Below are positions 1-45,820 of a stretch of DNA of 45,820 nucleotides, one piece after another; position 1 is the first letter of the stretch; each line of letters begins with the position of its first letter. The translations under genes were made by a program, and so were the position numbers. Source of the DNA: an uncultured Acidimicrobiales bacterium. Its GTDB lineage: Bacteria; Actinomycetota; Acidimicrobiia; Acidimicrobiales; SZUA-35. The notes beneath the pieces are model-generated. The model did no database searches. It worked only from the letters and a program-made list of their open reading frames with translations, and had not been told where the DNA came from. The stretch is taken from assembly GCA_937922045.1 (NCBI GenBank), contig CAKZXA010000082.1, forward strand, positions 1 to 45,820. Direction: 5' to 3'.

Positions 1-225
1 CCGTCAAAAAACCAGGCGGTGCTCGATCACCTCACCACCAGCGAACGTCAATGGCGCAAGCTGCTGGGAGCCGAAGCTCAAGGTGGTGTCTTCTTCGGGG
101 CGGAGAACTGGCGCCGCGTGTCGGAGGCGTGGATCGAGCCCAACCTCGAAGACGGCGAGCTTTCCTTCGAGATAGCGGCCCGCCTGGTCGACTACCTCTC
201 GGCGCTTGAACCTCGATTGCCGTAG
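1..225 (+). CDS. possible 3' end of an unidentified gene cut by the window edge
   Basis: A frame is open from the first base and ends at a TAG at 223-225, giving about 74 codons. The product reads as helical and charged (for example ENWRRVSEAWIEP) but I recognise no family. The opposite strand is also open here, which is common in high-GC DNA, so coding is not certain. If real, it is the C-terminus of a protein that begins before the window. The Thr-rich reading that follows is in another frame. Confidence 0.25.
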   Translation, partial: PSKNQAVLDHLTTSERQWRKLLGAEAQGGVFFGAENWRRVSEAWIEPNLEDGELSFEIAARLVDYLSALEPRLP

Positions 226-834
226 CTCTTCGAACAGGCAACTGCCAGGATCCACATCGACTAGGCTTTCGCCCAAAACGACGACCACCACCGCCGGGCC
301 CACAACCACCACGACCGCAGCGACAACAACAACACAACCGCCGCCCGGCGGCGGCGGGTCGACGATGGCAGCCCCGACTCCACCCATCACGTGATCGATG
401 TCTACCTGTACAGGCTCGGTGGCGACGGTCTCCGGATCATCGCCGGTCGAGGCGTCACGGTGAGCCGGGTTCGCACCTGGATCGTCGACGGCTACGGGTT
501 CTGGATTCAAGCTCCCGACGGCTTCTACATCGGAGCCGGCCAGGTAAGTTTCACGTCGTGCCACGCCGACTCCAACAGTTGGAATCGTGACAATCCAACC
601 TCTGCGTACTCGGGGTTCTACGTGAAGGCATGGATCCAATGGGTGCAGCTCATCGGGTGCCAGGCCTACGACAAGCAGGAAGGCACCCGTCCGAGTTACC
701 AGAACCATGGGTTCGAGTTCGCTGGCAACAACAACTACTGCCAGGTCATCGGATCGACCCGAGACAATGTGAGCGGCGCCCTCTTCGAAGGTCCGTCGAT
801 CACCAACAGCTCGATCCAGGTGGTCGGCACATAG
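206..834 (+). pseudogene. remnant of a secreted protein: Thr-rich linker plus right-handed beta-helix tail
   Basis: Two frames must be joined to make sense of this stretch. In frame 2 (about 278-370) it encodes a poly-Thr linker ending in QPPPGGGG. The other surface proteins of this window (15548-16813, 42030-43202) carry comparable linkers. In frame 1 (about 390-834) it encodes about 147 residues rich in short hydrophobic strands, Gly turns and Asn ladders (GDGLRI, GFWIQAPDG, HGFEFAGNNNY), as in pectate-lyase-type or phage-tailspike beta-helices. No start codon with a ribosome site precedes the linker, and the frame changes near 370-390. I read this as a truncated, frameshifted surface or polysaccharide-active protein. 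Alternatively, 391-834 could be a short separate gene. The family is recognised by pattern only. Confidence 0.45.
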
Positions 835-883
835 CAGACAGTAGGCCAACGGATAACAGGCACGGATAACACGCAACTGGATA

Positions 884-889
884 TAGGGT
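884..889 (+). promoter_or_regulatory. -10 element (leaderless) for the 896 gene
   Basis: TAGGGT at 884-889 is followed by exactly six bases and then the GTG start at 896. In actinobacteria, transcription starts 6-7 nt after a TANNNT hexamer, so the mRNA would begin at the start codon. No good Shine-Dalgarno sequence is present. Confidence 0.55.
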
Positions 890-895
890 GCCAGC

Positions 896-1654
896 GTGAA
901 AGCGCTTACAAATCGTCGAGTCATGGCCTGGATCGCCGTAGTTCTTGCGGTGCTTGGCGGCATCATCGGGTGGGTTGCTCTCGGCCGGCTTGAGCTAGGT
1001 GCTGGCGACGCCCTGGGCAACACCACCGACGTGTTGACCACGATCGAGCAATCGATCGACGGTTCGGCGGAGACCGCTCTAGCCACCGCCGATGCCCTCG
1101 ACGCGGCAGCGGCGTCGTTGGAACAAGCAGGAGAGACCTCGGCGGCCACTTCCGAAGTGGCCGCCGACATGGCCGAAATCACCGCCACGCTGCCTCCTAC
1201 CATCATCGCCGTGTCGACCGGGCTCGAACAGATCGACGAAAGCATCGCCAGCGTAAACGGCATCCTCGACGCCATTCCGTTGGTCAACGGCCAGATCGAG
1301 CGAATCGACGCCCGGCTTACCGACACCCAGCCTCTTCTCGACGACCTCGCCGAGGCCGAGGAGTCGTTGACGGAGCTCTCGGCCGAGACCGCCCGGTTCG
1401 GTCCCGAGTCCGATGCCCTCGCTGCAGAGCTGAACGCGGTGGCCGACGAGTTACGAGACTCGATTGAAGACCTCGGCAACCTGAGTGCTGAGGTGGCTGA
1501 AACACGGGAAAGCTTGCCGTCGTCGCTCGGCGGTGACTCGCCGGGGCTTCTGATCGCCAAGTTGGTGGTCGCCCTTCTGGCACTGGCCACCATCGTCGGC
1601 CAACTCCCCAACCTATTCGCCGCACCCCTGGCCGCGACCACGACCAACGATTGA
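896..1654 (+). CDS. membrane-anchored coiled-coil protein of unknown function
   Basis: A 252-residue protein starting with GTG. One hydrophobic segment lies near the N-terminus (about residues 10-30) and one near the C-terminus (about 220-243). Between them are roughly 180 residues of Ala/Glu/Asp/Leu/Thr-rich sequence with heptad character and no Cys, which suggests a long extracytoplasmic helical hairpin or coiled coil held at both ends in the membrane. The layout recalls methyl-accepting or EzrA-like helical spacers, but no domain signature is visible. The start is supported by a -10 hexamer six bases upstream. The gene is convergent with the frameshifted gene ending at 1662, only 7 bp away. 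The function is unknown. Confidence 0.75.
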   Translation: MKALTNRRVMAWIAVVLAVLGGIIGWVALGRLELGAGDALGNTTDVLTTIEQSIDGSAETALATADALDAAAASLEQAGETSAATSEVAADMAEITATLPPTIIAVSTGLEQIDESIASVNGILDAIPLVNGQIERIDARLTDTQPLLDDLAEAEESLTELSAETARFGPESDALAAELNAVADELRDSIEDLGNLSAEVAETRESLPSSLGGDSPGLLIAKLVVALLALATIVGQLPNLFAAPLAATTTND

Positions 1655-1661
1655 GGAGAGC

Positions 1662-2423
1662 TCACCGCTCCGGTCGGGCCAGCATCGTTCGGATCGTGGA
1701 CGTGTCCTGATCCATCCGGGCCGGTAGGACTGCCGGGTCGCGTCGTAGTCGGCGGCCACCTGGCTCCACATCGGGCAAAGATGGCTATCAACAGTAGAAG
1801 CCGCTGCATGCTGGTTCTCCAGCTCAAAGAGACGAGCGGTGGGATCGGGGGCGTAGGGGCCAGGCAAGGCCCATGAACCGTGGCCGCGGGTGGCAGCCCT
1901 CGGGTAGCGATGACAAAGCTCATACCAATCTGAAGGGCGATGCATCTCGAAGGTGCGAACCGGTTTGACGACGGGCAACGACCACACCGAAACCGGCTCG
2001 GGCATTTCGCCAACACTCGCGTCCCACGCCTCGAAAGGTCGCCCCATCGCTGTGAAGCCACCAGTACTGGTGGTCGAGATCGATCGGGGCGTGCAGCTCT
2101 GGGCCGAAACGGCGCTCGATCGCCGCCGCGATCGGACGGCGGCTCTCGACCTCAACGAGTGTTGCCCAGGCCCTAATCTCGGCGCTGGCAGTCCACGGTC
2201 CAACATCTTCGCCAGCCTCAAGCGCCTCCTGGCACAACTCGCCAAACGTCATCTCCTCGACCCGCTGAACGGCCTGCGCGACAAGGTTGGGATCGGATGA
2301 GGGATCGTCGACGATGCGCCAAGGCTGCCCGTCGGGTCGCATCCGGCATTCCAGCCGCGCTAGCAGCGTTGCACCGACCGGAGAGGCGAGGCAGGCATCG
2401 GCAAAGGGAATCATGATCCACAC
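1662..2423 (-). pseudogene. conserved hypothetical gene broken by two frameshifts
   Basis: Read leftwards from a GTG at 2423 (or ATG at 2414), the protein begins MIPFADACLAS and runs well to WWLHSDG near 2045. There the sensible reading jumps to another frame (RPFEAWDASVGEM, then WYELCHRYPRAATR). One extra base in the four-base C-run at 2042-2045 explains the jump. Near 1740 a second shift is needed: the current frame becomes Arg-rich and runs into the neighbouring gene, while another frame gives DPAVLPARMDQDTSTIR and stops at 1662-1664, just beyond the convergent gene. The joined product would be about 250 residues, soluble, of no recognised family. The breaks may be real decay or indel errors in the assembly. 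Codon use still looks selected, so errors or very recent loss are both plausible. Confidence 0.6.
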
Positions 2424-2507
2424 TCGCTCGGAACACGGGCCAAAGCAAGGGGTTTAGGCGGAGAGACCCCGGGGCGAAAGCGGCCCCGGCGGCATGGGCG
2501 AGCGGCG

Positions 2508-2525
2508 GCCTAGCGAGGCTAGGCT
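2508..2525 (+). promoter_or_regulatory. -10 hexamer embedded in an inverted repeat before the ABC exporter
   Basis: TAGGCT (2520-2525) lies exactly six bases before the GTG start at 2532, consistent with a leaderless mRNA. The same bases form the right arm of a perfect 6-bp inverted repeat, GCCTAG (2508-2513) and CTAGGC (2519-2524), with a 5-base spacer. A dyad over a -10 element is a natural repressor site. It could also be a coincidental hairpin. Confidence 0.45.
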
Positions 2526-2531
2526 TTCTAG

Positions 2532-4313
2532 GTGACGTCAGCCCCTTCGCGAACCCCTGCTCTCATCCGGTTGTTTCGTGAACATCTGCGTCCATACACC
2601 GGGTGGGTGACCGCCATCGTCTCCTTCCAAATCATCGGCACCGTGGCCTCCCTGGTCCTCCCAGCGCTGAACGCGGACATCGTCGATCAGGGCATAGTCC
2701 CCGGCGATGTCGGAGTAATTCTGCGCCTGGGACTCATCATGTTGTTCGTGTCGCTGATCCAGATCGCGGCCAACATCATCGGCGTGCGTTTCGGTGCCCT
2801 CACCGCCATGTCCTTCGGACGCGACCTGCGCTCGCGAATCTTCCACGGGGTCGCAGGATTCTCCAGCCGCGAGGTCGACCGCTTCGGGGCATCATCGCTC
2901 ATCACCCGCAATACCAACGATGTGCAGCAGATCCAGATGCTGGCCATGACCAGTTTCGCCATGCTGGTCACCGCCCCAATCATGTTCATCGGGGGCGTTG
3001 CGCTCTCGATCCGCGAAGAGCCAGATCTTGCCTGGCTGGTAGCCATCATCGTGCCGGTGATGGTGTTGGCGGCCGTGCTCATCGTGAGGCGCATGGTTCC
3101 CGCCTACCGCCGTATCCAGGAACACCTCGACTCAATCAACAAGATCCTCCGTGAACAGATCACCGGCATCAGGGTCGTCCGTGCCTTCGTGAGGGAACCT
3201 CACGAGGCGCAACGCTTCGGCCACGCCAACGATGAACTCACCAACCATTCGATCTGGGTTGGCAAGTGGATGGCCCTGATCTTCCCCTTCATGATGCTGA
3301 TCGTGAACGTGTCGAGCGTCGCTGTGCTCTGGTTCGGCGCCGACCTGCTCGACCAGGGTCGTATGGAGATTGGCTCGCTGGGCGCCTTCCTCGTCTATCT
3401 CAGCCAGATTCTGATGGCCACAATGATGTCGACGATGTCCCTGGCGATGATCCCGCGAGCCTCCGTGTCGGCCAGCCGCATCGCCGAAGTGCTCGACACG
3501 GAGTCATCGGTCGTCGTTCAGGATGGTGGAAGAACGACTCCATCGGATTCGAAGGCCGGCGTCGTCTTCGACAAGGTCTCGTTTCACTACGCCGGGGCTA
3601 GCGACCCCGTAGTAAGCGACATCACGTTCGCGGCAACGCCAGGCCAGACAACGGCCATTATCGGCTCAACCGGCGCCGGTAAGAGCACCTTGCTAAACCT
3701 CATTCCCCGACTCTTCGATGCCACCGGTGGTGCGGTCTCGGTGGCCGGCGTTGATGTCACCGACTACGAGCCCGATGCGCTCTGGCACCAGATCGGCCTC
3801 GTGCCGCAGCAGGCGTACCTCTTCTCGGGAACCGTCGCATCCAACCTCCTCTTCGGCAAGGCCGACGCAACCGAAGAGGAGCTTTGGGACGCCCTTCGGA
3901 TCGCCCAAGCAGAAGACTTCGTGCGGGCGATGCCCGACGGCTTGAACAGCGCTATCGCTCAGGGCGGAACCAACGTTTCTGGAGGCCAACGCCAACGGCT
4001 CGCCATCGCCCGCGCCCTCGTGCGGCGTCCCTCGGTGTACCTGTTTGACGACTCGTTCTCAGCGCTCGACGTTGCCACCGACGCCCAACTGCGCGCAGCG
4101 CTGGAACCGATCGTCGTCGACGCCACCGTGATCACCGTTGCTCAGCGGGTTGCGACCATCGTCGACGCCGACCAGATCATCGTGCTGGAGGCCGGCTCGA
4201 TCGTTGGCGTCGGCACCCACGACGAACTGCTCAAGAGCTGCGCCACCTACCGCGAGATCGTCGATTCCCAGCTCCGGGTAGAAGCCGGCGGCCCAGCGCC
4301 AGGAGCGAGCTGA
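2532..4313 (+). CDS. ABC exporter half-transporter, degenerate-site subunit
   Basis: A 593-residue fusion of six membrane helices (about 1-310) and a nucleotide-binding domain. Walker A is GSTGAGKS at 378-385, the signature is SGGQ at 483-486, and Walker B is VYLFDD with Asp507 where the catalytic Glu normally sits. The switch His is Gln538 (VAQRVATI). These two changes mark the non-hydrolytic site of heterodimeric exporters such as TM287/288, LmrCD and BmrCD (family knowledge). Its partner follows with a 1-bp stop/start overlap and has the complementary defects, so the two form one heterodimer exporting drugs, lipids or peptides. The substrate cannot be read from sequence. The start codon is GTG with a -10 hexamer six bases upstream and no Shine-Dalgarno sequence. 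Confidence 0.93.
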   Translation: MTSAPSRTPALIRLFREHLRPYTGWVTAIVSFQIIGTVASLVLPALNADIVDQGIVPGDVGVILRLGLIMLFVSLIQIAANIIGVRFGALTAMSFGRDLRSRIFHGVAGFSSREVDRFGASSLITRNTNDVQQIQMLAMTSFAMLVTAPIMFIGGVALSIREEPDLAWLVAIIVPVMVLAAVLIVRRMVPAYRRIQEHLDSINKILREQITGIRVVRAFVREPHEAQRFGHANDELTNHSIWVGKWMALIFPFMMLIVNVSSVAVLWFGADLLDQGRMEIGSLGAFLVYLSQILMATMMSTMSLAMIPRASVSASRIAEVLDTESSVVVQDGGRTTPSDSKAGVVFDKVSFHYAGASDPVVSDITFAATPGQTTAIIGSTGAGKSTLLNLIPRLFDATGGAVSVAGVDVTDYEPDALWHQIGLVPQQAYLFSGTVASNLLFGKADATEEELWDALRIAQAEDFVRAMPDGLNSAIAQGGTNVSGGQRQRLAIARALVRRPSVYLFDDSFSALDVATDAQLRAALEPIVVDATVITVAQRVATIVDADQIIVLEAGSIVGVGTHDELLKSCATYREIVDSQLRVEAGGPAPGAS

Positions 4314-6262
4314 TGGCCACCGCATCGCCGGCTTCAACCGAGGCCTCGAAGAATCCCAAAAAGCTCGAATCGACCGAGCGCATCACGGAGGAAAGCGGCG
4401 CAATGCGCGGGCCTTTCGGTGGTGGCATGGTCGGCCAGAAGGCCACTACCTTCGCTCCATCGTCACGCCGTCTGCTCCGACGGCTGCGGCCCTACCGCTG
4501 GCGGCTCCTGTTCAGCGTCGTGGCGGCCGCTATCAGTGTTGTCGCCGGCGCTTTCGGCCCCATTGCTCTGGGCTGGGCCACCGACATTGTCTATGACGGC
4601 ATCGTCGATAACCCGGTGGTGGGTGTAGCGGGAATCGACAAGGAAGCGCTCGCCTCGGTGCTCTTCATCGCCATCGGCCTCTTCCTTTTGTCGTCGCTCA
4701 CCAGTTTCACCCAGGGCTACCTGCTAAACGACGTCATCCAGGGCTCGATGCGAACCCTGCGATCCGATGTTGAGGACACACTCAACACCTTGCCCCTCGG
4801 CTACTTCGACCGCCAACCCCGCGGCGAGCTACTAAGCCGCGTTACCAACGACATCGATAACCTCTCGCAGAGTCTGCAGCAAACAATGCAGCAGATGCTG
4901 CGCTCGGCGTTCCAGGTTCTGGCCGTCATCGTGATGATGGTTTGGCTCTCTCCCCTGCTGGCCCTGATCGCCATCGTGTCCATTCCAATCGGCGGGGCCG
5001 TAGCCGGGGTCGTCATGCGTCGCTCACGACAGAGGTTTATCGAACGGTGGCGGCGAACCGGGGCCCTAAACGCCCAGATCGAAGAAGCGTTCACCGGGCA
5101 CGCGCTCACCAAGGTTTTTGGGCGTCGCCGGGAGTCGCAACGACGGTTCGACGAGGAAAACGAGCAGCTCTTTCAAGCCGCTTTCTCCGCCCAGTTCCTG
5201 TCGAGTCTCATCATGCCGATCATGACGTTCGTCGGCAATCTCAACTATGTCGCCATCGCCGTTATCGGGGCCTGGCGGGTTACCGCCGGGGCGATGAGCC
5301 TGGGCGGGGTTCAGGCCTTCATCCAGCTGTCCCGCCAGTTCTCCCATCCGGTCAGTCATCTGGCTTCCATGGCGAATCTGATGCAGTCGGGCGTGGCCTC
5401 CGCTGAGCGAGTCTTCGAACTCCTCGATGCCGAACCGGAGGTGGCCGATGTTGATCATGGCCTCCCGTCGCTGACCGGCGGCGAAACCGAAGCGGCCAGC
5501 CAAACTCGCAGTGGTCGGGTCGCCTTCGACAAGGTCTCGTTTAGCTACGACCCGAATACGCCACTGATCGAGAACCTCTCACTCGTGGTCGAGCCGGGAC
5601 AGACGGCGGCCATCGTTGGCCCCACCGGTGCGGGCAAGACCACACTGGTCAACCTGATCATGCGGTTCTACGAACTCGACGGCGGCCGCATCACGATCGA
5701 CGAGATCGACATCACCGAGAAGAGTCGCCACGAGCTGCGGTCCCAGATCGGCATGGTCCTGCAGGACACCTGGCTGTTCGTTGGATCAATTCGTGACAAC
5801 ATCGCCTACGGCCGACCAGGGGCTACAGAAGAAGAGATCCTTACCGCCGCTCGTGCGACCTTCGTCGACAGGTTCGTCCGGAACCTCCCCGACGGCTACG
5901 ACACCATCATCGACGACGAGGGTTCGAACATCTCGGCCGGGCAAAAGCAGCTCATCACCATCGCCCGAGCCTTCTTGGCCGACCCGGCCCTTCTCATTCT
6001 CGACGAGGCGACGAGCTCGGTCGACACTCGAACCGAAGCTTTGGTCCAGGAGGCGATGGCCGCCCTTCGATCGGATCGGACAAGCTTCGTGATCGCCCAC
6101 CGGCTCTCGACCATCAGAGACGCCGACCTCATCCTCGTCATGGACGGCGGCCGCATCGTCGAGCAAGGCGACCACGCCGCTCTTCTCAGAGCCGGTGGAG
6201 CCTACGCTGCACTCTACAACACCCAATTCGCCGGCAAGAATCTGGCCGAACACACAAGCTGA
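4313..6262 (+). CDS. ABC exporter half-transporter, catalytic subunit
   Basis: A 649-residue half-transporter. A roughly 55-residue hydrophilic N-terminal extension precedes six membrane helices and the ATPase domain. Walker A is GPTGAGKT at 436-443 and Walker B is LILDE with Glu565 intact. The switch His596 is intact (IAHRLSTI). The signature is SAGQ at 541-544, an altered LSGGQ. The altered signature pairs with the defective Walker B and switch of the upstream subunit, giving one weak and one competent ATP site, as expected for a heterodimer. The ATG overlaps the upstream stop by one base, so translation is coupled. The long N-terminal extension is unusual and has no recognised motif. Confidence 0.93.
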   Translation: MATASPASTEASKNPKKLESTERITEESGAMRGPFGGGMVGQKATTFAPSSRRLLRRLRPYRWRLLFSVVAAAISVVAGAFGPIALGWATDIVYDGIVDNPVVGVAGIDKEALASVLFIAIGLFLLSSLTSFTQGYLLNDVIQGSMRTLRSDVEDTLNTLPLGYFDRQPRGELLSRVTNDIDNLSQSLQQTMQQMLRSAFQVLAVIVMMVWLSPLLALIAIVSIPIGGAVAGVVMRRSRQRFIERWRRTGALNAQIEEAFTGHALTKVFGRRRESQRRFDEENEQLFQAAFSAQFLSSLIMPIMTFVGNLNYVAIAVIGAWRVTAGAMSLGGVQAFIQLSRQFSHPVSHLASMANLMQSGVASAERVFELLDAEPEVADVDHGLPSLTGGETEAASQTRSGRVAFDKVSFSYDPNTPLIENLSLVVEPGQTAAIVGPTGAGKTTLVNLIMRFYELDGGRITIDEIDITEKSRHELRSQIGMVLQDTWLFVGSIRDNIAYGRPGATEEEILTAARATFVDRFVRNLPDGYDTIIDDEGSNISAGQKQLITIARAFLADPALLILDEATSSVDTRTEALVQEAMAALRSDRTSFVIAHRLSTIRDADLILVMDGGRIVEQGDHAALLRAGGAYAALYNTQFAGKNLAEHTS

Positions 6263-6283
6263 GGCGGCCTCTTCGCCCCGTTC

Positions 6284-7033
6284 TTACTCGTCGATCATGG
6301 TGGCGTGTATCAGGGGTTGATGGCAACGTCGCACCCGGAAGCCCATCGACTGGTTGGTGATTTGGATCGTGCCGGGCCCTATGCCCGCTTCCATGATGTC
6401 GTGGACCTGGCTGCCCCGGAAGCCGACGACCTCTTCCCAATGGCAGCCTGCTGGTACATCCCAGATCCCGTTGGCTAGGTCGCCCACCCAATAGTCGCCA
6501 TTGGGCGCCTCGCGCAACGGCTCGACGAGGGGCGACCATTCAATCCATTCTCCGCAACCGCCATCGGATGCAAACCGGTCTGGTTCGATCTCGTTGAGCG
6601 TAACCAGCAGCCGACCGGCTCGAAGGGAATCGGATCCGATCATCCGCTCTCGCTGGTTGTCGCCAACCCGATACAGCTCGTAGGTGCAGTCGGTACTGGT
6701 GAAGCTCGACGCGTAAAGGCCTGGCATCAGTTCACCATCGGGTTCGGGGATGTCGTGATCCTCGCCACGGCGAAGACCATGATCCCAGTCGTTGCTACCG
6801 GGGGCATCGAGCACAACGTAGCTGCCCGGGGCCACACCGGGCACGTAGGCCACATAGCGCGGCGCTGAGGGGTCGGCGTCCGGATCATCGCTGTCCGTCG
6901 AACCTTCCTCATCGCTCGCTTCTTGAGCTTCGCTAGCGCGTATGTCGTCACTGGCCTCGACCCAGTGGTTTATGGACCAGCCGAAGAATCCGAAGATCCC
7001 GGCGATACCAACGAGGCGGAAGAACCATCCCAT
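6284..7033 (-). CDS. secreted or membrane-anchored protein with a two-fold repeated Cys domain
   Basis: A 249-residue protein with an N-terminal hydrophobic segment (residues 3-20), an acidic Ser/Asp/Glu linker (about 28-58), and an ectodomain built from two similar units. Both units contain a Gly/Pro-rich turn, an aromatic, a C-x-[YW]-E-x core and a later strand ending in a Cys (CTYELYRV to GGCGEW, then GCHWEEVV to RRCHQP). Similar small repeats are widespread in extracellular actinobacterial proteins of unknown function. It is likely a cell-surface protein facing outside. The ATG has no close ribosome site: a GGGAGG lies about 16 bases upstream. It is convergent with the ABC exporter and probably not part of that operon. 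Confidence 0.75.
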   Translation of the reverse strand: MGWFFRLVGIAGIFGFFGWSINHWVEASDDIRASEAQEASDEEGSTDSDDPDADPSAPRYVAYVPGVAPGSYVVLDAPGSNDWDHGLRRGEDHDIPEPDGELMPGLYASSFTSTDCTYELYRVGDNQRERMIGSDSLRAGRLLVTLNEIEPDRFASDGGCGEWIEWSPLVEPLREAPNGDYWVGDLANGIWDVPAGCHWEEVVGFRGSQVHDIMEAGIGPGTIQITNQSMGFRVRRCHQPLIHATMIDE

Positions 7034-7102
7034 GCCAAGTCCATCGGCACCTCCCGCTCGGTATCAAGAACAGAATCTAGACCAAATGGACTAGTGGCAG
7101 GG

Positions 7103-7645
7103 TCAGTGGTCTGGCCCCGTCGAGGCGCCTTCGATTGCGCTGACCAGTTCCTCGATCGAGGGGCGGTCGTCGGGGTTCGCGGGGCGGAAGACCGCGGCTA
7201 GGCGTCCCTCCCTGTCGAAGACGAAATCACCGCCGAGTTGGCGCACATCGGCTTCGGTTGGACGGTGTGGGCGACGACCACGCACAAGCAACCGGGCGTA
7301 GGCAGCGACATTGGCCGGCCCCCAAACCGACCACCAGGATCCTCGGGCCAGCCCAAGATCCTGATACCACCTACGGCCACTGTCGATCAGAATGGGGAAC
7401 GGCACCGCCATATGTCGCCGATAATTCTGTACCGCTGCAGGTTCGCCGAAGGTCACGACAACAACATCGACGTCACCCAATCGATCGAGATGCTGGCGCA
7501 CGGCCAGCACATGTTCTTGGCACGGCAGTCACATCAGGTGTCGATGAAAGATCATCAACACGCTCCGGCCCCGATGATCGGACAACGACCATTGACTACC
7601 GTCGGCGTCGGACAGGGTGATGTCTGGTTGGTCGTTGATTCGCAT
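7103..7645 (-). CDS. SelL-like thioredoxin-fold redox protein, probable selenoprotein (in-frame TGA = Sec39)
   Basis: Reading leftwards from ATG at 7645, the frame encodes a thioredoxin-fold protein of 180 residues interrupted only by TGA at 7531-7529. Around it the protein reads VLMIFHRHLM-TGA-LPCQEHVL. The TGA falls exactly on the first position of the CxxC-type redox motif, giving Sec39-Leu-Pro-Cys42. Downstream, VVVVTFGEPAA, the FPILIDSG turn and the GGDFVFDREGRLA strand match the AhpC/TSA-like family that includes SelL-related redox proteins, in which UxxC and UxxU are known. A conventional caller would start at the GTG codon 46 (7510) and lose the active site. Short complementary arms follow the TGA (CTG 7528-7526 with CAG 7495-7493; GCCA 7521-7518 with TGGC 7506-7503), but I cannot confirm a SECIS. 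No sel genes are in the window. A pseudogene is the alternative. Confidence 0.75.
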
Positions 7646-7650
7646 AGCCT
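7645..7650 (+). promoter_or_regulatory. -10 element for the ybaK-like gene
   Basis: TAGCCT at 7645-7650 lies seven bases before the ATG at 7658. It overlaps the first base of the divergent SelL-like gene, so the two genes have only 12 bp between start codons. Confidence 0.4.
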
Positions 7651-7657
7651 GCTGAGC

Positions 7658-8173
7658 ATGATAGACCGGAGCAGCTCAGGTTCGAAGACACCGGCGACCC
7701 AATCGAGCACTGAGCGGGTGGTCGCAGCCGCCGCCGAGCACGGCCTCGAACTCCACCTGCACGAATACCCCGACGGCACCAAGACCGCTAACGACGCGGC
7801 CGCCGCCGTTGGCTGCAAGGTCGATCAGATCGTAAAGTCGATGATCTTCGCCGCTGGCGAGGATCGACAACTCGTGCTCGCTCTGACCAGCGGGGCCCAC
7901 ACCGTTGACGGGGCTGCATTAGCCGAGCTGGCGGGGGTCGACGCCTGCCATCGAGCAACCGCCGACGAAGTGCGGGCCGAAACCGGCTTCGCCATCGGCG
8001 GCGTGGCTCCTTTCGGCCACCTGACCACGGTGGCGACGTGGATCGATCCTCACCTTCTCACCTTCGATGAGGTTTGGGCCGCGGCCGGAACACCCCGTCA
8101 TGTCTTTCCCATCTCACCTGCCGACCTCATCCGTCTCACCGGAGCGGTCGAGGCCGACTTCACGAACGCGTGA
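7658..8173 (+). CDS. YbaK/EbsC-type aminoacyl-tRNA deacylase
   Basis: A 171-residue single-domain protein of the YbaK/ProX editing family, which hydrolyses mischarged aminoacyl-tRNAs such as Cys- or Ala-tRNA(Pro). Visible family hallmarks are the TANDAAAAVGCKVDQIVKS block with its conserved Lys, LVLALTSGAHTVD, the ATADEVRAETGFAIGGVAPFG loop, and the C-terminal VFPISPADLIRLTG strand. The frame stays open upstream to 7238, but that part runs antisense to the SelL-like gene. I therefore chose ATG 7658, which gives the usual length and has a -10 hexamer seven bases before it. Its stop overlaps the GTG of the methyltransferase at 8170, so the two are co-transcribed as a small tRNA/rRNA-quality unit. 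Confidence 0.9.
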   Translation: MIDRSSSGSKTPATQSSTERVVAAAAEHGLELHLHEYPDGTKTANDAAAAVGCKVDQIVKSMIFAAGEDRQLVLALTSGAHTVDGAALAELAGVDACHRATADEVRAETGFAIGGVAPFGHLTTVATWIDPHLLTFDEVWAAAGTPRHVFPISPADLIRLTGAVEADFTNA

Positions 8174-8856
8174 GCGCAGACAGCCCACCACCCGAGCGCG
8201 AGGCTGGCTATCCGCCGCCCGACGCGGCAAACCCGGCCAAGGGCGAGAACGAGATTGGGGTTGGCCCCCACCCCAAACCCTGGCCGGACGACGAACGGCT
8301 CGACCCCGCCCTCCTGGCTGAGGGCGATCGGCGCAATGTGCTCGACCGGTATCGCTATTGGTCGATGGAGGCCATCGTCGCCGACCTCGACACCAGACGC
8401 CACCCCTTTCACATCGCCATCGAAAACTGGCAACACGATCTCAACATCGGCACCGTCGTGCGCTCAGCCAACGCCTTTCTGGCCGCTGAGGTTCACATCG
8501 TCGGGCGACGACGCTGGAACCGTCGAGGCGCCATGGTCACCGACCGCTATCAGCACGTGCGTCATCACCCAACCGCTGAGGACTTGGTTACTTGGGCAGC
8601 AGAGCATCAGCTGCCACTAATCGGTATCGACAATCTGCCCGGTTCAATTCCTCTGGAATCGAAGCCATTGCCAACGGCGTGTGTCCTGGTCTTCGGTCAA
8701 GAGGGGCCGGGTTTATCGGACGCAATCCGAGACGTGCTGGAGGAGTGTCGCTCGATCCCTCAGTTCGGCTCCACCCGGTCGATCAATGCTGGCGTGGCCG
8801 CTGGCATCGCCATGTTCTCCTGGATCCGCCAACACGCGAGCGACCCCGGGCTGTAG
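8170..8856 (+). CDS. SpoU/TrmH-family RNA 2'-O-methyltransferase
   Basis: 228 residues from a GTG overlapping the ybaK stop (GTGA). The first 50 residues are Pro-rich and poorly ordered. A SpoU domain follows with its three motifs: NIGTVVRSANAF (motif 1, substrate RNA binding), LVFGQEGPGLS (motif 2) and IPQFGSTRSINAGVAAGIAMF (motif 3). The last two form the trefoil-knot S-adenosylmethionine site. The target nucleotide (tRNA or rRNA ribose) cannot be read from the sequence. The stop codon lies inside the loop of the strong hairpin at 8831-8878, which terminates the operon. Confidence 0.92.
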   Translation: MSADSPPPEREAGYPPPDAANPAKGENEIGVGPHPKPWPDDERLDPALLAEGDRRNVLDRYRYWSMEAIVADLDTRRHPFHIAIENWQHDLNIGTVVRSANAFLAAEVHIVGRRRWNRRGAMVTDRYQHVRHHPTAEDLVTWAAEHQLPLIGIDNLPGSIPLESKPLPTACVLVFGQEGPGLSDAIRDVLEECRSIPQFGSTRSINAGVAAGIAMFSWIRQHASDPGL

Positions 8857-8878
8857 TAGCCCGGGGTCGCTCGGTGTT
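8831..8878. terminator. bidirectional hairpin terminator overlapping a stop codon
   Basis: A perfect 16-bp stem (8837-8852 with 8858-8873) surrounds the loop GTAGT, which contains the TAG of the methyltransferase gene. Beyond a one-base bulge (G8836) five more pairs form (AACAC with GTGTT), making 21 pairs in total. It sits between convergent genes and could stop transcription from both sides. There is no long T-run, as is usual in high-GC actinobacteria. Confidence 0.85.
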
Positions 8879-8917
8879 TCGTACGTCGACGGCTCAGCGT
8901 TTCAGCTCAGCGTCGGT

Positions 8918-10024
8918 TTAGCCGATGATACGGAACTCGATGCGACGGTTCTCGGCCTGCTCTTCAGGCGTAGCGTCAGGATCGTTCTTGAGGCGACGCT
9001 CGCCGAAGCCGACAGCGGTCATCTCATTGGTGACGTCACGCTCTTCGAGAGCGGCCTTCACCGCATCGGCCCGAGCCTGGCTCAAGGCTTCGTTGGCCTC
9101 ATCGCTTCCGATCGAATCGGTATGGCCGCCGATCTCGATAGCCACATCCGGGTTAGCGGTCAGGAACTCGGCGCCTTCATCGAGAATTGCATTCGACTCG
9201 GCATCGATCTGAGCGCTACCGGAAGCGAACTGGATCGGTTCGAGCGAATTAAGGGAAGACTCTAGCTCGCTCGACTCTTCGAGGGCGATCGGTGAGGCGA
9301 TGACCTCGACACCTTCGATGTCGGCGAAACCGGTGAGCACCTGGTTGTACAGAACCGGATCGGTGAGCGCACCAGAGATGGTGACCTGGGTGGGCACCGC
9401 ACGGCCCGCGTCGACCACCAGTTGATCATCGACCTGAGCCTCTGAGTAAATATCGACCGCTCGAGACACGATGGCTTCTCGGGTGGCTTCATCAGGCACC
9501 GTGCCTGTAAGCACAACAGAAGCCTGAGCGGCGGTGATTGTGGCTTCGCCGTTCACGTCGGCCGCTGGTTCGGCGATGGTCAGTTCATCGATTACCTGCT
9601 CAACGCCAGGCTGGCCCTGCAGGTAGGAGATGATCTGGCCCCGGGTCGCCTCGTCGGGCACTTCGCCCGTTGCGGTAACGACGCCACCGGCCGCGCTCAG
9701 GCCGATACCAGCGATTCCCTGGGTGCCTAGCTCATCGAGGAAGGTGCTGACCTCAAGGTCGGCGGCCTCCTCGACCACAGGTTCTTCCTCATCGACAACC
9801 ACCGGCTCTTCGGTGGTTTCCGTAACAGCGACCGTGTCGTCTTCGAGGCTGCTCTGAAGCGATGGCCAGACGACGGCGATCACCAGGATGGCAACGCCGA
9901 CGGCCAAGGCCAAAAGTGCTGGCAGTTCGTCAGGGCTTTCGTCGGCGAGGGCAACGGCGCCCTTCGACCGGTCGATGGTGGCAGCCCTGTCGTCTTCGTC
10001 TTTCGTGGTCACATCAGATGCCAT
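8918..10024 (-). CDS. membrane-anchored BON / OmpA-C-like protein
   Basis: A 368-residue protein. A cytoplasmic N-terminus of about 38 residues is followed by one membrane helix (about 37-58) and an acidic Glu/Val/Thr linker. Two or three BON-like units come next (about 90-240; repeated GxVPDEATRxxI and VxVxGxLxDPVLY patterns). The C-terminus is an OmpA-type peptidoglycan-binding domain (about 260-368) with IQFASGSAQID, IEIGGHTDSIGSDEANEALSQARA and NRRIEFRI. This matches the ArfA/OmpATb class of actinobacterial envelope proteins, which tie the membrane to peptidoglycan. It begins with ATG without an obvious ribosome site. It follows the TPM-like protein (10133-10765) on the same strand after a 108-bp gap holding a weak hairpin, so co-transcription is uncertain. 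Confidence 0.88.
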   Translation of the reverse strand: MASDVTTKDEDDRAATIDRSKGAVALADESPDELPALLALAVGVAILVIAVVWPSLQSSLEDDTVAVTETTEEPVVVDEEEPVVEEAADLEVSTFLDELGTQGIAGIGLSAAGGVVTATGEVPDEATRGQIISYLQGQPGVEQVIDELTIAEPAADVNGEATITAAQASVVLTGTVPDEATREAIVSRAVDIYSEAQVDDQLVVDAGRAVPTQVTISGALTDPVLYNQVLTGFADIEGVEVIASPIALEESSELESSLNSLEPIQFASGSAQIDAESNAILDEGAEFLTANPDVAIEIGGHTDSIGSDEANEALSQARADAVKAALEERDVTNEMTAVGFGERRLKNDPDATPEEQAENRRIEFRIIG

Positions 10025-10058
10025 GGTGTGGAGTTTGCCAGAAAATCAGAAAGATGCG

Positions 10059-10074
10059 ACCGCCGTCGAGCGGT
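10059..10074 (-). terminator. weak hairpin, possible terminator or attenuator
   Basis: A 5-bp stem (ACCGC with GCGGT, 6-base loop). Read on the minus strand it is followed by a T-rich run (CATCTTTCTGATTTT). It lies between the 10133-10765 gene and the OmpA-like gene. The stem is short, so this is only a suggestion. Confidence 0.25.
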
Positions 10075-10132
10075 TCGACACAATGTTTCGACAGCTTATT
10101 TGAGGAATAGTCAGCGAATTAGCTTCAAACGA

Positions 10133-10765
10133 TCAAGAATGCGCAGACGAAGCGCTGATGGTCTGAGATCGTCGAGATCTCCTCCGGCGATTGATGAGCT
10201 GCTCCAGCACCGTGGCCACCCCAAGCGCGAGGGTCAACAAGACAACACCGGTGATGAGCCGACCCACGATCGGCGGGCGGGTCGCTTCGCGTTCAGAGGT
10301 GATTTCTTGAGCGAAAACCCGAACCGCTTGAGCTGGGTCGGACTGGGCTCGGGCCTCAACCGTTGAGCGAATTTTTGACCCATCGAGATCATCGATGACG
10401 AAGGCCTCCAACGGCCCATCCTTCGGAAAAACCAGCCCAATATCGGCTGAGGTCGCCTCCTGAATGCGGCGAGCGAAGGCCTTTGCGTCGGGCTGAGGGT
10501 CTATGGGGGCAGCCACCACCACACGGAGACCATCGAAGCGAACATCCTCGACGGCGGCGATAAGGGTTTCCGCATCGACCTCGGAGCGAGCCCGCGCCAC
10601 ATACACGCCATCATCAGAAAGCTGGTCGACGATGTCGTTTGGGGTCTCGGCCGAAACGGGAGTTCCGAAGAGTAACCCAACGAGGAGCGCCAGAACGATG
10701 CCCAAAGTCACGCCGGTGAGGCGTAGGGCGGAGCCGCTGGTGGAGGGACGCTTAGAGACGGTCAC
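10133..10765 (-). CDS. Rv1476-like secreted/membrane protein with a TPM-like domain
   Basis: 210 residues. An N-terminal signal or anchor helix (about 15-38, ending PVSAE) is followed by an alpha/beta domain (about 40-145) containing DQLSDDGVYVARARSEVD, VRFDGLRVVVAAPIDP and SADIGLVFPKDGPLEAF. A C-terminal membrane helix (about 168-188) leads to an Arg-rich tail. The layout and the DGVYV / LRVVVxxPxDP patterns resemble the mycobacterial Rv1476 family, which has a TPM-like extracytoplasmic domain and unknown biochemical role. It starts with GTG. It is upstream of the OmpA-like envelope protein on the same strand, consistent with an envelope function. Confidence 0.72.
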   Translation of the reverse strand: MTVSKRPSTSGSALRLTGVTLGIVLALLVGLLFGTPVSAETPNDIVDQLSDDGVYVARARSEVDAETLIAAVEDVRFDGLRVVVAAPIDPQPDAKAFARRIQEATSADIGLVFPKDGPLEAFVIDDLDGSKIRSTVEARAQSDPAQAVRVFAQEITSEREATRPPIVGRLITGVVLLTLALGVATVLEQLINRRRRSRRSQTISASSAHS

Positions 10766-10807
10766 AGGATCCTAGTGTTGCATGAGATCGCCCGACTGCC
10801 ACGGCGT

Positions 10808-11092
10808 TCACCCGAGGAGAAACGAACGAACCTTGTCCAGATGGGGATCGGGCTGGTTAATGAACGCGTCAAAGGCAAGACAGAGGTCGTCATCATCTTC
10901 GAAAGCATAGATGTCTACCCCATTGGCCGAACGCCGAAGCTCGGCCTCAGCTTGCTCAAGGCGAGTGCCGAGCTCGGTTGAGCGGCGTTGCTCGACCGAC
11001 AGCTTCGTCTGAGCGTTGAGAAGCTCATGACGGGTTCGAGCCAGCTCTTCTTCGAGCGGGTCTTGGGAGCGAAGAAACAGTTTCAGGGCCAC
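10808..11092 (-). CDS. small coiled-coil protein
   Basis: 94 residues from a GTG. Residues 12-55 are a charged Leu/Glu/Arg heptad region (EEELARTRHELLNAQTKL, LGTRLEQAEAELRR), so a coiled coil is likely. The tail is acidic (DIYAFEDDDDL) and ends in a conserved-looking helix. There is no membrane segment and no recognised family. It lies between the MBL hydrolase and the Rv1476-like gene on the same strand, with a 42-bp gap to the latter. Confidence 0.6.
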   Translation of the reverse strand: MALKLFLRSQDPLEEELARTRHELLNAQTKLSVEQRRSTELGTRLEQAEAELRRSANGVDIYAFEDDDDLCLAFDAFINQPDPHLDKVRSFLLG

Positions 11093-11149
11093 GTAGGTCT
11101 TTCGGCCCCTGGCCCGCCGATATTAGCGATTCGGTTGCCGTCGCTGGTC

Positions 11150-11863
11150 TTAGTGGCCGAACATCGTCAACCACTGTTCTACCGATCCCGGTTTGAACAC
11201 AACATTGAGCTCACGGGTTTCGCCCATCGACCGCGACGGCTGAGGCGAGTAGAGATGGCCGGGGAAGAGGGTGGCGTGGTCGGGCACCTTCGCCAGCCGC
11301 TGGGTTAGCGAATGGTACAACTCGGTTGGGTCGCCGCCGGGAAGGTCGGTGCGACCGCAACCGTCGAGAAAGAGGGTGTCACCGGAAACCAGGTTGTCTC
11401 GAACGAGGAAGCACTGGCTTCCCGGCGTATGGCCTGGTGTGTGGATCAGCTCGATATCGATCTCGCCAACGGTCACCACATCCCCCGAGGCGTGCCCGAC
11501 GAGTTGGCCCGGCGCCAAGCCGGTCGTTTTGGTCACGAACTCAACCTCTGGAGCTTGCAGATGCACGGGCACATCAGCCCGTTCAAGCATCTCGGCCACG
11601 CCTTCGAGCTCGTAGCCCATCATGGAGCCACCCACGTGATCAGCGTGGTAGTGCGTGCCGAGAATGCCGGTGAGGGTCATCCCGTCATCTTCGAGGATCT
11701 GGTGGATACCGGCAACGTCGTAGGCCGGGTCGATGGCCATCGCCTCACCGGTCTGGCGATCGCCGATGAGATAACAGAAGTTGACCATCTGCTTGGCGAT
11801 CATGTTGTCGGCCCCAAAGTCTCGGCCGCTGAGCAGTTGTCGAAAATACAGGCGATCGTCCAT
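11150..11863 (-). CDS. MBL-fold hydrolase, glyoxalase II / persulfide dioxygenase-like
   Basis: 237 residues of a metallo-beta-lactamase fold. The metal motif is T-H-Y-H-A-D-H (His71, His73, Asp75, His76), followed by the later metal ligands in IHTPGHTPGSQCFLV, VSGDTLFLDGCGRTDLPGG and FPGHLYSP. The RTDLPGGD segment after the ligand Asp is typical of the hydroxyacylglutathione-hydrolase / ETHE1-like branch, acting on thioesters or persulfides. The exact substrate is not readable. The start ATG 11863 is preceded by a TAGAGT hexamer exactly six bases away, overlapping the promoter of the divergent pheA. Confidence 0.88.
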   Translation of the reverse strand: MDDRLYFRQLLSGRDFGADNMIAKQMVNFCYLIGDRQTGEAMAIDPAYDVAGIHQILEDDGMTLTGILGTHYHADHVGGSMMGYELEGVAEMLERADVPVHLQAPEVEFVTKTTGLAPGQLVGHASGDVVTVGEIDIELIHTPGHTPGSQCFLVRDNLVSGDTLFLDGCGRTDLPGGDPTELYHSLTQRLAKVPDHATLFPGHLYSPQPSRSMGETRELNVVFKPGSVEQWLTMFGH

Positions 11864-11885
11864 ACGTTGACTCTAGGCTCAAATG
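11864..11885. promoter_or_regulatory. 22-bp bidirectional leaderless promoter (MBL hydrolase / pheA)
   Basis: On the minus strand TAGAGT (11875-11870) lies six bases before ATG 11863. On the plus strand TAGGCT (11874-11879) lies six bases before GTG 11886. The two hexamers overlap by the TA step at 11874-11875 inside CTAG. One 22-bp gap thus holds both -10 elements, and both RNAs would start at their start codons. Confidence 0.55.
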
Positions 11886-12824
11886 GTGAGCAGTTCTAAC
11901 CTGTCGAGTCCATCTCGTATTGCCTATCTTGGCCCGGCTGGCACCTTTACCGAGCAAGCCTTGCTGAGCCAGCCCGATCTCGCCGACCTCGACCTCGTGC
12001 CCTTGCCGAAGTTTGTCGACGTGCTGCAAGCCACCTCCGATGGTGAGGTTGATCTCGGCTTCGTTGCGATCGAAAACGCCATCGAGGGAACGGTCAACAT
12101 CACCCTCGATGCGTTGGCTTTCGATCACGAACTGCTCATACAACGCGAGGTGGTGCTCGACATTCGCCTCAACCTGATGGCCACGCCTGGCACGACCATG
12201 AACGACATAACCGCGGTGGCCTCTCACCCGGTCGCCAACGCCCAGGTGCGCGGCTTCATCACCAAGGAGCTGCCCGATGTCGACGTCAAGCCGGCCAACT
12301 CCACCTCCGACGCAGCGGTCATCGCGGCCCAAACCCCTGGCCTCGCTGCAGTCGGTCCCGCCCTGGCCGCCGAAAAACATGGCCTAGAACTGTTGGCCAC
12401 CGACATCGCCGACCACCCGGGCAACCAGACCCGCTTCGTTCTGGTAGGCCGTGCCGGGGTTCCCAGCCCGTCGGGCCACGACAAGACGACGGTGGTGCTG
12501 ACCCAGCGGGAAGACAAGCCTGGTTCGCTGGTTGCGATCCTGCAGGAGTTCGCCGCTCGCAGCATCAACCTTTCGCGCCTGTCCTCGCGGCCGGTTAAGA
12601 CCGCTCTCGGTGACTACTGTTTCATCGTCGATCTCGACGGCCATATCGGCGATGATCTGATCGCCGACTGCCTACGTTCGATTCGGGCGAAACACGCCGA
12701 CGTCAAGTTCTTGGGAAGCTACCCGGCGGCTGGCAATGGGTCGACCGCAACCCGCGACGAAGCCAACACGGCCTGGGCCGAAGCCGATGCCTGGCTGGGT
12801 TCAATCCGCCGTCAGATCGGTTGA
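11886..12824 (+). CDS. pheA: prephenate dehydratase
   Basis: About 312 residues. Prephenate dehydratase converts prephenate to phenylpyruvate in phenylalanine synthesis. The catalytic domain (about 10-190) shows AYLGPAGTFTEQAL, VPLPKFVDVLQA, FVAIENAIEGTVN, AVASHPVANAQ and the NQTRFVLVG motif with the catalytic Thr. An ACT regulatory domain follows (about 205-285; KPGSLVAILQEFAARSINL, then SSRPVK in place of the usual ESRP, then DYCFIVDLDGH), consistent with feedback control by phenylalanine. An ATG at 11883 is possible, but the -10 hexamer TAGGCT sits exactly six bases before the GTG at 11886, so I prefer that start. It is divergent from the MBL hydrolase and not in an aromatic operon. Confidence 0.95.
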   Translation: MSSSNLSSPSRIAYLGPAGTFTEQALLSQPDLADLDLVPLPKFVDVLQATSDGEVDLGFVAIENAIEGTVNITLDALAFDHELLIQREVVLDIRLNLMATPGTTMNDITAVASHPVANAQVRGFITKELPDVDVKPANSTSDAAVIAAQTPGLAAVGPALAAEKHGLELLATDIADHPGNQTRFVLVGRAGVPSPSGHDKTTVVLTQREDKPGSLVAILQEFAARSINLSRLSSRPVKTALGDYCFIVDLDGHIGDDLIADCLRSIRAKHADVKFLGSYPAAGNGSTATRDEANTAWAEADAWLGSIRRQIG

Positions 12825-12831
12825 ACCTCGC

Positions 12832-13443
12832 CTACCTGAGGCCGCAGACCTTCCACTCACCGGCCTCCTTAACGAGGACCACATCCACCGCCTGTTCGGT
12901 GCCGCCGCCAAAGGTGACCGTTCCGGTTACGACCGCGGCGGAATCACCATCCTGACTGGTGACGCTCGACGACGCAAAGTTATACGACTCGACCGTGAGC
13001 CCTTCGAAAGATGCGCTGAGTTCTTGCTCAGCGACGTCGCCGAAGCAGTCAGGGTCATTTGAACTCAGGGCGGCGGCCCGAGTGAAATCGCCTTCGGCGA
13101 CAGCAGCCATCAGCTCGTTTGTGGTGTCGATCGTGGGTTTGACGGCCTGAACCACGGCGTAGGCGCAGCCACCGATACCGAGCAGACAGACCAGGATGAC
13201 ACCACCGACCCACCGCCAGACGCGGCGCTTCTTCGGTGGTTGCGACGCCCCATAGTTTGGGTACGGGGTCTGGGGTGCGTTGGCCGGAATCGGCGGCTGG
13301 AGGCCGTGTGCCGGCGGCTGGAGGCCGTGTCCCGGCGGCGGTGGATAACCCTGCGACGGATAACCCTGCGACGGATAGCCCCGTGGCGGACCGGCCGGTG
13401 ATCCTGCGCGATAGGGCATATCAGATGGGTCGATGTCGCTCAC
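12832..13443 (-). CDS. Pro/Gly-rich membrane protein with an extracytoplasmic DUF4878-like domain
   Basis: 203 residues from a GTG that overlaps the stop of the acyl-CoA synthetase (GTGA). Residues 1-70 are low-complexity (GYPSQ and HGLQPP repeats), encoded by 15-bp and 21-bp tandem repeats. One membrane helix follows (about 77-98). The small outer domain (about 100-203) has one Cys pair (DPDCFGD and the final KVCGLR) and the A-A-x-G-D-F pattern and strand order of DUF4878/DUF4333-type lumazine-like modules. It is probably a cell-envelope protein. Co-expression with the synthetase follows from the overlap, but the functional link is unclear. Confidence 0.72.
   Translation of the reverse strand: MSDIDPSDMPYRAGSPAGPPRGYPSQGYPSQGYPPPPGHGLQPPAHGLQPPIPANAPQTPYPNYGASQPPKKRRVWRWVGGVILVCLLGIGGCAYAVVQAVKPTIDTTNELMAAVAEGDFTRAAALSSNDPDCFGDVAEQELSASFEGLTVESYNFASSSVTSQDGDSAAVVTGTVTFGGGTEQAVDVVLVKEAGEWKVCGLR
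13297..13387. repeat. in-frame 21-bp and 15-bp tandem repeats
   Basis: Two 21-bp copies (13297-13317, 13318-13338; one mismatch) are followed by 15-bp units GGATAACCCTGCGAC at 13343-13357 and 13358-13372 and a diverged third copy to 13387. All keep frame within the Pro/Gly-rich N-terminus of the 12832-13443 protein. Confidence 0.85.
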
Positions 13444-15050
13444 GAGCTGAAAAGACCCTTTTCCCAGTCTTCGACAAGGTGGAATTTCTGAATCTTTCCC
13501 GATCCGGTGAGAGGGAAATCCTCGACGTGAAACCAGGCGACGGGTGTTTTGTGAGGGGCGAGATTCTCTCGCAGATAGCTCTTCAGCTCGGCATCGGTTG
13601 CAGGCTCGTCACCTGCGTCCCGAATGAAGGCACCAACGACCTCACCCCACTTGGCGTCGGGCAAACCGCAAACCGCCACTTCGGCCACCTTGGGGTGCTG
13701 GAAGAGAAGTTCCTCGATCTCGCGGGGATAGATGTTCTCACCACCACGAATAATCATGTCCTTCAGGCGGCCGGTGATCACGGTGTAACCGCGGTCGTCC
13801 ATGGCGACGAGATCGCCGGTGTGGAGCCAGCCGTCGGCGTCGATGGCTTCCGCCGTTCGTTCCGGCATGTCGAAATAGCCGAGCATGACCAGGTAGCCGC
13901 GGGCGCAAAGTTCTCCTGGCACTCCTACCGGCTGTATCTCGCCGGTTGAAGGGTCGACAACCTTCACCTCTATCTGTGGCAGTACCGGGCCAAGCGTGTT
14001 GGCCTTGTCTTCGATCGGGTCGTCGAGCATGCCGAGCGTGATCCCGGGCGAGGCTTCGGTCTGCCCGTAGACGATGGCGAAGTCGACGCCGAGGGTCTCT
14101 TCGATGCGGCGAACCAGGTCGGCGGGCACCGTGGAACCGCCAGAACAGACCGAGGCTAGATGCGACATGTCGCGCCCGGCGAAGGTGGGGTGCTCCATCA
14201 TCGCTATCAGCATGGTCGGCACGCCCAGCATGTGCGTGCCTTTCTCCTGCTCGCAGAGATCGAGCATCAGTTCGGGGTCGAACTGGAGAAGGTTGACCAG
14301 GGTGGCTTCCCGCTGCACCGGCCCGAGCACGCCGAGGACGCAGCCTCCGGTGTGAAACAGCGGCATGGGATTGATGTAAACCCCGCCCGGGTCGAGGCGG
14401 AGGCGTTCGGCTGTATGGCGAGCATTGTTGGTGATGCCACGATGGTGAAGGTAGGCGCCTTTGGGAAAGCCGGTCGTGCCCGAGGTGTACTGGATCTGGA
14501 CCGGATCGTCCGGAAGAACCTCCGGTAGCGGCTGGTCAGCGGGCGCCGAGTTGAGAAAGTCTTCGAAGTCGTCGAATGAAATCGTTTCCCGTAGCTCTGG
14601 CAGGTCGGGTAGAACATCGTCGAGGTGGGCGGCCATATTATTGCCCCGGAACGTCGGCAGGTAGAACAGGCCCGATGCTCGAGACTGTTCGAGCACGTAC
14701 TTGAGTTCCTGAGGTTGGTAGGCAGGGTTCACGGTGACCAGCACCACCCCGGCCAGTCCCGCCCCGTATTCCATCAACACCCACTCAGCGATATTGGGCG
14801 CCCAAATGGCGACCCGCTCACCCTTCTCAAAGCGGGAGGCGAGGGCTCGGGCTACCCGCTCGGCGTCGGCGAGGAGTTCGGCGTAGGTCCATCGACGGCG
14901 ATCGTCAGGATTGGGCACCCCTTCGACGAGAGCCACGGTGTCCGGTGCTTTGGCCGCAGCATCCCGAAGGATCGAACCAACCGTCGATTCGCGAACCTCG
15001 TCGTCGGTGTTATGAATGTAGGACTCGGTGAGCGGTGCCGGTGAGGTCAT
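13440..15050 (-). CDS. long/medium-chain acyl-CoA synthetase (AMP-forming)
   Basis: 536 residues of the adenylate-forming ANL superfamily. The enzyme activates a carboxylic acid to acyl-AMP and then acyl-CoA. Visible motifs are A3 (IQYTSGTTGFPKGAYL), A5 (VYGQTEASPGITL), the A7 hinge region (GWLHTGDLVAMDDRGYTVITGRLKDMIIRGGENIYPREIEELL) and the A10 Lys (PLTGSGKIQKFHL). The length is normal for FadD-type enzymes. The start ATG 15050 overlaps the stop of the upstream CMD gene (ATGA); the frame continues further upstream but only as antisense of that gene. The chain-length preference is not readable. It forms an operon with the CMD-family protein upstream and the membrane protein downstream. Confidence 0.93.
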   Translation of the reverse strand: MTSPAPLTESYIHNTDDEVRESTVGSILRDAAAKAPDTVALVEGVPNPDDRRRWTYAELLADAERVARALASRFEKGERVAIWAPNIAEWVLMEYGAGLAGVVLVTVNPAYQPQELKYVLEQSRASGLFYLPTFRGNNMAAHLDDVLPDLPELRETISFDDFEDFLNSAPADQPLPEVLPDDPVQIQYTSGTTGFPKGAYLHHRGITNNARHTAERLRLDPGGVYINPMPLFHTGGCVLGVLGPVQREATLVNLLQFDPELMLDLCEQEKGTHMLGVPTMLIAMMEHPTFAGRDMSHLASVCSGGSTVPADLVRRIEETLGVDFAIVYGQTEASPGITLGMLDDPIEDKANTLGPVLPQIEVKVVDPSTGEIQPVGVPGELCARGYLVMLGYFDMPERTAEAIDADGWLHTGDLVAMDDRGYTVITGRLKDMIIRGGENIYPREIEELLFQHPKVAEVAVCGLPDAKWGEVVGAFIRDAGDEPATDAELKSYLRENLAPHKTPVAWFHVEDFPLTGSGKIQKFHLVEDWEKGLFSS

Positions 15051-15472
15051 TGAGCGTCTCCTTCTGACGGCTTGGTTGCAGCTTGTTCGGCGTCCATCTG
15101 TTCCCAGATTTCGTCGAGAACCCGGATGGCTGAGACGCCGGCCGGCCACCCGGCGTAGTGGGCGACGTGGATCATCATTGCTTCAAGGGTTTGGCGTTCG
15201 ATGCCAAGGTTGCGGGCACCCCGCACATGGAGGCGTAGTTCGTCGAGCTTGCCGCTCACGGTGAGCACCGTGCAGGTGATCAACGATCGCTCTTCGGTGC
15301 TCAACCCCTCACCCTGCCAGATGTTTCCGAACAGGTGCCCCATGGTGTGGCCGGTCATCTCGCGGCCTAACGGCCGGTTGCGAGGCGCGCCAGCAAAAAG
15401 CTTGGCGGCCAAGGCCCGACCGGTATCAAAGCGTTCGGCGTCTGGGCCTTTGGATTCGTTGGTGTCCCCCAT
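15047..15472 (-). CDS. carboxymuconolactone decarboxylase (CMD) family protein
   Basis: 141 residues, all-helical CMD fold: LSTEERSLITCTVLTVSGKLDELRLH, then HVRGARNLGIERQTLEAMMIHVAHYAGWPAG. The core is closer to gamma-carboxymuconolactone decarboxylase than to AhpD, because the CxxC peroxidase motif is absent. Members act in protocatechuate breakdown or as uncharacterised decarboxylases and isomerases. Here the partner is an acyl-CoA synthetase, so an aromatic or dicarboxylic acid CoA route is plausible but unproven. TAGATT at 15484-15479 lies exactly six bases before the ATG, so this is the first gene of a leaderless operon. Confidence 0.85.
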   Translation of the reverse strand: MGDTNESKGPDAERFDTGRALAAKLFAGAPRNRPLGREMTGHTMGHLFGNIWQGEGLSTEERSLITCTVLTVSGKLDELRLHVRGARNLGIERQTLEAMMIHVAHYAGWPAGVSAIRVLDEIWEQMDAEQAATKPSEGDAQ

Positions 15473-15478
15473 AGCCGA

Positions 15479-15484
15479 AATCTA
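15479..15484 (-). promoter_or_regulatory. -10 element (leaderless) for the CMD / acyl-CoA synthetase operon
   Basis: On the minus strand TAGATT is followed by TCGGCT and then ATG 15472, giving the six-base spacing seen at other genes of this window. Confidence 0.55.
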
Positions 15485-15520
15485 GTTGCCCCAGCCGGTG
15501 GCCACCACTTCAACCCTGTT

Positions 15521-15559
15521 TCTACTGCTTGGTTCTACTGCTCGGTTCTACTGCTCGGT
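15521..15559. repeat. 13-bp tandem repeat (3 copies) spanning a stop codon
   Basis: Units of TCTACTGCTCGGT at 15521-15533 (one mismatch), 15534-15546 and 15547-15559. The plus-strand CTA at 15548-15550 is the stop codon of the gene on the minus strand. Since 13 is not a multiple of three, the array would shift frame if the stop were lost. Confidence 0.9.
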
Positions 15560-16813
15560 TCCGAAGCCGTCGAGGTTCGCCCCGCCCGAGCGGCGGCCTG
15601 GCTCATACACCACGCGCTCCACCGATTGGTAGGTCGATGTCAGCCTGGTGGAGCCGGAGGCGAGCTGCTCCTGACGACTCTCGAAGCCGCGCCCCGATCC
15701 ATCCTTCATCCCGTGGGCGTAAAGCCCGAACTGCCACCACACCCCCTGGCTTGACCAGGTCGAGATTCCGCTGGACGACCGCAACGTCCGCCCGTTGAGC
15801 GACACGAGATAGGAGCCCTTGTTCTCGACGTCGTAGTGGAGCACCACAAGCAGGTTGTTGATCCCTCCACTTCGATCGAGTTGGGCGTTGGCGATGCGGT
15901 GCCTGCCGTCGACCGACACGACCTGAAGCTCGTTGGCTACGGCGTCGTAGAACTGATTGATGCCGGTTAGCTCAATCCCCAGGAGCGGCTCGTCAAGCTC
16001 ACGGCTGAAGGCCTGAAAGATCGTGGTCGGCCCAAAAATGTTGGGATGGTCAGCGATAAACGTCATGCAATAAGCGACCGTAGAACCGAGCGTCGGGGCA
16101 ACATCGATCTGTTGGACCCGCATCTCTGAACGGCTTTGAGCATTGGTCCAGTCGCCAGTAGCCGGCTGGTCAGCAACGTCGAAACGCAGCCGCAGTCCAT
16201 CGTCGACGTAGTCCATCTCCCGGGGTGTCTCCAACGCATAGACCGTGCGGAAATAGGTGTCGTCATTGGTCGCGTTTAGAGCGGCGGCGTCGCTTCCCGC
16301 TGCCGCCAAGGCAGCGAAGTCGACGGGTTGGCGCGACCCACCATCGTCATAGGTGCACCCGGCGGTGCTGGGCGGAGGTGGGGGTTGGGTGGTAACCGTG
16401 GTCGTCTGCGTTGTGGCGGTCGTGGGTGAAGCCGTACTCGTTGTGGTGTCGAGGCTCGTTGTGGTCGGCGCCACGGTTGAGGTCGTCGTGGTGGCTTCGG
16501 TGGTTGTGGTTGTTCGCTTACCCTTGCCGCGGTTCTTCGGCTTTTCGCGGTCCGGTGGCCGAACGCGCAGAGTTTGGCCCTTCGTATCGCTCTCCACCGC
16601 GGAGGACGATGCCTCGACCACGACAGCCTCAGACGCGATGGGGCTGGCATCAGCTCGATCGGATCGAGGAACGACGACCACCACGAGCAGGCTGGCCACA
16701 ACCAGAACCCCGATGGAGAAGAACAGGCGCCGCGTTCCGGCAGTGACTTTTCCGGCAGTGACTTTTCCGGCAGTGACTTTTCCGGCAGTGGCTTTTCCGG
16801 CAGTGCCTTCCAT
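15548..16813 (-). CDS. membrane-anchored surface protein with Thr-rich linker and polysaccharide-lyase-like domain
   Basis: 421 residues. The N-terminus is a repeat (TAGKV units, residues 4-26) encoded by 15-bp minisatellites, followed by a membrane anchor (about 31-49) and a basic stretch. A Thr/Ser/Pro linker ending QPPPPP runs to about residue 150. The C-terminal domain (about 155-421) is beta-rich with paired motifs such as SRSEMRVQ, YCMTFIADHPNIFGPTTIFQ, NNLLVVLHYDVENKGSYLVSL and WWQFGLYAHG. This pattern fits a concanavalin-like polysaccharide lyase (PL7/PL20-type jelly roll), where the R-S-E-[ML]-R segment is conserved. The substrate is unknown. The start is supported by TAGGTT six bases upstream. 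Confidence 0.78.
   Translation of the reverse strand: MEGTAGKATAGKVTAGKVTAGKVTAGTRRLFFSIGVLVVASLLVVVVVPRSDRADASPIASEAVVVEASSSAVESDTKGQTLRVRPPDREKPKNRGKGKRTTTTTEATTTTSTVAPTTTSLDTTTSTASPTTATTQTTTVTTQPPPPPSTAGCTYDDGGSRQPVDFAALAAAGSDAAALNATNDDTYFRTVYALETPREMDYVDDGLRLRFDVADQPATGDWTNAQSRSEMRVQQIDVAPTLGSTVAYCMTFIADHPNIFGPTTIFQAFSRELDEPLLGIELTGINQFYDAVANELQVVSVDGRHRIANAQLDRSGGINNLLVVLHYDVENKGSYLVSLNGRTLRSSSGISTWSSQGVWWQFGLYAHGMKDGSGRGFESRQEQLASGSTRLTSTYQSVERVVYEPGRRSGGANLDGFGTEQ
16737..16811. repeat. 15-bp in-frame minisatellite (5 copies)
   Basis: Units of CCGGCAGTGACTTTT at 16737, 16752 and 16767, with diverged copies at 16782 and 16797. They encode the TAGKV repeats just after the start codon of the 16813 gene. 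Confidence 0.92.
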
Positions 16814-16819
16814 AGGACG

Positions 16820-16825
16820 AACCTA
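16820..16825 (-). promoter_or_regulatory. -10 element (leaderless) for the 16813 surface protein gene
   Basis: Minus-strand TAGGTT, then CGTCCT, then ATG 16813: six-base spacing and no ribosome site. Confidence 0.55.
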
Positions 16826-16894
16826 GTCGACGCTCGTTTCTCGTCGAGTAGCGAACAGGAAAGACTTGGCCAACATCACCCGACAGGCGGTTGC

Positions 16895-18154
16895 CTACAC
16901 CTCAGCGGTTGCGTCGGCGTTGCGGATAGCGCCTAACAAAACCGAGGCTCCTCGGGCCGCGTCATCGACGGTGATCAGTTCGGCCTCGTTGTGCGACAGG
17001 CCCCCTTCGCAGGGCACGAAGATCATTGACGTCGGCGCATGGCGATTCACGTAGCACGAATCGTGCCCGGCTCCAGAGACGATGCGTCGAGACGAGTAGC
17101 CGAGCGCCTCGGCCGATGCCGCCACCGCTTCGATGCATCCATCGGCGAAGATCACGGGCGCTGAGTCGAAGTGGCAGTCAACCTGTTGGGTCACGCCAAA
17201 GCGTTCCGCCTCCTCAGCCACGACCGCACGCATCATCGCGTCCTGTGCTTCGAGACCCTCCGCGCTGGGGCTTCGCATGTCGAGTGAACACCGAACCAGT
17301 TCGGGCACCGTGTTCGGCGATACCGGATGCGAATGGAACAGAGCAAAGGTGGCTCGGCCTTCAGGGCTGAAGGTCGACATCACCTCGTCGTAGACGCGGG
17401 TCATGGTGGCGGCGAGCGCCCGGGCTGGGTCTTGACGCGCCTCCATCGGTGTTGGTCCAGCGTGGGCGGGGGTGCCGCCGAACTCGATCGAATAGCGCCG
17501 ATTGCCGTAGACGCCGGTGACGACACCGATCTGCGTCGCCTCGGCCTCAAGGACGGGGCCCTGCTCGATGTGGAGTTCGAAGGCGGCTGTTATGGCGTGT
17601 GGTTCGGCCGCTCGTTCACCGGCCCATCCGAGACGGGCAAGCTCGGTACCGACGGAGATTCCATCGATGTCAGTCATGGCGAGGACTTCGTCATCTTCGA
17701 ACTTGCCGGCCCAAACACCAGAGCCCATCATCGGCACCGGGAAGCGTGAACCCTCCTCGTTCATCCACACGACCACGTCGATCGGGTGGCGGGTGACGAT
17801 CCCTGCGTCGTTCAGCGACTCGATCACCTCCAGGCCGCCAAGCACCCCGTACACCCCATCGAAGCGGCCCCCGGTCGGCTGCGTATCGAGGTGGGAACCA
17901 ACCAGGATCGACGAGGCGTCAGGATCGCTGCCAGCCCGGCGAACCCATAGGTTGCCGATGGCATCAAACTCGTGGCTGCATCCGGCGGCGGTGGCCCAGG
18001 AGAGAAACAGTTCCCGACCGGCCCGGTCCTCGTCGCTCAACGCCTGACGGTTCGAGCCGCCAGCAACCCCCGGACCAACATCGGCCATAGCCATCAAGCG
18101 GCCCCACAGCCGTTCAGCGTTTACTTCGAGTACCTCGGTCGTTACCTGGCTCAT
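16895..18154 (-). CDS. M20-family amidohydrolase (N-carbamoyl-L-amino-acid hydrolase / allantoate amidohydrolase type)
   Basis: About 419 residues of a di-metal M20 peptidase-fold hydrolase in the hydantoinase/carbamoylase family, which removes carbamoyl groups from N-carbamoyl amino acids, allantoate or ureidoglycine. Signatures are VGSHLDTQPTGGRFDGVYG (metal His and bridging Asp), VWMNEEGSRF (catalytic and metal Glu), ELHIEQGPVLE, GTPAHAGPTPM in the lid/dimer domain, and GAGHDSCYVNR with the later metal His. The sub-specificity is not readable. The start is ATG 18154; TATGTT (18167-18162) lies seven bases upstream. The frame is open further up but only into the divergent gene. It is divergent by 28 bp from the oxidative operon, suggesting joint control. 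Confidence 0.88.
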   Translation of the reverse strand: MSQVTTEVLEVNAERLWGRLMAMADVGPGVAGGSNRQALSDEDRAGRELFLSWATAAGCSHEFDAIGNLWVRRAGSDPDASSILVGSHLDTQPTGGRFDGVYGVLGGLEVIESLNDAGIVTRHPIDVVVWMNEEGSRFPVPMMGSGVWAGKFEDDEVLAMTDIDGISVGTELARLGWAGERAAEPHAITAAFELHIEQGPVLEAEATQIGVVTGVYGNRRYSIEFGGTPAHAGPTPMEARQDPARALAATMTRVYDEVMSTFSPEGRATFALFHSHPVSPNTVPELVRCSLDMRSPSAEGLEAQDAMMRAVVAEEAERFGVTQQVDCHFDSAPVIFADGCIEAVAASAEALGYSSRRIVSGAGHDSCYVNRHAPTSMIFVPCEGGLSHNEAELITVDDAARGASVLLGAIRNADATAEV

Positions 18155-18182
18155 AAGCAAGAACATATGCGAAGCTGAAGCT

Positions 18183-19103
18183 ATGAGCCAAGGACGAGAC
18201 CAACGGGTTGCGTTCGTCGGTGCGGGAACCATGGGGGCAGAAATGGCGAAGCGACTGCTTCATGCCGGGTATGACCTCTCCATATGCGACCCCGTCGACG
18301 CCGCCGCTATCTCCGTATGCGATCACGGGGCGATCCGTGCCGACACGCCAGCCGCAGCCTCGGATTGGGCCGACATCATCGCCCTTTCTCTGCCCGGCCC
18401 TCACGAGGTGGAGCAGGTGGTCACGGGCACCGAAGGGATCTTGCGAGCCGCCGATCCGGCCAGCATCATCATTGACTTTTCGACCAACGCACCGACGGCG
18501 GTCGCTTCGATGGTTCAGGCCTGTGCATCCGAGGGCGTGCGGTTCATCGATGCTCCGGTTTCGGGTGGTGTGGCCAAGGCCCGAACCGGAGAGCTGTCCA
18601 TCATGGTGGGGGCTGAACCCGGCGACATTGCCACCATCCAGCCGATCTTGGATGCGCTCGGCGAGCACATCTTCCACGCCGGACCGACCGGTGCAGGAAC
18701 GGTGGCGAAGCTGATAAACAACCAGCTGTTCCTGGGCGCAGCCGTACTCGTTCAGGAGGCCTATCTCACCGGCGCCGCCCTCGGCATGGACCCAAGCGAT
18801 CTCCACACGATCGTGAAGGCCTCGTCGGGCGGGGTGTATGCAAAGCTTGCGCCCCTGCTCCTGAGTCGCCGTTTCGACGACGTCATCTTCCGCCTCGACA
18901 TAGCGGCCAAGGACGCGAAACTCGTGGCTGATGCAGCCACCAACGCTGGGGTCGACGCCCCGCTGACTCGGGCGGCCGCCGACCTCTACAGCGATGCCGT
19001 CGACGCAGGATTTGGTGCCGAAGTTTTTCATGCAACGCTGAAAGAACTTGAACGCCGGGCCGGCGTTGAAGTGCCAGCCCTGACCAGAAAGGCCACCCCG
19101 TGA
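18183..19103 (+). CDS. 3-hydroxyisobutyrate dehydrogenase family NAD(P)-dependent oxidoreductase
   Basis: 306 residues of the beta-hydroxyacid dehydrogenase family. An N-terminal Rossmann motif (FVGAGTMGAEMAKRL) is followed by the substrate motif DAPVSGGVAKARTG, the catalytic Lys176 in GTVAKLINNQ, and the C-terminal KDAKLVADAA helix. Members oxidise small beta-hydroxyacids (3-hydroxyisobutyrate, tartronate semialdehyde, glycerate) or reduce imines, and motifs alone do not choose between these. It is the first gene of an operon with four overlapping or closely spaced followers (P450, Rieske oxygenase, ABC ATPase, permease). No canonical six-base TANNNT is seen. A GAAG lies seven bases before the ATG. 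Confidence 0.9.
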   Translation: MSQGRDQRVAFVGAGTMGAEMAKRLLHAGYDLSICDPVDAAAISVCDHGAIRADTPAAASDWADIIALSLPGPHEVEQVVTGTEGILRAADPASIIIDFSTNAPTAVASMVQACASEGVRFIDAPVSGGVAKARTGELSIMVGAEPGDIATIQPILDALGEHIFHAGPTGAGTVAKLINNQLFLGAAVLVQEAYLTGAALGMDPSDLHTIVKASSGGVYAKLAPLLLSRRFDDVIFRLDIAAKDAKLVADAATNAGVDAPLTRAAADLYSDAVDAGFGAEVFHATLKELERRAGVEVPALTRKATP

Positions 19104-20323
19104 CCAGCGCCGCGCCAACCGCTGTCGACTTGTCGCACGGTGAATCGTTCCGCAACGGGTTTCCCCACGAATTTTTCACCTGGCTGCGAACCCACCAGCC
19201 GGTCTGGTGGCATGAGCCAACGGAACACACCCCGGATGGAGAGGGCTTCTGGGTGGTGTCTCGGCACGCCGATGTAATGGCGGTCCAGCGAGACGCCGAG
19301 CTCTTCTCCTCCGATCGAGCCGACGGCTTGCGCGAACGCGGCGGCACCGGCATGAAAGACGCGCGCACCGCCGGCACCATGCTCAACCAGACCGACGGCG
19401 ATCAGCACCGGCGATTGCGTTCACTGGTCAACCGAGGCTTCACGCCGAGGGCGGTGAGCCGGCTTGAAACCGACCTGAGAATCATGACCGATGAGCTGCT
19501 CGACACGATCAGCGCCAACGACCACGTCTTCGATGGCGTGACCGACTTCGGCCGTGAGATTCCATCCCAAGCGATCTGCCTCGTGCTCGGCGTACCCGAA
19601 CCCGATCGAGGACAGCTCATCGACTGGCTCGACGCTGGTATCGAGACCGCCGGCGCCGCCATCGTGTCTCGGGAGACAACGACCAAGATCCGCGAGTATG
19701 CATCGGCGCTGATCGCAACGAAGCGAGCTAAACCAGACGATGCCATCATGTCGACCATCACCCACGCCACGCTCGAGTCCGGCGAGGGGTTGAGCGACCG
19801 CGAACTCATCGCCTTTTTCGCCCTGCTCTTTCCAGCCGGATCGGAGACCACCCGATCGGCAATAGCCGGAGGGCTCGCCGCCTTCGCCGACAATCCCGAT
19901 GCATTCCGACGCCTGCGAGCAAACCCGTCCCTTCTGCCAACCGCCATCGAAGAGATCGTGCGGTGGACAACACCTTCGGTTTATAAGCGCCGCACCGCCA
20001 GTCGGGCCACGTCGATTGCTGGTAGCGCCGTCCAGGCCGGCGACAAGGTCACATTCTGGGAGATGTCGGCCAATCGAGACGAAGGGGTCTTCGACAATCC
20101 ATTCAGCTTCGACGTTGGGCGCGACCCCAACCCTCACGTAGGGTTCGGGTGGGGCGAACACTTCTGTTTGGGCGCAGGGTTGGCCCGGCTTGAGATGAAG
20201 GTGGCGCTCGAAGCCATCATCGATCGATACCAGGCCATCGAGTTGGTCGACGAAAAAGTCTGGATGCCGAACAATCGGCTCTTTGGTCTGAAGCATCTAC
20301 CGGTCAGGGGGATTCCGGCATGA
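19100..20323 (+). CDS. cytochrome P450 monooxygenase
   Basis: 407 residues, soluble bacterial class I P450. The I-helix oxygen-binding motif is AGSETT (within FPAGSETTRSA), the K-helix ExxR is EEIVR, and the heme loop is HVGFGWGEHFCLGAGLAR with ligand Cys356. The phrase QHRRLRSLVNRGFTPRAV is a typical C-helix with heme-propionate residues. Bacterial P450s of this kind hydroxylate steroids, terpenoids or fatty acids; the substrate is unknown here. GTG 19100 overlaps the stop of the dehydrogenase and the stop overlaps the Rieske gene, so these are co-translated. No ferredoxin or ferredoxin reductase accompanies it, so electrons must come from elsewhere. Confidence 0.96.
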   Translation: MTSAAPTAVDLSHGESFRNGFPHEFFTWLRTHQPVWWHEPTEHTPDGEGFWVVSRHADVMAVQRDAELFSSDRADGLRERGGTGMKDARTAGTMLNQTDGDQHRRLRSLVNRGFTPRAVSRLETDLRIMTDELLDTISANDHVFDGVTDFGREIPSQAICLVLGVPEPDRGQLIDWLDAGIETAGAAIVSRETTTKIREYASALIATKRAKPDDAIMSTITHATLESGEGLSDRELIAFFALLFPAGSETTRSAIAGGLAAFADNPDAFRRLRANPSLLPTAIEEIVRWTTPSVYKRRTASRATSIAGSAVQAGDKVTFWEMSANRDEGVFDNPFSFDVGRDPNPHVGFGWGEHFCLGAGLARLEMKVALEAIIDRYQAIELVDEKVWMPNNRLFGLKHLPVRGIPA

Positions 20324-21486
20324 ACAACGACAGAGCACAGCCGATCGTGCGCACGCTGTTCGGCCACATCGAGAGCGGGCAACCGTGGTTGACGGAGCCG
20401 TCATCGGCGAACGCCGCCGACTATGTTGATCCGGATCATGCGGCCCTTGAACGGGAACGGCTCTTCGATCGCCTCCCCCAGGTGGTGGCGCTGACCGCTG
20501 ACGTGCCAACTCCAGGCTCGTTCGTACGGCGAGATCAGTTTGGCTATTCGGTTGTGATCAGTCGAGGCGTCGACGGTATCGTCCGAACCTTGGCCAACGT
20601 GTGCGCCCATCGTGGCGCTGAGGTGGTTCGCGAGGATCGAGGGTGCCAACATCGGCACGCCTGCCCCTACCATGCGTGGACCTACGACCAGAGCGGAACC
20701 CTTGTCGGCGTACCGAATCGAAGCTCATTTCCGTCGGTCGAGGTACCCGGCCCTGGCCTGACCGAACTACCGACCGTCGAAGACCGTGGTCTGATCTGGG
20801 CTGCGTCCCAGGGTGACCACAAGAACCTTTTGAGCGTGCCGAGTCTGGGCGCAATCGCTGATGACCTGGATTCGCTCGTGCTCGACGAGCAGCAGCATTG
20901 GCGCACCCACCGCTTTGATCTGAACCTGAACTGGAAGCTCGTTATCGACACCTTTCTCGAGCCTTACCACTTCGCCAGCCTGCACCGTGACACCGTCGGC
21001 CCGATCTTCTTTCCGAATCTTTGCTTCGCCGATCGTCACGGCCCTCACGTCCGCGAGGTTATTCCGCGGCGGAGTCTTCTAAAGCTGGCCGACCAGCCTC
21101 CCGAAACATGGGACATCGTCCCCCACAGCGCGCTCGTGTATGTGCTGTTCCCTTCTACGGTGTTGGTTATGCAGATCGATCATGTTGAGACCTGGCGCAT
21201 CTGGCCCCACCCGGATGGGGATCCTCGCCGTTCGATCTGCGAGCTCGACTTCTATGTTCCGCCTGGACCGATCAGCGAGGCAGCCCAGGAGCATTGGGAG
21301 AAAAACTGGCGGCTCACCATCGACACGGTCGAACGTGAAGACTTCAACGCCATGGCTGGCGTTCAGCGAGGACTCGGTTCGGGAGCGATCAACCAGCTGC
21401 GTTTCGGCGCAAACGAACCGGCCTTGTCGATGTTTCATCAGAGCCTGAGCGAGACATTGAACGCTGGCGCCGAGGCTGGCGTGTGA
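20320..21486 (+). CDS. Rieske non-heme iron oxygenase, alpha subunit
   Basis: 388 residues. The Rieske cluster motif is C95-A-H97 ... C115-P-Y-H118 (C-x-H-x17-C-x2-H). The catalytic domain has NWKLVIDTFLEPYHFASLHRD, carrying the two mononuclear-iron His and the bridging acid, and a C-terminal DFNAMAGVQRGLGS motif with the last metal acid. This is the arrangement of aromatic-ring or quaternary-amine hydroxylating oxygenase alpha subunits. No beta subunit or reductase follows, so it is likely of the alpha-only type. ATG overlaps the P450 stop and the stop overlaps the ABC ATPase GTG. Two oxygenases in one transcript suggest consecutive oxidations of one compound (inference). Confidence 0.95.
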   Translation: MNNDRAQPIVRTLFGHIESGQPWLTEPSSANAADYVDPDHAALERERLFDRLPQVVALTADVPTPGSFVRRDQFGYSVVISRGVDGIVRTLANVCAHRGAEVVREDRGCQHRHACPYHAWTYDQSGTLVGVPNRSSFPSVEVPGPGLTELPTVEDRGLIWAASQGDHKNLLSVPSLGAIADDLDSLVLDEQQHWRTHRFDLNLNWKLVIDTFLEPYHFASLHRDTVGPIFFPNLCFADRHGPHVREVIPRRSLLKLADQPPETWDIVPHSALVYVLFPSTVLVMQIDHVETWRIWPHPDGDPRRSICELDFYVPPGPISEAAQEHWEKNWRLTIDTVEREDFNAMAGVQRGLGSGAINQLRFGANEPALSMFHQSLSETLNAGAEAGV

Positions 21487-22310
21487 CCGATTATGGAGCG
21501 GCTAATGTAGCCGCCACAACCGGCCAGGCACCGGCCATCGTCATTCGGCGGTTGACCAAGCTGTTCGGCCCCCTCGCCGCGGTCGCCACCATCGATCTGG
21601 ATATACCAGCCGGATCATTCTTTGGGTTGTTGGGGCCAAATGGCGCTGGCAAGTCGACAACGTTGGCGATGGTCACCGGCCTGCTCCGACCAACCGGCGG
21701 CCAGATCTGGGTTGACGGGATCGACGTGTGGTCGAACCCGGTCGAGGTGAAAAAGCGCATCGGTGTCGTTCCTGAAACGCTGTTGCTCTTCGAGCGACTG
21801 ACCGGCTCGGAACTACTCCAGTACGTCGGGATTCTCCGCGGCCTCGACGCCGACATCGTCGCTGATCGCAGCAAGGATCTCCTGGAGGTTCTGGCTCTGG
21901 ACGAAGCGGCCAACAAGCTGATCGTCGACTATTCGCAAGGCATGCGGAAGAAGATCAGTCTGGCGGCCGCCTTGATCCACGCCCCCAAGATCCTGCTGCT
22001 AGACGAGCCCTTCGAATCGGTAGACCCGGTAGCGGTGAGGGTGATTCAGTCGGTGCTCCGCCGACTTGTCGACGGAGGGGCCACGGTGATTCTTTCGAGC
22101 CATGTCATGGCAACCGTCGAAGATCTCTGCCAGCACGTGGCCATCATGAACCAGGGCAGGGTGGTGGTGACCGGTCCTATCGACGAGGTGCGCGCCGGTG
22201 GCCGTCTGGATGATGCATTCGCCCGTGCGGTCGGTGCTGAGGTGGTCGACGCGTCGACGTTATCGTGGCTCCAAGGCCGAACACCGGTCGATGAACCGCC
22301 GATGCTATGA
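21483..22310 (+). CDS. ABC transporter ATP-binding protein (ABC-2 type)
   Basis: 275 residues. Walker A is GPNGAGKST, the signature is YSQGMRKKI (degenerate LSGGQ typical of ABC-2 exporters), Walker B is ILLLDEPFESVD, and the switch His is in LSSHVM. These features fit the CcmA/DrrA-like branch that pairs with separate permeases. It starts with GTG overlapping the Rieske stop. Together with the next gene it should move a molecule outwards across the membrane, perhaps the product or the toxic substrate of the oxygenases (inference). Confidence 0.93.
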   Translation: MTDYGAANVAATTGQAPAIVIRRLTKLFGPLAAVATIDLDIPAGSFFGLLGPNGAGKSTTLAMVTGLLRPTGGQIWVDGIDVWSNPVEVKKRIGVVPETLLLFERLTGSELLQYVGILRGLDADIVADRSKDLLEVLALDEAANKLIVDYSQGMRKKISLAAALIHAPKILLLDEPFESVDPVAVRVIQSVLRRLVDGGATVILSSHVMATVEDLCQHVAIMNQGRVVVTGPIDEVRAGGRLDDAFARAVGAEVVDASTLSWLQGRTPVDEPPML

Positions 22311-22329
22311 CACATCATCGGAGCCTCTG

Positions 22330-23940
22330 GTGACAGCCTCGGGGATCGGCGCCTGGCCACTGATCAGGGTCTTGGTCAAGCTACGTCACCGGCTGACGTT
22401 CGCCACCATGGGTTCTGGCAGCCGTGTTCTCTACATTGTGCTGGGCGCCGCAACGGCCGTGGCTGCGCTTCTCATCGGCGGTTATGTTGCCACCCGACGC
22501 GGCAACCCGCTCGCCGCCGACCTACTCGCCCTCATCGGATTGGTCAGCACGATCGGTTGGACGGTGGGAGCAACCGCCCTCGGCTCGTCGCAGTATTCCC
22601 TCGACCCTCGAAAACTTCTCACGCTCCCGATCGACGATCGCCAGCTGATGCTCGGCTTCCTCGTCTCATCGACCTTGACCCTGCCATCGGCTGCAACGAT
22701 GATCTTGGCCCTCGCCGCCCTCGGCCACACACCATCCTTCACCGGTGCTCTTCTGCTCTTTCCCGCCGCTGTTCTTCAGTGGCTTATCTCCTTGCTTCTA
22801 GGCCGAACGATCGTAGCCGGGCTCGACAGACTTCTCGGGGGGCGACGGTCGCGAGATATCGCCGTTTTTCTAACCGCCTTTGCCGGCATCACCTTCGGTG
22901 TGGCCGTTCAGCTCTTCACCTTCGTCCCTTCGATCATCGACGCTATGACCGACGTGCGCCGCATCGCCCGCTGGCTGCCGTGGGGCTGGACCGGTGAGAC
23001 GATGGCGCTGGTGGTCGAAGGCGAGATGAGCCTGGCCTTCGGTTGGCTTCTGCTGTCGACCGCTTTGGCCGGTGGCTGCTTTGGGTTGTGGTCTCGTCTC
23101 ACGATGCGCAGCCTCCAGGTTCGACCCGACAATCCACCGGCTAAACGTGGCGGCTCCATCCTCGTTGGCCCTCTCACGTTCCTACCCGGCTCCCTTTCAC
23201 GCTCCCCGACGGTGGCCGTATGGTCTCGAGCACTTCGCCAACTACGACGCGATGTTCGCGAACTGGTCGAGTTGGCCGCCCTCCTGCCGTTGGCCTTGTT
23301 GTCGGCCATCCCAACACTCGGCGCTTTGCAGGGGGGCAGTGAGAACGTGGTCCTGTTCTGCGGGGCGGCTGGTGGTTCAGCGGCGATCGTGACGATGAAC
23401 CTGTTCGGAGCCGATGGCCGCAACTTCGGTGTCGATCTGTTGGTTGCACCAAATCTCTCGGCCGTGGTTTGGGGCAAGGCGCTGTCGCGCATCACGGTAA
23501 TCATCATCCCCGTCATGCTCCTGGTAACCGGAGCAGCGGTGGTGACGGGCAGCTGGTCGCGCTGGGTTTTGGGTATCGGTATCGCCGTGGCGACCGGGAC
23601 GGTTGGCGTGGCCGCCGGACTTCAGGTCTCGGTTCGGGCTCCAATCCCGCTGCCGGACACGGCGGCCATTACCGGTTTCAACACCGAACCCGGAGCTGTT
23701 GGCACCCTGCCCGCCCGTTTCGGGTTCCTGATTCTGGCCGGGTTGTTCGGTGCTGTCGTGATCCTTGTCGTCTTCGGATTGTCACTACTGAATCTCACCG
23801 CCTCCTACGCTGGCGCCCTCACTATGGCCGCGATCGGCATCGGGGTTTTGACCTTGTCAGCCCGGAGCGTGACCCAGAAACTGAACCGGCAAGGCCCTGA
23901 GTTTCTGGCCACGCTCTCACGCAAAACACGGTCGACGTAG
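22330..23940 (+). CDS. ABC transporter permease, large multi-spanning
   Basis: 536 residues with about 10-12 hydrophobic segments spread over the whole length (for example VLYIVLGAATAVAALLIGGYV, ILVGPLTFL, ITVIIIPVMLLVTGAAVV), matching ABC-2-like permeases of twice the usual length. I chose GTG 22330 because a GGAG lies seven bases before it. The frame is open further upstream, but that part overlaps the ATPase gene with no good start. A 19-bp gap separates it from the ATPase gene. It is the last gene of the five-gene operon. Confidence 0.85.
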   Translation: MTASGIGAWPLIRVLVKLRHRLTFATMGSGSRVLYIVLGAATAVAALLIGGYVATRRGNPLAADLLALIGLVSTIGWTVGATALGSSQYSLDPRKLLTLPIDDRQLMLGFLVSSTLTLPSAATMILALAALGHTPSFTGALLLFPAAVLQWLISLLLGRTIVAGLDRLLGGRRSRDIAVFLTAFAGITFGVAVQLFTFVPSIIDAMTDVRRIARWLPWGWTGETMALVVEGEMSLAFGWLLLSTALAGGCFGLWSRLTMRSLQVRPDNPPAKRGGSILVGPLTFLPGSLSRSPTVAVWSRALRQLRRDVRELVELAALLPLALLSAIPTLGALQGGSENVVLFCGAAGGSAAIVTMNLFGADGRNFGVDLLVAPNLSAVVWGKALSRITVIIIPVMLLVTGAAVVTGSWSRWVLGIGIAVATGTVGVAAGLQVSVRAPIPLPDTAAITGFNTEPGAVGTLPARFGFLILAGLFGAVVILVVFGLSLLNLTASYAGALTMAAIGIGVLTLSARSVTQKLNRQGPEFLATLSRKTRST

Positions 23941-24112
23941 CACCCTCAACGGCGGTCTTTCCCGATCATCCGGTTCCAATTTCGAAGACAAACCTTGACG
24001 ACCGGCATGGTCCTGGACAATCCTTAGTGGATACGTAGGTAGCTGTCTGCCCAATCCTCGGGCGATAGACAGTGGGCGAAAACCAACGACAAGATAAGGG
24101 GAAACCGCCGCT
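23941..24112 (+). promoter_or_regulatory. leader region of the SGNH hydrolase gene with a hairpin
   Basis: This 172-bp gap has a possible -35 (TTGACG at 23995-24000) but no clear -10 partner. It contains a hairpin, CTGTCT-GCCC (24043-24052) with GGGC-GAT-AGACAG (24060-24072), with a 7-base loop and a 3-base bulge. A ribosome site AGGGG follows before ATG 24113. Unlike many genes here it is not leaderless, so the RNA leader may be regulatory. It resembles no riboswitch I know. Confidence 0.35.
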
Positions 24113-25288
24113 ATGCGCAAACCAACTCTGTTCCTTGCCGCTCTCCTGATAACACTGTTAGCCGCCTCCGGAGCGGCCGCAGCCGCTCCACCCGACAAGG
24201 GTGGCAAAGGCGGTGGCAATGGTGGTGGAGGCGGTGAAACCGCAGCGACCGCCATCGTGACACTCGGCGACAGCTACATCTCAGGCGAAGCCGGCCGCTG
24301 GGAGGGCAACTGGGCCACCTCAGAAGGCAACCGAGGCGGCACAGACCGGGCCGCGTACAAGCGCAAGGGTGTGTGGTACTACGACGCCTCCCGCGTCTAT
24401 GGATCCACGGCCGGCCAATGCCATCGATCCGACGTGGCCGAGGTTCTGAGCAACTCGATTGCGGTCGATGCCAAGATCAACCTGGCCTGTTCAGGGGCTG
24501 TGGCCGCCAACGTCTTCCGCGGCTCGAACGGTGGCACCACCCACAAGGGCGAGGCGCCACAAGCCGATCAGCTGGCCACGGTTGCAGCCGACCACGATGT
24601 CGAAATGATCGTGCTCTCCATCGGTGGTAACGATCTCGGTTTTGCTGACATCATCATCGACTGCACCATCGAGTACAACACCAGCCCCTCCTGGTGGCCC
24701 AACACGTGCCACGGCGAACAGCAGGCCAACGTCGACGCCCGGATGGGTGGAGCAATGGCCGGTGTGGCCAAGGCCGTCGATGAGATCAGGGCCGTCATGG
24801 GTGACGCTGGCCAGGCACCAGACAGCTACCGTCTCGTCCTCCAGGGTTACCCATCACCGATCCCACGGGGCGGCGAGTTTCGCTACAGCGAAAGCGGATG
24901 GTCTCGCACCAACACCGGTGGCTGTCCTTTCTGGAATGTGGATGCCAGCTGGGCCCGTGATTCACTGGTCGCCCAGATTGGCGACAATCTCGCGGCGGTT
25001 GCAGCCGCCAAGGGCGCCGAGTTCCTCGACCTTAGCAATCAGATGCAGGGACGCGAAGTCTGCTCGACCAGCGCAGCCCTTGGTTCAGGAGCCGACGCAG
25101 AATGGGCTCGGTTCCTCGTGACAGGCCTCACGCAGGGGGTCGCCCAGGAATCGATGCACCCCAACGCCCTCGGCCAACAGGCGACAGGAACCTGCCTCAG
25201 CATGTTGTTTGGGGCCTCCCCTGGCAGCTACTCATGCACCAACATCGCCGGTAGCGGTCCTTCAACTATGAGCCTCACCGCGAACTAG
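24113..25288 (+). CDS. secreted SGNH/GDSL hydrolase (lipase/esterase)
   Basis: 391 residues. A Sec signal peptide (residues 1-25, cleaved after AAAAA) is followed by a Gly/Lys-rich spacer and an SGNH domain. Block I is LGDSYISGEA with nucleophile Ser54, block III is the oxyanion GGND in LSIGGNDLGFADI, and block V is SMHPN with His349. Several Cys residues (for example AGQCHRS, NLACSGA, DCTIEY, NTCHGE, GGCPFW, REVCST) suggest disulfides, as in secreted actinobacterial lipases. It is likely an extracellular esterase or lipase acting on lipids or acetylated glycans. It is a single-gene unit ending in the strong hairpin at 25316. Confidence 0.92.
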   Translation: MRKPTLFLAALLITLLAASGAAAAAPPDKGGKGGGNGGGGGETAATAIVTLGDSYISGEAGRWEGNWATSEGNRGGTDRAAYKRKGVWYYDASRVYGSTAGQCHRSDVAEVLSNSIAVDAKINLACSGAVAANVFRGSNGGTTHKGEAPQADQLATVAADHDVEMIVLSIGGNDLGFADIIIDCTIEYNTSPSWWPNTCHGEQQANVDARMGGAMAGVAKAVDEIRAVMGDAGQAPDSYRLVLQGYPSPIPRGGEFRYSESGWSRTNTGGCPFWNVDASWARDSLVAQIGDNLAAVAAAKGAEFLDLSNQMQGREVCSTSAALGSGADAEWARFLVTGLTQGVAQESMHPNALGQQATGTCLSMLFGASPGSYSCTNIAGSGPSTMSLTAN

Positions 25289-25315
25289 CCGTCGGAATCT
25301 ACCGCCGCATCACAT

Positions 25316-25355
25316 CCGCCATTGGTTCCACCGTTCGGGGTGGAGCCAATGGCGG
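25316..25355 (+). terminator. strong hairpin terminator after the SGNH hydrolase
   Basis: A 17-bp stem with one G-T pair: 25316-25332 pairs with 25339-25355 around the loop GTTCGG, followed by TTGTCGTTT. It starts 27 bp after the stop codon. The remaining 200 bp to the next gene show nothing I can name. Confidence 0.88.
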
Positions 25356-25564
25356 TTGTCGTTTCTCGCCTCGTCCGCCTCGAACGTTGCTCATCGTTGG
25401 ATTAGCATCGGGCCATGAGCGGGACGATGATCGATCGAGCAGGGCAGGCTGTGTTGGAGCAGCGAGCCGCCGCCTAGGTCGAGAACGTTTGCCGTCGAGC
25501 TTCAGTCCTCCACCCCACTGCCGACGGGTCAACCGCTGATGTGATCGAGCGGAAAGCAGAATGA

Positions 25565-26395
25565 ATGAACCACCGCGCCGTGATGTGGTCTGTCGGGCTG
25601 CTCGCGGGTCTGAGCCTGCTCGCCGTCGCCCTGCTGGTGAGCGGCTCAGACGATCCTCCGCCCACGATCGTATTCCGGGAAGATTTCGACACGCTCGATA
25701 CCTCTCGTTGGGTTCCTGAGTTCAGCACCTTCGGCCAGGGCAACGACGAGCTCCAGTGTTACTCTCCCGACAACGTCGCAGTGGCTGACGGTGCCCTCGT
25801 GCTCCGGGCGTTGCGAGCATCGCTCGAATGCAACGACGGCTCCGTTCGCGACTACACCTCAGGCATGGTTCGCAGCCGCGGGATCACCTTCGCCCCCGGG
25901 CAGACAATCGAGTTTCGGGTCAAGCTAACACCGGCCGACTCCGCTAACCAGTCGGGCCTGTGGCCAGCCGTGTGGGCGTCGGGTTGGGGCGGTGGCGACT
26001 GGCCCCTCGGTGGTGAGATGGATTGGCTGGAAGTGATGACCGCTGACGATCCACAGCGGTCGGTGTTCAGCATCCATTTCGCCGACTCCTTCGGCAAGCC
26101 GTCAAAACAGGTTGGCGAGATGATCGGCGACGAAGCTTTCTCCAACAACTGGCACACCGTTCGTTTTGACTACGGCATCGGCGGCAATCTGCGCTGGTAC
26201 CTCGATGGCGATCTCGTTCACACCGTCACCGCCGCCCCCACGCGCCAGGGTTGGCCTGCCCCGTTCGACCAGCCAATCTCGGAACTCCGGATCAACCTTG
26301 CGCTCGGTGGCACCCCAGGGCCGCTCGACGATGCAGCTCTCGGCCTCGAAGGTGCCACCTTCGAGGTCGACTATGTGGAGATCACCCAGCCGTAG
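25565..26395 (+). CDS. GH16 family endo-beta-glucanase (laminarinase-like), membrane-anchored or secreted
   Basis: 276 residues. An N-terminal hydrophobic signal or anchor (about 7-27) precedes a GH16 jelly roll. The catalytic signature E-x-D-x-x-E is Glu151-Met-Asp153-Trp-Leu-Glu156 (GGEMDWLEVM); Glu151 is the nucleophile and Glu156 the acid/base. Also typical are FREDFDTLDTSRW, YTSGMVRSRG, SGLWPAVWASG, NNWHTVRFDY and the C-terminal FEVDYVEI strand. The probable substrate is a beta-1,3- or mixed-linked glucan. A purine-rich GGAAAG before the ATG serves as ribosome site. It is an independent gene, convergent with the epimerase. Confidence 0.93.
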   Translation: MNHRAVMWSVGLLAGLSLLAVALLVSGSDDPPPTIVFREDFDTLDTSRWVPEFSTFGQGNDELQCYSPDNVAVADGALVLRALRASLECNDGSVRDYTSGMVRSRGITFAPGQTIEFRVKLTPADSANQSGLWPAVWASGWGGGDWPLGGEMDWLEVMTADDPQRSVFSIHFADSFGKPSKQVGEMIGDEAFSNNWHTVRFDYGIGGNLRWYLDGDLVHTVTAAPTRQGWPAPFDQPISELRINLALGGTPGPLDDAALGLEGATFEVDYVEITQP

Positions 26396-26415
26396 CCTTC
26401 ACGTTCGGCTCACGT

Positions 26416-27486
26416 TCAGCCGAGCAAACCGGCCCGCCGGAACCAGCTGTAGGTATCGACCAGCGTGTCCTCAATCGGTCGAGCTCGGAAACCTAACTCG
26501 GCTTGAGCCTTCGAACAGTCAACCCGAGGTCCATGCTTCACGGTGTTCAACGATTCTGGGGTGAAGACCGGCTTGGATCCGCCAACTCGGCCAGCCCATT
26601 CGGCCAGCGGCGCCAGCGCTGCCGCCACCGCATACGGAATCTCCGCTATAGGGGGCCGGCGGCCAGCTAGCCTCGCGGCCATACGGTTCAGGTCGGCAAT
26701 CCGAGACCACTCGCCACCCAGCAGGTAGCTCTCTCCCGATCGCCCTCGCCGAAGAACGCCGACGATGCCGTTGGCCACATCCCGAACATCGACGAAATCG
26801 AACCCACCGGGGCCGGTCAAGGGCATTCGTCCTTTCGCGATCGACAGCAGGGTGCGACCGGCCAGCGACGGCTCGGCGTCGTAGGGACCAAGCATGCCGG
26901 TCGGGTTGACAAAGACAGCCTCCAACCCGTTGATCATCGACTCCCTCACCGCCTGCTCCCCAGCCCATTTGGATCGGTCGTAGGCTGCGGCCCCCGGTTC
27001 GACACGCGGCGACGATTCGTCAATCAACCCGAGGGCGCCAATCGTGGCGAGACCGAAGGCGTGTACCGAACTGCAATGAACCAGCGGCAGGCCGCTCTCG
27101 CCGCAGGCCCGGGCTACGTTGAACGCCCCGTCAACATTCACTGCCTCAACCCGACCACCAACGCTGCCGCTAACCGAGACCACGGCCGCCAGATTGATCA
27201 CAACGTCGACCTGGGCAAAGGCCGCCGCCAATGTGGCCGGATCGGTGACATCAGCGGTTGCCCGCTGGATGCGGAGCCCGGTGAGGGTGCTGCTCCACAC
27301 CTGGTCGATGGCCCGAACCTCAAAGCCGGAGGCCAGCAGGGCGCGGACCACATTGGCACCGAGATGGCCTGAGGCTCCGACCACGGCCACCCTCGGCGTC
27401 GCCTGTTCCTGTGTCGAACGAGGAGTTGACGGCAGCAATTGACGAGACGATGTGTCGCTCTGTTGTCGTTTGGTAGCGCCAGCCAT
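26416..27486 (-). CDS. NAD-dependent epimerase/dehydratase (extended SDR)
   Basis: 356 residues. A 30-residue Ser/Gln/Arg tail precedes an extended short-chain dehydrogenase/reductase: the nucleotide motif is VVGASGHLGANVV, then DVVINLAAVV, HCSSVHAFG, and the catalytic Tyr-Lys pair in YDRSKWAGE. FDFVDVRDVANGI and GESYLLGGEW are typical of dihydroflavonol-reductase / 3-beta-HSD-like members. The substrate is unknown (sugar nucleotide, steroid or lipid ketone). ATG 27486 is preceded on the minus strand by TAGTTT with exactly six bases between, so the N-terminal tail appears to be real. It is divergent from the dodecin gene. Confidence 0.9.
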   Translation of the reverse strand: MAGATKRQQSDTSSRQLLPSTPRSTQEQATPRVAVVGASGHLGANVVRALLASGFEVRAIDQVWSSTLTGLRIQRATADVTDPATLAAAFAQVDVVINLAAVVSVSGSVGGRVEAVNVDGAFNVARACGESGLPLVHCSSVHAFGLATIGALGLIDESSPRVEPGAAAYDRSKWAGEQAVRESMINGLEAVFVNPTGMLGPYDAEPSLAGRTLLSIAKGRMPLTGPGGFDFVDVRDVANGIVGVLRRGRSGESYLLGGEWSRIADLNRMAARLAGRRPPIAEIPYAVAAALAPLAEWAGRVGGSKPVFTPESLNTVKHGPRVDCSKAQAELGFRARPIEDTLVDTYSWFRRAGLLG

Positions 27487-27508
27487 CGGTCAAAACTACT
27501 CTTCAACC
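27487..27508. promoter_or_regulatory. 22-bp bidirectional leaderless promoter (epimerase / dodecin)
   Basis: Minus strand: TAGTTT (27498-27493), six bases, ATG 27486. Plus strand: TACTCT (27497-27502), six bases, ATG 27509. The hexamers overlap by the TA step at 27497-27498. The geometry and length are identical to the gap at 11864-11885. Confidence 0.6.
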
Positions 27509-27727
27509 ATGACTGAGAGCGTTTACAACGTAATCGAGCTAATAGGTACCAGCGCCGACTCCTGGGAGAAAGCAACCGCCAACGCGGTAGCAGAGGCGGC
27601 TCGAACGCTACGAGACCTCCGCGTCGCTCGGGTCATCGAACAGGATGTGATCGTCGAAGGGGGCAAGGTCGTGCTGTTCAGATCCAAGGTCAGACTGTCG
27701 TTCAAGCACGAAATGGCAGATGACTGA
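27509..27727 (+). CDS. dodecin-family protein
   Basis: 72 residues with the dodecin pattern YNVIELIGTSADSWEKA, AARTLRDLRVARVIEQD, KVVLFRSKVRLSFKHE. Dodecins form hollow dodecamers that store flavins. Aligning by eye with haloarchaeal and Thermus dodecins, the flavin-stacking Trp corresponds to Val39 and the flavin-binding Gln to Arg58, so flavin binding is doubtful. A bacterial subgroup with this pattern is common. The start ATG 27509 has a -10 hexamer six bases upstream. The stop is two bases before the GTG of the next gene, which carries the same domain, so the two are probably coupled and may co-assemble. Confidence 0.9.
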   Translation: MTESVYNVIELIGTSADSWEKATANAVAEAARTLRDLRVARVIEQDVIVEGGKVVLFRSKVRLSFKHEMADD

Positions 27728-27729
27728 TC

Positions 27730-28497
27730 GTGTCCGCCACCGACCAACCCTTCCTCTCCAGCCCTCCTGAGGCCGCTGGCGGTGAGCCGACCTACAAGGT
27801 CGTTAGGCTCATCGCCCGATCGTCGGAATCCTGGGAGGACGCCACCCACAAGGGCATCGCCGAAGCCGGCGCCAGCATCAAGAACCTCAGTCACGCCAAA
27901 GCAATCGAGATGGACGCCCTGGTCGACGATGGCGGCATCGTCGCCTACCGCGTGAAGCTCGAACTGGCCTTCCAGCTCGATCGACTACGAGCCAGTCCGG
28001 TCGAGGGGGCGCCGGCGGTTGAGGTGCGCCGCTACTTGATAGTGGCCGACCGAACCCAGGCCGGCGAACGTATCCCTGACCTCGTGGCTGAGCGGGCGGG
28101 CGCAGGACCAGCCGAGTTCCACATTCTGGTTCCGGCAACCCGATCAAAGGAGACACTGCGCCTTATCGCTGGCGGTGGCGATCCAATGTCGGGCTACTCG
28201 ATCGTGTCGAACGAGCACCTCGCCGCCGCCCGCTCCCAGGACAGGGAGGAGGCGGAGGCTCGTCTTCAGACGTTCCTCGACTCGCTCAACGAGTACAACC
28301 ACGTGATTACGAGCGAGGTTGGCCGCCACGATCCGTTTGCCGCGATCGGACAAGTCTTGGAGCGAGGCAGCTTCGACGAGATCATCGTGTCGACCTTTCC
28401 CGGCCTCGTTTCTCGCTCACTTCGCATCGACCTGCCGAACCGGGTTCGCCGAACCTTCGGCCTGCCCGTCGTTGAGATCAATCCACCAAAGCCTTAG
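27730..28497 (+). CDS. fusion of a dodecin domain and a universal-stress-protein-like domain
   Basis: 255 residues from GTG. Residues about 20-85 repeat the dodecin pattern (YKVVRLIARSSESWEDAT, GASIKNLSHAKAIEMD, YRVKLELAFQLD); the positions of the flavin Trp and Gln appear as His55 and Arg74. Residues about 100-255 form an alpha/beta domain. A first strand (RRYLIVADRTQ) is followed by a VPA strand, a long helix (REEAEARLQTFLDSLNEY), then SFDEIIVSTFPG and a final RVRRTFGLPVVEI. This layout resembles UspA/HUP domains, though the ATP motif GxxGSxx is not evident. A gene two bases upstream encodes a free dodecin, so the fusion could place stress-sensor domains on a dodecin cage (inference). Confidence 0.82.
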   Translation: MSATDQPFLSSPPEAAGGEPTYKVVRLIARSSESWEDATHKGIAEAGASIKNLSHAKAIEMDALVDDGGIVAYRVKLELAFQLDRLRASPVEGAPAVEVRRYLIVADRTQAGERIPDLVAERAGAGPAEFHILVPATRSKETLRLIAGGGDPMSGYSIVSNEHLAAARSQDREEAEARLQTFLDSLNEYNHVITSEVGRHDPFAAIGQVLERGSFDEIIVSTFPGLVSRSLRIDLPNRVRRTFGLPVVEINPPKP

Positions 28498-28510
28498 GCG
28501 AGCGTCGCCG

Positions 28511-28562
28511 GCGGACGGCGGACGGCTGGCGGCTGGCGGCTGGCGGCTGGCGGCTGGCGGCT
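28511..28562. repeat. 7-bp tandem repeat between convergent genes
   Basis: Two copies of GCGGACG (28511-28524) precede five and a fraction copies of CTGGCGG (28526-28562). The last base pair runs into the stop codon of the VOC gene (minus strand TAG, 28563-28561). Confidence 0.9.
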
Positions 28563-28971
28563 AGACGTGTTGATCGATCATGACCGGATTGCCATCGGGG
28601 TCTACGATCACAAATGAGGCTGGGCCTTCGGCCGAGTCCTGCGTCGTGTCGCTCGCCACCTCCACGCCCGCCGTTAGAAGCCGGTCTCGTAGCACCCGCA
28701 CATCGTCGAACTCGTCGACGTCTTGGCCAGGTCCGGCCCAGCCCGGGTTGAAGGTGAGGATGTTCTTGTCGAACATGCCGTGGAACAGGCCGATTACGGC
28801 GTTTCCGTTGGTGAGAATCGTCCACGACTCGCCATCTCCGCCCATGGCGTTAAAGCCGAGATGGCCGTAGAACTCTGTAGAGGCAGCCAGATCAGCCACG
28901 GTGAGGCTGATCGAGAATGCGCCGGCCGAACATGGATCACTCGGCGGATCAATGTCGTGTTTTGTGGTCAT
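28561..28971 (-). CDS. VOC-family (glyoxalase/bleomycin-resistance fold) protein
   Basis: 136 residues. Two beta-alpha-beta-beta-beta units: ISLTVADLAASTEFYGHLGF at the start of the first, and VRVLRDRLLTAGVEVAS through FVIVDPDGNPVMIDQH in the second. The final metal-site acid of classical glyoxalases is replaced by Asp in MIDQH. VOC proteins bind metals and small substrates or drugs, and the specific role is unknown. I chose ATG 28971 because a perfect GGAGGGA lies just upstream; longer readings enter the histidine kinase gene, whose stop is 17 bp away. Confidence 0.85.
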   Translation of the reverse strand: MTTKHDIDPPSDPCSAGAFSISLTVADLAASTEFYGHLGFNAMGGDGESWTILTNGNAVIGLFHGMFDKNILTFNPGWAGPGQDVDEFDDVRVLRDRLLTAGVEVASDTTQDSAEGPASFVIVDPDGNPVMIDQHV

Positions 28972-28987
28972 GGTCCCTCCTCCAGGG

Positions 28988-30169
28988 TCACGATCTATGG
29001 GCGGGAAGAAGGAACGAAACCTGCGCCCCTCCGTCTTCCACGTTACGAGCCTCACACCGGCCCGCATGCAGTTCAACGATGGTACGGGCAATAGCCATCC
29101 CGAGACCGGCAGAGCCGGATCGATCGCCGCGTCGGAACCGTTGGAAAACGTAGTCGATCATGCCAGGATCGAAACCTGGGCCGTCGTCGAGCACATCAAC
29201 GCGGGCCATCTGACCATCGAACCGAACCGAGAGCATGACCTTTTCAGCTCGGGCCGCAGCATTGCGAGCTAGGTTGTCAACCACCTGTCGGATCAGGTTG
29301 TAGTCGGCCTCGACCACCACCGCCTCAGATGGGCCAACCTCGATCACGGTGTCATCGACACGGGTTGAAACCGCCACCTCTTCAACCAGCAAATCGAGCC
29401 GGAGTGGCGCCAACCGCAGTGAGGCTTGGCCTGCCTCGAACCGGGCGAACTCCAACAGTTCACCAACGCTGGACCCTGCGCGTTCCGCTGCGGTCAGGAT
29501 CTCGCTCAACGACTCCTGATAGGCCTCCACCGAGCGCTCGCGAGCGAGGGCGTGCCCGGCCGAGGCCTGGATGACCGACAAGGGGGTTCGGAGTTCGTGA
29601 GCAGCATCCGCGATGAAATCACGGTTGACGGCGCGGGCCTGTTCGACCGGACGCTGGGCCCGACCAGCCAGGTACCAGGCGCTGGCGGCAGTCAGCGCCG
29701 AGGCCAGGGCAACCATGCCAAACCATCGCCACCGGGAAGTAGCTATGGTCTGTTCTCGATCCTCGGTCGAAACGACGACGACCAGGGTGTGGTTCGTGCC
29801 GTCGAGAGATCGCGCCACCGCTCGCCACGAACCATCGAACGAATACTCGGTGACCGCCTCACCGGCAGCAAGGGCATCGTCGGCCACGCTGAACAGGGGA
29901 GGGCTGGTCCAGATCTCGTCGGTCATCGGATCGGCCCACTGATCGACCGGGTTCACGATCCAGCTGTTGGCAGGCGCCTCGATCAGCTCGTTGTAGCGGG
30001 CGCTCATGGCCTGAGCCATCTGGGCATCGGCCCAAGCCGCGAGGTCAGCCTCAGCTTTGCCTGCCCGGTTGATCGCACCGACGATAGCAAACGGAGAAAT
30101 GAGGGCGGCAGCCAGCAGGCCAGCCCCGAGCGCAACTATCCAACGATGCCGCACGAGCGAGCTCGTCAC
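28988..30169 (-). CDS. two-component sensor histidine kinase
   Basis: 393 residues from a GTG overlapping the stop of the response regulator (GTGA). Two membrane helices (about 10-33 and 150-170) enclose a roughly 115-residue outer sensor domain with no recognised fold. The H-box is ADAAHELRTPL with phospho-acceptor His191, the N-box is DNLARNAAARAE, G1 is DDGPGFD, and G2 is GSAGLGMAIA. A classical HAMP domain is not evident; only a short linker joins TM2 to the H-box. The signal is unknown. It pairs with the upstream OmpR-type regulator. Confidence 0.94.
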   Translation of the reverse strand: MTSSLVRHRWIVALGAGLLAAALISPFAIVGAINRAGKAEADLAAWADAQMAQAMSARYNELIEAPANSWIVNPVDQWADPMTDEIWTSPPLFSVADDALAAGEAVTEYSFDGSWRAVARSLDGTNHTLVVVVSTEDREQTIATSRWRWFGMVALASALTAASAWYLAGRAQRPVEQARAVNRDFIADAAHELRTPLSVIQASAGHALARERSVEAYQESLSEILTAAERAGSSVGELLEFARFEAGQASLRLAPLRLDLLVEEVAVSTRVDDTVIEVGPSEAVVVEADYNLIRQVVDNLARNAAARAEKVMLSVRFDGQMARVDVLDDGPGFDPGMIDYVFQRFRRGDRSGSAGLGMAIARTIVELHAGRCEARNVEDGGAQVSFLLPAHRS

Positions 30170-30840
30170 GATGTGCTGCCCATCCGATAGCCGACACCGC
30201 GAACGGTTTCGATCGGATCGTCGAGGCCGGGCATCGTGAGTTTTCGCCGCAGGTTGGCTATGTGCACGTCGACCACGTTCGACAATCCGTCGTAGTTGGC
30301 GTCCCACACATGCTCCAACAGGTCTTCTCGCCGACACACCATTCCCGAGTGGCGCATGAGGTAGTCGAGCAGGCTGAACTCTCGTGCCGTCAACGGCACC
30401 ATGATGGCGCCTCGAAAGACGGTATGAGCTGCCGGGTCGAGCGAGACATCGCCGACTTCAAGCACCGGGCTGTTCATCCCTGGCGGCCGCCGAAGCAAGG
30501 CCCGGACCCGGGCCGCAAGCTCGGGATAGGCGAACGGTTTGGCCAGGTAGTCATCGGCACCAGCGTCGAGCCCTGCCACCTTGTCGGACAGGCCATCGCG
30601 AGCGGTCAACATCAGCACCGGGGTTTGGTCGCCTGCATCTCGAAACGACCGGCAGAGGTCTACCCCGTCACCGTCGGGCAGGCCGAGATCTAAGACGATC
30701 AGGTCGTAGCTATTCACCGAATGGGCTTCGGTAGCCGACGCCACCGAGGTCGCGTGATCTACCGCGTATCCTTGGTCGGCGAGGCCGCGTACCAACACCT
30801 TCCCCAGGGCAGCATCGTCTTCGACGAGCAGAAGTCGCAT
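30166..30840 (-). CDS. OmpR/PhoB-family response regulator
   Basis: 224 residues. The receiver domain has acidic pocket Glu7-Asp8-Asp9, phospho-acceptor Asp51 (DLIVLDLGLPDGDG), the conserved Thr in LMLTAR and the Lys in LAKPF. The C-terminal winged helix (about 128-220) has LTAREFSLLDYLMRH, VVDVHIANLRRKL and the final IETVRGVGYRM. It activates or represses genes when phosphorylated by the adjacent kinase. A GAGAGG ribosome site precedes the ATG. A direct repeat in its upstream region (30863-30880) is a likely binding box. Confidence 0.96.
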   Translation of the reverse strand: MRLLLVEDDAALGKVLVRGLADQGYAVDHATSVASATEAHSVNSYDLIVLDLGLPDGDGVDLCRSFRDAGDQTPVLMLTARDGLSDKVAGLDAGADDYLAKPFAYPELAARVRALLRRPPGMNSPVLEVGDVSLDPAAHTVFRGAIMVPLTAREFSLLDYLMRHSGMVCRREDLLEHVWDANYDGLSNVVDVHIANLRRKLTMPGLDDPIETVRGVGYRMGSTS

Positions 30841-30862
30841 CGGTTCAGCCTCTCACAGATCA

Positions 30863-30880
30863 CATGAAGCAGCCATGAAG
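30863..30880. promoter_or_regulatory. putative response-regulator box (direct repeat, 11-bp period)
   Basis: CATGAAG at 30863-30869 recurs at 30874-30880 with a 4-bp spacer, giving the 11-bp (one helical turn) period that OmpR/PhoB-type dimers bind. It lies between the response regulator gene and the divergent DUF1800 gene, so it could control both. Confidence 0.45.
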
Positions 30881-30928
30881 ACGGCCTTCACGATCACCTC
30901 ATGGCCTGCAGTTTAAGGTGCAAGTCCT

Positions 30929-32230
30929 ATGGTGAGAAATTGGTTTTCAGCAACCAGACACGGTAAACAGGTAGTGGAGGCGACGGCGCTGAGGGCCGTC
31001 TCTAGGTTAGCCAATCGCAGTGCCCTCGGCGTGAACCAGGCCCGCATCGAGCGCCTGGCAGTCCACGCCGAGGGTTCGTGGCTTGACGCCGTGAACTCGG
31101 TCATGACCGAAGCCGCGGTCGATGATGAGCCGCCGGTCGAAAACGCTGAGGGAACAGATACCGACTGGGCGACACCGATCTGGTGGTGGCTCGATCAGAT
31201 GGCAGCGCCATCCAGCGGTCTGACCGATCGCATGGCCTGGTTCTGGCACAACCTGCTGACCACGAACGCTCAAAAGGTATCGACGGTGCCGCTCCTGGCC
31301 GAGCAACTCCATGTTCTCCGCACCTTGGGCCGCAGCGACTTTCGCAGCCTGCTCCACGGTTTCGTGGCGACCGGCGCCGTTCAGGAGTATCTCGACGGAA
31401 GCCACAGCCAGGCATCAAACCCCAACGAGAACCTCGGCCGTGAGCTGATGGAGCTGTTCACCGTTGGTAATGGCCACTACGACGAGTTCGACGTGAAGGC
31501 CGCGGCTCGGGCCTTGGCCGGATGGGTGGTGGCTGATGGCGAGCTACTGTTCCGCCGTGAAAACGCCTTCATCGCACCCCTCGTTTTTATGGATGAGCAG
31601 GCCCTGTGGGACACGACCTCCATCGTCGATCGACTCTGCGATCATCCGGCCACACCGGCCCGTATCGCAGCTCGGTTGTGGACCCATCTGGTAGGGACAG
31701 AGTTGGCCGCCACCGATGCCGAAGCGCTCGGCAGCTGGTGGGCGAGCGAAGAGCTGAATATCGATCCCTTGATCGAACGCATCTTGTTGTCCCCCGACTT
31801 TCTCGCCCCCGCGTCGGTTCGAGCCCGTTCGGGGGTCGAATGGTTTTGTGCGGCCCGAGCGGCGACCGGCGCCGTGCCGAACGCATCCAACGACATCAAC
31901 TGGAGTCTGTGGTCGATCGGCCAAATGCCTTACCATCCACCGAACGTTTCGGGCTGGGGTGACCGCTGGCTCGAACCCGGCTCCCTCCTCGGGCGCGCGG
32001 CCAGCATCTGGTCGATCCTCGACCGGGCCGGTCTGAACGATCAGGAGAACCCGTCGGAGCACCCCATCGACACCGACACCATTCTCGCTCGTTGCGGGCT
32101 GACCGAAGCCTCAGCGACTACCCGGGCCGCTCTCAATGCGGTGAAACCAAACGATCAGCTCACCGAGCACAACGTCCGCCACGTTCGTTGGCGTCTCGCT
32201 CTCGCCAGTCCGGAGTTCAACCTGCTATGA
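30929..32230 (+). CDS. DUF1800 family protein
   Basis: 433 residues. Typical DUF1800 blocks are LTDRMAWFWHNLLTTN, ASNPNENLGRELMELFTVGNGHYDEFDVKAAARALAGW, and the C-terminal GQMPYHPPNVSGWGDRWLEPGSLLGRA, with LASPEFNLL closing the protein. The biochemical role is unknown; the family almost always precedes a DUF1501 protein, as here, with an ATGA overlap. It has no evident signal peptide. Its ATG follows AAGGTG. The gene is divergent from the two-component system and shares an 88-bp region with a possible response-regulator box. Confidence 0.92.
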   Translation: MVRNWFSATRHGKQVVEATALRAVSRLANRSALGVNQARIERLAVHAEGSWLDAVNSVMTEAAVDDEPPVENAEGTDTDWATPIWWWLDQMAAPSSGLTDRMAWFWHNLLTTNAQKVSTVPLLAEQLHVLRTLGRSDFRSLLHGFVATGAVQEYLDGSHSQASNPNENLGRELMELFTVGNGHYDEFDVKAAARALAGWVVADGELLFRRENAFIAPLVFMDEQALWDTTSIVDRLCDHPATPARIAARLWTHLVGTELAATDAEALGSWWASEELNIDPLIERILLSPDFLAPASVRARSGVEWFCAARAATGAVPNASNDINWSLWSIGQMPYHPPNVSGWGDRWLEPGSLLGRAASIWSILDRAGLNDQENPSEHPIDTDTILARCGLTEASATTRAALNAVKPNDQLTEHNVRHVRWRLALASPEFNLL

Positions 32231-33567
32231 GTCCTACCGGTGATGTACCCCAACCGACCACGACGTCACGTCGGATCTTCCTCCAACGCCTAGCCGCGGT
32301 CGGAGCCCTCGGAGCGGGCGGCTACGCAGCATCCCGATCGATCGGCTCAAGCAACGGTCTACCCGGCTCCTTGCGCCCGGGAGCTGATGGGTTTCGACCA
32401 GGCTCGACCGCTAGTCCGGCTGCAGCCGCAGATCCTGCCGCGGCAGGGCGACGGGTCCCTGGAGCGATAGACGATCGGATCCTCGTCATCGTCGATCTCC
32501 AAGGAGGCAATGACGGCCTGTCCACCCTCGTCCCCGCGGGCGACGGCCGCTACTACGACCTTCGCCCCGACCTTGGAGTGCCCGACGATGAGGTCCTAGC
32601 ACTGGGAGACGATGTTGGTCTCCATCCGTCGCTGTCGAGGCTGCACAAAAGGGGCGTGACCACCGTTGAAGGGGTGGGGCCCATCGACGGCGACCTCTCC
32701 CATTTCGCCATGACCGAACGCTGGCAGCGGGGTGACGCCGACGGCACCAACGCCTACCGCACCGGCTTCTTCGGGCGTCTGCTCGACACGATCGACGATG
32801 GCTCGCCGCTCGTCGGCGTTTCCTTGGCCGGAACATCGCCCTACCTGTTGTCGGAACATGCGGCCGCACTCTCATTGGACGGCATGAACACCCTCGACAC
32901 CTTTTATCCTCATGAATGGGGCGACTCACAAGCCTGGCTGGCCGGAATCGAGGCCTTCGCTTCAGCCCCTGCTGTCGGCCGATCCGATCTGGGTTCCCAG
33001 ATCAACACCGCCTATCGCGAGCTGCTCGATCTCGGTCCTAAGGTGACGAGCAACGATGACGACGTCGACTGGGATGACCCCTTGCTGGCTGAAGGCGGTG
33101 ACCTCGGCTCCCAGATGTACCTGGCGTCGCGCCTGCTCGACGCCGATGTTGGCGTCCGCATCATCTACGCCGCCCTCGGTGGGTTCGACACCCATCAAGA
33201 TCACTTCTACACCCAGGCCTCCAACCTTGAACAGGTCGACATCGCCATCGACGGATTCCTGCGCCTCTCCGAAGACGCCGGGCGGGGCGACAAGGTAGTG
33301 GTGGCCACCGTTTCAGAATTCGGGCGGCGGGTCGGCGAGAACGGCAGCGGCCTCGACCATGGCACGGCATCCACCATGCTGCTGGCCGGGCCGCTCGACA
33401 ATCGGCGCCTGGGCGAACGTCCCGACCTCACCAACCTCGACCACGACGGCAACATGGCGGTAACGGTTGGCTTCGACCGCTACCTGGCCAGCCTGGCCGA
33501 AGAATGGTTGGGAGTAGAAGCGGCATCGGTGCTGGCGAACGACCCCGAGCCACTCGGCCTCCTCTAG
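32227..33567 (+). CDS. DUF1501 family protein with Tat signal
   Basis: 446 residues. The N-terminus carries a twin-arginine signal (TSRRIFLQRLAAVGALGAGGYAA), so the folded protein is exported. The body belongs to the sulfatase-like DUF1501 family: ILVIVDLQGGNDGLSTLVP (metal-site Asp region), DDEVLALGDDVGLHPSL, YAALGGFDTHQDHF and VVATVSEFGRRVGENG. ATG 32227 overlaps the stop of the DUF1800 gene; the frame continues upstream only as antisense or alternate reading of that gene. The pair is common across bacteria with no settled function. Confidence 0.93.
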   Translation: MSPTGDVPQPTTTSRRIFLQRLAAVGALGAGGYAASRSIGSSNGLPGSLRPGADGFRPGSTASPAAAADPAAAGRRVPGAIDDRILVIVDLQGGNDGLSTLVPAGDGRYYDLRPDLGVPDDEVLALGDDVGLHPSLSRLHKRGVTTVEGVGPIDGDLSHFAMTERWQRGDADGTNAYRTGFFGRLLDTIDDGSPLVGVSLAGTSPYLLSEHAAALSLDGMNTLDTFYPHEWGDSQAWLAGIEAFASAPAVGRSDLGSQINTAYRELLDLGPKVTSNDDDVDWDDPLLAEGGDLGSQMYLASRLLDADVGVRIIYAALGGFDTHQDHFYTQASNLEQVDIAIDGFLRLSEDAGRGDKVVVATVSEFGRRVGENGSGLDHGTASTMLLAGPLDNRRLGERPDLTNLDHDGNMAVTVGFDRYLASLAEEWLGVEAASVLANDPEPLGLL

Positions 33568-33597
33568 GGCCGCGCCGATCGCACCCAGCTCAAGCAG

Positions 33598-33603
33598 TAG
33601 CGT
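33598..33603 (+). promoter_or_regulatory. -10 element (leaderless) for the lipoprotein gene
   Basis: TAGCGT (33598-33603), six bases, then ATG 33610. Confidence 0.55.
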
Positions 33604-33609
33604 GGGGTT

Positions 33610-35145
33610 ATGAGCGCTTCCACCACCGCTCCAACCATCGTGCGCTTTCTGATCATCGCCACCGTCGTCTTGATGAGCGCAGCCGCGTGCAGCGACGCTA
33701 GCGACGAGGGGTGGGTGAACGTCGGCCCGGGCGACGACGCCGGACCCGCTACCAGCAGTGGCCTTGAGGCTGAAGAGGCTTCAGGCCGCAGCAATGGTTT
33801 GGAGCTAATCGTCACCGGTGTCGTCGACGGAACCACGATCTGCCCTGCCGGTCACCGCCCCTGTTTGCCGCTCGCTGGCGAGGCCGCCAGTGCTCTTGAG
33901 GTCAACGCCGATGGTTTGGCCAAGGTGCGCGGCCGTCTCGTCGACGGGTCTCTGCTGGTCGATGAACAGGTCGAGATCTTCGACCGTATGGGTGAGATTC
34001 GACGCAACCACTGCGACGGGATCGGTGAACGCAGCCCCGAGTCGGTGTTCACCGCCCTCGATGCCTATGGACGCTCGAACCCCGACACCTTCGGGATGGT
34101 GTGGGCATCGAACAGCGGTACCGCCCACCTCGGTGTTGTCGGTTCGGCTGCGCCCCACGAGGAAGCGGTCGCCGCGCTGAACCTCGATGGGGCGGTGTGC
34201 GTGGTCGGCGGCATGACAGCATCGAGTGCGGAGCTCCAACGGATCCAAGGCGAAATCCCGCTGGCTGCGTGGACCGATCGAGGCGGAGCGGGCGGAGGCG
34301 GAAGTTCAGGCGGTGACGAGTTCATCGGAGCGGTCGTCGTCAACCTCTTCCAGGTCGACCAGAGCCTGCTGGCCGAGGCGGCCGAACGCTTCGGCGACAA
34401 GGTCGTATTCGATGCTGGGGTGCAGATACTGAACGGTTCGATCGCGGATTATGAGACAGCGCTTGCGATCCTCGGCGACGACTCGACGGCCAGCTCACCC
34501 TCCGGGATTACCGCTACCTGCGGGGCTGTGCGATTCGGTGCAATCCCGCCCGACGTGTTTGAGTTTCCACCCATTGATGCGGAGGTTCAAGCCATGCTCG
34601 ACGACTTCGCCACCGGCCCGGCCGAGGCCGAGGCCGAGGCCGATTGGTTCGTTGAGGACGCTACCTTCTTTGTGGCCGAACGAACCGACGATCGAATCGT
34701 GCTGTTCGCCCACTACGCCGACGGCTCGGCCCAACGCTATGGCGATGCCGTCTTCGAGTCGGCGGGCGACGGGGTGTGGCGAGCCAGCGGATGGGGTGGC
34801 TGCAATGTTCAGGTCGAGGCGATCGGGCTCGGGGCGGCCCGCGTCGCCTACGACCCCGAACGCATCGCCGACCTTGCCAGCAACGAGCTTCCCCTGCTCA
34901 TCAACGAGCAGGCCTGCGCTAGCGGCCAGGCGCCGACGGATCGAGAGATCGTGCCCGTCATCACCGAGACCGATGAGACGGTCGAAATTCTCGTGTTCGT
35001 CGCCCCCGTCAAGGGCGGAGCGAGATGCCCCGGCAACCCGTGGCATCCCATCACCGTGACCCTCGACGCCCCGATCGGTGAACGCACCCTGCTCAACGCC
35101 GATCGGTTCCCACCGAGCCGATTGGGTATGCCCGACGAACCCTAG
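33610..35145 (+). CDS. large secreted lipoprotein of unknown function
   Basis: 511 residues. A signal peptide with lipobox LMSAAAC (Cys at about residue 27) anchors it outside the membrane. An acidic Gly/Ser linker follows. Three parts are then visible: a conserved-looking block with CPAGHRPCLPLAG and a roughly 60-residue strand/helix region, an alpha/beta stretch (GMVWASNSGTAHLGVVG, VCVVGGMTASSAEL) repeated loosely after a Gly-rich spacer, and a C-terminal Cys-containing beta domain (GWGGCNVQVEA, EQACASGQ, ARCPGNPWHPI). I recognise no family. A 6-bp repeat at about 34620 encodes AEAEAEAD. Confidence 0.75.
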   Translation: MSASTTAPTIVRFLIIATVVLMSAAACSDASDEGWVNVGPGDDAGPATSSGLEAEEASGRSNGLELIVTGVVDGTTICPAGHRPCLPLAGEAASALEVNADGLAKVRGRLVDGSLLVDEQVEIFDRMGEIRRNHCDGIGERSPESVFTALDAYGRSNPDTFGMVWASNSGTAHLGVVGSAAPHEEAVAALNLDGAVCVVGGMTASSAELQRIQGEIPLAAWTDRGGAGGGGSSGGDEFIGAVVVNLFQVDQSLLAEAAERFGDKVVFDAGVQILNGSIADYETALAILGDDSTASSPSGITATCGAVRFGAIPPDVFEFPPIDAEVQAMLDDFATGPAEAEAEADWFVEDATFFVAERTDDRIVLFAHYADGSAQRYGDAVFESAGDGVWRASGWGGCNVQVEAIGLGAARVAYDPERIADLASNELPLLINEQACASGQAPTDREIVPVITETDETVEILVFVAPVKGGARCPGNPWHPITVTLDAPIGERTLLNADRFPPSRLGMPDEP

Positions 35146-35181
35146 GCCGTTGCCGCTGAGTCAAGGAAGTCGATTAGAGAA

Positions 35182-35224
35182 GTGGGCGCGCTGACGTGTC
35201 GTAGTGACACCTGAGCGCGCCCAC
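35182..35224. terminator. bidirectional hairpin terminator
   Basis: GTGGGCGCGCT (35182-35192) pairs with its complement at 35214-35224. A 3-base internal mismatch and five more pairs follow, around the loop GTAGT. It lies between the convergent lipoprotein and CoA-transferase genes. The loop is identical to that at 8853-8857. Confidence 0.85.
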
Positions 35225-35232
35225 CTCCCGGT

Positions 35233-36474
35233 TCAGGATCCGAGGGCGGCGATCTCGTCGTCGGTGAAACCAAACTGGCTCAAGATTTCGGCACCGTGCT
35301 CACCCGGCATCGGGCTAGGACGGCGAATGTCGGCTGGCACACCTTCCAGCGTGGTGGCGTTTGCGACGACCTCGATCGGCCCGGCGATTGGATGCGTTAC
35401 CGCTGCCGCCACCCCGAGGTGTTGCACCTGGGCGTCGTCGAAGGTTTGACCGATGTCGTTGACCGGGCCCGACGGTACACCGAGATCGTTGAGCTCCTGT
35501 ACCCACGCGGCGGTGGTCTTGGCTGAGAGGGCGGCCGAGATCTCGACGTTGAGCTCATCGCGGTTCTCGGCCCGAAGCTTCGCCGTTTGGAACCGTTCAT
35601 CATCGACCAGATCAGCACGACCGATGTGATCGCAGAACGTGGGCCAGAGATGGCCCCACGGAGCGGCGACATTCATATGGCCGTCGGCGGTTGCATACAT
35701 GCCCATCGGCCCGAGCGTCGGGTGGTCGTTGCCAGCCTGAGGTGGCACTTCTCGGTCCACCGTCCAGCGGGCGGCCTGGAAATCGAGCATGCCGATCATC
35801 GACTCCAACAGGGAGGTATGAACCCAACGCCCCCGACCGGTGCGCTCCCGTTCGTGGAGGGCCACGAGGATGCCAACCGCGAGCTGCAATCCAGAGGCGA
35901 TGTCGCTGATGGCGACACCAGCTCGCACCGGACCTTGCCCCGGCAGCCCGGTCACGCTCATCATGCCGCCGAGCCCTTGAGCGATCTGGTCGACCCCACC
36001 CCGCTCGGCGTAGGGGCCGGTCTGGCCGAATCCCGAGATTGAACCCATCACCAGACGAGGGTTGAGCCTCGACACCGTTTCCCAGTCGAAACCCAGGCGA
36101 TGCTTCACCGGTGTGCGCATGTTTTCCACCAGCACGTCGGCCTGGCTGATCAGTCGGTGCAACACCTCACGTCCATGATCTGACTTGAGGTCGAGGGCGA
36201 GGCTTCGCTTGTTGCGATGCAGGTTGAGGTAGTCGGGCGAGGTGTGGCCGCCCGCTCTGCTCGGAACGATTGGGGGCTCGATGCGGATCACGTCGGCTCC
36301 CCAGTCGGCGAGCTGCCGTACTGCGGTTGGCCCTGCCCGAGCGACCGTGAGGTCGATCACGACTAGATCCGATAGCGGGAGGACTGACTGTGACCCGAGT
36401 GACTGTGACCCGAGTGACTGTGACCCTGACGGCTGTGGTGACGCTGTTGAAGACGCTGCTGGTGTTGGTGACAT
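35233..36474 (-). CDS. class III CoA-transferase (CaiB/BaiF family)
   Basis: 413 residues. After a Ser/Gln-rich N-terminal repeat (GSQSL units, residues 17-31) the family body starts at LSDLVVIDLTVARAGPTAVRQLADWGADVIRIEPP. SPDYLNLHRNKRSLALDLKS follows, then DVLVENMRTPVKHRLGFDW with the catalytic-Asp region, GSISGFGQTGPYAERGG and GRGRWVHTSLLESMIGM. Members move CoA between organic acids (carnitine, bile acids, oxalate/formate, alpha-methylacyl substrates). The particular acid is not readable. No promoter of the leaderless type is seen upstream. It is divergent from the SEC-C protein gene by 44 bp. Confidence 0.92.
   Translation of the reverse strand: MSPTPAASSTASPQPSGSQSLGSQSLGSQSVLPLSDLVVIDLTVARAGPTAVRQLADWGADVIRIEPPIVPSRAGGHTSPDYLNLHRNKRSLALDLKSDHGREVLHRLISQADVLVENMRTPVKHRLGFDWETVSRLNPRLVMGSISGFGQTGPYAERGGVDQIAQGLGGMMSVTGLPGQGPVRAGVAISDIASGLQLAVGILVALHERERTGRGRWVHTSLLESMIGMLDFQAARWTVDREVPPQAGNDHPTLGPMGMYATADGHMNVAAPWGHLWPTFCDHIGRADLVDDERFQTAKLRAENRDELNVEISAALSAKTTAAWVQELNDLGVPSGPVNDIGQTFDDAQVQHLGVAAAVTHPIAGPIEVVANATTLEGVPADIRRPSPMPGEHGAEILSQFGFTDDEIAALGS
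36386..36430. repeat. 15-bp in-frame minisatellite (3 copies)
   Basis: GACTGTGACCCGAGT at 36386-36400 and 36401-36415, plus a diverged copy at 36416-36430. It encodes GSQSL repeats near the N-terminus of the CoA-transferase. Confidence 0.92.
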
Positions 36475-36506
36475 GGCTGTCTACCAGTTTCCCTCACGCC
36501 GGCGGG

Positions 36507-36512
36507 TAGTGT
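36507..36512 (+). promoter_or_regulatory. -10 element (leaderless) for the SEC-C protein gene
   Basis: TAGTGT, six bases, then GTG 36519. Confidence 0.55.
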
Positions 36513-36518
36513 CGACAT

Positions 36519-38999
36519 GTGAAAGTACAGCGTCTTCCCTTCGAAGAACTCGGCTCGGTCGTACACAAGGTTTTGGCCCAGCCCCACACACTGGATGAGC
36601 TGGCCGCGATACTTACCGGTGCTACCCCTGGCGATAATCCACTCGACGTGCTCGATCAGCTTCTCATGTTCGATCGGCGTATGGCCTGGCACCCCGGCGA
36701 GGTGTTCTTCCGCCACGACATGATCTTTGCCGATCTGACCGTGACCCATCGGGTGACCGACGAAGAGCTGGCGGCGGGACGGCTCGGCGACAGCGCGGCT
36801 GTAGCCGCCGTCGCTGAGCTGCTCGAGGTCGACAATGAGGGGGACTCGATCGCCGACGGCCCGTCCCTTCGGATGATTCACGAGGACGGCGTCGACGATG
36901 ACGGAGAGCCCGTCCACCGCCACTTCTACCGTGTCGATGAAGGCTGGATGGCTGGCTGCGAAGCGGGGCGTCTCTGTGGCTTCAAGGTCACTTCGCCTTC
37001 TAGCGAAGACGAGTCCCAGGCAAACGACGAGCATCGCTGTTCAATCGAGTTTCTGCCGATAGTCGAGGAACCAACCGACGAAGCGGTCGCGGCCTTCGGA
37101 GATGCTCTCAGCCTCGCCCTTACCGCTCTCAATCCCAGCGGCCAGCGCCATCTCGATTCGGGCACGGTCTTGACCCAGGTCCTGCTCGATCACCCAGGAA
37201 CGTGGGATGAGCTCCCTCCGCTTGAGGAGGCGGCAGCGTCGGAAGGGATCGAACTTCGTGGTGTCCTTCTCGCTCCGGCCGGTTACGACTGGGACCGGGC
37301 TGAAGCCGAGGCCCCGATTCAGTCGGCTGCATCCTATTTCCGGTTGGAGCCACCGAGCCAACGCCACCTGCGAGACGCGGTAGAAACCTTCCGACGTTGG
37401 CGAGCTAGCGATACCTCAGACCGGGGCGCCATCACCGCCCAGGCCTCGCGAACGCTGCTGCCCGACACCTTCTTGGCCGAAGCCTTCGGTGCCGCCATCG
37501 TCAACTATGAGGCCGGGCCGACCACCGAGGAGCGAGCTGCCGCTCACGCCGACGTCGACAGCTTCGCATCCTCGATGGTTGAACGGGCGCGGGGCAGCGA
37601 AGCACTCCCCTACCTCTGGTTGCAGTCGGTATCGGCCGCCGCCATTGGCAACGGTGAAACTCAGCTTGCACTCCTCGAACAGGCCCATGCCTTAAGCCCA
37701 AACGATCCGGTCGTTTGCGAAGACCTCGGCTACTGCCGTGTCGACCAGAGCCGCTATCTCGATGCCTACACCCTCCTCGAACAGGCTGGCGCCCGGGGCG
37801 GGATCATGTCGTTGGTCTCCGACCTGACCTGGTTCGCCCGGGTTGATGTCGGCCGCAACGAGCCGTGCCCGTGTGGATCGGACCAGAAGTTCAAGAAGTG
37901 CCACGGTGCTGGTGGAAACCAGGCCGAAGCGTCGGCTGCCGATGCTGCTTCCGCCCTTTATCAGAAGCCGACCCGGTTGCTGCGAGCTGGGCTCGACCTG
38001 CCCCAGTGGATGTACTGGCCGGGCGAATGGAGTCATGATCCTGCCACCTCTGATGGCCTCGACGCCACCGATTGGAAAGCCGGCCTCGACACGCTCGATG
38101 ATCTCGGTGTTCTGGTCGACATCTTGCTGGCTGAGGCCGGAGGTATGACCCAGTTCGTGGAGCGCCGACGGGCCCTCCTGCCGGCTGACGAAGCTGGCGT
38201 CGCCGAACGCTGGGCCAGCGTTGAGCGCGGTGTCTTTAAGGCGGCTGAGGCCGACGCCGAGGGTGGACGTCTCGTTTTAGAGAACCTGCTCGATGGGTCG
38301 ATAGTCGATTGTTCCGGCGATCACGGCGTCCAGCTCCTCGAGGTTGGGGCCGTGGTCGTAGCCCGCCCGCTGCCCATCGGAGGAGGCTTGCATCGGCTCT
38401 TTGGCGGAGTGGTGAGTGTCGCCGAAGCGCAGCTCGACCAGGCCCTCGCTCTCTTCACGAACGATGAGTTCACGAACGATGAGTCCGATCGCTCGGAGGC
38501 TGCCAAGGCAGCATCGACTGCGGAGCGTGTCGCCAGAGGCCTGGTGCATCTTCTGCATACCGCTCACAAGCAAGCGGCCGACCCCGTCTTATGTTTCGCC
38601 GTCGTAGAACCGCTCGAACCAGCCCGTCTCGCCGAGTGGGAGAACAGCAAGGTTCGGTTCGATCGCAGCCCAGGAAACGAGCTCAAGGTTGGCGCAGTCG
38701 GCGACGGCACCATCGTCGTGAAGAACGAGGGTCGCCTCACCTTGGTCACCTACTCCACCGAGGACCACGCCGCCTTGCTCGCCAGTCTTGACGACGCTCT
38801 GGGGAAACACGAGGTGGCAATCGAGCACGCCGTGACCGCCAGCGTGCTCCAACAAGAGGTGATGATGCTGCGGCGAGATCTGTTGGATGGTCCGGCGGCG
38901 CCGGCGGCCGATCCCAAAGGCGAGTTTGATAGTGCGGTGTTGACTCGGATTCTGGAGACGGCGATGGTTCTCAATCTCCGAGCCGAGGCTGATGAATAA
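36519..38999 (+). CDS. large SEC-C motif protein
   Basis: 826 residues from GTG. A SEC-C zinc motif lies mid-protein (GRNEPCPCGSDQKFKKCHG, residues 445-463; Cys450, Cys452, Cys461, His462). SEC-C motifs bind zinc and occur at the SecA C-terminus, where they bind SecB and ribosomes, and in many unrelated adaptor proteins. Before it (about 330-440) is a helical TPR-like stretch (ALLEQAHALSPNDPVVCEDLGYCRVDQSRYLDAYTLL). The N-terminal 200 and C-terminal 350 residues are unassigned mixed alpha/beta. A 15-bp duplication encodes FTNDEFTNDE near residue 646. No signal peptide is present, so it is cytoplasmic. It may be a scaffold or chaperone-like adaptor. Confidence 0.82.
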   Translation: MKVQRLPFEELGSVVHKVLAQPHTLDELAAILTGATPGDNPLDVLDQLLMFDRRMAWHPGEVFFRHDMIFADLTVTHRVTDEELAAGRLGDSAAVAAVAELLEVDNEGDSIADGPSLRMIHEDGVDDDGEPVHRHFYRVDEGWMAGCEAGRLCGFKVTSPSSEDESQANDEHRCSIEFLPIVEEPTDEAVAAFGDALSLALTALNPSGQRHLDSGTVLTQVLLDHPGTWDELPPLEEAAASEGIELRGVLLAPAGYDWDRAEAEAPIQSAASYFRLEPPSQRHLRDAVETFRRWRASDTSDRGAITAQASRTLLPDTFLAEAFGAAIVNYEAGPTTEERAAAHADVDSFASSMVERARGSEALPYLWLQSVSAAAIGNGETQLALLEQAHALSPNDPVVCEDLGYCRVDQSRYLDAYTLLEQAGARGGIMSLVSDLTWFARVDVGRNEPCPCGSDQKFKKCHGAGGNQAEASAADAASALYQKPTRLLRAGLDLPQWMYWPGEWSHDPATSDGLDATDWKAGLDTLDDLGVLVDILLAEAGGMTQFVERRRALLPADEAGVAERWASVERGVFKAAEADAEGGRLVLENLLDGSIVDCSGDHGVQLLEVGAVVVARPLPIGGGLHRLFGGVVSVAEAQLDQALALFTNDEFTNDESDRSEAAKAASTAERVARGLVHLLHTAHKQAADPVLCFAVVEPLEPARLAEWENSKVRFDRSPGNELKVGAVGDGTIVVKNEGRLTLVTYSTEDHAALLASLDDALGKHEVAIEHAVTASVLQQEVMMLRRDLLDGPAAPAADPKGEFDSAVLTRILETAMVLNLRAEADE
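38454..38483. repeat. 15-bp in-frame duplication (2 copies)
   Basis: TTCACGAACGATGAG occurs twice in tandem, encoding FTNDE-FTNDE in the SEC-C protein. Confidence 0.9.
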
Positions 39000-39394
39000 C
39001 TTTCGGCTCGAAGGCCTGAAAGATATTCAGCAGCCCAGGTAACGTGTTGCTGCTTCGGCGGCGTCTCATCTGCAACAACACATATGGCGATCGCGAACTG
39101 TGCGCGACGCCTCGGATCTATGAGCGGTTGGCGAATGAGTCGTAGTGGAAGCAGCAAGGGTGCCGATGCAGTCCATGAGGTAGTCGACGATCTCATCTTG
39201 CGGGAGGCCCTACGCCAACTCGACAGCATCGATTGCGACCACGACAACTGGCGCATAGATCCATTGCCGAGGTATGAGCACTGTGTTGAAGTGGCGGAGG
39301 AGCGGTTCGACGTCTTAGTCGTCGACCGCTCCTCTCCATCCTAGAAGTCGTAGCTTGAGGTCGTATCTGAGTGCTTGTGGTGTGACCTGAACGG
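39000..39394. other. 395-bp stretch without a clear gene; weak small reading frame
   Basis: The only candidate is a plus-strand frame at 39084-39344 (86 codons; it could also start at ATG 39120). Its second half reads plausibly (VHEVVDDLILREALRQLDSI) but it has no ribosome site or -10 hexamer and no recognised family. It is convergent with the sigma factor gene. I see no repeats or strong hairpins here. Confidence 0.25.
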
Positions 39395-40015
39395 TCAGAT
39401 GGCTTCGGCTTGAGCGATGTGGTCGCGCAGCGCTTCTTTCGCCGAGCGCAGATGTTTGCGCACCGTTTGGGCTTCGATGTTGAGCATTTCGCCAACTTCG
39501 GATGGTGTTAGCTGCCGAGCGATGATCAGGTAGGCGATGACACGTTGCCGACCTGGCAGAATCGCCAACGACTCGACCAGCACCAGCCGGCCTGCGTGGG
39601 CGGCTGCTACCTCGGACACCGTTGGGCGGTTGACACCTGGACGATCCGGCAGCTGAGCCAACGACCGATCGGCCGATCGAGCGTTGCGGGCCAAGCGACG
39701 CTGGTGTTCCCGAACCAGATCCCGATACGTGTTGCGGGCCACGACCGATACATAGGCTCGCCGCTTGGCTGTTCCCTGGCTGCGGACCGCCTCAACAGAC
39801 GGTTTGTTCCAGCTGCGCCAGATCTTCTCGGCGGTTACTTGAGCGACTTCGTCGGCTTCAATTGCTGAGACACGCCGAGACAGAGCACTGATCTTGGCCC
39901 AGGTCAGGACCTCTGCAATGTCACTAGATGATGGGTCACTAGATGATGGGTCACTAGATGATGGCTCTTGATTCGGCGGTCGCCCGCCTACCCCTTGCTG
40001 TCGATCCGGGGCCAT
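39395..40015 (-). CDS. sigma-70 family (ECF-like) RNA polymerase sigma factor
   Basis: 206 residues. The N-terminus has SSSDP repeats encoded by a 15-bp minisatellite. Region 2 is recognisable but weak (EADEVAQVTAEKIWRSW, AYVSVVARNTYRDLVREHQRR). Region 4 is clear (LAILPGRQRVIAYLIIARQLTPSEVGEMLNIEAQTVRKHLRSAKEALRDHI) with a helix-turn-helix for the -35 element. No anti-sigma factor gene adjoins it. A perfect GGAGGAGG precedes ATG 40015, and a palindrome GTGGT-T-ACCAC at 40058-40068 lies upstream as a possible operator. Confidence 0.87.
   Translation of the reverse strand: MAPDRQQGVGGRPPNQEPSSSDPSSSDPSSSDIAEVLTWAKISALSRRVSAIEADEVAQVTAEKIWRSWNKPSVEAVRSQGTAKRRAYVSVVARNTYRDLVREHQRRLARNARSADRSLAQLPDRPGVNRPTVSEVAAAHAGRLVLVESLAILPGRQRVIAYLIIARQLTPSEVGEMLNIEAQTVRKHLRSAKEALRDHIAQAEAI
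39921..39965. repeat. 15-bp in-frame minisatellite (3 perfect copies)
   Basis: GTCACTAGATGATGG at 39921-39935, 39936-39950 and 39951-39965, encoding SSSDP repeats in the sigma factor's N-terminus. Confidence 0.93.
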
Positions 40016-40114
40016 GGTGGCAGCCCTCCTCCCGGTATCTACTTACGTTAACTCGTCGTGGTTACCACTGTAAACCAACGGTCGCATTCATGCCAATGTT
40101 TTTGAAAACCAAGA

Positions 40115-40142
40115 ACACCCGGCCTGCGGAGCGACCGGGTGT
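40115..40142 (-). terminator. terminator of the DUF397/XRE genes
   Basis: An 8-bp stem, ACACCCGG (40115-40122) with CCGGGTGT (40135-40142), and a 12-base loop. Read on the minus strand it is followed by TCTTGGTTTTC. It lies about 50 bp beyond the stop of the DUF397 gene. Confidence 0.75.
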
Positions 40143-40194
40143 CTAGAGATCGTTGCTCTTCTTCTACACCTCAGGAGAGAAGACTCTCCAACGG

Positions 40195-40524
40195 CTAGGA
40201 GACTGAGGCGGGATCCAGATCGAAGTCGCCTTCGCGAACCCCGTCGAGAAAGGCTGACCACTCTTCGGCATCGTAGTTCAGCGTGCCTTCGGCACCGCTG
40301 AGAAGAACATCACCGTTCTCCTCCGAGCGGTACGAGAACGCTTCAGTCGAGCCAGCAGAAGACTCCAAGGCCACAGCGGCAAGAAATTCTCGCCACTGAG
40401 GATGGGTCGAAGAGATGATGGTGTAGCCATCTTCATTGGCTTGCTTAGAGTCGCGCACGTATACAGCATCAGAGGTTCGCTTGACCTCGACACACGTTTG
40501 GATGGCACACCTCCTTGCCTTCAT
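40195..40524 (-). CDS. DUF397 protein with two DUF397-like units
   Basis: About 109 residues from ATG 40524 (an ATG at 40584 is also possible). Unit 1 has the family pattern: CVEVKRTSDAVYVRDSKQ, then HPQWREFLAAV. Unit 2 (SEENGDVLLSGAEGTLNYDAEEWSAFLDGVREGDFDL) repeats the DVxLxxS / EEWSAFLDGVRxGxFD half but lacks CVEV. DUF397 proteins are encoded beside XRE-DUF5753 regulators in actinobacteria, where the pair acts as a toxin-antitoxin-like or developmental switch. A perfect AAGGAGG lies six bases before an ATC codon at 40503-40501, exactly where unit 1 begins, so a non-canonical start is worth testing. Confidence 0.82.
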   Translation of the reverse strand: MKARRCAIQTCVEVKRTSDAVYVRDSKQANEDGYTIISSTHPQWREFLAAVALESSAGSTEAFSYRSEENGDVLLSGAEGTLNYDAEEWSAFLDGVREGDFDLDPASVS

Positions 40525-40656
40525 CCACACTCTTTCGAGCCTCGAATTCACAACTGCACTTCCTTGGTCAACCACTTCTTTCATCCATTCTGCGATTGGT
40601 TCGCTTTGCAGCCTTAATGCGGCGAGGTTGTTGCTGCTTATTTATGGTTAAGGCAA

Positions 40657-41520
40657 CTACTCGTTTCGTTGCAATGCGGCGATCTGTTTACTGACAAGCG
40701 TCAAGGAATCCTCAGCACTGAGCCCCCGTTTGGTGCCATCAGCTAGGCAAGTTGCCAGATAGCGGTAGGGCTGATGGTCGCCCTCTTCAATGATGCTAAG
40801 CGGGCGGACTGATTCCTGCCAGAAGACGTTCGGTAGATGTTCAGACGGGAACGTCATCAAAACTAGCGTAGATACGGCGGCAATCAATCCCGGTGAAGAA
40901 TCTAATGGAAGTATCTTCATCTCGATCTTGCCTGCATGGACAAGCTCCAGCAAGAAGCTTAATTGTTCTATATGGTCGTCGACCGATGCCCAGCGCTGAA
41001 TAATTGCAGCCTCTGAAAGCAGGGCGGTATACCGCACGTCGGGGTCATCGACGACGCGCTCCTGGCGCTTCGCTCGCATCTCGACCATCTGATCGATCTT
41101 GAGCTGGCTCACCGATGGGTCAAAGCTGAGAATGGCCCGTGCGTAGGCTTCGGTCTGCAGGAGAGCGGGAAGGAGAAGGCTTGCGAAGGTGTCGATGGTG
41201 CTGGCCCCGTCCTCAAGGCCGAGAAAGCGGAGCGTTTCCGGTTCGGTGCCATCGGAGTACTGGTCCCACCAGGAGCGCTGACGCGAAAGACCTCGCAAGG
41301 CCAGCAGCTCGATGCGATCGGTCTCGTTGAATTCGAGCAGATCGAACAAGGCGATCAACTTGTCCTCGGCGATTAACGTGCGATCGTTCTCGACTGCGGA
41401 CCAATAATTGCGGGTGAATTCGAGCGTCGATGCGATCGTTTTTACGTCGACACCAAGACGCTTGCGTCGGTGAACGAGGCGGCGCGAGAGTTCCCAGCGC
41501 GCTGCTACTGCTGATGCCAT
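40657..41520 (-). CDS. XRE-family helix-turn-helix regulator with DUF5753
   Basis: 287 residues. An N-terminal helix-turn-helix (about 5-60: LVHRRKRLGVDVKTIASTLEFTRNYWSAVENDR) is followed by a DUF5753 domain (about 95-275). Signatures are the FASLLLPALLQTEAYARAIL block, RQERVVDDP, the ALLSEAAIIQRW strand and VFWQES. This is the regulator class of Streptomyces whiJ/bldB-like gene clusters. It probably represses its own operon and acts with the DUF397 protein downstream on the same strand (72-bp gap from XRE stop to first DUF397 ATG). An AGGGGGGAGGG ribosome site precedes ATG 41520. Confidence 0.93.
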   Translation of the reverse strand: MASAVAARWELSRRLVHRRKRLGVDVKTIASTLEFTRNYWSAVENDRTLIAEDKLIALFDLLEFNETDRIELLALRGLSRQRSWWDQYSDGTEPETLRFLGLEDGASTIDTFASLLLPALLQTEAYARAILSFDPSVSQLKIDQMVEMRAKRQERVVDDPDVRYTALLSEAAIIQRWASVDDHIEQLSFLLELVHAGKIEMKILPLDSSPGLIAAVSTLVLMTFPSEHLPNVFWQESVRPLSIIEEGDHQPYRYLATCLADGTKRGLSAEDSLTLVSKQIAALQRNE

Positions 41521-41622
41521 CAGCCCTCCCCCCTAAAAATTCTCTGCGTAACGATCGTCTCGTCGGTAGAGATGAGTCTAACCAACGAGTGAGACAATCC
41601 TTACGGTAAGCCTACGGGCGGC

Positions 41623-41910
41623 CTACTGGAATGGGTCATAGCCCGAACTGCAGATGACTTCAGCAATCACCAACAGAGCGCTAGCGACGACGGTCGTCCC
41701 GCCGACGATGGCGCCAACTCCCGGTGGAGCTTCCGATCCGGCGACGGTCACTAGGACCACGACGTTGGTCGGAACTGCGAACAGCATCGACCAACCGATG
41801 AACCGCGGGCGCAGGCTCGTCTTGCTGCGCCCACGAAACGAGGGCCGCTGGGTAGGGACATGCCGGGCATGTGCCCGTCTGTCGCTGCGTTGTTCATAGT
41901 CGTGCTCCAT
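41623..41910 (-). CDS. small membrane protein
   Basis: 95 residues. An Arg-rich N-terminus (about 1-40) is followed by two membrane helices (about 42-62 and 68-88; FIGWSMLFAVPTNVVVLVTVA, GTTVVASALLVIAEVIC). GGAGGG seven bases upstream selects ATG 41910 over the longer frame. There is no recognised family. It lies between the surface protein and the XRE regulator on the same strand. Confidence 0.7.
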   Translation of the reverse strand: MEHDYEQRSDRRAHARHVPTQRPSFRGRSKTSLRPRFIGWSMLFAVPTNVVVLVTVAGSEAPPGVGAIVGGTTVVASALLVIAEVICSSGYDPFQ

Positions 41911-42029
41911 GGCAATCCCTCCATGGTGTAGCTCGACCCAAAGACGCCGCCAAACCTCCGGTGAGCTGCCAACAAGACGCATTGTCATGAATACGAAACA
42001 GGACCTACTACCGCTGTAGCAGCCCAGTG

Positions 42030-43202
42030 TTAGCGAATGGCGTAAACGTCGCCGTTTCGGGGATCAGCGAGCAACAACCGGCAGGTGCTGGTGTCGTCGT
42101 CAGCGATCAACCATGGATGCCCTGCGTAGGAGCTGCGCTGGAATTGTTGGCCAGGAGCGATCGATCCATAGGATACGCGGCGCGCGTTGGAGTTGATCCA
42201 GAAAAGCTCGTAGGCGTAGTCGGTTTCGTTCACAATCGTGAACGAGATGGACATCAGGGAGCTCTGAGAAGCCACGCTGCCTTCGAGCTCGCAGTTTCGT
42301 GGCGCCGGGCGAGGTGCGGCGTCGACTTGCCATGAGAAACGAACCTGGTCGTAAGCACCGTCGGCATCCCGCACCGTGATCACAACGTCGCCCCACGTTC
42401 CCGTCCTCGTAGGTGTACCTCGGATACGGCCGCCACTAGACATGGAGAGCCCTTGGGGAAGCCCAGTCGCTGAGAACGACGTCTGCATGCCCTCAGGGTC
42501 AGTCGCCTGCACCCTGAAGTCAATGGCCTGGTTAACGACGCTCACCTGATCGCCGGGGTTTTTGAGAACCGGAGGCTGATTGGGCGGAGGCGTTGTCGTT
42601 GTGGGCCGAGTTGTTGTTGTCGTCGGTTGCGCCGTGGTCGGCGGCGCGGTGGTGGGTGGCTCAAGCGTCGTCGAAGAAGCCGAGGGCGATGGCTGGGTCG
42701 TGGGAGCAGCCGTTGTGGACGATGCTCTCGTCGGCGCAGCGGTTGAGCCAGGAGCCGACGTAGAGGTCGTGCTGCGCTTTACTCGAGTGGTTGTGGTCTT
42801 GTCGACCGGCGTTTGGCTCGACCCTTGCCGGGATGCGCCGGACCCGTCGCTATCGTCGCTGCCGATCCCACCCGATGAGCGGTCCGCGGTCCCGCTGTCG
42901 ACAGCAAGCAAACCTTGAGCGGAATCGCCAATCCCATCGCCAGCTGATTCAGCAGGAGCTGACTCGATCAGGCGTGCTTCTACCGACAAGCCGTCGGGGT
43001 CGAGGCCCTGTTGGGTTCGATAGGCCATAAAGAGGGCGAGCAGAGCAGCAGCCAGAATGACGAACTTCGGCCCAAGCCCCCGATCCGGAAAACGATTCCG
43101 GAAGCGCAGTCCACGGCGCGACGGCGTTCCACTCGGAATTTCGAGACGGCGAAGATCATCGTCCTCGTGCAGGGGCAGCGGTTCGCCAAGAAGTTGCACC
43201 AC
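42030..43202 (-). CDS. membrane-anchored surface protein: Thr-rich linker, Ig-like domain, VHL-like beta domain
   Basis: 390 residues. A basic cytoplasmic tail precedes one membrane helix (about 45-62: FVILAAALLALFMAYR), then a Ser/Thr/Pro linker (about 90-215) ending TTTTPPPNQPP. A putative Ig (He_PIG-type) domain follows: NQAIDFRVQATDPEGMQTSFSATGLPQGLSM, then GTPTRTGTWGDVVITVRD. The last roughly 80 residues match the beta domain of the von Hippel-Lindau protein: ISFTIVNETDYAYELFWINSNARRVSYGSIAPGQQF, then SYAGHPWLI and DTSTCRLLL. VHL-like domains occur sparsely in bacteria. It is probably a cell-surface binding protein. GTG 43202 is preceded by TACAGT with seven bases between. Confidence 0.82.
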   Translation of the reverse strand: MVQLLGEPLPLHEDDDLRRLEIPSGTPSRRGLRFRNRFPDRGLGPKFVILAAALLALFMAYRTQQGLDPDGLSVEARLIESAPAESAGDGIGDSAQGLLAVDSGTADRSSGGIGSDDSDGSGASRQGSSQTPVDKTTTTRVKRSTTSTSAPGSTAAPTRASSTTAAPTTQPSPSASSTTLEPPTTAPPTTAQPTTTTTRPTTTTPPPNQPPVLKNPGDQVSVVNQAIDFRVQATDPEGMQTSFSATGLPQGLSMSSGGRIRGTPTRTGTWGDVVITVRDADGAYDQVRFSWQVDAAPRPAPRNCELEGSVASQSSLMSISFTIVNETDYAYELFWINSNARRVSYGSIAPGQQFQRSSYAGHPWLIADDDTSTCRLLLADPRNGDVYAIR

Positions 43203-43209
43203 CTCCTTT

Positions 43210-43215
43210 ACTGTA
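43210..43215 (-). promoter_or_regulatory. -10 element for the VHL-like surface protein gene
   Basis: Minus-strand TACAGT, then AAAGGAG, then GTG 43202. A Shine-Dalgarno-like AAGGAGG lies too close to this GTG to serve it, which favours leaderless initiation. Confidence 0.45.
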
Positions 43216-43338
43216 GTGGGTGCACAGCACAGCTTCGACCTGAATGGCGATGTTTGGGAATCTGCCCACGAACGATGTGTTCGTATTGCTATGGCCTATT
43301 CCGCCGACCGTGCGCCAGATCCGGCTAACCTCGTCTAC

Positions 43339-43428
43339 GGAGAGATGGCAGAGTGGACGATTGCGTCGGTCTTGAAAACCGTTGAGCCCTCACGGGTTCC
43401 GGGGGTTCGAATCCCCCTCTCTCCGCCA
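43339..43428 (+). tRNA. tRNA-Ser (anticodon TGA)
   Basis: A complete class II tRNA. The acceptor GGAGAGA (43339-43345) pairs with TCTCTCC (43418-43424), with discriminator G and an encoded CCA (43426-43428). The anticodon loop CTTGAAA gives TGA, which reads UCA and related serine codons. A long variable arm follows (about GAGCCCTCACGGGTTC), and the T-arm is GGGGGTTCGAATCCCCC. It is the only RNA gene in the window and marks the change to A/T-richer accessory DNA. Confidence 0.97.
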
Positions 43429-43585
43429 CTTAGCCTTGTAGCTAAACCGCCGATTGAGTCCGGTACCACTCGGGTACCAGCAGTGCTTGGGTGACACCAC
43501 CAGGCTCGGAAGGTGATCGGCTGATGCGTTGAAGCCGCGACCACGGTGCGAGGCTGACTGCCCTCATCGACCGTAGGAGACCAGG

Positions 43586-44662
43586 ATGGCTCGAGAACAA
43601 ACCCCAGAAGACGCACTCATCGCTGAGTTTGTCTCAGCGCAAGATGGTGCAGTGATAGAGATCGCAGACCAGGGTCTGGTGTCGTTGGCTCGGCTAGTTG
43701 AGACCGGATCCATTGACGTATCGCCGAGGTTTCAGCGGCGCGATCGGTGGGGCAGCGACAAGCAGGCTCTGCTGATCGAGTCGTTCCTTGCCAACATACC
43801 CGTCCCTCCGGTCTACCTCGCAGAGGACCAGGGCAAGCTTGGCTCCTACGCAGTAATCGACGGCAAGCAACGCTTGACAGCGATCTCTGACTTTCTGAAC
43901 GATCGCCTCCAACTAAAGGGTCTGACGAGGTTGCCCAGCTTCAATGGTCTTCGGCACGCTGACATGCCACTGGCGATTCAGAACTCGCTAGGTATGAAGA
44001 GTCTCCGGATAACTACGTTGCTTCGACAGTCAAGCGATGAACTGAAACACGAGGTCTTTCTCCGGCTCAATACAGGTGGCGAGATTCTGAACGCTCAAGA
44101 GATCCGCAACGTCGCATATCATGGCCCACTGAATGATCTTATTTACGAATTGGCAGAGAATCACTTCCTGAGGAGTCAGTTCAAAGTTCGGCCTAAATCA
44201 TCGCCTGCATACCGGAAGATGACTGATGCGGAGATGGTTCTGAGGTTCTTCGCGCTCTCTGCTGGGTGGCACTCGTTTGCTGGTGGTTTAAGGCTTGAAC
44301 TTGATCGCTTCATGTGGACAAATAGGCTACCTGAAGAACAACGACTAACAGAGCTCCGTCGATCCTTTGAAAGATGCATCGATACGGCCGGACGTGTCTG
44401 GGGCGATCAAGCCTTCAAGCGCCCAGGCCGAGATCAGAGTATCGCAGGACTGTACGACGCTCAGATGATCGCTCTACATGAGTTAAGCGATGCCAGCCAT
44501 GAACGCCTCGTCGCAAACGCTAAGAAGGTCGCTAATGCGTCCAATGGGCTGTTCGATGACCCTGACTTTGAGGACGCCGTTCGAACGGCCACGAATACCC
44601 CATCGAAATTGAGGCATAGAACTAACGTAATGCTCGACAGTCTTCGTTCACACGCAGGTTAA
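43586..44662 (+). CDS. DUF262 (ParB/sulfiredoxin-like, GmrSD-N type) protein
   Basis: 358 residues. The N-terminal DUF262 domain shows DVSPRFQRRDRWGSDKQALLIESFLANIPVPPVYL and YAVIDGKQRLTAISDFL, with the DGKQR motif at residues 92-96 (the DGQQR nucleotide-hydrolysis motif of GmrS-like proteins). HEVFLRLNTGGEILNAQEIRN follows. The C-terminal half is helical with no HNH motif visible, so this is the DUF262-only form. AGGAG precedes the ATG. It is followed four bases later by a HEPN-like gene. DUF262 proteins occur in modification-dependent restriction and other phage defences. The sequence is visibly more A/T-rich than the genes to the left, suggesting transfer. Confidence 0.9.
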   Translation: MAREQTPEDALIAEFVSAQDGAVIEIADQGLVSLARLVETGSIDVSPRFQRRDRWGSDKQALLIESFLANIPVPPVYLAEDQGKLGSYAVIDGKQRLTAISDFLNDRLQLKGLTRLPSFNGLRHADMPLAIQNSLGMKSLRITTLLRQSSDELKHEVFLRLNTGGEILNAQEIRNVAYHGPLNDLIYELAENHFLRSQFKVRPKSSPAYRKMTDAEMVLRFFALSAGWHSFAGGLRLELDRFMWTNRLPEEQRLTELRRSFERCIDTAGRVWGDQAFKRPGRDQSIAGLYDAQMIALHELSDASHERLVANAKKVANASNGLFDDPDFEDAVRTATNTPSKLRHRTNVMLDSLRSHAG

Positions 44663-44666
44663 CTCT

Positions 44667-45611
44667 ATGAGTTCGGATTCTCGCGAACAGTTCCTGATCG
44701 GGCTGGAGGCCTTTCGCAATGCCACTGACGTGACCGAGGTCCGATCGTCTGATCGAACCGGAGACTTTCTGCGGCGCGGTCTCGTCGTGGCGAGTTACAA
44801 CTTGCTCGAGACCTTCATTGCCGACCGCATGGTTGAAATTGCGTCTGTGGTCAATGCCGGCTCGACTCAGTTCCTTGACTTGCCGGAGAGCTTCCAGAAG
44901 CGGGCCATCATCAATACAGTCGCTGTGGCGAATAGCCAGATGAGGAGAGGCTCTAGTGATCTACACGAACTCCGAGAGCACTCAAGAGAAGTAGGCGAGA
45001 GTCTTTCAGCGGTCGGCAGAAGTTTGTCTCTATCTTCCAGAGCTTGGCTTTGGAGTGGAAGCAACATGGCGGCCGAAGATTACGCTTCGATTCTCCGGCT
45101 GTTTCACATCGGGAATCCGTGGAAGGAAGTCTGGAGTCTAGCGAAGAGACTGAGCTTTCGAACCGAGGACTACAACGGAGAACCTATCGACTACTTCGCT
45201 GACTTAAAGACCATGGCTCGAGAACGTCATTTGTGTGCGCACTCTGCAAGCCATGGTGTCACCGCTATCGAGCTCCGAGCAATACCTAGCCGAATCTTAC
45301 TCTTCGGATCAGTGTTCGATCTACTAGTTTCATGTGCCGCCGAGCGGCTTCGCGATGGAGATGCCGACTTCCTGTCAGACAATAAGATGATGGACGGATC
45401 TCTTGTCAAACTGCGTTTTGTCAGGCCGCGGAATCGTGGAAATCAGTATGTGGAGATTCTCGAGATGCAAAACCGGGCGAAGGCGGTTGGTACAGATATG
45501 AACTCTGTGGTCCAGGTTGCGCTACGGAACTGCAAGAAGGGCGAAGCGCTCGTTAGCCAATCGCAGGAGTTAGATCTTCTGTCGTGGGCCACTCCACGAG
45601 CCAATGCCTAA
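44667..45611 (+). CDS. HEPN-like putative ribonuclease (RiboL-PSP-HEPN / MAE_28990-like)
   Basis: 314 residues, mostly helical. The key motif is R-x4-H at Arg187-His188-Leu-Cys-Ala-His192, within LKTMARERHLCAHSASHG, the catalytic signature of HEPN ribonucleases. The N-terminus (FLRRGLVVASYNLLETFIADRM) resembles the first HEPN helices with a conserved Asn/Glu. The C-terminus (about 225-314) is a basic beta-rich stretch. The ATG is four bases after the DUF262 stop, so the two are one operon and likely one system, in which the DUF262 partner controls or licenses the RNase. A defence or toxin-antitoxin role is inferred from the families and context. Confidence 0.8.
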   Translation: MSSDSREQFLIGLEAFRNATDVTEVRSSDRTGDFLRRGLVVASYNLLETFIADRMVEIASVVNAGSTQFLDLPESFQKRAIINTVAVANSQMRRGSSDLHELREHSREVGESLSAVGRSLSLSSRAWLWSGSNMAAEDYASILRLFHIGNPWKEVWSLAKRLSFRTEDYNGEPIDYFADLKTMARERHLCAHSASHGVTAIELRAIPSRILLFGSVFDLLVSCAAERLRDGDADFLSDNKMMDGSLVKLRFVRPRNRGNQYVEILEMQNRAKAVGTDMNSVVQVALRNCKKGEALVSQSQELDLLSWATPRANA

Positions 45612-45820
45612 AGCTAGCAACATTCCCGGAGCCATCTTAGGAGCATGCTGTTGCTGAAGTGTCGTCGGATATGAGCATGATGTCAAGAATTCGAACAACT
45701 CCTGGGTCAGGTGTGGATCGCAGGGTTGATGGCGACGAGTGCCAAGAAATCGGTAGCGAGGTCGTTGGCGGACAGGTTATGTCGTCGTGCCCCTACCTAC
45801 CTGTGAACCGAGGTCGGCGG
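45612..45820 (-). other. A/T-rich tail with a possible decayed gene end
   Basis: No intact gene. On the minus strand a short frame ends at 45717 and reads NLSANDLATDFLALVAINPAIHT, which looks like a protein C-terminus. Its frame is closed upstream at 45799-45797, and the neighbouring frame is open to the window edge (ADLGSQVGRG). It may be the frameshifted tail of a mobile-element gene. I cannot name the family. Confidence 0.25.

Follow-up and report, generated by a model that had tools for sequence, protein, structure and literature searches.

A SelL-related redox protein gene with a probable in-frame selenocysteine codon in an uncultured Acidimicrobiales bacterium

Is the TGA that interrupts a long frame on the minus strand of this contig an ordinary stop, or is it read as selenocysteine (Sec) in the active site of a redox protein? 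In the window (the whole stretch of DNA that was analysed, 45,820 nucleotides), translation bears out the frame that had been proposed: 180 codons, from ATG 7645 to a terminal TGA at 7105-7103, are open except for a single internal TGA at codon 39 (7531-7529), which does fall on the first residue of the redox motif in the peptide FHRHLM-U-LPC-QEH. An in-frame stop 5' of the ATG lies at 7678, and a scan of the in-frame codons between this stop and ATG 7645 revealed no ATG, GTG, TTG or CTG. The frame by itself is no evidence for Sec, because a crude scan that demands more than 35 codons ahead of the TGA and more than 100 behind it finds 60 frames in the window that are open across one TGA, 29 on the plus and 31 on the minus strand. 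What lifts this frame above chance is that homology flanks the TGA on both sides and that the TGA is kept in other genomes. The family match, the Sec machinery, the conservation of the TGA, a Cys form of the protein, covariation in a downstream hairpin and a codon bias at position +10 together suggest, at the level of sequence, that the TGA very probably encodes Sec in a peroxiredoxin-like (Prx-like) redox protein. The gene has the following features:

7103..7645, minus strand: SelL-related Prx-like gene, in all likelihood for a selenoprotein of 180 residues with Sec at residue 39 (frame, Pfam, NF040769, alignment A1)
7529..7531, minus strand: in-frame TGA, very probably read as Sec; residue 39, first of UxxC (TGA in all 40 sequences of A1, Cys in L095)
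7520..7522, minus strand: TGC for Cys42, the probable resolving residue of UxxC (invariant in A1)

Gene callers that make no provision for selenoproteins would be expected to report either a fragment of 38 residues or a piece of 135 codons that lacks the active site. The NCBI pipeline may well annotate the gene, because a curated NCBI model of the family exists. Around the gene lie two ABC transporter genes, an ORF of 249 residues with no Pfam match, and genes for a protein with an aminoacyl-tRNA editing domain and for a SpoU methylase; they offer no functional clue.

To which family does the product belong? When it was searched with Cys substituted for Sec at residue 39, three Pfam profiles matched over their cut-offs: AhpC-TSA (54.4 bits, residues 7-103), AhpC-TSA_2 (54.7 bits, residues 52-154) and Redoxin (43.1 bits). 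Jointly, these matches extend over the TGA in both directions. Among curated models, NCBIfam NF040769 (SelL-related redox protein) fits best, with 142.4 bits for the whole protein against a curated cut-off of 120 and with residues 6-170 aligned to positions 3-172 of the 173 in the profile; the family pattern thus continues past the TGA, as had been claimed. Searched against the source genome, the NF040769 profile scores the gene at 133.6 bits. The match is near full-length, and sequence divergence is the only difference seen in this comparison, which was made with the profile rather than with the model's published description.

Within the wider superfamily, classic peroxiredoxins carry their peroxidatic residue in the motif PxxxTxxC/U. 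The window protein falls outside this class: its motif reads RHLMULPC and places U first, in the thioredoxin-type position. The closest solved structures are ResA proteins, with 1st9 as the best PDB sequence match (E = 7.1e-08); the shared sequence covers residues 4-92, i.e., the redox-motif half of the window protein. ResA is a thiol-disulfide oxidoreductase with a role in cytochrome c maturation, and it carries Cys where the window protein would have Sec. Single-sequence structure prediction of the product was poor (mean pLDDT 44.9). In SelL, the motif is UxxU. Residue 42 of the window protein is encoded by TGC and is Cys (UxxC), so that the protein is SelL-related rather than SelL, and no diselenide would be expected in its motif. 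The original description of the product as SelL-like therefore stands with respect to the SelL-related family, but not with respect to SelL proper with its two Sec residues. SelL is likewise a Prx-like redox protein with Sec in its redox motif: it is called Prx-like in a passage of PMC2398784, and is stated to hold a diselenide bond in a passage of PMC2397514 (citing Shchedrina et al. 2007).

More broadly, passages of several papers show that Prx-like UxxC selenoproteins have long been described (PMC2398784, PMC9312934, PMC13188914), and Prx-like thiol:disulfide oxidoreductase selenoproteins of PF00578, with UxxC or UxxU, are tabulated in two of them (PMC9312934, PMC13188914). The window protein has both the AhpC-TSA match and the UxxC motif in common with these proteins. 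The main text of PMC13188914 makes no mention of NF040769. Literature searches found no paper that uses the names “SelL-related” or NF040769, nothing on this subject among the ten titles listed for combinations of selenoprotein, NCBIfam and PGAP, and no paper that combines selenoprotein and selenocysteine with an Acidimicrobi- lineage name. That the gene is an addition to an already known enzyme family, and no new kind of system, is well supported.

The search for Sec machinery in the source genome had been set beforehand as a point on which the Sec reading could fail. The 4.88-Mb source assembly, which is 96.9% complete, contains the full bacterial set: selA (400.3 bits), selB (253.5 bits, adjoining selA on contig C103) and selD (359.9 bits) are over their cut-offs, one tRNA-Sec (67.1 bits) is over its gathering score, and ARAGORN also calls a tRNA-SeC with anticodon tca. 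The tests for tRNA-Sec and selB are not fully specific, since they are passed by 5 and 2 of 14 control genomes, respectively, with a weak selB signal in all 14; selA passes in 1 of 14 and selD in 2 of 14, which leaves tRNA-Sec as the least specific of the four.

Two further in-frame TGAs were observed in the source genome. The selD gene itself (L019, G000:C14:83625-87542, minus strand) has one at HGAGUAAK, so that SelD is probably a selenoprotein as well, and a separate peroxiredoxin of ~150 residues (L023, G000:C14:111593-114883) has one at its peroxidatic position (TPGU). Together with the SelL-related gene, these make at least three probable selenoproteins.

If the TGA is functional, how widely is it shared? 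A search with NF040769 of 298 genomes sampled from the order gives matches at E up to 0.001 in at least 149 of them. Matches over the cut-off occur in 13 of the 298, and all 13 contain exactly one in-frame TGA; among the weaker matches listed, some are Cys peroxiredoxins without TGA. Of 66 loci searched with phmmer, 58 matched, 54 of them with an in-frame TGA within the matched stretch, and the 40 loci above 75 bits make up alignment A1. The codon of residue 39 is TGA in all 40 rows, which come from many genera. The remaining 39 rows are 35-53% identical to the window protein, and R35, H36, residue 39, P41, C42, H45, F66 and Y94 are invariant. A1 was also searched against genomes sampled from the class (395) and from the phylum (396). 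Among the matches listed, 13 in the class exceed 200 bits, 12 of them with a single TGA. The thirteenth (L095, genome G322, 229 bits) lacks TGA and has Cys at the Sec codon (FHRHLACLPCQDH), i.e., a homologue has Cys where the window gene has its in-frame TGA. The comparison with homologues that had been called for thus returned both TGA and Cys at this codon, and the proposal that the TGA is read as Sec gains support on sequence grounds from the machinery, from A1 and from L095. On contig C61 of G322, this relative is covered by L095 and L170. The close TGA forms amount to 37 distinct sequences (set A2). Scans of the genome contigs with Cys-based active-site patterns returned no named relatives, which says little because such patterns cannot match TGA-bearing genes.

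Of 46 genomes in which the machinery was also searched, 44 have the TGA form, one (G322) has the Cys form and one (G071) lacks a close copy. In the TGA-form genomes, selA is present in 42 (missing in G018 and G063), selB is over the cut-off in 39 (all but G018, G063, G092, G178 and G231, with G092 just below at 239.3 against 242.25), and tRNA-Sec is over the cut-off under stricter filters in 42 (all but G136 and G178). Most of these misses fall in fragmented or less complete assemblies, yet G018 is listed as 96% complete and is still without selA. G018 and G063 combine the TGA form and a tRNA-Sec with the lack of selA and of a selB over the cut-off; assembly gaps, or another route, are possible. 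G322 has kept selA and selB, and its best tRNA-Sec match (41.4 bits) lies below the cut-off. G071 has selA and selB, with no tRNA-Sec over the cut-off.

The original prediction had further noted weak complementary arms after the TGA, which raises the question of a bacterial SECIS element. The candidate is as follows:

7490..7510, minus strand: candidate bacterial SECIS hairpin, 8-bp stem of 7510-7503 with 7497-7490, loop CGUGC at 7502-7498 (covariation and published constraints)

The hairpin starts 18 nt after the TGA, spans nucleotides 19-39 past it, has its loop 26 nt from the TGA and an energy of -13.2 kcal/mol. The bacterial model, as set out in a part of PMC13188914, has a loop of 3-9 nt on a stem of 4-16 bp, the loop 16-37 nt after the UGA, and further a G in the first two loop positions and an energy of -7.5 kcal/mol or lower; when this model was applied by hand, without bSECISearch, the hairpin agreed with all four constraints. 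As a single sequence, the window hairpin is no stronger than dinucleotide shuffles (z = 0.01), and an Rfam search over 7100-7700 gave two weak matches only, both to unrelated families and below gathering scores (E 0.16 and 0.26). The mean folding energy of 40 sequences, equalled by 20 of 200 synonymous sets, is weakly informative.

The support for these arms, which form an 8-bp stem, is comparative. Among 32 close sequences, the scanned stretch offers its best 8-bp stem at the window hairpin, with 74.6% of positions paired, a value reached by none of 300 synonymous-codon shuffles, whose best sites are at most 69.1% paired. In A2, 75.3% of hairpin cells are paired. Both-side changes occur in 27 cells, where 10.9 would be expected, and covariation scores 0.271, with 0.147 as the mean of the shuffles. 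None of 500 shuffles reaches A2 in paired cells, both-side cells, covariation score or further pair types; for a fifth measure, pairs with both-side change, 73 of the 500 do so. When the partner is shifted by 1 to 3 columns, pairing falls to 19-50%. The five A2 sequences that had not been used in finding the stem pair at 7, 5, 8, 8 and 4 of 8 positions, two of the five poorly, and four others (L029, L035, L042, L054) also pair poorly, at 2 or 3 of 8. In the Cys form L095, the loop has changed from CGTGC to ACTGC, with 5 of 8 pairs remaining. Eight relatives with the motif IRHRxULPC have their best hairpin elsewhere, with the loop 20 nt after the TGA: as a 6-bp stem it is 100% paired and matched by none of 300 shuffles, and counted as 8 bp it is reached by 33 of 300.

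Codon +10 from Sec belongs to the loop in the window hairpin, and to the 3' arm in that of the IRHRxULPC relatives. Codon usage at this position was compared in 136 distinct rows with U or C (101 Sec, 35 Cys), after the removal of rows with gaps, with other residues (e.g., T in L022 and L023) or with duplicate stretches; the ratio of 101 to 35 is no measure of prevalence, because many of the Cys rows were fetched deliberately as controls and most are remoter than the Sec rows. For Leu at codon +10, 38 of 40 Sec forms use TTG, compared with 5 of 25 Cys forms; the Leu cases are nearly all from remoter xQLR clades, and the hairpin statistics above from other clades. Of the 928 Leu codons that lie more than 20 codons downstream in Sec genes, 91 are TTG. 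For Val at codon +10, GTG is used by 54 of 57 Sec forms, compared with 418 of 951 Val codons further downstream. A Fisher test of Sec against Cys forms gives 3e-10, which is indicative only: kinship among the sequences makes such values overstate independence, and most Cys forms are more distant.

From these observations, a reasonably likely picture of the order's close SelL-related clade emerges: it would be almost wholly Sec-containing (37 distinct TGA forms and one Cys form seen), the SECIS would have shifted along the message around a fixed Sec site (loop 26 nt after the TGA in HRHxxULPC, 20 nt in IRHRxULPC), and codons in the hairpin region would be locked in Sec forms (TTG or GTG at +10) and released in Cys forms. 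If so, codon choice could provide a simple, sequence-only test for real selenoproteins. The family is well conserved and offers a clear case for comparing Sec with Cys forms and the two registers of the hairpin with each other.

Could the TGA nevertheless have another meaning? If it were a plain stop codon, with the gene decayed, or came from a sequencing error, just the 38-residue fragment would remain, and TGA does end five of the nine ORFs checked in the window, where frames open across one TGA are also common (60 by the crude rule). Against this, the TGA at this codon in every row of A1, across many genera, the conservation of the protein past it and the Sec machinery of the genome led to rejection of this explanation, which is very unlikely. 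The same five TGA-terminated ORFs speak against a general change of the code, with TGA read as another amino acid (e.g., Trp), for which no supporting point was found. The Cys of L095, a close homologue without the TGA, and the SECIS-like pairing and locked codons behind the TGA likewise contradict such a change; it was rejected as well, and is the least credible of the alternatives.

Slightly less remote, if still improbable, is the idea that Sec is inserted and that the gene serves in addition as a selenium sensor, low selenium leading to the 38-residue product or to an internal start at GTG 7510 (135 codons). An ORF from this GTG does exist; however, the codon sits inside the hairpin stem, the preceding AAGAACAT is not clearly a ribosome site, and the resulting protein would be devoid of the active site. 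Insertion of Sec at residue 39 of a full-length redox protein is the preferred reading.

The product would then be a thioredoxin-fold, Prx-like selenoenzyme. SelB with Sec-tRNA(Sec) would decode UGA 39, directed by the hairpin that follows it, and Sec39 would act as the nucleophile that attacks the substrate, which may be a peroxide or a disulfide. Cys42 could subsequently resolve Sec39 via a selenenylsulfide, which a cellular thiol system would reduce. This split of catalytic roles between Sec39 and Cys42 appears fairly probable. Since U occupies the thioredoxin-type first position and not the TxxC position, the assignment leans towards a thiol-disulfide oxidoreductase, with peroxidase activity also possible.

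Some relatives depart from this motif. Three loci (L052, L062, L070) have the TGA at the Sec codon and close the motif with a residue other than Cys (ULFY, ULFR and ULFP, respectively), so that their resolving residue may be located elsewhere or absent. Distant relatives in the class and phylum (L107-L149) have TGA at the same codon within the motifs LRHAGULIC, RHFGULHC and RYYGUIPC, and the LRHAGULIC group has the downstream stretch CACCTCGTGAAGGTG in common.
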